Notes under the pieces: generated by a model
The model's input: only the letters and a program-made list of their open reading frames with translations
What the model was told of the DNA's origin: nothing
Database searches by the model: none
From: a virus
Length of the DNA stretch: 21,484 bases
Direction: 5' to 3' (one strand)
IMG/VR virus record: IMGVR_UViG_3300037246_001650
Location: 1 to 21,484 of that record
Translations under genes and position numbers: made by a program
Shown here: positions 1-21,484 of the stretch, in pieces
Layout: each line of letters starts with the position of its first letter
How positions within the stretch are numbered: the first letter of the stretch is position 1

Positions 1-1
1 C

Positions 2-352
2 GTGGAGTTCTCTGTCTACTTCAAGATTTTCAAGAGCCTGTTTGATGGAGCGACTTTCCGGCTGCGATGTTACAAGTTCAACAGCAGCAGCAATCAGGTC
101 GCTTTCACAGACGGCTACGAAGACGACAGCGTCCTCACGGTGACGATCCGCAGATACACGGACGTCAGAGGCAAGTCATTCTTCGGGCCTTGGGTGGGCG
201 GGAAGCCGCATCTCGGAAAGTACGTGGACGGCCGAAGCTACGCTGGGGCTCGCATTGGCGGCACGTCAGCTGCCGGCACATACGTTGACGGCAAGGGATT
301 CGCCGGACCTCGCATCGACGGGGTTCCGGCTTTCGCAGTGAAGGAGACTTAG
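2..352 (+). CDS. Glycine-rich repeat protein, probable virion/tail component, 5' end uncertain
   Basis: An open frame runs from the first bases of the window to a TAG at 350-352. The first usable codon is a GTG at 2-4, but no ribosome binding site is visible, so the gene may begin upstream. The C-terminal half carries short imperfect repeats of the form YVDGxxxAGxRIxG (about residues 74-107), rich in Gly and aromatic residues and without cysteines. Such repeats are common in phage tail or fibre-associated proteins, but I do not recognise a named family. It is followed at once by another structural-looking gene and then by the lysis genes, which fits a late operon. Confidence 0.6.
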   Translation: MEFSVYFKIFKSLFDGATFRLRCYKFNSSSNQVAFTDGYEDDSVLTVTIRRYTDVRGKSFFGPWVGGKPHLGKYVDGRSYAGARIGGTSAAGTYVDGKGFAGPRIDGVPAFAVKET

Positions 353-1153
353 ATGGAGTACACAATCCGATATCGCTGGGACAACGTGATCGAGTTCCGC
401 GGGCCCGTTGACCTGACGCTCGATGCCGCAATGAGCACTATTATCGCATCGACGGTGTCCACGGCGAGGCTCTACAATGAGGCCAAGGACACGAAGCTGG
501 TCGACCTCGTGACGGAGCTTTCGGCGGACCATGATGCGGCCGCAGACGATCTCAGCGTTGATTCAATCGTCGGATTTGCAGACGCCGATACCCTGCGCGT
601 CGATCTCGACGATGGCACGGTCAAAGAAACTACGCTCGACGAGGCGCCCTCGGGGGTCGTCCTCAACCTGGCCGCTGGAATCACCTCTGCCGCCTCGAAG
701 GGTAATAAAGTTCACCGCGTGAAGATGGGAACGAACGCCACCTACCTCGCGGTCGAAGACATCGGCACGCTCCGAGACGACCCTCTGCGAGACTGGCGGA
801 TCGGCGATGAGTTGTCGTTCCTCCATGATAACTTCGCTCTGCAAGAGGTCACGGTCGCGCAGGTGCTCGTCGTGCCCTGCCCACTGATCGTGATCGATAC
901 GGCTGTGGTCGCTGCGACTTCGACGGGCAAGCAAGTCAAGAACAAGCTGGGCGCCGACATCACGATGGCGGACTTCGGATCGTTTCCGGGCAGCGCCCCC
1001 GTAGTGGGTGATCCGGCCTGGGGCTTCCGCGGGACCATCGACAAGAATCACCTCGGGCTGCTGCTCGATATGTACGTGCGCGGAGAGATGACGATTGCAG
1101 ACGGGACGATTGACGCTTTCCCGGTGGTACGTGGGACTGTGAAGGAGATGTGA
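353..1153 (+). CDS. Probable virion (tail-associated) protein
   Basis: A 266-aa acidic protein starting at an ATG directly after the previous stop, with AGGAG seven bases upstream. It has no signal peptide or membrane segment. Alternating hydrophobic and polar stretches around residues 100-200 look beta-rich. The end, GTVKEM, resembles the end of the preceding protein (FAVKET), and both gene junctions carry a GTGAAGGAG ribosome-binding stretch. Its place between a repeat-containing protein and the lysis cassette suggests a late tail or baseplate-type protein. No family is recognised, so the function is inferred from position only. Confidence 0.6.
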   Translation: MEYTIRYRWDNVIEFRGPVDLTLDAAMSTIIASTVSTARLYNEAKDTKLVDLVTELSADHDAAADDLSVDSIVGFADADTLRVDLDDGTVKETTLDEAPSGVVLNLAAGITSAASKGNKVHRVKMGTNATYLAVEDIGTLRDDPLRDWRIGDELSFLHDNFALQEVTVAQVLVVPCPLIVIDTAVVAATSTGKQVKNKLGADITMADFGSFPGSAPVVGDPAWGFRGTIDKNHLGLLLDMYVRGEMTIADGTIDAFPVVRGTVKEM

Positions 1154-1154
1154 C

Positions 1155-1484
1155 GTGGACGAACTTCTGAAGCTGCTGCAGGGGAGCAAGGACGGCGGGA
1201 TCCTGATCGCTCTGGTGCTCTACGTTCTCTATAACCGAGGCATCCTGAAGATCAAGCCGCAGGGAAGCTCGCTCAATGGGGAGTTGAAGGAGCTGGTGAC
1301 GAACCAGAACGCGATGATCGCCAGCCAAAGTGCGCTGACAGAATGCGTCCACGCCCACGTAGAAGAGAGCAACGCCTCCCATGAGATCCTGAAGGCCGCG
1401 ACTGCAGAGCTGGCAGGATCGACGAGGCAGATCCAGCAAGATGCTCGAGACACGCTGCTCACCGTTCAGAGGCTGGTGTCGTGA
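1155..1484 (+). CDS. Holin-like small membrane protein with coiled-coil tail
   Basis: A 109-aa protein from a GTG at 1155, preceded by AAGGAG. Residues about 14-27 (GGILIALVLYVLYN) form one hydrophobic segment. The rest is a long charged helix with heptad-like spacing. It overlaps the endolysin start by 4 bases (GTGA, 1481-1484), so the two are translationally coupled. One N-terminal membrane span just upstream of an endolysin is typical of class III-like holins or spanin-like accessory proteins. The holin assignment rests on topology and position, not on a recognised signature. Confidence 0.6.
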   Translation: MDELLKLLQGSKDGGILIALVLYVLYNRGILKIKPQGSSLNGELKELVTNQNAMIASQSALTECVHAHVEESNASHEILKAATAELAGSTRQIQQDARDTLLTVQRLVS

Positions 1485-1981
1485 GAGACGTAGAACGCGC
1501 CCTGGCCTTCGTTCTCGCTCGAGAGGGCGGCCATGTGAACCACTCCGACGACCCAGGCGGAGAAACAAACCTGGGGATCTCCCGCCGGAGCTACCCAAAC
1601 GAGGACATCCGGGGGATGACCAGAGAGCGGGCGGAGTTCCTCTACACCCGTGACTACTGGCTACCGAACCGCTGCGACAAGCTGCCCTACGCAGTTGCTC
1701 TCCCGCTCTTCGACTTCGCGGTCAACGCTCCAGCGAAGGCGGCCAGGAAGGCGCTACAGCGGTGCGTCAGCGCTCACCCGGACGGAGTCATCGGTCCGAA
1801 GACGCTTGCGCGTGTGAGGGCGAGCGTGCGAGCTACTAGCGCGGTTGCGGTCGGGATGGCGCTCACGGACAAGCGTCTCGAAAGGTACATCCGACGGGTT
1901 CGCAGCGGTCGGTCTTCGCCGAAGTTCCTGCTCGGCTGGATGCGCCGGCTCCACCACGTCATCACGGAGATTCATAGCTAG
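1481..1981 (+). CDS. Endolysin, glycosyl hydrolase family 108 (peptidoglycan muramidase)
   Basis: A 166-aa cytoplasmic lysozyme-like enzyme that cleaves host peptidoglycan for release. The N-terminus has the GH108 signature AREGGHVN, with Glu15 the expected catalytic residue, then DPGGETNLGIS at about 24-34. The central part (LFDFAVNAP) and DGVIGPKTL match the family's C-terminal peptidoglycan-binding half. The length is normal for the family and no signal peptide is seen, so export probably depends on the upstream holin-like protein. The GTG start overlaps that gene's stop. The 3' end overlaps the convergent leftward gene by 20 bases. Confidence 0.88.
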   Translation: MRDVERALAFVLAREGGHVNHSDDPGGETNLGISRRSYPNEDIRGMTRERAEFLYTRDYWLPNRCDKLPYAVALPLFDFAVNAPAKAARKALQRCVSAHPDGVIGPKTLARVRASVRATSAVAVGMALTDKRLERYIRRVRSGRSSPKFLLGWMRRLHHVITEIHS

Positions 1982-2354
1982 AGCCTGAAGATTTACTCGG
2001 CTCCGTAGGCTTCTCCCCGTCGAGGGCGCGGCGGGCTCGCTCGCCCTTGTCGAGCATTGCGTGGCTCGCTTGCGGTATATCGTAGGCGTTCCGTTCGCAG
2101 ATATGTGAGCGCTTGGCGGCATAGAACTCCAATGCCTCCCGCAGCCCCTCGTTCTCAGCCGTGAGCCTTTCGATCTCTGTGCGGGCGGTGCGGAGGTCAG
2201 AATCTGTTTCCTTGATCCAATCAGCGATCCAATCAAACTGATTAGCATTTAATCCGACTCCGCCGACGGCTTGGCACGAAGACCGTAAACCGACATACAT
2301 TTCTTCTATCGAGAGCGAGAACTCGTCACTAACCCTCTCCTCCTGCTCGGCCAT
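1962..2354 (-). CDS. Hypothetical coiled-coil protein, last gene of the leftward early operon
   Basis: A 130-aa charged protein with a helix rich in Glu, Arg and Leu (TARTEIERLTAENEGLREAL, about residues 56-75), typical of a short coiled coil. The tail ARRALDGEKP resembles the end of the 5612-6298 product (ARTALDGKPD), and both share a TEIE-L motif, so the two are probably distant relatives. The ATG at 2354 follows GGGGGAG and lies one base from the upstream gene's stop. Small coiled-coil proteins of this kind are frequent in phage early regions and have no assigned role. Confidence 0.65.
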   Translation of the reverse strand: MAEQEERVSDEFSLSIEEMYVGLRSSCQAVGGVGLNANQFDWIADWIKETDSDLRTARTEIERLTAENEGLREALEFYAAKRSHICERNAYDIPQASHAMLDKGERARRALDGEKPTEPSKSSGSSYESP

Positions 2355-2355
2355 C

Positions 2356-2637
2356 TCAGTCTCCCCCGGTGAGTGCGCCGGTAGGCGTGTAGTTGTCGCG
2401 CCACTTCTTCGCTGCTGCGATCCACTCTTTTCGCAGACTCGGCCAGTCGTCTGCTTGCTCTATAACCGTCCACGCATTCGCGATTAAACCCCACGCTGCT
2501 TCTACCTCCCCCATCTGATCCAGCAAGTCGAGTGCGAGTTTCTTGCGCAATTCGTCAAAGTCCGTCAGCGGAAGATCAGACAATGATGATGCAGCAACCC
2601 TCTCAACCGTCGCTCTGGGGACTTTAGGTTTGGTCAT
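2356..2637 (-). CDS. Hypothetical early protein
   Basis: A 93-aa protein, mostly helical by composition, with Trp-rich patches near the C-terminus (AAWGLIANAW, KKWRDNYTP). The frame is open for 22 more codons upstream, but the ATG at 2637 gives a 4-base ATGA overlap with the upstream stop and has GCGGAAG just before it, so I choose that start. No domain is recognised. It belongs to the leftward operon with RecT and the YqaJ-type nuclease. Confidence 0.6.
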   Translation of the reverse strand: MTKPKVPRATVERVAASSLSDLPLTDFDELRKKLALDLLDQMGEVEAAWGLIANAWTVIEQADDWPSLRKEWIAAAKKWRDNYTPTGALTGGD

Positions 2638-2834
2638 CTTCCGCTTGGCTCCGCGTGACATTCTGGACACACGAGACCACCGTGCTGCTGACTGTGCGGG
2701 CACAGCGTTTCATGGAATTCGGTCACCAACGCTGCGAGCGCCGTAGGTCCCGTCCAGTCTCCGGCTAGATAATTGTAGAACCAGTGCTCGGCCCGACGCG
2801 TAGCTTCCCGTAATCTGTTGTCTGCGTCACTCAT
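2634..2834 (-). CDS. Small protein with C-terminal zinc-binding-like Cys/His cluster
   Basis: A 66-aa protein. The N-terminal helix (NRLREATRRAEHWFYNYL) is followed by CPHSQQHGGLVCPEC near the end, a CxxH...CxxC arrangement that could bind one zinc ion. The ATG at 2834 has a full AGGAGGT five bases upstream. A GTG at 2840 would overlap that site and is rejected. The start lies inside the end of the upstream gene in an 8-base ATGAGTGA overlap. Function unknown. Confidence 0.65.
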   Translation of the reverse strand: MSDADNRLREATRRAEHWFYNYLAGDWTGPTALAALVTEFHETLCPHSQQHGGLVCPECHAEPSGR

Positions 2835-3024
2835 CTCCACCTCCTGATCTGTTCTCCCCCTCTGGCACGGCCGGTGCGTCCTTGAACGCCATGCACGCGC
2901 ACATTGCCTTCAGGAACCCGTCGATCCCAATCTTGGCCACACATCCCAGATCGTCATCGTTACCCGACTCCCAGGTGTGTTTATCCTCGGAATGCCCACA
3001 GTCCACGCACACATTAACTAGCAT
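2827..3024 (-). CDS. Small cysteine-rich protein, paralogue of 7788-7970
   Basis: A 65-aa protein from an ATG at 3024 with GAGGAG seven bases upstream. It begins inside the end of recT. It has CVDCGHSEDKH, a central Cys and a CAC triplet, giving the pattern C-x2-C-x-H-x4-H-...-C-...-C-x-C. The product at 7788-7970 has the same pattern (CLNCQHDENDHH ... C ... CMC), so the two are probably paralogues, one in each early operon. Likely a compact zinc-binding fold; role unknown. Confidence 0.65.
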   Translation of the reverse strand: MLVNVCVDCGHSEDKHTWESGNDDDLGCVAKIGIDGFLKAMCACMAFKDAPAVPEGENRSGGGDE

Positions 3025-3838
3025 CGTCGGGCTCCTCATTCTCTCCCGCGGGCACGTCCGCCGCAATCGGCACCTCGCCATCCTTCGGCGTCACGTCGAT
3101 CGCATCGCCGAGATCCTGCGACAAGCCGATCTCTGCCTGCTCGTCCAGCGTGATTGCGCGCGAGAGTTCGGTGGAGCAAGGGGCGTACTTTGCGAGACGG
3201 CGGAAGACCGTCTTCTTGCCGCCCTCGGCGTAGTGGTTGGTCCACATGGGAGAGTTCTTCCCAGGCGAGTGATTCCTGATCTTCTCCACGTCGGCAAGCG
3301 TCATCACGTCCATCAGCGTCCCGCTCGTAGTCGTGTTGATGATCGAATAGAAATGGGTGATCTTGCTCCGGTCGGCGTCGTCGCTCGGCTTGTGCTTGAT
3401 GAACTTGCCGGTTCCGAATTGATAGTCGAACTCGTCGCCGTCGTAGACCGCGTGCGCTTCGATGTCCGCGATCATGCCAGAGCGGTAGGCGAGCGAGGCC
3501 ATGCCGCGATAGCCGATCCACATGTTGGCCTGCTTGCAGCCGGCCTTGGTGTTGTAGAGCGCCACGAGCCAGCAGTGACCTAGCGTGCCAATCTCCAGCC
3601 CGAGCTGCGCGGCCTCCAGAAGCGCCCCTAGCAGGCTTTGACGGTCGCACTCGGTAAACAGTGCCGGCTGCTTACGGAACGCCACGAGGGCCAGCGCGTT
3701 GAGCTTCTTGAGCGAGATGTGATCGGGGAGTAGGTCTCCGATCTGCGACTGGATCTCCGGCTTGGCGATGAGCGCCTTGACGCTCGTGAACGCTTCTTGC
3801 TGGGTCGTTAGTTCGCTACTCAAAGGGACTCTCCTCAT
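3014..3838 (-). CDS. recT: RecT-family single-strand annealing protein
   Basis: A 274-aa ATP-independent single-strand annealing protein that coats 3' tails made by a partner exonuclease and anneals them to complementary DNA in phage recombination. Diagnostic RecT stretches include LLEAAQLGLEIG followed by GHCWLVALYNTKAG, WIGYRGMASLAYRSG, HYAEGGKKTVFRRLAKY and an acidic C-terminal tail. The ATG at 3838 has AGGA four bases upstream. A TTG at 3823 with a better site (AGGAGAG) and an 8-base overlap with the upstream gene is a credible alternative that would remove five residues. It is paired with the YqaJ-type exonuclease at 4019-4918. Confidence 0.92.
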   Translation of the reverse strand: MRRVPLSSELTTQQEAFTSVKALIAKPEIQSQIGDLLPDHISLKKLNALALVAFRKQPALFTECDRQSLLGALLEAAQLGLEIGTLGHCWLVALYNTKAGCKQANMWIGYRGMASLAYRSGMIADIEAHAVYDGDEFDYQFGTGKFIKHKPSDDADRSKITHFYSIINTTTSGTLMDVMTLADVEKIRNHSPGKNSPMWTNHYAEGGKKTVFRRLAKYAPCSTELSRAITLDEQAEIGLSQDLGDAIDVTPKDGEVPIAADVPAGENEEPDDAS

Positions 3839-4019
3839 GGAATCCTGCATAGGCTCGGTCTATCAATTTTCGGATCAGGGTTTTTAACTCGCTCGTCGGC
3901 CCGGTATAGTCGGCGCCCTTCAGGACCTCGGCGATTCTCTTCCACTGAGCCACATTCATGGTCAGCGTCATCGTGGCCTGCATCTCGTCTGGATTGTCAA
4001 GCTGAAAGTTTCCCTCCAT
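3816..4019 (-). CDS. Small conserved early protein, paralogue of 7056-7259
   Basis: A 67-aa protein. The ATG at 4019 has GGAGGAG directly upstream and forms a TGATG junction with the nuclease gene. A longer frame to 4079 lacks such a site. The sequence MEGNFQLDNPDE...ATMTLTM...W..I ... LIRKL..RA...FH aligns with MKGTFKLDNPDE...ATLTMTM...W..I ... LIRDL..RA...FH at 7056-7259. By eye about 27 of 67 positions are identical with one gap. The two copies bracket the leftward operon. No family is recognised, and the position between the exonuclease and RecT does not by itself prove a recombination role. Confidence 0.75.
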   Translation of the reverse strand: MEGNFQLDNPDEMQATMTLTMNVAQWKRIAEVLKGADYTGPTSELKTLIRKLIDRAYAGFHEESPFE

Positions 4020-4918
4020 CACTCCTCCCTCGGCGGACGCAAAGTCCGCTTCCCGTTTACGTCCGCCAGCCAGGTCCACTTTTCCCCAGCCGGTAGTACC
4101 CCTTCGTCAGCGTCGCCGATCGCAGCGCGGAACAGATTCTTGATCTCAGTAATCCGCGTCTCGTTGTCCTTGCTCGCCGCCTTGAGCTGCTTGTACTGCG
4201 CGTGGAGATCGACGAACTCTCCCGGCAGCGAGATCGACTCCCTGTAAGCGTTCGGGTAGATCCGAGCGAGCGCCTTCGCGGTAGCCGGCGAGGCATCGGG
4301 CAGCGGCGGCGGGCCTTTGTGGAGGACGCGATCCCAAAAGGATCCGCACTCAGGCACCAGCGTCTCTTCGATGAACTTGTCATCTCGCTCCACGTCGCGC
4401 CATTTGAACTCGCTGCCGCAGATCAGGACGGCCACTGAGGCCATCGGGGCGCCCGTGACGGCCATCTGATGCTGTAATTGGATGCCGACGTGCTGCGGGA
4501 CGCCATCGGACCAGCCAGCGCGGTCCTGGGTGTTTTTGACTTCGAGGGGGAGCCGGGGGACACAACCGCCACCGGCAACGTCCGCCTCCTGCCACCCGTC
4601 CAGCGTGCAGAGCATGAAGGGCCACCGCTTCGAGCGTAGGAGTTCCCCCGCGGGTTCGACCGGGCGCCCCACCTCGCCGTCGAACCACCCCAGAATCACC
4701 GGCTCCAGTATGCGCCCCCACTCCATGCGCTCGTCGAATTCGTCCACCGGAGGATCTTCGGAGATCTTGTCGGCGTACACCTCCATCGCGCTCGACCACC
4801 GCGGCCAATCGATGCCCAGCACCCACGGCGACTCACTCGCGCCGATGCCCGTCCGCCGAGCCAGCAGCCACTCGGGACGATTCGTGGAGTCGCAGACGAT
4901 TTCGTAATCGGCGGTCAT
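4019..4918 (-). CDS. YqaJ-type viral recombinase exonuclease (PD-(D/E)XK fold)
   Basis: A 299-aa nuclease predicted to resect double-stranded ends to make 3' tails for RecT. Family features in order are RRTGIGASES (about 21-30), the WGRILEP segment with Glu72, CTLDG with Asp107, LEVKN with Glu126 and Lys128, and QLQHQM at about 147-152. These match the YqaJ/lambda Red alpha catalytic core. The ATG at 4918 overlaps the upstream stop by 4 bases. Length is close to that of other family members. The nuclease plus RecT pair is the usual two-gene phage recombination module. Confidence 0.88.
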   Translation of the reverse strand: MTADYEIVCDSTNRPEWLLARRTGIGASESPWVLGIDWPRWSSAMEVYADKISEDPPVDEFDERMEWGRILEPVILGWFDGEVGRPVEPAGELLRSKRWPFMLCTLDGWQEADVAGGGCVPRLPLEVKNTQDRAGWSDGVPQHVGIQLQHQMAVTGAPMASVAVLICGSEFKWRDVERDDKFIEETLVPECGSFWDRVLHKGPPPLPDASPATAKALARIYPNAYRESISLPGEFVDLHAQYKQLKAASKDNETRITEIKNLFRAAIGDADEGVLPAGEKWTWLADVNGKRTLRPPREE

Positions 4919-5130
4919 TCGGGAGCCCCGAGTATCTTGCGCATCCGGTCATCGGCTTCCCCCTCCGCGCGCTCTCGGATGTCCGCAACGAGATGGTCGA
5001 GCGCGTCCGACAACGCTTCCCCTATTCCGCAGCGCACGTTTTCCTCGTTGTCGTCGATGCGTAAAACCACGCAAAACATCCCGCCCGGAATATTATCGAC
5101 GAGCGACACTTCAAGAATCGGCAATCTCAT
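4915..5130 (-). CDS. Hypothetical small early protein
   Basis: A 71-aa acidic protein (beta-like N-terminus LPILEVSLVD, then a helix EALSDALDHLVADIRERAEG). The ATG at 5130 has AGGAG six bases upstream. It overlaps the start of the exonuclease gene by 4 bases and is probably translationally coupled to it. No known domain. Confidence 0.65.
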   Translation of the reverse strand: MRLPILEVSLVDNIPGGMFCVVLRIDDNEENVRCGIGEALSDALDHLVADIRERAEGEADDRMRKILGAPE

Positions 5131-5220
5131 TTTTTCTCCTAAGGTGCGGGGCGCCCCGGCGATCTTCCATCAACCGGGGAACCCCTGGCCGCCCCTGTAC
5201 CATGTCCAGCCTTCACCCTT

Positions 5221-5304
5221 TCACGGTTCAGGCTGAGCCCCATTCAGGACAGCCGACCGGAACTTCCGGCACAGCGTATATCGTTTCGCGCGCGGGTCAC
5301 TCAT
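5221..5304 (-). CDS. Possible 27-aa ORF with in-frame UGA and 15-codon extension
   Basis: An ATG at 5304 lies in an ATGAGTGA overlap with the end of the 59-aa gene, the same 8-base junction seen elsewhere in this operon. It reads 27 basic residues to a TGA at 5221-5223. Past the stop the same frame stays open for 15 more codons (KGEGWTWYRGGQGFPG-type composition) to a TGA at 5170-5172. The ribosome binding site is weak. It may be a leader peptide, a decayed gene or noncoding. The stretch 5131-5220 has GC-rich inverted repeats, including GGGGCGCCCC at 5148-5157. Confidence 0.3.
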   Translation of the reverse strand: MSDPRAKRYTLCRKFRSAVLNGAQPEP

Positions 5305-5476
5305 TTTTCTCAATGGAGAAATCTGGGACTAGACCGCGCTCGTCAAATTCCGATAGCAGTTGTCGGTAAAGCTGGTCGCGATCCTCTTCCGAGATGTCCG
5401 GGAAGCCAACAAGGGCCTCGTCGAGCTTCTGGTTAATTGCGCTGCTAAGTGAGTTCGGAACCACCACGAATGTCAC
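5297..5476 (-). CDS. Hypothetical 59-aa early protein
   Basis: A short gene from a GTG at 5476, overlapping the upstream stop by 4 bases (GTGA), with GGGAGGGGAG just before it. The product begins TFVVVPNSLSSAINQKLDEAL and ends with an acidic helix (DISEEDRDQLYRQLLSEFDE). Amphipathic helices, the overlap at both ends and the strong ribosome binding site support a real gene. No family is recognised. Confidence 0.65.
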   Translation of the reverse strand: MTFVVVPNSLSSAINQKLDEALVGFPDISEEDRDQLYRQLLSEFDERGLVPDFSIEKNE

Positions 5477-5631
5477 GATCTCCCCTCCCGCGCGACCCTC
5501 TCCGCGCCTTGGTTATATGTTTCCGGTTTCGGCTTGCGCATGATCAGATAGGTAAAAAGCGAGCCGATACCGACACCGGCTGCGAAGGCTAACCATTGGA
5601 GCACGCCGGGGTCAGGCATCGGGTTTGCCAT
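5473..5631 (-). CDS. Small single-span membrane protein
   Basis: A 52-aa protein with one membrane segment (VLQWLAFAAGVGIGSLFTYLIM) and a basic, polar C-terminus (RKPKPETYNQGAERVAREG). The frame is open to 5763, but that part lies inside the upstream gene. ATGs at 5631 and 5619 are the plausible starts. The second gives an 8-base ATGCCTGA overlap like other junctions here. Neither has a strong ribosome binding site. Inner-membrane location predicted; function unknown. Confidence 0.55.
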   Translation of the reverse strand: MANPMPDPGVLQWLAFAAGVGIGSLFTYLIMRKPKPETYNQGAERVAREGRS

Positions 5632-6298
5632 CGAGGGCGGTACGCGCGATTGTGCTGCACTCATCACGTTCCCCTTGGTATTTGAGTCCGGCGATCCCGG
5701 CCAACGCCTTCCGCAGGTGATCGTTCTTAGTCTTGAGCTGTTCGATTCTATCTTGTAGCCCATCTAGCACATTAAGATCTTCCCATTTCACTCCAGCTTC
5801 ATCATAAAATGCTCTGAGCTTCTCGATCTCGGTGCGTAAGGCTGACATCGGATGATCTGGACATTCAGCGATGTGCGCCCTCAATGCTTCCTGCATCGAC
5901 GGAGTGGCTCCATCCTCCACAAGGGTCGCAGCGTGCTCATCGTCCGGTCCGTAGCGATGCCCGCAATAGACACAGTTTATATACATGCCGGCTTGACAAT
6001 CTCTAATCCAGTTGCGCAAACCCTCCTCGGTGGCGGAGCATTCGAGAAGTTCGCGTTTCAAATCCTCGATCTCGGTGTCGCGGGCGGTAATGGTCTCCAG
6101 CATATCCGGCGCGGTCACGATCAACTGCGCGTTTGCAAGCGCGGTCTCTTCGTCGTCAGCACCTTTCTCTCGATATTGATATGTCTCGCAAACATGTTCT
6201 TGGGTTGCGACTGACCTAATCAGTCGGTCACCGCGCTGGTCGCCAGAACCAGATCCAGGCGCGATTATTTCCCACGGACCCGATGTGTGCTTGCCCAT
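5612..6298 (-). CDS. Ead/Ea22-like phage early protein with zinc-binding motif
   Basis: A 228-aa protein. The N-terminal segment HTSGPWEIIAPG, followed by ALANAQLIVTAPDMLETI, is a widespread phage early-protein motif (HTPGPW...NARLIAAAPDLL in relatives I know). Residues about 110-150 hold CVYCGHRYGPDDEH and AHIAECPDHP, a likely CxxC...HxxxC zinc site. The C-terminal third is coiled-coil-like (QDRIEQLKTKNDHLRKALAGI) and ends like the 1962-2354 product. Such genes are variable accessory cargo of phage early operons with no assigned biochemical activity. Confidence 0.65.
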   Translation of the reverse strand: MGKHTSGPWEIIAPGSGSGDQRGDRLIRSVATQEHVCETYQYREKGADDEETALANAQLIVTAPDMLETITARDTEIEDLKRELLECSATEEGLRNWIRDCQAGMYINCVYCGHRYGPDDEHAATLVEDGATPSMQEALRAHIAECPDHPMSALRTEIEKLRAFYDEAGVKWEDLNVLDGLQDRIEQLKTKNDHLRKALAGIAGLKYQGERDECSTIARTALDGKPDA

Positions 6299-6613
6299 CT
6301 ACCCTACCTTCCCTTCCGCATCTTCCCTCGTCGCGATCTCGGCCACGATCTCTTCGTACTCCGCAGCGCCTAGCCGCTCGATCTCTTGCAGGATCAGCGT
6401 CTTAAGCGTGGCCTCAAGCGCAGGATGAAGCGAGCGATGCGAGACACCGCAGTGCGCATGATCGTAGATTCGATGGCAGCGGTCGCAATCCCACATCACC
6501 TGCCCGATGTCGTCCACGATCATATTCTCGTTGACGATCGAGATGCTGCACTGAATGATCTGGATCGGGGCGTCTTCGTCCCAGAGTTCGTAGGAGCGGA
6601 TGGCGGCGGTCAT
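6299..6613 (-). CDS. Hypothetical early protein with Cys/His cluster
   Basis: A 104-aa protein from an ATG at 6613 with GGAGGGAGGA immediately upstream, in a 4-base ATGA overlap with the previous stop. A start five codons earlier is less well supported. Residues about 42-59 contain CDRCHRIYDHAHCGVSH, a compact cluster that could bind zinc. The C-terminal half is an acidic helix. Its stop abuts the start of the 228-aa gene without a gap. Confidence 0.65.
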   Translation of the reverse strand: MTAAIRSYELWDEDAPIQIIQCSISIVNENMIVDDIGQVMWDCDRCHRIYDHAHCGVSHRSLHPALEATLKTLILQEIERLGAAEYEEIVAEIATREDAEGKVG

Positions 6614-7059
6614 CGATCCTCCCTCCAATCATCTTCGCCCGCGCCGTCACGATTCCGCTGATCCCGCTCGCACTCGTCCGAGCAAAACTCCACGTCCTCG
6701 CCTGATTCAAACTCGACGACGTTGGTGCAATCCTCTGCGCGGCAGGGCTTTTTGAGGGGGATGGGGAGGGCGGCTCCGTCGAGGGTGCAACGGATAGAGC
6801 TAACACGCGCTGATATTTTCTCGGCGATTGCTTGGGTGGAACCGATCAACTCACCGGGAAGAGTGTCCAGCTCTAGTAGCAGCTCCAGGTCCATCTCCGC
6901 GTCCACAAGTTCAACCCGCAGTCTTTCAATCTCGGTGTTGCGACAGGCAAGAACGTAGTCAAGCGCGATCACACTCGCGGCCAACTCCTCATAGGTAGCA
7001 TCGCGATCCTGCTCCGCCGTCAGCTCGGGGCTGGCTTGCTTGGTGGTGGGTGGGGTCAT
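6610..7059 (-). CDS. Hypothetical coiled-coil protein with C-terminal zinc-ribbon-like motif
   Basis: A 149-aa acidic protein. The middle is a long helix (CRNTEIERLRVELVDAEMDL...) that resembles the TEIE-L motif in the 228-aa and 130-aa products of the same operon. The end carries CRAEDCTNVVEFESGEDVEFCSDEC-type spacing, two cysteine pairs likely to bind one zinc ion. The start overlaps the upstream stop by 4 bases (ATGA, 7056-7059). Confidence 0.65.
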   Translation of the reverse strand: MTPPTTKQASPELTAEQDRDATYEELAASVIALDYVLACRNTEIERLRVELVDAEMDLELLLELDTLPGELIGSTQAIAEKISARVSSIRCTLDGAALPIPLKKPCRAEDCTNVVEFESGEDVEFCSDECERDQRNRDGAGEDDWREDR

Positions 7060-7259
7060 TGGGGTTGCTTCCCGTGAAATTCTTGCCCCGCCCTTTCCAA
7101 CAAATCGCGTATCAGATTGCGCACTTCAACCGCCACGAGGGGCTGCGGGGCCCCAGCCATGAGGCCATCTTTAATGATCCGCCACTCCCCCACCGTCATC
7201 GTCATCGTCAGCGTGGCATACACCTCGTCGGGATTGTCGAGTTTGAAGGTTCCTTTCAT
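7056..7259 (-). CDS. First gene of leftward operon, paralogue of 3816-4019
   Basis: A 67-aa protein preceded by GGAGGAGACGAG. It shares the MKGTFKLDNPDE...ATLTMTM opening and LIRDLLERA...FH ending with the protein next to recT. It is the promoter-proximal gene of the leftward transcript, with a leader of roughly 18 bases, so it should be among the earliest made. Function unknown; first position in a phage early operon often goes with regulatory or anti-host roles. Confidence 0.75.
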   Translation of the reverse strand: MKGTFKLDNPDEVYATLTMTMTVGEWRIIKDGLMAGAPQPLVAVEVRNLIRDLLERAGQEFHGKQPQ

Positions 7260-7283
7260 CTCGTCTCCTCCGTGATTGCTGGC

Positions 7284-7311
7284 AATGTATCCCGATCCGA
7301 GTAGAAGTCAA
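7284..7311 (-). promoter_or_regulatory. Leftward early promoter
   Basis: On the minus strand TTGACT (7311-7306) is followed after 16 bases by TACATT (7289-7284). Start of transcription should fall near 7277, about 18 bases before the ATG of the first leftward gene. The -35 overlaps GTTGAC, the half-site also found in the rightward promoter. Confidence 0.6.
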
Positions 7312-7367
7312 CAGGAGCCTGATAAATAATCTGGGTGGATTTCGGCCCGCTGCTTCTTCCCGATCAC

Positions 7368-7378
7368 AGTTGACAACT
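7368..7378. promoter_or_regulatory. Probable operator palindrome
   Basis: AGTTGACAACT is a perfect 11-base palindrome centred on 7373. It covers the -35 box of the rightward promoter. A GTTGAC half-site recurs at the leftward -35 (7307-7312, minus strand). This fits binding by a small Cro-like dimer such as the protein encoded just downstream. Binding is inferred. Confidence 0.5.
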
Positions 7379-7398
7379 CTTCCCGATGGCAATATGGT
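7370..7398 (+). promoter_or_regulatory. Rightward early promoter, likely giving a leaderless mRNA
   Basis: TTGACA (7370-7375), a 17-base spacer and TATGGT (7393-7398). The expected start point, about seven bases on, is 7405-7406, which is the A of the ATG of the helix-turn-helix gene. No ribosome binding site precedes that ATG. Confidence 0.7.
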
Positions 7399-7405
7399 CC
7401 GCCCC

Positions 7406-7606
7406 ATGAAGCTACAAACCTATCTTAACAGGAAGGACGAATCGCAGGTGGATTTTTCGGCGCGCTCTGGGGTCTGCCAGGCCACGATCAGCCGGATCTG
7501 TGCTGGAGGGGACGCCTACGGAGCTACATGGGTGCTGATTGGCAAGGCGACTCGCGGCACAGTCCGCCCCGAGGATCACTTCCCGAGGCGGAGGCGGGCG
7601 AGGTGA
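7406..7606 (+). CDS. Cro-like helix-turn-helix regulator
   Basis: A 66-aa protein (MKLQTYLNRKDESQVDFSAR...GVCQATISRICAGG). The spacing of Q-x2-FSARSGV-QATISRI fits a Cro/YdaS-type helix-turn-helix at about residues 13-35, followed by a short wing and a basic tail. The ATG at 7406 coincides with the predicted transcription start, so translation is probably leaderless, as for lambda cI from PRM. In-frame ATGs at 7370-7394 lie in or before the promoter and are unlikely. It probably binds the GTTGAC operators and controls both early promoters. Confidence 0.75.
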   Translation: MKLQTYLNRKDESQVDFSARSGVCQATISRICAGGDAYGATWVLIGKATRGTVRPEDHFPRRRRAR

Positions 7607-7788
7607 TCGATGAATCCGCCACGCACGTTTGCGCAGAGCGGGACTACTGTACGTGTCAGACGTATGCCCTGGCGCCAGACGACACCTGCACTGTGCATGG
7701 TGTGGGCGATTGGCCACCCCGGTGCGACGAGTGCGGCCGCTTCGTCAAAAGGCATGCCGCGGTAATCGTCGAGATTGAGGCCAGCTAG
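7603..7788 (+). CDS. Small cysteine-rich (zinc-binding-like) protein
   Basis: A 61-aa protein from a GTG at 7603 that overlaps the regulator's stop by 4 bases, with GGAGG upstream. Cysteines at about 10, 16, 18, 29, 41 and 44 plus His32 (C...CTC...CTVH...CDEC) could bind one or two zinc ions. The frame stays open upstream to 7528 but lies inside the regulator gene there. Function unknown. Confidence 0.6.
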   Translation: MIDESATHVCAERDYCTCQTYALAPDDTCTVHGVGDWPPRCDECGRFVKRHAAVIVEIEAS

Positions 7789-7970
7789 TGGCACTCTGCC
7801 TCAACTGCCAGCACGACGAGAATGATCACCACGGCTCCGGCCGTTGGGAGACGATCTGGGTCTGCACGGGTGGCCGCGGAACGATGCTCAAGCCGGTGTG
7901 CATGTGCTCGGCGCCGGAGTTTGAACGGGTGGAAGAGGAGTCTGAAAAGATGGAGGATCAATCACCATGA
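7788..7970 (+). CDS. Small cysteine-rich protein, paralogue of 2827-3024
   Basis: A 60-aa protein from a GTG at 7788, sharing one base with the preceding TAG. It has CLNCQHDENDHH, then a Cys and CMC, matching the C-x2-C-x-H-x4-H-...-C-...-C-x-C pattern of the 2827-3024 product. The C-terminal tail is acidic. The ATGA junction at 7967-7970 couples it to the next gene. Confidence 0.65.
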   Translation: MALCLNCQHDENDHHGSGRWETIWVCTGGRGTMLKPVCMCSAPEFERVEEESEKMEDQSP

Positions 7971-8461
7971 GAGAAACCAACCGATTGAACCGAATCGCAG
8001 CGGAATGCCTCCGCGAGTCAGATGGCGACTGGGAGGCCGCGGCATTGGCAATGCGAAAGCAAATCGACAGCAAGCCGAGACTTCGCACCGAGCTTATGAA
8101 GCCGCTGATCGCGGGCGCAATCTGGGATCGGATCCGTTTCGCAGCGCATGAGGATCGCAAGAAATGTCTCCGGCCCGACGCGGGCGAGGACAACACCGAT
8201 GGGCTTGAGGCGATGGCGCGGCGGACTCTGCTGGACTTCCAGCTCCGGGGCGGCACGCGGCTCGGTGATGCCACGCGGCCCGAGGTCACAGAGGCGGCTG
8301 ACTGGTACGGCACTCTTGCGCGGACGAACGGTGCTAACGCAGCGTGGCTCAAGTCGGTTGCGAGGGCATTGCCCGACGATGAGAAGCTGGTCTCGGACGT
8401 GCTGACCGAAGATCAGGCGCGAAGGCTGCGGACCAGGGCTGAGAAGAGTTCAACCCGATGA
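7967..8461 (+). CDS. Hypothetical protein upstream of the RNA array
   Basis: A 164-aa, mostly helical protein with balanced charge (LNRIAAECLRESDGDWEAAALAMRKQID...). No catalytic motif is seen. Its last three codons and stop lie in the 5' arm of the first hairpin of the RNA array. Translation to the end would therefore meet the array's first stem, which could couple translation to RNA folding. The start shares an ATGA with the previous gene. Confidence 0.65.
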   Translation: MRETNRLNRIAAECLRESDGDWEAAALAMRKQIDSKPRLRTELMKPLIAGAIWDRIRFAAHEDRKKCLRPDAGEDNTDGLEAMARRTLLDFQLRGGTRLGDATRPEVTEAADWYGTLARTNGANAAWLKSVARALPDDEKLVSDVLTEDQARRLRTRAEKSSTR

Positions 8462-8512
8462 GGCGGGCCACCCACGTGATGTCTACCAGGGGCGACGTGC
8501 TCGCTTCGTCGG
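8455..8512 (+). repeat. Array hairpin 1
   Basis: Arms 8455-8468 and 8499-8512 (14 pairs, G-U at 8459/8508, 8462/8505 and 8466/8501). Bulged C8469, closing A8470-U8498, loop 8471-8497. Loop core TGTCTACCA at 8480-8488 reads with T10 and G11. GTTCAA precedes it at 8448-8453. Confidence 0.85.
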
Positions 8513-8523
8513 TCTCGTTTCAA

Positions 8524-8581
8524 CCGATGGCTGGGGCCAGTAGCGTGGTGAAGCCCAGTAGCAGGATGCCCCGGCCGTCGG
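8524..8581 (+). repeat. Array hairpin 2
   Basis: Arms 8524-8537 and 8568-8581 (14 pairs, G-U at 8528/8577 and 8532/8573). Bulged C8538, closing A8539-U8567, loop 8540-8566, core TGAAGCCCA. Linker to hairpin 1 is TCTCGTTTCAA. Confidence 0.88.
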
Positions 8582-8590
8582 AATTTCAAC

Positions 8591-8646
8591 GAGTGGCGCG
8601 GGCCAGTGAGACACTGCCTACCGCGCGAAAAGTGCCCGTGCCGCTC
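8591..8646 (+). repeat. Array hairpin 3
   Basis: Arms 8591-8603 and 8634-8646 (13 pairs, G-U at 8594/8643 and 8598/8639). Bulged C8604, closing A8605-U8633, loop 8606-8632, core TGCCTACCG. Linker AATTTCAAC. An alternative fold (8596-8601 with 8621-8626) is possible. Confidence 0.85.
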
Positions 8647-8654
8647 TCGTTTCA

Positions 8655-8703
8655 AGGCTGGGCCAAACAACTCGCGACGCCCACCTATCCCCTGCCCACG
8701 CCT
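8655..8703 (+). repeat. Array hairpin 4
   Basis: Arms 8655-8663 and 8694-8703 (9 pairs with C8699 unpaired). Bulged C8664, closing A8665-U8693, loop 8666-8692, core CGACGCCCA. This is the shortest stem and the only core starting with C. Confidence 0.78.
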
Positions 8704-8705
8704 AT

Positions 8706-8765
8706 GCACCCGGTCGAGTCCGGTGAGCGCCTGTTACCCAGTAGAGGGCTGCCTCGATCGGGTGC
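8706..8765 (+). repeat. Array hairpin 5
   Basis: Arms 8706-8718 and 8753-8765 (13 pairs, G-U at 8713/8758), a U8719/C8752 mismatch, then C8720-G8751. Bulged C8721, closing G8722-U8750, loop 8723-8749, core TGTTACCCA. Confidence 0.82.
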
Positions 8766-8766
8766 T

Positions 8767-8835
8767 AGCTTTAATCAACCCGCGGACCAAAGTGACCTTG
8801 ACGCCCATCACTGTGGTGTCCGCGGGTTGAAAGCT
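8767..8835 (+). repeat. Array hairpin 6
   Basis: Inner arms 8776-8787 and 8818-8829 are 12 perfect pairs. AGCTTT (8767-8772) and AAAGCT (8830-8835) add 6 more past an AAT bulge. Bulged C8788, closing A8789-U8817, loop 8790-8816, core TGACGCCCA. AGTGA and TCACT inside the loop can pair. Confidence 0.88.
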
Positions 8836-8884
8836 GTTGCGGGCCACACCCAGGGTGCCACCCATCGTCATGGTGCTCGCAGCG
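8835..8884 (+). repeat. Array hairpin 7
   Basis: Arms 8835-8844 and 8875-8884 (10 pairs, G-U at 8835/8884, 8837/8882 and 8842/8877). Bulged C8845, closing A8846-U8874, loop 8847-8873, core TGCCACCCA. It ends just before the ribosome binding site of the IS110-like gene. Confidence 0.8.
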
Positions 8885-8902
8885 CCGGAGGAGGTAGAGC
8901 AA

Positions 8903-9700
8903 ATGTCTAGCGCAGGTTCTAACTCCTCCGGCATCTACAATGGCCTGCTTACCGAACTCAAGGAAACCGTCCGTCGACGGGATGATCTAATCCGGCCGGA
9001 GGTGCGGCTAACGCTTCAGATCAAGTCGATCTGTCGGCGGGTCTGTAGCAGACAATGTCCTGATTTTGATACCGATGCCAAGCGCTATGCCTGGATCAAA
9101 AAAGAAGGCCGACTTCTTTACACAGCAATCATGAAAGGCCAGCAACACGAGATGCTGAGCGTGGGCGCTCCAGCGTGTTTCGTGTTGCTCCAGGTTCGCG
9201 CGCAGATCCACAGCGAGATCCTGCCCGTCGAGCGTAGGCTGAAGGAGCTCGCCCAGAAGCTGCCGGTCTGGGATTGGTGGGATTCGGTCCACGGGCTGGG
9301 CGCGCTTGGGCTGGCAGCGATCGTTGCAGAGACGGGCGATCTCTCGAACTATGCCAACCCCGGCAAAGTCTGGAAGCGCATGGGCGTTGCGGTCATCAAC
9401 GGAGAGCGGCAGAGGAAGAAGAAGGGCGCCGAGGCGCTCGAGCACGGATACTCGCCGCGCCGGCGTAGCACAATCTGGGTTGTCTCGGATAGCCTGCTGA
9501 AGAAGCCCAATGAATATAAAGAGCTGTATGACTGGCGTAAGGCCGAACAGGCAGAGAAGTGGCCGGAGCGCAAGAAGGGCCACCTCCACAACGATGCTCG
9601 GCGCTATGTCGGGAAGCGGCTACTGAAGCACCTCTGGCGGGCTTGGCGCCGTACATGTAGTGACGACCAGATTTGCTCTGCGCCGGGCTCGCCAGAATGA
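8903..9700 (+). CDS. IS110/IS116/IS902-type transposase C-terminal domain protein, domesticated in phage
   Basis: A 265-aa protein from an ATG at 8903 with GGAGGAGGT seven bases upstream. Frames open to a TTG at 8837 run into the hairpin array and are rejected. Residues about 127-245 match the IS110 C-terminal (Transposase_20) domain: VHGLGALGLAAIVAETGDLSNY, WKRMGVAVINGERQ, HGYSPRRRSTIW, RRYVGKRLLKHLWRAW. The N-terminal 120 residues are helical and basic and show no RuvC-like DEDD motif. The conserved Ser-Gly of active IS110 enzymes seems replaced by Asn166-Gly167. No flanking insertion-sequence ends are seen. It probably binds nucleic acid rather than catalysing transposition. The adjacent hairpin array is the obvious candidate partner. 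Confidence 0.75.
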   Translation: MSSAGSNSSGIYNGLLTELKETVRRRDDLIRPEVRLTLQIKSICRRVCSRQCPDFDTDAKRYAWIKKEGRLLYTAIMKGQQHEMLSVGAPACFVLLQVRAQIHSEILPVERRLKELAQKLPVWDWWDSVHGLGALGLAAIVAETGDLSNYANPGKVWKRMGVAVINGERQRKKKGAEALEHGYSPRRRSTIWVVSDSLLKKPNEYKELYDWRKAEQAEKWPERKKGHLHNDARRYVGKRLLKHLWRAWRRTCSDDQICSAPGSPE

Positions 9701-9732
9701 TCACGCGCGAGAACCAGCTACCGTGAGAGGAC

Positions 9733-9812
9733 CCGTCAGCCAGCGCACCCCACCAACCGCACCTTCCAACCCGCGCTGGCTGGCGGTAGGCGGCGGTGGG
9801 GGGCGCACCACC
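9733..9812 (+). other. Structured intergenic RNA element, possible pseudoknot
   Basis: The 139-base gap between the IS110-like and ASCH-like genes holds a 14-pair stem (9733-9746 with 9773-9786, one U-G pair) with a 26-nt, C- and A-rich loop. CCCCACC in the loop (9748-9754) is complementary to GGTGGGG at 9795-9801, so an H-type pseudoknot can form. It resembles the upstream hairpins in size but lacks the bulged C and the TGNNNMCCA core. AGGAG at 9827-9831 serves the next gene. Confidence 0.55.
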
Positions 9813-9839
9813 CTTGCCGTCGCCGTAGGAGATAAGTAG

Positions 9840-10259
9840 ATGCCCCTGCTGAGCTTTCAAGAGCAGTTCGTCAAGGCGGTCGAGAACGGCCTGGACCTGC
9901 GCGCGGACCGCCCTCTGCGCCATCCTGGCGTGGAGCCCAAGACGCAGACCATTCGCGCGCCCTGGAAGAATGGCCACAACCCACACCGGGTTGGGGTGAC
10001 CGAAAAGTTTTGGACGAGGGTGAGAACTCCAGAGCGGCGGAAACTCGGGGAGGCAGAGTGTATCGGCGTCTGGCACGTAACGATTGGAGCGTCTGGCATC
10101 TGCCTTAGTAGCGATCATCTCCCTGAGCCGATCGCGCGCACCGGAATTGGTGCGGAGCATGAGGCGCTCTGCGACGGTTTCGAGAATTGGGCAGAGATGC
10201 GCGACTGGTTCGAGAAGAACCACGGCCTGCCGTTCGAGGGGGTGCTGATCCAGTGGTAG
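9840..10259 (+). CDS. ASCH/PUA-like domain protein
   Basis: A 139-aa protein opening with PLLSFQEQFVKAVENG, then KTQTIRAPWKNG at about 35-46, a TPERRKLGEAECIGVWHV segment near 65 and a C-terminal WFEKNHGLPFEGVLIQW. These match small phage ASCH-domain proteins I know (SFKPQF..AVESG, KRQTIR, CRKLGEA, FF..HGLPFEGVLIEW). ASCH is a PUA-related fold linked to RNA binding. The ATG has AGGAG upstream. Lying between the IS110-like gene and a small RNA gene, it might act on RNA. That role is inference. Confidence 0.65.
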   Translation: MPLLSFQEQFVKAVENGLDLRADRPLRHPGVEPKTQTIRAPWKNGHNPHRVGVTEKFWTRVRTPERRKLGEAECIGVWHVTIGASGICLSSDHLPEPIARTGIGAEHEALCDGFENWAEMRDWFEKNHGLPFEGVLIQW

Positions 10260-10266
10260 GCCGCTC

Positions 10267-10294
10267 TTGACCCGTTCCGGCCGTTTGGTAAAAT
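10267..10294 (+). promoter_or_regulatory. Promoter of the small RNA gene
   Basis: TTGACC (10267-10272), a 16-base spacer and TAAAAT (10289-10294). The predicted start, about 10301, lies two bases before the first hairpin of the small RNA. Confidence 0.65.
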
Positions 10295-10300
10295 GCGAAA

Positions 10301-10408
10301 ATGGGGATACGAGTTAACCGGCTCTCTAACATTGATCTGCGCGATTCGTATCCCCAAGATTCGAACGTGCTGGCCCCTGGAGCAGCAATGCTCTGGGGGC
10401 TTTTCTTT
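10301..10408 (+). ncRNA. Small structured RNA (promoter, hairpin, intrinsic terminator)
   Basis: A stand-alone RNA gene of about 108 nt in a region with no credible ORF. The 5' hairpin pairs 10303-10315 with 10343-10355 (13 pairs, two of them G-U) around a 27-nt loop. A short linker (10356-10372) leads to an intrinsic terminator. The loop has the same length as the array loops at 8455-8884 but lacks the bulged C and TGNNNMCCA core, so a shared origin is unproven. Other readings are an attenuator leader for the genes from 10477 on, or an antitermination signal like the put RNA of HK022. It is not a tRNA. Confidence 0.7.
10373..10408 (+). terminator. Intrinsic terminator with GCAA tetraloop
   Basis: Arms 10373-10384 and 10389-10400 give 12 pairs (two G-U) capped by a GCAA tetraloop, followed by TTTTCTTT. 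It ends the small RNA and probably also the operon running from 7406. Confidence 0.85.
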
Positions 10409-10476
10409 GTCCGCCGCTGCCTGGAAGGACAGGCTTCGCGCACCTAGTAGACCAATGAGGTAACCCGCTAAAAGAC

Positions 10477-10836
10477 ATGACGAATCGCACTGGGAAACGC
10501 GAACGAGAGGCTAGAAGCCGTTACAAGCGGCCGTGGGTGGAGGCACGGTTGCAAGACGGCACGGCGCTGCCGGCGTTGAAGCTCGGTCGCAAGAAGGCTC
10601 GGGCATTCCGAGCCATGTCTACCCGGCGCGTGGCGATGGCTACGTGGTCCTTTCTCTACGAAGGAAGTGGCCCTCCCTCGTACATGTTGGCCGCACCGGT
10701 GGCCGAGGTCGAAAGTCGCGGAAAAACAGACGTATGTGCGGCAGACGTATCTGAGCAGGTATCAAGCCCTGCCGGCGGACAATCCGATGTGAGGGGGCCG
10801 GGATCGCGTTCTCGGCTCCCTCTAATAGGAGATTAA
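10477..10836 (+). CDS. Hypothetical basic protein
   Basis: A 119-aa protein with an Arg/Lys-rich N-terminus (TNRTGKREREARSRYKRPWVEARLQDG). GAGGT lies about 14 bases before the ATG, farther than usual. The C-terminal third is low in complexity (Ser, Gly, Pro, Arg). A competing frame covers 10533-10754. It lies just after the terminator and before a gene with a strong ribosome binding site. No family is recognised; coding status is moderately supported. Confidence 0.45.
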   Translation: MTNRTGKREREARSRYKRPWVEARLQDGTALPALKLGRKKARAFRAMSTRRVAMATWSFLYEGSGPPSYMLAAPVAEVESRGKTDVCAADVSEQVSSPAGGQSDVRGPGSRSRLPLIGD

Positions 10837-10837
10837 G

Positions 10838-11095
10838 ATGGCAGAAGGCGTAGTTACCAGCAATGAGAATCTTGGCGGCCCTAGCGGGCGCCAACCAGCC
10901 AGCGGTGCTTTCAGAACAAAAGCACACTTGCTTCGAAAACAAGCCGATGACCTAGAGACTATCGCCCGGGCCCTTGATGATTGCGTTCCCGCACCAACGG
11001 AAGACGGTAGCGAGGAGATCCCATCGTCCTATATCGGTGTAGGTTCTCCTGCTGAGGAAGCCCTATGGCGCCTTGCGATTTCGATTCGGTTCTAA
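10838..11095 (+). CDS. Hypothetical protein
   Basis: An 85-aa protein with AGGAG six bases before its ATG. The helix AHLLRKQADDLETIARALDDCV is followed by a loop and a hydrophobic end (AEEALWRLAISIRF). No catalytic or metal-binding motif is seen. It sits just before the probable replication gene in the rightward early operon. Confidence 0.6.
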   Translation: MAEGVVTSNENLGGPSGRQPASGAFRTKAHLLRKQADDLETIARALDDCVPAPTEDGSEEIPSSYIGVGSPAEEALWRLAISIRF

Positions 11096-11134
11096 ATCGG
11101 CGGGCCCTGAGTTTTGCGCCTGGGGGGGCGCTCG

Positions 11135-11992
11135 ATGGCAACCGCACGGAAGCCCTTCGTTAGGCTTGAGACCTCGCTCCACCGCGAGCCGTGGTCTCGG
11201 GACGAGAAGATGACGCTCTGTGAGTTGATGATGTTCCTTGGGGACCGCTGGGCTCGCGACCGGCTCACCGCAGATGAGGCGTGCCGCGCGATCCTGACTC
11301 GGCATCAACTTGCGGCGATTACGGGTCGAAGTCAACTCGCGTCCGCGAGGCGTTCACTACGGGCGCTCTCTGAACGCGTTTCGATTTCAATCGAAGTTCA
11401 AGGTGAGTTCACCTCGATCTTTTGGCCTAAGTTCGCGAAAACACAAGAGCTAGAATCCCGCGGCCGGGAATCGCAGGGCCCGAGCAAAGCCCGACGAAAG
11501 CCCGAATCTGCTCCTGCTCCCTCTCCTGCTCCTGCTAAACCCCAAGAGTCGCAACCGCTTCGCGGTTCGACGGGGGGTGATGCTGATTCCCCTCAGGACC
11601 CTGAACCACCGAAGCCCGCGGTGAAGGTCCAGCCCAAAGCCACCGATGCCACCCTCCGGCTCGTCGCCACGATTCTGAAGTCGATGCCGGGCTCGGACGT
11701 CCCGGTGAGCGACCCCAAGCGATTCGAAAAGTGGGCTCTGACCCTCGACCGCCTCCAACGCCTCGACAACGATGGCAAGTGGACCTGGGGGGAGATCAAC
11801 TCGGTGATCACGTGGCTCCCGACCCACAAGCGCCCAGACTTCTCGTGGGGGCTGGTCGTCCGATCAGCCTCGAACTTCCGCAAACACTTCCCGCGGATGA
11901 TCGCCGAGATGAAGTCAGCGCCCGGCTCGAAGGGGCCGCGGATGGGCTGGGGGGAGCCTGAGGATGAGAGTACGCAGGAGGTGGTGTTTTGA
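11135..11992 (+). CDS. Probable phage replication protein (primosome/replisome-organiser type)
   Basis: A 285-aa protein. The N-terminal ~100 residues (ARKPFVRLETSLHREPWSRDEK, TRHQLAAITGRSQLASARRSLRAL) look like a winged-helix DNA-binding module. A Pro/Ala/Ser-rich linker (about 120-165) leads to a helical C-terminal domain (SDPKRFEKWALTLDRL, WSWGLVVRS-type segment, FRKHFPRM). This two-domain plan and the nearby DnaC-like loader recall lambda O- or DnaD-like origin proteins. The ATG at 11135 follows a G-rich tract. The CT repeats in the linker DNA (11515-11540) encode the Ala-Pro run. The family is inferred, not recognised with certainty. Confidence 0.6.
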   Translation: MATARKPFVRLETSLHREPWSRDEKMTLCELMMFLGDRWARDRLTADEACRAILTRHQLAAITGRSQLASARRSLRALSERVSISIEVQGEFTSIFWPKFAKTQELESRGRESQGPSKARRKPESAPAPSPAPAKPQESQPLRGSTGGDADSPQDPEPPKPAVKVQPKATDATLRLVATILKSMPGSDVPVSDPKRFEKWALTLDRLQRLDNDGKWTWGEINSVITWLPTHKRPDFSWGLVVRSASNFRKHFPRMIAEMKSAPGSKGPRMGWGEPEDESTQEVVF

Positions 11993-12729
11993 GTGCGGCA
12001 CTCTATAACGAGTGCGCACCGTACCCTGCGCAATGGCTCCGTAATCTTTCAGACGCGGGACATATTGCCCCAGGAGAAGTCGATGAAAGAAGCATCCGAG
12101 AGCTCGTGCCAGACGACGTGCGGGACGCAACCCAGTTCCACGCCTTCGCCGGAATCGGGGTTTGGAGCGACGCGCTACGTCTGGCCGGATGGCGTGACGA
12201 TGCCGCTGTTTGGACCGGAAGCTGCCCTTGCCAGCCGTTCAGCACAGCAAGCGCCGGAAAACGTAGAGGGAGCGACGACAGAAGGCACCTCTGGCCGACC
12301 TGGTTTCACCTTATCGAAGAGTGCCGTCCTCCAACGATACTTGGAGAGCAGGTTGTCAATTTGGAGTGGTTCGATTCCGTTGTCGGTGATTTGGAAAGAA
12401 TCGGTTACGCCGTCGGGGCGGCGGTACTGTGCTCTTCGCTGCTTGGTTTCCCGAGAAGACCAAGGCTTTTCTTCGTTGCCCACGCCAACGGCAAAAGGAA
12501 ATGCGACGTGCGAATCGATGCAGAAGTGGCCCGCCTACAGGCGTTTGCGGGATTGGATGGAGACGCACTGCACCAGTTACACAAAATGGACAAGGATAGC
12601 TATGGGGATTCCGTCCGGTTGGCCGAGCGTCGCGCCTACGGAAATGCCATCAATCCAGAAGTCGCCATCGAATTCATACGATCGGTGATGGAAATCGATC
12701 ACAGGAACGCGCAGGAGGTGACGTTTTGA
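11989..12729 (+). CDS. DNA cytosine-5 methyltransferase
   Basis: A 246-aa SAM-dependent enzyme that methylates cytosine C5, probably protecting phage DNA from host restriction. Motif I is FHAFAGIGVW (about 50-59). Motif IV is GSCPCQPFS with catalytic Cys81. Motif VI-like GEQV is at 119-122, motif VIII RPRLFFVA at 157-164 and motif X YGNAINPEVA at 217-226. The region between VIII and X, where target recognition lies, is very short. The start is a TTG in a TTGA overlap with the upstream stop, preceded by a full AGGAGGTG. A second long gene overlaps it in the +1 frame. Confidence 0.88.
   Translation: MSAALYNECAPYPAQWLRNLSDAGHIAPGEVDERSIRELVPDDVRDATQFHAFAGIGVWSDALRLAGWRDDAAVWTGSCPCQPFSTASAGKRRGSDDRRHLWPTWFHLIEECRPPTILGEQVVNLEWFDSVVGDLERIGYAVGAAVLCSSLLGFPRRPRLFFVAHANGKRKCDVRIDAEVARLQAFAGLDGDALHQLHKMDKDSYGDSVRLAERRAYGNAINPEVAIEFIRSVMEIDHRNAQEVTF
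12083..12688 (+). CDS. Overlapping +1-frame gene inside the methyltransferase, methylase-associated family
   Basis: A 201-aa frame lying wholly inside the methyltransferase gene, from an ATG at 12083 with its own AGGAGA eight bases upstream. It contains segments I associate with a separate family of phage proteins encoded beside such methylases: SSTPSPESGFG, PDGVTMPLFGPEAAL, a VLQRYLESRL...SIPLSVIWKESVTPSGRRYCALR stretch, SSLPTPTAKGN and a C-terminal MGIPSGW...APTEMPS..KSP. Motifs along the whole length suggest true dual coding rather than a chance shadow. The function of the family is unknown to me. Confidence 0.5.
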   Translation: MKEASESSCQTTCGTQPSSTPSPESGFGATRYVWPDGVTMPLFGPEAALASRSAQQAPENVEGATTEGTSGRPGFTLSKSAVLQRYLESRLSIWSGSIPLSVIWKESVTPSGRRYCALRCLVSREDQGFSSLPTPTAKGNATCESMQKWPAYRRLRDWMETHCTSYTKWTRIAMGIPSGWPSVAPTEMPSIQKSPSNSYDR

Positions 12730-13097
12730 AGAGAATTCTCGTCTGTGGTAGTCGGCACTTCGATGACAGCGCAAGAATGGAGTTACACCTAATTGATCAC
12801 GGCTGCATCCGTGAAGACGTGCTTCTGATACACGGGGCGTGTGGTGGCGCCGACACCATTGCTGACACTATCGCGAAACGTCTTGGGTGGTGGGTCGTGT
12901 CGTGCCCAGCAGATTGGAGCATTGGGCGGGGCGCCGGCCCGAATCGCAACCAAGCGATGTTGGATGAATTCCACCCCGAACAAGTATTGGCCTTTCCGGT
13001 TGGCGAATCCAAGGGCACTCGGGACATGATCCGTCGCGCAGTGGCTGCCAAAATCCCATGCATCACCTACGAATCCGCCCAGGATCCCACCCGATGA
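12726..13097 (+). CDS. DUF2493/YspA-like SLOG-superfamily protein
   Basis: A 123-aa Rossmann-like protein with KRILVCGSRHFDD at the N-terminus, IHGACGGADTIADTIAKRLGW in the middle and GAGPNRNQAMLDEFHPEQVLAFP, the usual DUF2493 pattern. SLOG proteins bind nucleotides or their derivatives; the substrate here is unknown. The start is a TTG in a TTGA overlap with the methyltransferase stop. It is preceded by the same GCAGGAGGTG site as that gene. An ATGA overlap couples it to the ATPase gene. Confidence 0.82.
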   Translation: MKRILVCGSRHFDDSARMELHLIDHGCIREDVLLIHGACGGADTIADTIAKRLGWWVVSCPADWSIGRGAGPNRNQAMLDEFHPEQVLAFPVGESKGTRDMIRRAVAAKIPCITYESAQDPTR

Positions 13098-13675
13098 CCG
13101 AGTGGGCATCACATATCGGGATTCCGAAGATATGCCGCGACACGGCGATCTCGGTGGCTCTCGTGCCGGATCTCGCGAAGACGTGGGCCGAAAAGCTCCC
13201 TGAATCGGCGCGCGTGGCCGGAGGGATGCTGCTGGCCGGCCCCCCGGGGAGCGGGAAGAGCTTCACGGCTGCCTGGATGCTGCTCGAGCTCTACCGGAGA
13301 TGCTGGTTCACAGCCGATGGCCAGCCGGTCGGGCCTTGGGAGCGCATCGGCGCCCGGTTCATCCGATGCCACGATGTCACCCGCGCGGCCGTGATGAAGG
13401 ACTTCGCGCAGATCCGGACGTGGTGGGAGCCTGACGTCCTCGTGCTCGATGACTGGCCCGACGGTCTCCCGGCGTGGCTTGTGCTTGAACTGACCGACCT
13501 GCTCGACCGCCGCCACGTCGAGCAGCGATTCACGATCGTCACGACCAACATCCTCTGCGGCAAGCCGGACGAAACCGACACCTTCGAAACGAACTATTCG
13601 CGGGCTGCGTCTCGGCTCTTGGACGCCCGCGGGCCGGGGCTCGTGGTCTTGAATCGAGGGGATTTGAGGAGGTGA
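13094..13675 (+). CDS. DnaC-like AAA+ helicase loader
   Basis: A 193-aa P-loop ATPase. Walker A is GPPGSGKS (49-56), Walker B VLVLDDW (115-121), sensor I-like TTN (150-152), and a C-terminal SRL (173-175) has the expected arginine. The small size and motif spacing fit DnaC/DnaI-type loaders, which place the host replicative helicase on phage DNA. It follows the probable origin-binding protein in the same operon, which supports this. The ATG at 13094 overlaps the upstream stop by 4 bases; the frame is open further upstream, but inside the SLOG gene. Confidence 0.82.
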   Translation: MTEWASHIGIPKICRDTAISVALVPDLAKTWAEKLPESARVAGGMLLAGPPGSGKSFTAAWMLLELYRRCWFTADGQPVGPWERIGARFIRCHDVTRAAVMKDFAQIRTWWEPDVLVLDDWPDGLPAWLVLELTDLLDRRHVEQRFTIVTTNILCGKPDETDTFETNYSRAASRLLDARGPGLVVLNRGDLRR

Positions 13676-13680
13676 TAGAA

Positions 13681-13950
13681 ATGAAAGACAAGACGTACGA
13701 AGAACGCATGGCCGAACTGGACGAAATCTGGGAATCCTTTGTGAAGGACGGGAGGTCAGTCATAGACGATCAACGAGCGGTGGCCGACGAGGTTCGGAGA
13801 CTTCGGGAAAGGCTTGGCAAGCCAGCGGATGTTACTTTCAAGAACCCCGGCTGGAACGAAGCACTCGACGCGCTGAAGGCAAAATTTAAGTCCGATCCGT
13901 GGGCTGCGATGTCGCAGATCACCGCCACGATCGATGCCCTCAAGCACTGA
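13681..13950 (+). CDS. Hypothetical helical protein
   Basis: An 89-aa charged, helical protein (KDKTYEERMAELDEIWESFV...). AGGAGGTG at 13666-13673 lies seven bases before the ATG at 13681, so that start is preferred to the overlapping GTG at 13672. The downstream gene begins in its stop codon (TGATG). No domain recognised. Confidence 0.62.
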   Translation: MKDKTYEERMAELDEIWESFVKDGRSVIDDQRAVADEVRRLRERLGKPADVTFKNPGWNEALDALKAKFKSDPWAAMSQITATIDALKH

Positions 13951-14132
13951 TGAACAAGAATGACCGGAGAAATGGCGCTGTGTATCTGGAGCTGGAAAGA
14001 GCAGTGATCGAAGAGGGCGCTTCGATACTCAGGCAGGTCGAAGCAGCGTGCGGCAGGATCACTGACCCGCAGCAGCGTATGGAAGTGTGCGAAACGATCG
14101 TAGACGATCTCATCGCACTGCTGGACGATTGA
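13950..14132 (+). CDS. Hypothetical small acidic protein
   Basis: A 60-aa helical protein (YLELERAVIEEGASILRQVEAACGRI...) ending in an acidic DDLIALLDD. Both ends form one-base TGATG overlaps, so it is coupled to its neighbours. Frames open upstream of 13950 lie in the previous gene. Function unknown. Confidence 0.6.
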   Translation: MNKNDRRNGAVYLELERAVIEEGASILRQVEAACGRITDPQQRMEVCETIVDDLIALLDD

Positions 14133-14422
14133 TGGCCCTCTCCAAGTACGCAGGCAACACGAGAGACGGTAACGAGCCTGAGATAATCAAGGCGCTCCTG
14201 AAGATCGGCGCCTCCGTCGAGAGACAAGACGAACCGCTCGACCTGCTCGTCGGGTATCGCGGGCAGAACTGGCTGCTTGAAATCAAGGATGCCAAGGATC
14301 ATATCCACGCGCTCGCGAAGATGACAACGAATCAAACCAGATTCTTCATGCTATGGCGAGGGCAGAAGGCGCTTGTCTGGGATGTGGAGAGTGCGCTCAA
14401 GGCGATTGGAGCGGTGAAGTGA
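14132..14422 (+). CDS. VRR-NUC / PD-(D/E)XK-like nuclease
   Basis: A 96-aa protein with the compact phage VRR-NUC layout: Glu15 in the first helix, Asp37 in PLDLLVGYRG, Glu50-Ile-Lys52 in LLEIKD and a later TTNQTRFFMLWRGQ segment. These fit the catalytic D...ExK core plus the conserved Gln. Relatives act on branched DNA or at replication forks. It lies among replication genes, consistent with resolving recombination or replication intermediates. The length is normal for a stand-alone phage version. Confidence 0.78.
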   Translation: MALSKYAGNTRDGNEPEIIKALLKIGASVERQDEPLDLLVGYRGQNWLLEIKDAKDHIHALAKMTTNQTRFFMLWRGQKALVWDVESALKAIGAVK

Positions 14423-14832
14423 GCGATTTGACAGAAAGCGAGAAAGAGATGTTGATTCAACGAGTGAAGTTTGTGGGTATCATGTACGTCTCAGATGAAT
14501 TCGCTCGAGATATATTGCGCGAGGCTGAACTGAAGATCACGGAGGGCTTTGGTGGTGGAATGGCCGGCAATGTTGCGCTCAGGATCACAAGCGCATTGGG
14601 CGCAGAAGTGCTCGATCCTCACGTGGTTTATTCCCCGACTTCTTGGTGGCAACATTTCAAGCGAGACTGCTTCCCTCAACGGCTTCGGAGTAGATTCCCC
14701 GTGAGGTACAACCGACGAGAACTTCGGAAATTCGGAACTGTCGTGGTCTCTGGCAAATGGATTGGTCACGACGCGTGGCACGATGGCAATCTCGCTGGGG
14801 ATATGGTGATCGAGAGCGAGTGGAAGCGATGA
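14419..14832 (+). CDS. Hypothetical protein
   Basis: A 137-aa protein from a GTG at 14419 (GTGA overlap with the nuclease stop). The sequence is helical at the start (TESEKEMLIQRVKFVGIMY), then mixed, with several Trp and Arg residues (SPTSWWQHFKRDCFPQRLRSRF). No recognised domain or metal site. It is coupled by ATGA to a tiny membrane protein downstream. Confidence 0.6.
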   Translation: MSDLTESEKEMLIQRVKFVGIMYVSDEFARDILREAELKITEGFGGGMAGNVALRITSALGAEVLDPHVVYSPTSWWQHFKRDCFPQRLRSRFPVRYNRRELRKFGTVVVSGKWIGHDAWHDGNLAGDMVIESEWKR

Positions 14833-14918
14833 TCGACCTCATCCAGATATTCGCTGCGATCTGCCTAGCCGCCTTTTGGCTCGCGACAGCGTTCCCGATA
14901 TTCAAGGAGAAGCGATGA
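14829..14918 (+). CDS. 29-aa single-span membrane microprotein
   Basis: ATG at 14829 to TGA at 14916-14918, with 4-base ATGA overlaps at both ends. Almost the whole product is one membrane helix (LIQIFAAICLAAFWLATAF) with a positive end (KEKR). The exact coupling at both ends argues that it is real. Confidence 0.6.
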   Translation: MIDLIQIFAAICLAAFWLATAFPIFKEKR

Positions 14919-15148
14919 CGACAACCCGCGAACTGATGCGTAGCCTAGAACTCTTACCGCGTCACGGTTGCTGCGATGACGCGGAGATGTGGCTTGACCC
15001 GCCGGCGCGCGGTTGCGACCGTACCGCGCTCAACGTCGGTTTTATCACCGTCAAGCCTCAACCAAAATGGGTCGTCGTTGACGCCTGTGAGATCATCTAC
15101 TGCCCCTTCTGCGGAGAACGGCTACCGAGCGCCAGCGATGAAGGGTAA
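14915..15148 (+). CDS. Hypothetical protein with zinc-binding-like motif
   Basis: A 77-aa protein with CC and CD positions near residues 19-20 and 33 and a C-terminal CPFCGERLPS, which looks like half of a zinc ribbon. AAGGAGAAGCG precedes the ATG, which overlaps the previous stop by 4 bases. The pattern (MELLPRHGCCDDAE...CPFCGERL) is common in small phage proteins of unknown role. Confidence 0.65.
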   Translation: MTTTRELMRSLELLPRHGCCDDAEMWLDPPARGCDRTALNVGFITVKPQPKWVVVDACEIIYCPFCGERLPSASDEG

Positions 15149-15377
15149 AACCCGGGGCAAATGCGAGCACTGCCAGATCGTCTGGCGGTGGCTACGATCG
15201 TTCGGCCGGATCACAGAGATGTGCTGCCCGACGTGCAAGGGGTCGCTCGAGGCCGCGCCGTGGGGGCTGCTGAAGATCATTCAAGAGGGCTGCCAGTTTG
15301 TCGATCGGAGGCCGGAGAAGCGAAAGGATGGGGAGGAAGAATCTAAATTGGAGGTGAGAAATGTTCGGCAATTCTGA
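15138..15377 (+). CDS. Small zinc-finger-like protein
   Basis: A 79-aa basic protein starting inside the end of the previous gene (ATG 15138). Two cysteine pairs, CEHC at about 9-12 and CPTC near 30-33, separated by a Trp/Arg-rich loop, suggest one bound zinc. The C-terminal half is charged. Frames open back to 14976 lie in the neighbouring gene. Possibly a nucleic-acid-binding protein. Confidence 0.6.
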   Translation: MKGKTRGKCEHCQIVWRWLRSFGRITEMCCPTCKGSLEAAPWGLLKIIQEGCQFVDRRPEKRKDGEEESKLEVRNVRQF

Positions 15378-15441
15378 CGCGCTGGATCTTCTATGCTTGG
15401 CAGCCATGCTGCTCTTCGTGTTCGTGATAGCGGTGCTCTAG
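15361..15441 (+). CDS. 26-aa membrane microprotein
   Basis: ATG at 15361 with GAGGTGAGAA upstream, ending at TAG 15439-15441. After a short polar start (FGNSDALD) the rest is a hydrophobic helix (LLCLAAMLLFVFVIAVL). It overlaps the end of the zinc-finger gene and closes this operon. Confidence 0.55.
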   Translation: MFGNSDALDLLCLAAMLLFVFVIAVL

Positions 15442-15743
15442 TCGTAAAGGCCTATTCGTAGCGAATCCCACCCAGCACGCGCCCAAATCCCGATTCCCAG
15501 CAATCCCGCAGCGTTCGGATGCGTTTCAGGCGGAGTCTGCTAGATTGAGATGTTCGGAGGTGGGAGATTGAGCCAAGTCGGCTCCATGACGCGAGCAGAG
15601 CGCAGAGAATATAATCGGCTCTGCTGGAACTTCCCGCGGGTACCGCCGATGAGCAGGCCAGGTCCGCCATTCATGCCGACCATGCCGATCCCTCTATGGC
15701 GCCGCCTTCTCCGCTGGGCTTTCCGTAGCAATTCCACCACATA
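15442..15743. other. Intergenic region, no strongly supported gene
   Basis: About 300 bases between the early operon and the packaging operon. Apart from a weak 64-aa ORF I see only a small ATTCG-TAG-CGAAT inverted repeat at 15454-15466. No intrinsic terminator with a U-tract is visible. Confidence 0.5.
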
Positions 15744-15744
15744 G
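15550..15744 (+). CDS. Possible small basic ORF
   Basis: A 64-aa Arg- and Pro-rich frame (MTRAERREYNRLCWNFPRVPPM...PLWRRLLRWAF). No good ribosome binding site precedes ATG 15550 or ATG 15586. TAGATT at 15541-15546 could be a -10 box but lacks a clear -35. Weakly supported. Confidence 0.3.
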   Translation: MFGGGRLSQVGSMTRAERREYNRLCWNFPRVPPMSRPGPPFMPTMPIPLWRRLLRWAFRSNSTT

Positions 15745-15757
15745 TTCCACGTGGAAC
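15744..15757. promoter_or_regulatory. parS-like palindrome
   Basis: GTTCCACGTGGAAC is a perfect 14-base palindrome. It matches the core of the bacterial parS site TGTTYCACGTGRAACA bound by chromosomal ParB; the flanks are A and A. No parA or parB gene lies in the window, so any binding protein would come from the host or from elsewhere in the phage. Confidence 0.65.
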
Positions 15758-15774
15758 ACCACAACATCTCCCAG

Positions 15775-15812
15775 CCTGTCACTTGACAGGTAACCGGATG
15801 CTGTGGTATCTG
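15775..15812 (+). promoter_or_regulatory. Packaging-operon promoter overlapped by a palindromic operator
   Basis: TTGACA (15783-15788), 18 bases, TATCTG (15807-15812). The inverted repeat CCTGTCA-CT-TGACAGG (15775-15790) covers the -35, so a dimeric repressor could block it. The start point would fall near 15819, at an ATG (15820), which suggests a leaderless or very short leader. Confidence 0.55.
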
Positions 15813-15837
15813 GGCCGGCATGACCCAGGGGGCTCCC

Positions 15838-16035
15838 ATGCCGGTCGGCATCCTCACCTACGATCAGATCGTGGAACTCCAGCAGGAGATCGCATCCGGC
15901 TACCGCCCGGCTGTGCCTCTACGCGAGTGGATGGGGCGCGAGCCTACCCAGGGCGAGGCTGCGATCCTCGAGCGGGCAGAGGCGAAGTGTCGATCGGTGC
16001 CCGTCACCAGCGAAGCACCGGGGCACAATGGCTGA
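15838..16035 (+). CDS. Hypothetical protein, first gene of the packaging operon
   Basis: A 65-aa protein (MPVGILTYDQIVELQQEIASGYRPAVPLREWMG...). AGGGGG five bases upstream supports ATG 15838. An in-frame ATG at 15820 lies at the predicted transcription start and could be used without a leader, adding six residues. Its end overlaps the probable small terminase gene by 8 bases. Confidence 0.6.
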   Translation: MPVGILTYDQIVELQQEIASGYRPAVPLREWMGREPTQGEAAILERAEAKCRSVPVTSEAPGHNG

Positions 16036-16396
16036 TCGGAACCCCGATTATCCGAACCTCATGGCGCCCTGGAAACCAGGCCAATCCGGCAATCCGAAAG
16101 GCTGCCCCAAGGGCAAGACGATCGAGGAATCCATCCGCGAGGTCCTCGCCGAGCAGATCGAGTTGAAGGACGGCGAGACGGTCCTCACTCAAGACGCAGT
16201 AGCGCGAGAGTTCGTCAGGTGGATGCTGTGCGGCGGGCAGCAATCTGTCCAAGCGATCAAGGAATTCCTCGCTCGAGACTGGCCGACCGTGAGCAAGCAT
16301 CAGGTCGAGGTCGAGCATTCGGACCCCGTCCACGTCCCCGCCACCGACGAGCGGGTGAACGCTGTTGCGAAGATCCTGCAGGAGACGCTGCATTGA
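16028..16396 (+). CDS. DUF5681-type protein, probable small terminase subunit
   Basis: A 122-aa protein with the DUF5681 signature WKPGQSGNPKGCPKGKTIEESI at about 15-36, then a helical region and an acidic C-terminus. Proteins with this signature often lie just upstream of large terminase genes and are taken to be small terminase subunits that recognise phage DNA for packaging. One short gene separates it from the large subunit here. Start ATG in an ATGGCTGA overlap. Confidence 0.7.
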   Translation: MADRNPDYPNLMAPWKPGQSGNPKGCPKGKTIEESIREVLAEQIELKDGETVLTQDAVAREFVRWMLCGGQQSVQAIKEFLARDWPTVSKHQVEVEHSDPVHVPATDERVNAVAKILQETLH

Positions 16397-16614
16397 TCGA
16401 GTGCTCTCGCGAACTACTGAGTGATGGCGTCGATCTCGAAGCGATCTACATGTGCCTAGCTGCTCCTGCAATCGCTAGGCAATTCGACCACGAGATGGAA
16501 ATCATGGGTCAGCATATCGACGCTCGTTATCGCCATGCTGCGCGCCGCAGAGAGGTTCAATCAGTGTTCGCGCGCAGGAAGGCGGAGCGCCTTCGATTGG
16601 TGGAAGCGGCATGA
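16393..16614 (+). CDS. Hypothetical small helical protein between terminase genes
   Basis: A 73-aa protein (IECSRELLSDGVDLEAIYMCLAAPAIARQFDHEMEIM...) with a basic C-terminal helix. The best start is a TTG at 16393 in a TTGA overlap with the previous stop, with AGGAG nine bases upstream. It ends in an ATGA overlap with the large terminase. It could be a helper of the small subunit; no family recognised. Confidence 0.58.
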   Translation: MIECSRELLSDGVDLEAIYMCLAAPAIARQFDHEMEIMGQHIDARYRHAARRREVQSVFARRKAERLRLVEAA

Positions 16615-17951
16615 TCTCCGACCCTCTCCGCACCCTCATGGACCCGAAGTGGACGGAGTTCATTCCCCACGAGCCCACCGTCAAGCAGCACGCAGCGCTC
16701 TTGCTGGACGACTACCCCGAGGTGCTCTATGGCGGGGCAGCCGGTGGCGGCAAGTCCGACTTCCTGCTGATGGCCGCGCTGCAGTACGTGGACGTGCCAG
16801 GCTATGCGGCGCTGATCTTGCGGCGGACATTCTCCGAGCTCGCGCTCTCCGATGGCATGATGCTGCGGGCTCAGGAGTGGCTCTCAGGTAGGGCGAATGG
16901 GATCGACTCGATCGGTGGCGTGCCTACCAAGTGGAACTTCCCATCCGGCGCGCGTCTCGAGTTCGGCCATGTCCACCACGACAAGGACCGCTACAACTAC
17001 AAGAGCGCCGCCTACCAGTTCATCGGCTTCGATGAATTGACCGGATTCCCGAAGACCATCTATCTCTACCTCCGCTCACGGCTGCGACGCATGGCCGGCT
17101 CAAAGCTCCCGATTCGCACGCGCTGTGCGAGCAATCCCGGTGACATCGGGCACGACTGGGTGAAAGAGCGATTCGTCACCGGTAACCCCGATGCGGAGGT
17201 TCAACGTGTGTTCCTACCTGCAACTCTGGCAGACAACCCTTATCTCGATCAAGACGAATACGAGAAAACCCTTCAGGATCTCCACCCTTATGACCGTGAG
17301 CAGCTCCTCAACGGCAACTGGGATGCGCGCCCTCCCGGTGGCCGCTTCAAACGCGAGTGGTTCAAGTTCATCGACGAGCAGCCCGCTGGACTCGAGCGCG
17401 TCCGCCGCTGGGATCTTGCAGCGACCGAGCCGAAGCCTGGCAGGGATCCCGACTACAGCGTAGGCGTCGACATGGGCCGCTGGACTAACGGCTCGGTCAA
17501 GTTCGTGATCTCGGACGTCCAGCGCTTCCGCGAGTCGCCGGCTGGGATCGATGGGCGCATCGTCCAGGTTGCCGACCAAGATGGCCGAGCGGTCAAGGTC
17601 CGCATCGAGCAGGAGCCGGGATCAAGCGGCAAGATCGCCATCGCCCACTTCGCCAACCTGCTCGAAGCCTACGACTTCAAGGGCGTCCCGAGCACCGGCG
17701 ACAAGGTCGTCCGTTCGAACGCCTTTGCAGCAGCCTGCGAGCGCGGCGAGGTGGCGCTGGTCCGAGCGCCTTGGAATGAGCCCTACCTCCGCGAGCTCGA
17801 GATGTTTACCGGCAGCGACAAGGATTGCCCGCATGACGACCAAGTGGACGCTTCGGGTGGTGCGCATACCGACCTGACCTACCAGCGCGGCCTCTCGCCG
17901 TCCGACACGAATCTCTTCAGCGCTCCTGCTGGAGCGGAGGCGACGCAGTAA
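16611..17951 (+). CDS. terL: Terminase large subunit
   Basis: A 446-aa packaging motor and nuclease. The ATPase part has Walker A GGAAGGGKS (41-49), preceded by the adenine-binding-type KQHAALL, and Walker B FIGFDE (137-142). The nuclease part begins near VRRWDLAATE (Asp268 probable metal ligand), followed by DYSVGVDMGR and the C-terminal HDDQVDASGGA. The length and motif order fit the Terminase_6/GpA-like large subunits. ATG in a 4-base overlap with the upstream gene. Confidence 0.93.
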   Translation: MISDPLRTLMDPKWTEFIPHEPTVKQHAALLLDDYPEVLYGGAAGGGKSDFLLMAALQYVDVPGYAALILRRTFSELALSDGMMLRAQEWLSGRANGIDSIGGVPTKWNFPSGARLEFGHVHHDKDRYNYKSAAYQFIGFDELTGFPKTIYLYLRSRLRRMAGSKLPIRTRCASNPGDIGHDWVKERFVTGNPDAEVQRVFLPATLADNPYLDQDEYEKTLQDLHPYDREQLLNGNWDARPPGGRFKREWFKFIDEQPAGLERVRRWDLAATEPKPGRDPDYSVGVDMGRWTNGSVKFVISDVQRFRESPAGIDGRIVQVADQDGRAVKVRIEQEPGSSGKIAIAHFANLLEAYDFKGVPSTGDKVVRSNAFAAACERGEVALVRAPWNEPYLRELEMFTGSDKDCPHDDQVDASGGAHTDLTYQRGLSPSDTNLFSAPAGAEATQ

Positions 17952-18130
17952 TGGTGATCTACAACCCGACGCCGAAAGAGTACGAGAGGATGCGAATCAA
18001 AGAGCTCGAATGGCGCGCTCGCTGGTTCGAACGGCTCAAGATCGCTGGCCGACGCGCTCTGGTCGCAGGCGGTCTTGCTCTCGTGCTGTGCCAGCTAGCG
18101 AAGTGGCAGCTGTGGGCGTGGTCGCTATGA
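17951..18130 (+). CDS. 59-aa single-span membrane protein
   Basis: ATG 17951 shares one base with the terminase stop (TAATG). The N-terminal half is charged and basic (NPTPKEYERMRIKELEWRARWFERLKIAGRR). A single membrane helix follows (ALVAGGLALVLCQLA), then a Trp-rich end. An ATGA overlap couples it to another tiny membrane protein. Membrane microproteins between terminase and portal are unusual; role unknown. Confidence 0.62.
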   Translation: MVIYNPTPKEYERMRIKELEWRARWFERLKIAGRRALVAGGLALVLCQLAKWQLWAWSL

Positions 18131-18228
18131 GCTGGCCCGACCCCGAACCCAACGCTGATGCTGTGCCGCGTCTCTTGGTTATCGCTGGGATTCTGATCGC
18201 GCTCTCGATGGTGGTGGGATCGCTATGA
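18127..18228 (+). CDS. 33-aa membrane microprotein
   Basis: ATG 18127 to TGA 18226-18228, with ATGA overlaps at both ends. A Pro/Asp-rich start (SWPDPEPNADAVP) leads to one membrane helix (LLVIAGILIALSMVVGSL). It could form a pair with the preceding membrane protein. Confidence 0.58.
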   Translation: MSWPDPEPNADAVPRLLVIAGILIALSMVVGSL

Positions 18229-18440
18229 GTCACGTAGAGATGTGTTTAGGCTGCGGCGAACAGCATGGGATTCTCTACGTATGCCCAGACGCCTCACCGG
18301 ACGTTCAAGCAAGAAAGACTGCCGAGGGCGAGAAGTTCGCGGAAGCCGTGCAGGATGGCAGCGCGTTCCCAGAAGGCACGCCAGCGATTGCCAAAGCGAT
18401 CATGGCGGCGTTCGCGGGCGCTAGGATGGATTCGCAGTGA
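18225..18440 (+). CDS. Hypothetical protein with N-terminal Cys cluster
   Basis: A 71-aa protein beginning SHVEMCLGCGEQHGILYVC, a possible CxxC...C zinc site, followed by a helical, Ala-rich region. Start and end are 4-base overlaps with the neighbours. No recognised family. Confidence 0.6.
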   Translation: MSHVEMCLGCGEQHGILYVCPDASPDVQARKTAEGEKFAEAVQDGSAFPEGTPAIAKAIMAAFAGARMDSQ

Positions 18441-18688
18441 CCAAGCGAATCCGCCTGACGATCGAATGGGATGGGGCGTGCAGCGAGGCTGACTGGGCTC
18501 GCAACCTCTCGGAAGCGATCGAAGAATGCGACCGATCGAAGGTCACGAAGGTGGTCGACGTCGAGCTTATCACCGATCATGGCGAGACCGAGATCCGCGA
18601 TATCCCCGGCATTCTTCCTGCGACGCCATTCTGGGAAGCATTCAAGCGCTGGCTGAAACAGCCTGCACGCGATACGGGATTTCGATGA
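18437..18688 (+). CDS. Hypothetical protein
   Basis: An 83-aa protein from a GTG (GTGA overlap). It looks like a small alpha/beta fold (TKRIRLTIEWDG, VTKVVDVELITDHGETEIRDIP). It precedes the portal gene with an ATGA overlap. Function unknown. Confidence 0.6.
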   Translation: MTKRIRLTIEWDGACSEADWARNLSEAIEECDRSKVTKVVDVELITDHGETEIRDIPGILPATPFWEAFKRWLKQPARDTGFR

Positions 18689-20796
18689 GCCTCACCCAAA
18701 CCATCTCCAATTGGTTCTCCCCGAAGCAGATCACCGAAGCCCAAGCCATCGAAGCGCTGATGCGCGCCGGCACTGACCCGATCGCCTTCCACACGCTCTG
18801 GGCGCAGACCTTCGGGCCCGGCATCGGTAACCAGCCGAGCCATGCAGCGCTTCTCCGCGAGAGCCTCGGGATTGCGGACACGGCCACACGTGCCATCGCC
18901 AACCGCGTGTCCACACTCGATCCGCTCGTGAAGGTCAACCGGCGCATGGGCGGCAAGGTGGTTGTCGAGACGCTGCCCGATAACGCGCTGAAGCGCTTGC
19001 TCGATCATCCGCATCCCGATATGACGCGCGCGAATCTCTTCCGGCTGACCACCCAGTACATCATCACAGTCGGCGAGGCGTACTGGCAGAAGATCGGCTC
19101 GAAGCTCGGCGTTCCCTTCCAGCTGCATCCTATTCCGCCCGGGCAGATCGTCCCGGTTCTCTCGCGCGGCGTTGTCTCGGGCTACTGGGTTACAGAAGGC
19201 GATGGGTCACGATCGTTTCTCGACAAGGAATTCGTCGTCCGGTTCTACTTCCCAGACCCCGAGAATCCTTGGGGCTCCGAAGGCTACCTCGGCCCGGAGG
19301 GGCTGACCGCCGACTCTCTGAAGTTCGCCGGCCAGCACTGGCGAGGCCACTACGAGAACGACGCCACGCCGAAGCTGATGATTGAGACCGATTCGGACGC
19401 TACGCCGCTGCAAGGGGGCAACCTGACGGCCTTTGAGGCGAACTGGAAGCAGCTCTACCACTCCAGATCGGGCAAGAACCGCGGAACTCCCGGCGTCCTG
19501 CCCAACGGCTACAAGGCCCACGAGCTGAAGTTCCAAACCGGCGCCGAGATTGTCCCGCTGCTGCAGCATTGGCGCGATGAGCAGCTGATGGGCATGGGCG
19601 TCCCGCGCAGCATCCTCGGTCAGAGCGAGTCCGGCGACCGCTCGACCGCCGAGACCAATCAGTACGTCTTCGACCGGCACACGATCCAGCCGGTGGCCAA
19701 CCTGATCGCCGATGGGATCACGCTGCAGCTGGCTCCCGACTTCGATCCGTCGCTCTTTGTCGAGTTTGCTCCGTATATCTCCGCGGACAAGGAGTTCGAC
19801 CTCAGGCAGGAAGATCTCCGGCTGAAGAACAAGGTGACCGTGATCAACGAGGTGCGCGAAGCTGACGGCATGGAGCCTGTGGACCACGGGTCAGAGCCCG
19901 TTGGCACGTTCGCCGATGTGCCTTATCGACCTGATGAGCGCTTCGATCTGGAAGAAGATGACCCCGATGCACTTGGCGATCGGGTTCGTGGGCTCCCTGC
20001 TTCCACCGAGCCACGCGCCGAACCCACCGCCCAAGTCCGCGCCGAGTGGGCCCGCCAGGTCCAGCGCGAGAAGAAGTTCGTGCCGATCTACGAACTTGCC
20101 CTGAAGCGGCTCTTCAAGAAACAGCGCGTCGACACGATCAAGAATCTCTATGCGCTAGAGGAGAGGAAGCGTATAGAGGTCAGCATCTCGGACGTGTTCG
20201 ACCCGGACGAGTGGCTCGATGATTTCGTTAAGAAACTGGACCCGATTCGCCGCGAGGCTTTCGTCAGCACTGCCAAGGAGACTCTCTCGTTCATCTCGGA
20301 CAAGGACTTCAACTTTACTAACGCTATGAAAAAGTCGCTCAGGCGACAGAGCGAGCAGCTGGCAGGGCACGTTAACAAGACGACCGCTGACATGATCACA
20401 CGGCAGCTAAAACTTGGTGCCGAGAACGGCGAGAGTATCAGCCAGCTTGCAAATAGGATCAGAGACAACGTATTCAACCCAAGAGCGAAGGCGCAAGCTC
20501 AAACGATTGCCAGGACTGAAATGCTCAAGGCTAGCCAGTCTGCACAACAGGAATCATTCGAGCAGAGCGGCGTGGTCGAGCAGAAGCAGTGGAATACTTC
20601 GCTTGACGGAGAGGTCCGCGATTCCCATATATCTGCGGAAGGGCAGATCGTCGACCTCGATGAAGCCTTTGTGCTTGGTGATGGCGAACTTGCCGACCAG
20701 CCTGGCGTCGGAGAGGGTGGCGGTGAGTTGAGCGCTGGAAACACGATCAACTGCCGGTGCTTCATGACACCGGTCACGATCTTGACGGAGAACTGA
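18685..20796 (+). CDS. Portal protein fused to Mu F-like head morphogenesis domain
   Basis: A 703-aa fusion. Residues about 1-430 are an HK97-type portal (IANRVSTLDPLVKV, HPHPDMTRANLFRLTTQYIITVGEAYW, LHPIPPGQIVPV, WRDEQLMGMGVPRSILGQSE, an F..HTIQPVANLI stem-like segment), which forms the dodecameric DNA entry ring. After an acidic linker (about 430-500), the C-terminal part has the Mu F-like pattern ARTEMLKASQ, WNTSLDGEVRDSH, GQIVDLDEAF and the final NTINCRCF. The ATG at 18685 follows an ATGA overlap; the frame is open further upstream but inside the previous gene. In many phages these are two genes. Confidence 0.9.
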   Translation: MSLTQTISNWFSPKQITEAQAIEALMRAGTDPIAFHTLWAQTFGPGIGNQPSHAALLRESLGIADTATRAIANRVSTLDPLVKVNRRMGGKVVVETLPDNALKRLLDHPHPDMTRANLFRLTTQYIITVGEAYWQKIGSKLGVPFQLHPIPPGQIVPVLSRGVVSGYWVTEGDGSRSFLDKEFVVRFYFPDPENPWGSEGYLGPEGLTADSLKFAGQHWRGHYENDATPKLMIETDSDATPLQGGNLTAFEANWKQLYHSRSGKNRGTPGVLPNGYKAHELKFQTGAEIVPLLQHWRDEQLMGMGVPRSILGQSESGDRSTAETNQYVFDRHTIQPVANLIADGITLQLAPDFDPSLFVEFAPYISADKEFDLRQEDLRLKNKVTVINEVREADGMEPVDHGSEPVGTFADVPYRPDERFDLEEDDPDALGDRVRGLPASTEPRAEPTAQVRAEWARQVQREKKFVPIYELALKRLFKKQRVDTIKNLYALEERKRIEVSISDVFDPDEWLDDFVKKLDPIRREAFVSTAKETLSFISDKDFNFTNAMKKSLRRQSEQLAGHVNKTTADMITRQLKLGAENGESISQLANRIRDNVFNPRAKAQAQTIARTEMLKASQSAQQESFEQSGVVEQKQWNTSLDGEVRDSHISAEGQIVDLDEAFVLGDGELADQPGVGEGGGELSAGNTINCRCFMTPVTILTEN

Positions 20797-21386
20797 TGAA
20801 GCCTCGATTCATCGGACTCAGCACGGGACGCGCGGGCAGCCGCTACCTCACGGCGCTGCTCAATGACGCAGGCGTGCCGACGTCTCACGAGACGGGGATC
20901 TGGGATTGCGAGTCTCTTTCCAAGTTCATGGCGGGAGATGGCGACGTTCTAGGCGAGGTCAGCGCGCATTACGTGACGCAGATCAAATCGCATCTGCCTG
21001 TTGACTTTCGCATCTGGCACTTCAGCCGCCACCCGCAACCGTTCGTGTCGTCGATGCTGAAGTTCGGATTCTGGGACCTGGATACACCGAACATTCACCC
21101 GTTCCTACGGAAAACCGGTGACCCACTGAGCGATTCGTATCGCTACTGGGTCGATTGGAACCAGCGGATACTGGATATCACCGGCCGTAATGCCAGGACG
21201 ATGTTCCGCATCGAAGATGTAGACCGAGACCTGATCGATATGCTGACATTCAGGATCGGAATTGACGCAGATACCTCGAAGATCAACCCATGCTGGGAGG
21301 AAAAGCAGGAGTTCGCGGAGATTCCGTCTGAGGTTGAGGCCGAAGTGACCGGAATGATGGAGGTGCTTGGCTATGCCGTTGCCTGA
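20796..21386 (+). CDS. Sulfotransferase-like P-loop protein
   Basis: A 196-aa protein with FIGLSTGRAGSRYLTALL (residues 5-22), resembling the 5'-phosphosulfate-binding loop of PAPS-dependent sulfotransferases. A later FSRHPQPFVSS (76-86) supplies the Arg and Ser expected to bind the 3'-phosphate. The rest is shorter than typical cellular enzymes (about 250-300 aa). The likely reaction is sulfate transfer from PAPS; the acceptor is unknown. It follows the portal-MuF gene (TGATG) and precedes a possible glycosyltransferase, suggesting modification of virion or host surface sugars. The latter is inference. Confidence 0.68.
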   Translation: MKPRFIGLSTGRAGSRYLTALLNDAGVPTSHETGIWDCESLSKFMAGDGDVLGEVSAHYVTQIKSHLPVDFRIWHFSRHPQPFVSSMLKFGFWDLDTPNIHPFLRKTGDPLSDSYRYWVDWNQRILDITGRNARTMFRIEDVDRDLIDMLTFRIGIDADTSKINPCWEEKQEFAEIPSEVEAEVTGMMEVLGYAVA

Positions 21387-21484
21387 CTACAGCGTCCTGA
21401 TCCCGAGCTGCGACGGTGACAAGGCAATCGCGTGCATGATCGATGTCCTTGTAATGAATCCGGGCGTCAACGGCGATCAGATCG
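21373..21484 (+). CDS. Possible glycosyltransferase-2-like protein, 3' end outside the window
   Basis: An open frame from ATG 21373, overlapping the previous stop by 14 bases, to the end of the window (about 37 residues). It begins PLPDYSVLIPSCDGDKAIA, where YSVLIPS resembles the first strand of GT-A glycosyltransferases. Too short to be sure; another nucleotide-binding fold is possible. Confidence 0.45.
   Translation, partial: MPLPDYSVLIPSCDGDKAIACMIDVLVMNPGVNGDQI

What the first reader, a model, noticed from the sequence alone, without database searches (positions are those of the whole stretch)
8455..8884. Seven tandem RNA hairpins with invariant 27-nt loops, a conserved bulged C and a 9-9-9 loop layout
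The whole gap between two genes folds as seven consecutive hairpins: 8455-8512, 8524-8581, 8591-8646, 8655-8703, 8706-8765, 8767-8835 and 8835-8884. Every unit has a C-G pair, a 5' bulged C, an A-U closing pair (G-U in unit 5) and a loop of exactly 27 nt. Aligned loops show 9 variable nt, a conserved 9-nt core (TGNNNMCCA; G11, C16, C17 in all) and 9 variable nt. Stems vary in sequence while staying paired. I know of no described element with this layout. It looks like an array of two-part guides.
Basis: seen in the sequence. Interest (0 to 1): 0.97.

Follow-up and report, generated by a model that had tools for sequence, protein, structure and literature searches.

The report
Phage stem-loop TIGR guide array, TasA
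The seven hairpins are guide RNAs of a recently described RNA-guided DNA-targeting system (TIGR-Tas) carried by phages; the class is known, but relatives show two features I found no description of: a conserved partner gene, and guide arrays lying inside the reading frame of the protein they guide.

Summary
It is not an undescribed element. The bulged C, the A-U and C-G pairs and the TG...CCA core are the box C (CCA) and box D (UG) motifs of tigRNAs. The downstream gene (8903-9700) encodes TasA, a solo Nop-domain protein (PDB TasR 9MTY, E=2e-15; Foldseek top hits TasR and TasH). This is a stem-loop TIGR array as reported by Faure et al. 2025 (PMC12045711). I fetched 78 phage loci and 13 genome loci. 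Near tas, 27-nt units number 393 on the sense strand versus 41 on the antisense. Two features go beyond that paper's main text: (1) the gene before the array (7967-8461) is a conserved, unnamed partner in about 65 of 85 loci, and no other tested window neighbour is; (2) in about a third of loci the array lies in frame inside the tas coding sequence, often starting at the partner's stop codon. Guides match neither their own phage nor six lysogenic hosts, and are not shared between phages. Natural targets, translation of arrays and the partner's role remain untested.

The parts
7967..8461 (+). Conserved partner gene (164 aa, all-helical model, no known family), directly upstream of the array
   Evidence: Homologues next to tas in 65-67 of 85 loci, the only conserved neighbour among those tested; one copy per lysogen genome, beside tas; no Pfam, PHROG or NCBIfam family
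8455..8512 (+). Stem-loop TIGR unit 1: spacer A CCCACGTGA, core TGTCTACCA, spacer B GGGGCGACG
8524..8581 (+). Unit 2: GTAGCGTGG / TGAAGCCCA / GTAGCAGGA
8591..8646 (+). Unit 3: GTGAGACAC / TGCCTACCG / CGCGAAAAG
8655..8703 (+). Unit 4 (weak, bulged stem; contiguous pairs 8659-8698): AACAACTCG / CGACGCCCA / CCTATCCCC
8706..8765 (+). Unit 5: GTGAGCGCC / TGTTACCCA / GTAGAGGGC (box C is CCG)
8775..8830 (+). Unit 6: AAGTGACCT / TGACGCCCA / TCACTGTGG
8835..8884 (+). Unit 7: CACCCAGGG / TGCCACCCA / TCGTCATGG
8458..8910 (+). Open frame (150 codons) over the whole array; ATGA overlap with partner stop, ends inside the tasA start region; possibly translated
   Evidence: Sequence; open across the array, chance 0.023 for this frame, 0.068 for any frame
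8884..8932 (+). Hairpin enclosing the tasA Shine-Dalgarno (8887-8894), start codon (8903) and the array frame's stop
   Evidence: -30 kcal/mol, z -5.8; not seen in the other 45 loci tested
8903..9700 (+). tasA: 265-aa solo Nop/IS110-C-terminal-type protein, no nuclease domain
   Evidence: PF02371; TasR 9MTY E=2.1e-15; AlphaFold pLDDT 93.7; Foldseek TasR and TasH top
9633..9696 (+). Unit 8, inside the 3' end of the tasA coding sequence: TACATGTAG / TGACGACCA / GATTTGCTC, 17-bp stem

Best explanation
The feature is a stem-loop TIGR array with its TasA effector and a conserved partner gene, on a tailed-phage contig. Each hairpin is inferred to be cut out as one guide RNA. A TasA dimer would bind its two box C/D sites: edge CCA with UG, and the central UG...CCA. 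The two 9-nt spacers would pair with opposite strands of an approximately 18-bp target laid out as 5'-A + rc(B). TasA has no nuclease, so it would act by binding, bending or blocking DNA. The likely targets are competing mobile elements rather than its own phage or its lysogenic host. Shown here: the array, its conservation, the box motifs, the Tas fold and the partner's linkage. Shown elsewhere for relatives (PMC12045711): processing of stem-loop units by pulldown; targeting by TasR and TasH. Inferred here: processing, binding and targets for this locus. A sub-claim: in many relatives the array is part of the tas mRNA's reading frame, so one transcript would serve as message and guide precursor. 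The confidence given is for identity as a stem-loop TIGR-TasA system; for action on competing mobile elements it is about 0.5.
For: Box and spacer anatomy identical to the published stem-loop units. TasA identity: PF02371, 9MTY TasR E=2.1e-15, Foldseek TasR 1e-6, TasH, then IS621/ISCro4. Homologues: 78 IMG/VR loci, 13 genome loci. CCA[L]TG hairpins: L=27 gives 122 sense vs 1 antisense hits. Stem-free motif near tas 393 sense vs 41 antisense; stem positions 1-8 paired 69-86% vs mostly 30-50% in antisense and distant controls, with all four Watson-Crick types; edge and inner D letters agree CC 149 and TT 119 vs 66 mixed C/T. A relative, Microcystis phage Mvi-JY20, carries a dual-repeat TIGR array; Rhizobium phage RHph_X2_25 carries stem-loop units. 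Guides hypervariable: none shared, none above chance on own contig or in own lysogen host. Partner linkage. In-frame arrays: tas frame open upstream, median 102 codons vs 34 and 21; start at partner stop open to the Tas domain in 33 of 60 loci vs 5 and 2 in other frames; unit phase 13/85/135, uniform outside the frame.
Against: No expression data for this locus. No natural target found: exact target searches of six window guides in IMG/VR gave 0-3 hits each, in mostly unrelated genes, so 'competing elements' is by exclusion only. The target rule is extrapolated from TasR and TasH to a stem-loop TasA. In-frame arrays show weak codon-position bias (GC 0.64/0.57/0.62 vs 0.65/0.45/0.74 in the Tas domain), and unit phases were not controlled for stop avoidance, so translation is indicated by frame, start-site and phase statistics rather than by protein conservation. 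In the window the array frame is separate from tasA and could be open by chance.
Confidence: 0.93

Rival explanations
1. The hairpins are the bridge RNA or an equivalent of an IS110-like transposable element, and the gene is a transposase remnant.
For: The protein matches PF02371, and PHROG names the family transposase. Bridge RNA loops also carry two guide halves.
Against: No DEDD catalytic domain: the gene is solo Nop-type with TasR and TasH as better matches than IS621/ISCro4. Seven or eight independent units per locus with different guides, next to a stable partner gene in phages, is not an insertion sequence layout.
Confidence: 0.03
2. The region is simply protein-coding (frame 8458-8910), and the hairpins are incidental.
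For: The frame is open and coupled by ATGA to the upstream gene; many relatives have the array inside the tas frame.
Against: No protein homologue in any of the other 84 loci; 27-nt geometry and stem covariation are conserved whether or not units lie in frame.
Confidence: 0.02
3. The guides act on the phage's own genome, so TasA is a guide-programmed regulator of its own phage genes.
For: TasA lacks a nuclease; in RHph_X2_25 the gene lies between lysogeny regulators.
Against: 370 units against their own contigs: none with 16 or more of 18 matches, versus 1-3 in mispaired controls; full RHph_X2_25 genome negative. The window is a 21-kb fragment and flanks were limited to 10 kb, so distant sites in other phages are untested.
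Confidence: 0.12

Closest known systems
Stem-loop TIGR arrays with TasA (Faure et al. 2025, PMC12045711, e.g. Peromyscus gut contig)
   Same: Two short spacers flanked by CCA and UG boxes, variable palindromic stems, several units beside a nuclease-less Tas gene
   Different: Here the middle is a constant 9 nt and the loop exactly 27 nt; a conserved helical partner gene precedes the array; units lie inside the tas reading frame in many relatives. The partner and in-frame arrays are not in the main text; the supplement could not be read
Dual-repeat TIGR arrays with TasR, TasH or TasA
   Same: 9-nt spacers A and B, box C/D pairs, homologous Nop protein; Mvi-JY20 in the same protein family has one
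   Different: Edge repeats replaced by locus-specific stems
TasA-TasParB operons (PMC12045711, section on parB-like gene)
   Same: A small gene in operon with tasA, arrays sometimes between the two genes
   Different: Reported with dual-repeat arrays; the partner here has no sequence or fold match to ParB
IS110 bridge RNA recombinases
   Same: Nop-type RNA-binding domain and split guides with box C/D
   Different: No DEDD domain, many single-loop units instead of one two-loop RNA
TnpB with its guide RNA overlapping the gene (my knowledge, not tested)
   Same: Guide RNA overlapping the effector's coding sequence
   Different: Here many guide units, mostly at the 5' side of the frame

Membership tests
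TIGR-Tas (stem-loop type) | Adjacent Tas protein with Nop domain | tested here: met
   PDB 9MTY E=2.1e-15; Foldseek TasR and TasH top
TIGR-Tas (stem-loop type) | Two 8-12 nt spacers per unit flanked by box C (CCA) and box D (UG) | tested here: met
   9-nt spacers; G11, C16, C17 in all eight window units, box letters strongly conserved in relatives
TIGR-Tas (stem-loop type) | Variable but palindromic stems in place of edge repeats | tested here: met
   Stem pairing 69-86% at positions 1-8 vs mostly 30-50% in antisense and distant controls, with all pair types
TIGR-Tas (stem-loop type) | Array transcribed and processed into single-unit guides bound by Tas | not testable with these tools
   Needs RNA sequencing of Tas pulldown
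TIGR-Tas (stem-loop type) | Spacers A and B pair with opposite strands of a DNA target | tested here: inconclusive
   No target found in own phages, lysogen hosts or IMG/VR above chance
IS110 transposase | N-terminal DEDD catalytic domain | tested here: not met
   265-aa protein, only the C-terminal PF02371 region matches; all-helical N-terminal half in the model
TasParB partner | ParB-like domain | tested here: not met
   No match in Pfam, NCBIfam, PHROG or PDB fold search; TasParB itself was not available for direct comparison

The most novel reading that the evidence does not exclude
In this TasA lineage the guide array is co-encoded with protein: the partner gene, the array and tasA form one translated transcript, with guide hairpins inside the tas reading frame (N-terminal extension or C-terminus). 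Cutting out guides would destroy the message, so guide production and TasA synthesis would be mutually exclusive and self-limiting; the partner protein would be a dedicated third component (processing, loading or effector recruitment).
Probability: 0.35. Interest if true: 0.82.

Novelty: new variant of a known kind. Interest (0 to 1): 0.6.

Why it matters
It places the window in a recently discovered RNA-guided family whose natural role is unknown. It supplies what that field lacks: a sequenced, cultured temperate phage with such an array (Rhizobium phage RHph_X2_25, MW960032), named lysogens (Bosea, Magnetospirillum, Rhizobium, Shinella, Methylobacterium), about 370 guide pairs, and a partner gene that suggests the stem-loop systems are not single-protein. 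Guide arrays inside the effector's own reading frame would be an unusual economy of coding and a ready means of self-regulation, testable in the laboratory.

Tried and rejected
Rfam scan: nothing. tRNA or tmRNA: none. Protein-only search of IMG/VR with the single window protein found no close relative; the three-sequence alignment was needed. Plasmids: no homologue. Target search: own contigs, cross-contigs, full RHph_X2_25 genome, six lysogen genomes (contiguous 18-mers only), phage records with RHph guides, IMG/VR with six window guides: nothing above chance. Shared guides between loci: 36 near-matches against 38 in shuffles, so none. A hairpin at about 9735-9786 looked like a ninth unit by eye but lacks G11 and is not the favoured fold: not counted. 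The Shine-Dalgarno-enclosing hairpin is peculiar to the window. A first tree run failed at the display step; a FastTree run replaced it.

Full report
1. Observation. The seven hairpins are there, at the stated places. Each has the order stem - C - C - A/G - 9 nt - YG NNNN CCR (9 nt) - 9 nt - T - G - stem. In 1000 dinucleotide shuffles of the region no unit with a strong stem arose, against 6 observed; with the looser rule at most 1 arose, against 7 observed. A scan of the window finds one more unit, 9633-9696, with a 17-bp stem, lying inside the last codons of the downstream gene. The one antisense hit in the window is weak.

2. What it is. The gene at 8903-9700 is a 265-aa protein whose only Pfam match is the IS110 C-terminal family. 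By sequence its best solved relative is 9MTY (E=2.1e-15), which Faure et al. deposited as TIGR-TasR (PMC12045711). The AlphaFold model (pLDDT 93.7) finds TasR and TasH first, then IS621/ISCro4 recombinases, then Nop5/Prp31-type proteins at insignificant E-values. It has no nuclease domain: this is TasA. Box C is CCA and box D is UG; they pair as A-U and C-G with the middle C left out, which is the 'bulged C'. The central 'TGNNNMCCA' is the second box D/box C pair. The two variable 9-mers are spacers A and B. Stems vary because they replace edge repeats.

3. Conservation. An alignment of three phage proteins recovered 78 IMG/VR loci and, later, an enlarged alignment found 13 loci in named genomes, mostly Alphaproteobacteria. 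In 1.35 Mb, hairpins of the form CCA-loop-TG peak at loop length 27: 122 sense against 1 antisense, other lengths near background except smaller peaks at 31 and 33. With relaxed boxes the peak is 303 against 13 (stem score 9 or more), and the loop profile shows conservation at positions 10-18 only, strongest at 11, 16 and 17. A search by motif alone, without asking for a stem, gives 393 sense against 41 antisense sites near tas and 97 against 97 elsewhere. In the 393, stem positions 1-8 pair 69-86%, against mostly 30-50% in antisense and distant controls (slid versions reach 66-78% only at the G+C-rich positions 1-2), with G-C, C-G, A-T and T-A all common. Edge and inner box D letters agree (C-C or T-T) in 268 of 370 units. 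Rhizobium phage RHph_X2_25 has such units upstream, inside and downstream of its tas gene. Microcystis phage Mvi-JY20, a more distant member, has a classical dual-repeat TIGR array.

4. A conserved partner gene. The window gene 7967-8461, before the array, has homologues just upstream of the array/tas in 65-67 of 85 loci, on the same strand (downstream in one), while the other window neighbours tested are not conserved. Its presence goes with 27-nt arrays (53/6 against 8/15, Fisher p=1.3e-6; loci are related, so the p-value is indicative). In six lysogen genomes it occurs once, beside tas, and it is absent from the one whose tas lacks 27-nt units. It matches no family and no fold (model pLDDT 89, pTM 0.50). 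Matches of the profile to TPR designs rest on one helix pair. It is not recognisably the TasParB of Faure et al., though that protein could not be compared directly.

5. Arrays inside the reading frame. Upstream of the Tas domain the tas frame is open for a median of 102 codons, against 34 and 21 in the other frames; 17 loci reach 200 codons, against 0 and 2. Start codons with Shine-Dalgarno sequences often lie just before the first in-frame unit. In 33 of 60 loci with the partner upstream, a start codon within -20 to +9 nt of the partner's stop opens the tas frame to the Tas domain, against 5 and 2 in other frames. In-frame units sit in codon phases 13/85/135, whereas upstream units (55/47/43) and downstream units (18/17/18) are uniform. 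Part of that phase bias follows from stop avoidance, so it is supporting, not independent. In 31 of 58 upstream clusters the tas frame runs open through the cluster; any antisense frame does so in 25, mostly short clusters. The arrangement is scattered over the Tas tree (15 parsimony changes for 23 of 82 loci), so it has been gained or lost repeatedly. In the window the array lies in a separate frame, 8458-8910, coupled to the partner by ATGA and ending at the tasA start; by itself that could be chance. Unit 8 lies within the tasA coding sequence.

6. Targets. I inferred the target as A + 0-2 nt + rc(B) from the published strand rule and the 8-nt 3' overhang. Tested against own contigs (370 units), no site reached 16 of 18, while mispaired controls gave 1-3. 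Cross-contig, RHph_X2_25 complete genome and six lysogen genomes were equally negative; the lysogen test covers ungapped sites only. Six window guides in IMG/VR gave 0, 0, 1, 3, 0 and 3 exact sites, in unrelated genes apart from one homologous pair. Guides are not shared between loci. So the guides do not point at the phage itself or at its resident host; other mobile elements are the remaining natural candidate, unproven.

7. Mechanism. Most likely: a transcript runs from the partner gene through tasA; hairpins are released as single guides (shown for a relative by pulldown in PMC12045711, cut sites in linkers); a TasA dimer holds a guide and binds an approximately 18-bp site with the two spacers on opposite strands, bending or blocking it. 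Inference: where the array is in the tas frame, releasing guides cuts the message, limiting TasA. In the window a strong hairpin (8884-8932, -30 kcal/mol) hides the tasA ribosome site and start, which ribosomes crossing the array frame could open; it is not seen in relatives.

8. Novelty. The array class is known. The partner family and the in-frame arrays are not in the main text of the only primary paper held; its supplement could not be read, and subscription literature is outside the library. Hence 'new variant of a known kind', with that caveat.

Noticed in passing
window 8884-8932: Strong hairpin enclosing the Shine-Dalgarno and start codon of tasA; looks like a translational switch, not seen in 45 relatives tested.
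   Followed up: partly
L002 (MW960032) 4300-6040: Isolated temperate Rhizobium phage RHph_X2_25 has TIGR units upstream, in the N-terminal coding part and downstream of tas, between a C-type repressor and an XRE regulator; annotated only as hypothetical proteins.
   Followed up: partly
L003 (PP438412) 5550-5900: Microcystis phage Mvi-JY20 carries an unannotated dual-repeat TIGR array (about TATGCGAGCC / ACGAAACCC repeats, 9-nt spacers) after its tas gene, ending in a terminator-like hairpin.
   Followed up: no
L052, L055, L059, L037, L060: Related tas loci with hairpin loops of 31-33 or 36 nt instead of 27, in a clade without the partner gene.
   Followed up: no
window 9735-9786: A 14-bp inverted repeat with a 26-nt loop just after tasA; may be a decayed unit, but lacks G11 and is not the favoured fold.
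   Followed up: partly
L028 4193-4791, L031 8672-9267: Arrays with nearly strictly alternating 55/56-nt unit spacing over 10-11 units, all in the tas frame.
   Followed up: no

What the first reader, a model, noticed from the sequence alone, without database searches (positions are those of the whole stretch)
8455..9700. Hairpin array sits directly upstream of a RuvC-less IS110-like protein: candidate RNA-guided system
IS110 transposases use a bridge RNA, encoded next to the gene, whose loops hold left and right guides for DNA. Here a protein with the IS110 C-terminal domain but no visible DEDD RuvC domain, and with Asn-Gly where Ser-Gly is expected, follows an array of hairpins with paired variable segments. 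This suggests domestication into a multi-guide DNA- or RNA-binding system, comparable in logic to nuclease-dead TnpB-like repressors. Possible roles are silencing host or rival phage genes, or self-regulation.
Basis: partly seen in the sequence, partly recalled or inferred. Interest (0 to 1): 0.93.

Follow-up and report, generated by a model that had tools for sequence, protein, structure and literature searches.

The report
Phage TIGR-TasA guide array and effector
This phage carries a TIGR-Tas locus, a recently described RNA-guided DNA-binding system, with at least seven hairpin guides (an eighth is weaker) next to a nuclease-free Tas protein; relatives show that the guide segments are completely exchanged while the hairpins around them stay the same.

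Summary
From 8455 to 8884 lie seven hairpins in tandem, and an eighth lies inside the 3' end of the gene. They share one grammar: stem, CCA, 9-nt spacer A, TG, 4 nt, CCA, 9-nt spacer B, TG, stem. The protein (8903-9700, 265 aa) is not a domesticated IS110 transposase. It is a Tas protein without a nuclease (TasA). Its closest solved structures are TIGR-TasR (9MTY) and TasH, and NCBIfam TIGR_Tas_endo matches at 97.8 bits, just under its cut-off of 100. The array matches the stem-loop TIGR array described by Faure et al. (Science 2025, PMC12045711). In relatives, a scan finds 154 units on the gene strand, none on the other strand and none in shuffled DNA; the stems covary strongly. Beyond the paper: in related phages, hairpins at matching positions keep about 93% identical stems and flanks, but both spacers are no more alike than random. 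No target was found. Most likely function: RNA-guided, non-cutting DNA binding against rival genetic elements. This is a new member of a known kind, with a testable lead on spacer turnover.

The parts
8455..8512 (+). guide hairpin 1: 13-bp stem; spacer A CCCACGTGA, spacer B GGGGCGACG (core 8468-8499)
   Evidence: exact grammar; model E 7.1e-5
8524..8581 (+). guide hairpin 2: 13-bp stem; GTAGCGTGG / GTAGCAGGA (core 8537-8568)
   Evidence: exact grammar; model E 9.5e-7
8591..8646 (+). guide hairpin 3: 12-bp stem; GTGAGACAC / CGCGAAAAG, second box C is CCG (core 8603-8634)
   Evidence: model E 9.3e-5
8654..8704 (+). guide hairpin 4, short bulged stem, first box D is CG; AACAACTCG / CCTATCCCC (core 8663-8694)
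   Evidence: model E 0.0023
8706..8765 (+). guide hairpin 5, weak: 13-bp stem offset by 1, first box C is CCG; GTGAGCGCC / GTAGAGGGC (core 8720-8751)
   Evidence: model E 0.088
8775..8830 (+). guide hairpin 6: 12-bp stem; AAGTGACCT / TCACTGTGG (core 8787-8818)
   Evidence: exact grammar; fold z -5.6; model E 5.2e-6
8835..8884 (+). guide hairpin 7: 9-bp stem; CACCCAGGG / TCGTCATGG (core 8844-8875), ends just before the ribosome-binding site
   Evidence: exact grammar; model E 3.3e-6
8903..9700 (+). tasA gene, 265 aa, coiled coil plus Nop/IS110-type C-terminal domain, no nuclease domain
   Evidence: 9MTY TasR E 2.5e-15; NF052498 TIGR_Tas_endo 97.8 bits; AlphaFold pLDDT 86.8; Z 18.2 to TasR
9633..9696 (+). 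guide hairpin 8, inside the 3' end of tasA: 16-bp stem; TACATGTAG / GATTTGCTC (core 9649-9680)
   Evidence: model E 4.3e-4; fold z -3.4; units at or over the end of the gene in several relatives
8884..8932 (+). hairpin that encloses the ribosome-binding site and start codon of tasA; not a guide unit (no boxes)
   Evidence: inverted repeat I3; -30 kcal/mol, z -3.6

Best explanation
It is a TIGR-TasA locus with a stem-loop array, carried by a tailed phage. The array and tasA are read on the same strand. Each hairpin would be cut out as one guide RNA in which CCA (box C) and TG (box D) frame two 9-nt spacers. A TasA dimer would hold one guide, and the two spacers would pair with opposite strands of an 18-20 bp DNA site (target = spacer A + 0-2 bp + reverse complement of spacer B). 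With no nuclease, TasA would bind, unwind and bend the target without cutting, most likely blocking transcription or replication of rival genetic elements in the same host. Shown here: grammar, stems, protein family and fold, coupling of array and gene, and spacer exchange in relatives. Inferred from Faure et al. 2025: RNA processing, dimer, dual-strand targeting. Inferred only: the biological role.
For: Array grammar. Relatives: 154 units on the gene strand, 0 on the other strand, 0 in shuffles; 22 of 24 related records carry units. Stem: 96.9% of cells paired versus 54.9% in shuffles, changes on both sides at all 9 pairs, covariation score 1.015 versus at most 0.275 when slid. Protein: TasR 9MTY E 2.5e-15 single, 1.1e-21 profile; TasH 1.5e-10; NF052498 in 24 of 24 members. 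Fold: Z 18.2 TasR, 17.6 TasH, 14.8 IS110 ISCro4, about 8 box C/D Nop5. [quoted passage not shown]
Against: NF052498 is 2.2 bits under its cut-off. Hairpins 4 and 5 are degenerate. No target was found, so DNA targeting by this locus is not shown. No transcription or RNA-binding data exist for this phage. Faure et al. saw no phage or conjugation protection by TasR in E. coli.
Confidence: 0.93

Rival explanations
1. A domesticated IS110 transposase that kept a bridge-RNA-like array.
For: Pfam Transposase_20; IS110 fold similarity Z 14-15; bridge RNA also carries paired guides.
Against: TasR and TasH are nearer by sequence and fold; TIGR_Tas_endo outscores the IS110 model 97.8 to 43.6 bits; many single dual-spacer units instead of one two-loop bridge RNA.
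Confidence: 0.04
2. Same system, other role: the guides direct TasA to the phage's own genome (self-regulation, packaging or integration aid).
For: Possible in principle for a non-cutting binder; Faure et al. suggest an aid to integrases.
Against: Own-genome matches of 141 units: 14 versus 10.9 for shuffled pairings, the one window hit being the array itself; no match at 0-2 mismatches for the window units in the window.
Confidence: 0.08
3. The hairpins are ordinary regulatory or terminator structures, or a coding repeat (an open frame 8458-8910 spans the array).
For: Open frame of 150 codons.
Against: Fixed 3-9-2-4-3-9-2 spacing, covarying stems, presence beside the gene across relatives on one strand only.
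Confidence: 0.01

Closest known systems
TIGR-TasA with stem-loop array (Faure et al. 2025, PMC12045711; Peromyscus gut locus)
   Same: solo Nop-type protein without nuclease; tandem hairpins; two spacers framed by box C and box D; phage-borne
   Different: fixed 4-nt element between TG and CCA in the core (like a true loop repeat) with variable stems in place of edge repeats; one unit lies inside the end of tasA; 8 units
TIGR-TasR (9MTY) and TasH (9W03, 9VZX, 21KL)
   Same: C-terminal fold, conserved Asn-Gly (seen in TasR), CCA and UG boxes as in TasR arrays, 9-nt spacers as in TasR
   Different: they carry N-terminal RuvC or HNH nucleases and dual-repeat arrays; none here
IS110 bridge-RNA recombinases (IS621, ISCro4)
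   Same: C-terminal domain fold; paired guide logic
   Different: no DEDD RuvC domain, no single bridge RNA, more distant in sequence and fold
Box C/D snoRNP (Nop5)
   Same: coiled coil plus Nop domain, C/D-framed dual guides
   Different: no kink-turn/L7Ae or fibrillarin known here; distant (Z about 8)

Membership tests
TIGR-Tas | Nop-domain Tas protein | tested here: met
   9MTY E 2.5e-15; Z 18.2 to TasR over 194 residues; NF052498 E 8.4e-28, 97.8 bits against cut-off 100
TIGR-Tas | adjacent array of dual 9-nt spacers framed by box C and box D | tested here: met
   8 units, CCA and TG boxes
TIGR-Tas, stem-loop type | variable palindromic sequence in place of edge repeats | tested here: met
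   stems of 9-16 bp, covarying across relatives
TIGR-TasA | no nuclease domain | tested here: met
   265 aa, coiled coil from residue 8, no room for RuvC or HNH; only Transposase_20 in Pfam
TIGR-Tas | array processed into guide RNAs bound by Tas | not testable with these tools
   needs RNA pull-down
TIGR-Tas | tandem dual-strand DNA targeting | tested here: inconclusive
   no matching natural target found
IS110 transposase | N-terminal DEDD RuvC domain | tested here: not met
   absent in sequence and model
IS110 transposase | catalytic Ser in the C-terminal domain | tested here: inconclusive

The most novel reading that the evidence does not exclude
Stem-loop TIGR arrays renew their guides in place: a process swaps the two 9-nt spacers of a hairpin while leaving stems, boxes and linkers untouched, unlike CRISPR, which adds whole repeat-spacer units. 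In related Rhizobiaceae-type phages, 7 positionally matched hairpin pairs with 93% identical flanks have spacer identities of 27% and 17%, against 25-27% for random pairs.
Probability: 0.45. Interest if true: 0.82.

Novelty: new member of a known kind. Interest (0 to 1): 0.5.

Why it matters
TIGR-Tas was published in 2025; where its spacers come from and what nuclease-free TasA does are stated open questions. This locus and its relatives give a defined unit grammar, a covariance model that finds arrays, and syntenic arrays in phages and prophages of Rhizobiaceae (Shinella, Rhizobium) in which the guides differ while the scaffold does not. That makes spacer turnover directly testable.

Tried and rejected
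Target search with A + gap 0-2 + rc(B) in 1.1 Mb of own and related phages: 2 hits at 1 mismatch and 19 at 2, versus means of 1.5 and 31.7 for shuffled pairings; the three other arrangements were no better. Relaxed own-genome search: 14 versus 10.9. Exact scans of IMG/VR for hairpins 1, 2, 6, 7: 1, 0, 0 and 3 contigs, in contexts unrelated to one another (two of the three are relatives of each other), which I take as chance. Three guides of the Shinella prophage in 237 genomes of its family: none. Single 9-mers are not enriched in own genomes: 145 versus 159 expected. Reverse transcriptase as a diversity generator: none in 10 records. PADLOC: no match. Plasmids: no relative. Searching viral contigs with the L026 protein gave no closer relatives than L026/L027/L024. 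The two hairpins at 9733-9824 do not fit the guide grammar.

Full report
What is there. Reading 8455-8884 by hand and by script gives seven tandem hairpins with one grammar: stem, CCA, 9 nt, TG, 4 nt, CCA, 9 nt, TG, stem. Four units fit exactly and each has a stem of 9-13 bp; shuffles give 0.0015 exact matches per region and none with a stem. A covariance model built from 54 units of this and related loci scores seven window units at E<=0.0023 and one at 0.088; six of the 54 are the window's own, so those scores are partly by construction, while the shuffle test is independent of the model. One of the seven, at 9640-9689, lies inside the 3' end of the gene. The 461-nt region folds with z -3.2.

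The protein. The gene most likely starts at ATG 8903, 8 nt after GGAGGAGG, and codes for 265 aa. Its best match among solved structures is TIGR-TasR 9MTY (E 2.5e-15; profile 1.1e-21, TasH 1.5e-10). NCBIfam TIGR_Tas_endo scores 97.8 bits (cut-off 100) and IS110 43.6 bits; all 24 aligned relatives match TIGR_Tas_endo. AlphaFold gives pLDDT 86.8: coiled coil, then the Nop/IS110-type domain, with no nuclease. Structural Z: TasR 18.2, TasH 17.6, IS110 recombinases 14-15, box C/D Nop proteins about 8.

Relatives. 24 virome loci and 5 bacterial genome loci were collected (some are the same record twice), plus phages of Sinorhizobium and Microcystis. A scan with the grammar finds 154 units, all on the gene strand, none on the other strand, none in shuffled DNA. 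Units are found in 22 of 24 records. Of the two exceptions, one contig begins inside the gene (L007) and the other (L022) has units in which both CCA boxes are CGA, which suggests the two boxes change together, as Faure et al. report for box motifs. The stems covary at all 9 pairs with 96.9% of cells paired; the units were selected for paired stems, so the percentage paired leans that way, but the variety of pair types at each position does not follow from that. Units also lie in or across the end of the tas frame in several relatives (L009, L011-L013, L016, L017, L020, L028, L031), and within the predicted N-terminal part in L024-L027 if the first ATG with a good ribosome-binding site is the true start. 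The Microcystis phage relative (L006) showed no unit with this grammar and was not studied further.

Identity. These features are those of the TIGR-TasA stem-loop systems of Faure et al. 2025 (PMC12045711): solo Nop protein, tandem stem-loops, two 8-12 nt spacers framed by box C and D, mostly phage-borne. The CCA and UG boxes are those of TasR arrays. I file it as a member; processing and targeting were not testable here.

Spacer exchange. In relatives close enough to align, hairpins at matching positions keep their stems, boxes and linkers while both spacers differ completely (alignment of L026 and L027). For 7 unit pairs with at least 36 of 40 flanking bases identical (mean 93%), boxes are 90% identical, spacer A 27% and spacer B 17%; random pairs give 25% and 27%. 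No pair at any threshold keeps a whole spacer. The pairs are not all independent, because a few loci contribute to several of them. The window has no close relative, so this is shown for the family, not for the window. Fast point mutation under selection is not excluded, though no clear intermediates were seen among the few pairs. No reverse transcriptase is present in the records tested, and spacers are not drawn from the own genome.

Targets. The published rule (each spacer pairs with a different strand, 0-2 bp gap tolerated, 8-nt 3' overhangs) implies a target of spacer A + gap + rc(spacer B); this orientation is my derivation from the overhang. No search found targets above chance. This speaks against self-targeting and leaves unsampled rival elements as the likeliest targets, by inference only.

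Function. Best guess: non-cutting, RNA-guided DNA binding that blocks rival elements. Identity as TIGR-TasA 0.93; this particular role perhaps 0.45.

Noticed in passing
8884-8932: A 15-bp hairpin encloses the ribosome-binding site and start codon of tasA; it may limit translation of tasA until melted or bound. Conservation in relatives not tested.
   Followed up: partly
9733-9786 and 9789-9824: Two further strong GC-rich hairpins after tasA (z -3.0 together) that do not follow the guide grammar and have no T-run.
   Followed up: partly
8458-8910: An open frame of 150 codons spans the whole array and overlaps the upstream gene's stop as ATGA; probably chance in GC-rich DNA.
   Followed up: no
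L003 3066-4400 (also L016): A gene that reads like ParB (by eye, not by a family search) follows tasA and its array, as Faure et al. noted for some TasA loci.
   Followed up: no
L012 2426-2974: Array with two stem sequences that largely alternate (ttgagcggg, ttccggcgg) and different spacers: looks intermediate between stem-loop and dual-repeat arrays.
   Followed up: partly
L022 2596 and 2760: Both box C copies read CGA in place of CCA, which suggests the two boxes change together.
   Followed up: partly
window 3014-4918 (-), 13058-13675 (+), 16611-20796 (+): RecT-like and RecE-like genes, DnaC-like helicase loader, terminase large subunit, portal/head genes: an ordinary tailed phage.
   Followed up: yes

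Follow-up and report, generated by a model that had tools for sequence, protein, structure and literature searches.

We find that an intergenic gap in the early region of a phage genome holds a sigma-70-type promoter, a hairpin that begins at the second base of the predicted transcript, and a strong intrinsic terminator. With a little better than even confidence, we read this unit from its sequence as an ordinary stand-alone phage small-RNA (sRNA) gene whose RNA would be about 105 nt long. If expressed, it would be an orphan sRNA, encoded in the early region of a phage that is uncultured and that also carries a TIGR-Tas system. Throughout, the window is the whole stretch of DNA that was analyzed, namely all 21,484 bases of an IMG/VR virus record; this record may cover only part of a larger genome.

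Position and anatomy of the unit

Most genes before about 7.3 kb lie on the minus strand, and from about 7.4 kb a plus-strand early region runs via the replication genes to the terminase at 16611. The genes of this region that surround or follow the unit are:

9840–10259, + strand: phrog_8581 gene, on the same strand and upstream of the sRNA unit
10477–10836, + strand: small basic-protein gene, downstream of the sRNA unit
11114–11992, + strand: DnaD-like replication gene
13058–13675, + strand: DnaC-like replication gene

The unit occupies a true intergenic gap between the first two of these genes. The upstream gene, for which protein queries returned no loci, ends at 10259, which is 8 nt 5′ of the −35 element, and the same-strand downstream genes begin 70 nt past the terminator. 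The gap contains the following elements:

10267–10294, + strand: sigma-70-type promoter, TTGACC-N16-TAAAAT with an extended −10 TG, from the sequence
10301–10408, + strand: predicted non-coding RNA of about 105 nt, starting at A10301 and ending in the U tract, as inferred from the promoter, fold, and terminator hairpin
10302–10356, + strand: 5′ hairpin with 14 pairs and a loop of 27 nt, from fold prediction
10372–10401, + strand: intrinsic terminator hairpin of 13 pairs with a GCAA tetraloop, followed by TTTCTTTG

The −35 element (TTGACC, 10267–10272) is separated by a 16-nt spacer from the −10 element (TAAAAT, 10289–10294), and at the level of sequence the promoter matches the consensus at 10 of 12 positions in addition to its extended −10 TG. 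The predicted start, A10301, is the seventh base past the −10, and the 5′ hairpin begins at predicted +2, such that promoter spacing, start site, and hairpin onset all coincide. The arms of this hairpin are TGGGGATACGAGTT and GATTCGTATCCCCA, it folds alone at −24.3 kcal/mol, and in the minimum-energy fold a weak helix forms inside its loop, capped by the 9-nt apical loop UCUAACAUU. A 15-nt linker then leads to the terminator stem. The terminator (−24.4 kcal/mol, with the tail TTTTCTTTG) ranks strongest among 12 terminator-like sites in 11 kb; a strong terminator with a U-rich tail is usual for phage sRNA genes. The RNA taken from 10301 to 10410 folds at −50.4 kcal/mol (z = −6.1), and none of 200 shuffles was equally stable.

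An initial annotation of this DNA had described a self-contained small RNA gene, and as far as the anatomy of promoter, 5′ hairpin, and terminator goes, that description is well supported. At the level of sequence, its promoter and its predicted start at about 10301 are confirmed, as is its strong, GCAA-capped terminator with a T tract. The hairpin that it placed just past the start is real, with 14 pairs, two of them G·U, and not the 13 that it counted. Two of the roles that it offered for the RNA, as a trans-acting partner of the nearby array or as a put-like signal, are unsupported, for reasons given below; the third, an attenuator, keeps some probability.

From this anatomy we infer transcription, RNA stability, function, and target as follows. 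The host sigma-70-type polymerase would initiate at about 10301, and the nascent RNA would immediately form the 5′ stem-loop, so that its 5′ end would be buried in the stem and would be expected to resist 5′-end-dependent decay. Transcription would stop near 10407, at the GCAA-capped terminator, and would yield a stable transcript about 105 nt in length, in which 15 nt of single-stranded linker join two hairpins and one loop is exposed. Such an RNA would most likely act in trans, by base-pairing of its loop or linker to an RNA of the host or the phage. The terminator at 10372–10401 may also halt transcription arriving from the upstream early genes.

The arrangement compared with chance, and searches for relatives

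We scanned for units in which a promoter matching at 8 or more of 12 positions precedes a hairpin of at least 11 pairs with a loop of 20–40, no more than about 20 nt past the end of the −10, and in which a terminator follows within 60 nt. The window gave one match, the unit at 10267–10401. No such unit appeared on either strand when the window was shuffled 740 times with its dinucleotide content preserved, despite about nine hairpins of at least 11 pairs in each shuffled window, and so the combination is not a chance arrangement, a result that is tempered by the fact that the scan criteria were written after the unit had been seen. Promoter-like matches taken alone show about a twofold excess in the region (7, compared with 3.4 by chance). 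Applied to both strands of 85 related viral loci, the same scan returned no comparable unit.

The initial annotation had also proposed a search for homologues, and this came back empty in phage, plasmid, and viral collections. Blastn found no homologue of the RNA in phages and plasmids, the exact-stem pattern was absent across 2.9 million viral contigs, and a pattern scan of genome contigs gave chance matches only. Because no RNA homologue was found, neither covariation nor conservation backs the fold. The Rfam (release 15) covariance models gave nothing at gathering scores, with best E values of 4.6–8.4 that are at chance level. Within the window, no phage-internal antisense target for the loop stood above shuffled loops: the best pairing of the loop with the window's phage transcripts was −33.2, and 30 shuffled loops gave a mean of −29.8 (sd 1.85, minimum −34.2). 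We also considered a DNA operator and rejected it, as its half-site, TGGGGATACGA, recurs no more than chance.

The neighboring TIGR-Tas system

Stem-loop TIGR arrays linked to TasA have been described by Faure et al. 2025 (PMC12045711), and the window carries such a system upstream of the unit:

8455–9696, + strand: TIGR stem-loop array of eight guide-type hairpins with 30-nt loops (context, outside the sRNA)
8837–9700, + strand: TasA-type protein (nuclease-less Nop/Tnp20) of the TIGR system, from family and structure matches

The protein at 8837–9700 matches NCBIfam NF052498 TIGR_Tas_endo (E 1e-27; 97.5 bits, just under the cut-off of 100) better than it matches IS110. It also matches PDB 9mty (E 6e-28, profile A2), and it has no recognized nuclease domain. 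The array hairpins, at 8455, 8524, 8591, ~8656, 8706, 8775, ~8836, and 9633, share the loop form CA-N9-YG-N4-CCA-N9-Y (8455–8883 and 9633–9696), and the last of them, 9633–9696, overlaps the end of the TasA frame. Just 3′ of TasA, at 9733–9786, there is a further 14-pair hairpin (one G·U) with a 26-nt loop, ACCCCACCAACCGCACCTTCCAACCC, which is possibly a degenerate guide with a shortened core.

A profile scan yielded 78 related viral TasA loci. In these loci and two annotated phages, there are 224 plus-strand hairpins with 30-nt loops, about 15-fold over neighboring loop lengths, and they show the same CA-N9-YG-N4-CCA-N9-Y form as in the window. Exact 30-nt loops are strongly enriched opposite the TasA strand as well (168, in L014–L091), which suggests either guide arrays both ways round or palindromic units that are hairpin-like on both strands. 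In a related Microcystis phage, a dual-repeat array adjoins the Tas gene.

Could the hairpin at 10302–10356 then be a stray tigRNA of the adjacent system, under a promoter and terminator of its own? We give this scarcely any probability. The unit does lie 0.6 kb 3′ of the last array hairpin, and its hairpin is near guide size, with a 14-pair stem and a 27-nt loop. However, a loop length of 27 is at background in the TasA loci, where 30 is dominant. The sRNA loop scores 4 of 8 for the guide motif even with a best-placed 3-nt gap, a score that 48% of shuffled loops equal, compared with 7–8 for the window's eight guides. In addition, none of the 78 viral loci has a comparable unit beside TasA. 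A TIGR guide (PMC12045711) and the hairpin are alike in their palindromic stem, similar loop size, and shared genomic neighborhood, but the guide has a 30-nt loop in which box C/D-like motifs flank two spacers of 9 nt, features that the hairpin lacks, and unlike the TIGR array units, the unit has its own promoter and terminator. On these comparisons, the hairpin is almost certainly not a TIGR guide.

The initial annotation was correct that the hairpin lacks the array core. It had also called the loop "again" 27 nt, which holds for the sRNA hairpin but not for the array, whose loops are 30 nt to the closing pair. Its suggestion of a trans-acting RNA of the same system is not supported, since the loop is without the guide motif and the unit is absent from homologous TasA loci. 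None of the window's TIGR spacers matches the sRNA or anywhere else in the window at 16/18 or better. The unit is of interest mainly as a clean negative for the guide reading: a hairpin close to a TIGR array and driven by a promoter need not be a guide, and the 30-nt-loop consensus from 224 hairpins is a simple test that separates the two.

A conserved module downstream of the unit

Beyond the terminator, a separate feature begins:

10415–10836, + strand: downstream module of a leader hairpin, TAGTA...ATGAGGTAACCCGCTAAAA, and the basic protein MTNRTGKREREARSRYKR (context)

Six viral contigs carry further copies of the module, with different genes around it (L002, L003, L004/L093, L007, L095, and L096). 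Its protein starts MTNRTGKREREARxR and belongs to no known family, and because the differences in the first codons are mostly synonymous, the frame is probably coding. The leader hairpin shows compensatory changes at two pairs. About 20 nt near the end of the gene (GCCGTACCGGTGGCCGATA) are kept in L007 in a different reading frame, and in L095 (2590–2990) an HNH-type endonuclease frame is inserted in the leader, separating TAGTAGGC from GAGGTAACCCGC. No other copy of the module is preceded by a hairpin-terminator unit (by scan of L092–L096 and by eye), and therefore the sRNA unit and the module are independent features.

Other explanations for the unit

Two more features within the unit bear on how it could be read:

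10301–10447, + strand: 48-codon ATG frame from predicted +1, leaderless if translated; no Shine-Dalgarno sequence and no relative found
10321–10331, + strand: boxA-like GCTCTCTAACA in the hairpin loop, matching 10/11 of the rrn-type GCTCTTTAACA; a weak lead, chosen post hoc

If the upstream early operon simply ends here, the terminator would close it, the promoter-like sequence would be incidental, and the hairpin would be a 3′-UTR structure, possibly of a processed 3′-end RNA. We consider this improbable. The same-strand upstream gene does stop just short of the −35, and the promoter-like matches by themselves are only about twofold over chance, but the promoter distance puts +1 exactly at the hairpin, an extended −10 is present, and the joint promoter-hairpin-terminator arrangement was never seen in shuffles. 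A leaderless mRNA, in which the ATG at +1 begins a 48-aa protein, strikes us as highly improbable. It draws on the coincidence of the ATG with predicted +1 and on 48 open codons, and to that extent the earlier statement that the region has no credible ORF needs a qualification. Against translation, the frame has no Shine-Dalgarno sequence and no relative in phages or protein families, it would have to cross the 14-pair stem and the strong terminator, and by our estimate a 48-codon open frame is about a 1-in-10 event at this base composition.

The unit could also act in cis as a leader with a terminator barrier, where RNA begun at 10301 and RNA arriving from the upstream early genes would both stop at 10401 until antitermination admits polymerase to the basic-protein and replication genes, with the hairpin serving as regulatory receptor. 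This is unlikely in our estimation, with evidence on both sides. The distance to the same-strand genes past the terminator is compatible with a barrier, the downstream gene has a short arginine-rich N-terminus (KREREARxR) and a conserved structured leader, a boxA-like sequence lies within the hairpin loop, and the unit is a singleton, which leaves a regulatory leader some probability. However, the minimum-energy folds of 10301–10408 and 10301–10476 show the terminator only, with no alternative pairing that would break it, such as the mutually exclusive antiterminator fold of an attenuator, and the conserved module does without the hairpin-terminator unit in six other viral contigs. The TGKREREAR stretch of the downstream protein is reminiscent of N-type antiterminators, but the protein has no family match.

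The rrn-type boxA sequence, GCTCTTTAACA, has its best site in the window at 10321–10331, a site that was picked post hoc; matches with at most two mismatches number 7, compared with 2.8 expected, and a scan for the phage-type boxA CGCTCTTWA was at chance level. GCTCTCTAACA is like boxA/nut and rrn leader signals in being one base off a boxA-type sequence, but it differs from them in being partly buried in a hairpin, with no linked boxB, an intrinsic terminator straight after it, and weak single-match statistics. A phage RNA whose loop presents this sequence might titrate host NusB/S10 or, with the downstream arginine-rich protein, gate polymerase entry into the replication operon, a proposal that we regard as very doubtful. 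The put-like antitermination signal suggested earlier is rejected on anatomy. The HK022 put element is about 70 nt long and consists of two adjacent stem-loops that promote read-through, and it suppresses terminators via the polymerase beta-prime zinc-binding domain (PMC9378689). Like put, the unit places a pair of stem-loops close to the beginning of a phage early transcript, but the put stems are adjacent, whereas a 15-nt linker separates those of the unit, the second of which is an intrinsic terminator.

Relation to known phage sRNAs

The reading as an sRNA gene has precedents, since phage-encoded sRNAs of similar size are known, including PreS (~88 nt), OOP (77 nt), and sar (68/69 nt) (PMC12197685). 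Lambda PreS and OOP, P22 sar, and the prophage anti-sRNAs (PMC12197685) resemble the unit in that each is short, runs from a promoter to a U-tailed intrinsic terminator within the early region of a phage, and falls in the size range of 70–110 nt. They have no sequence relationship to the predicted 10301–10408 RNA, and OOP is antisense to its neighbor, whereas the unit is sense to its neighbors.

In L003, one of the contigs that carry the downstream module, promoter-like sites at two places are followed by a long-stem RNA ending in a T run, at 4536–4720 (stem AGCCCTTTAGTTTGGGTGC/GCATCCAAACTAAGGGGCT) and at 5480–5625 (stem AACGACCTGTTGA/TCAACAGGTCGTT). Judging by this layout, both are possible further phage sRNA genes.
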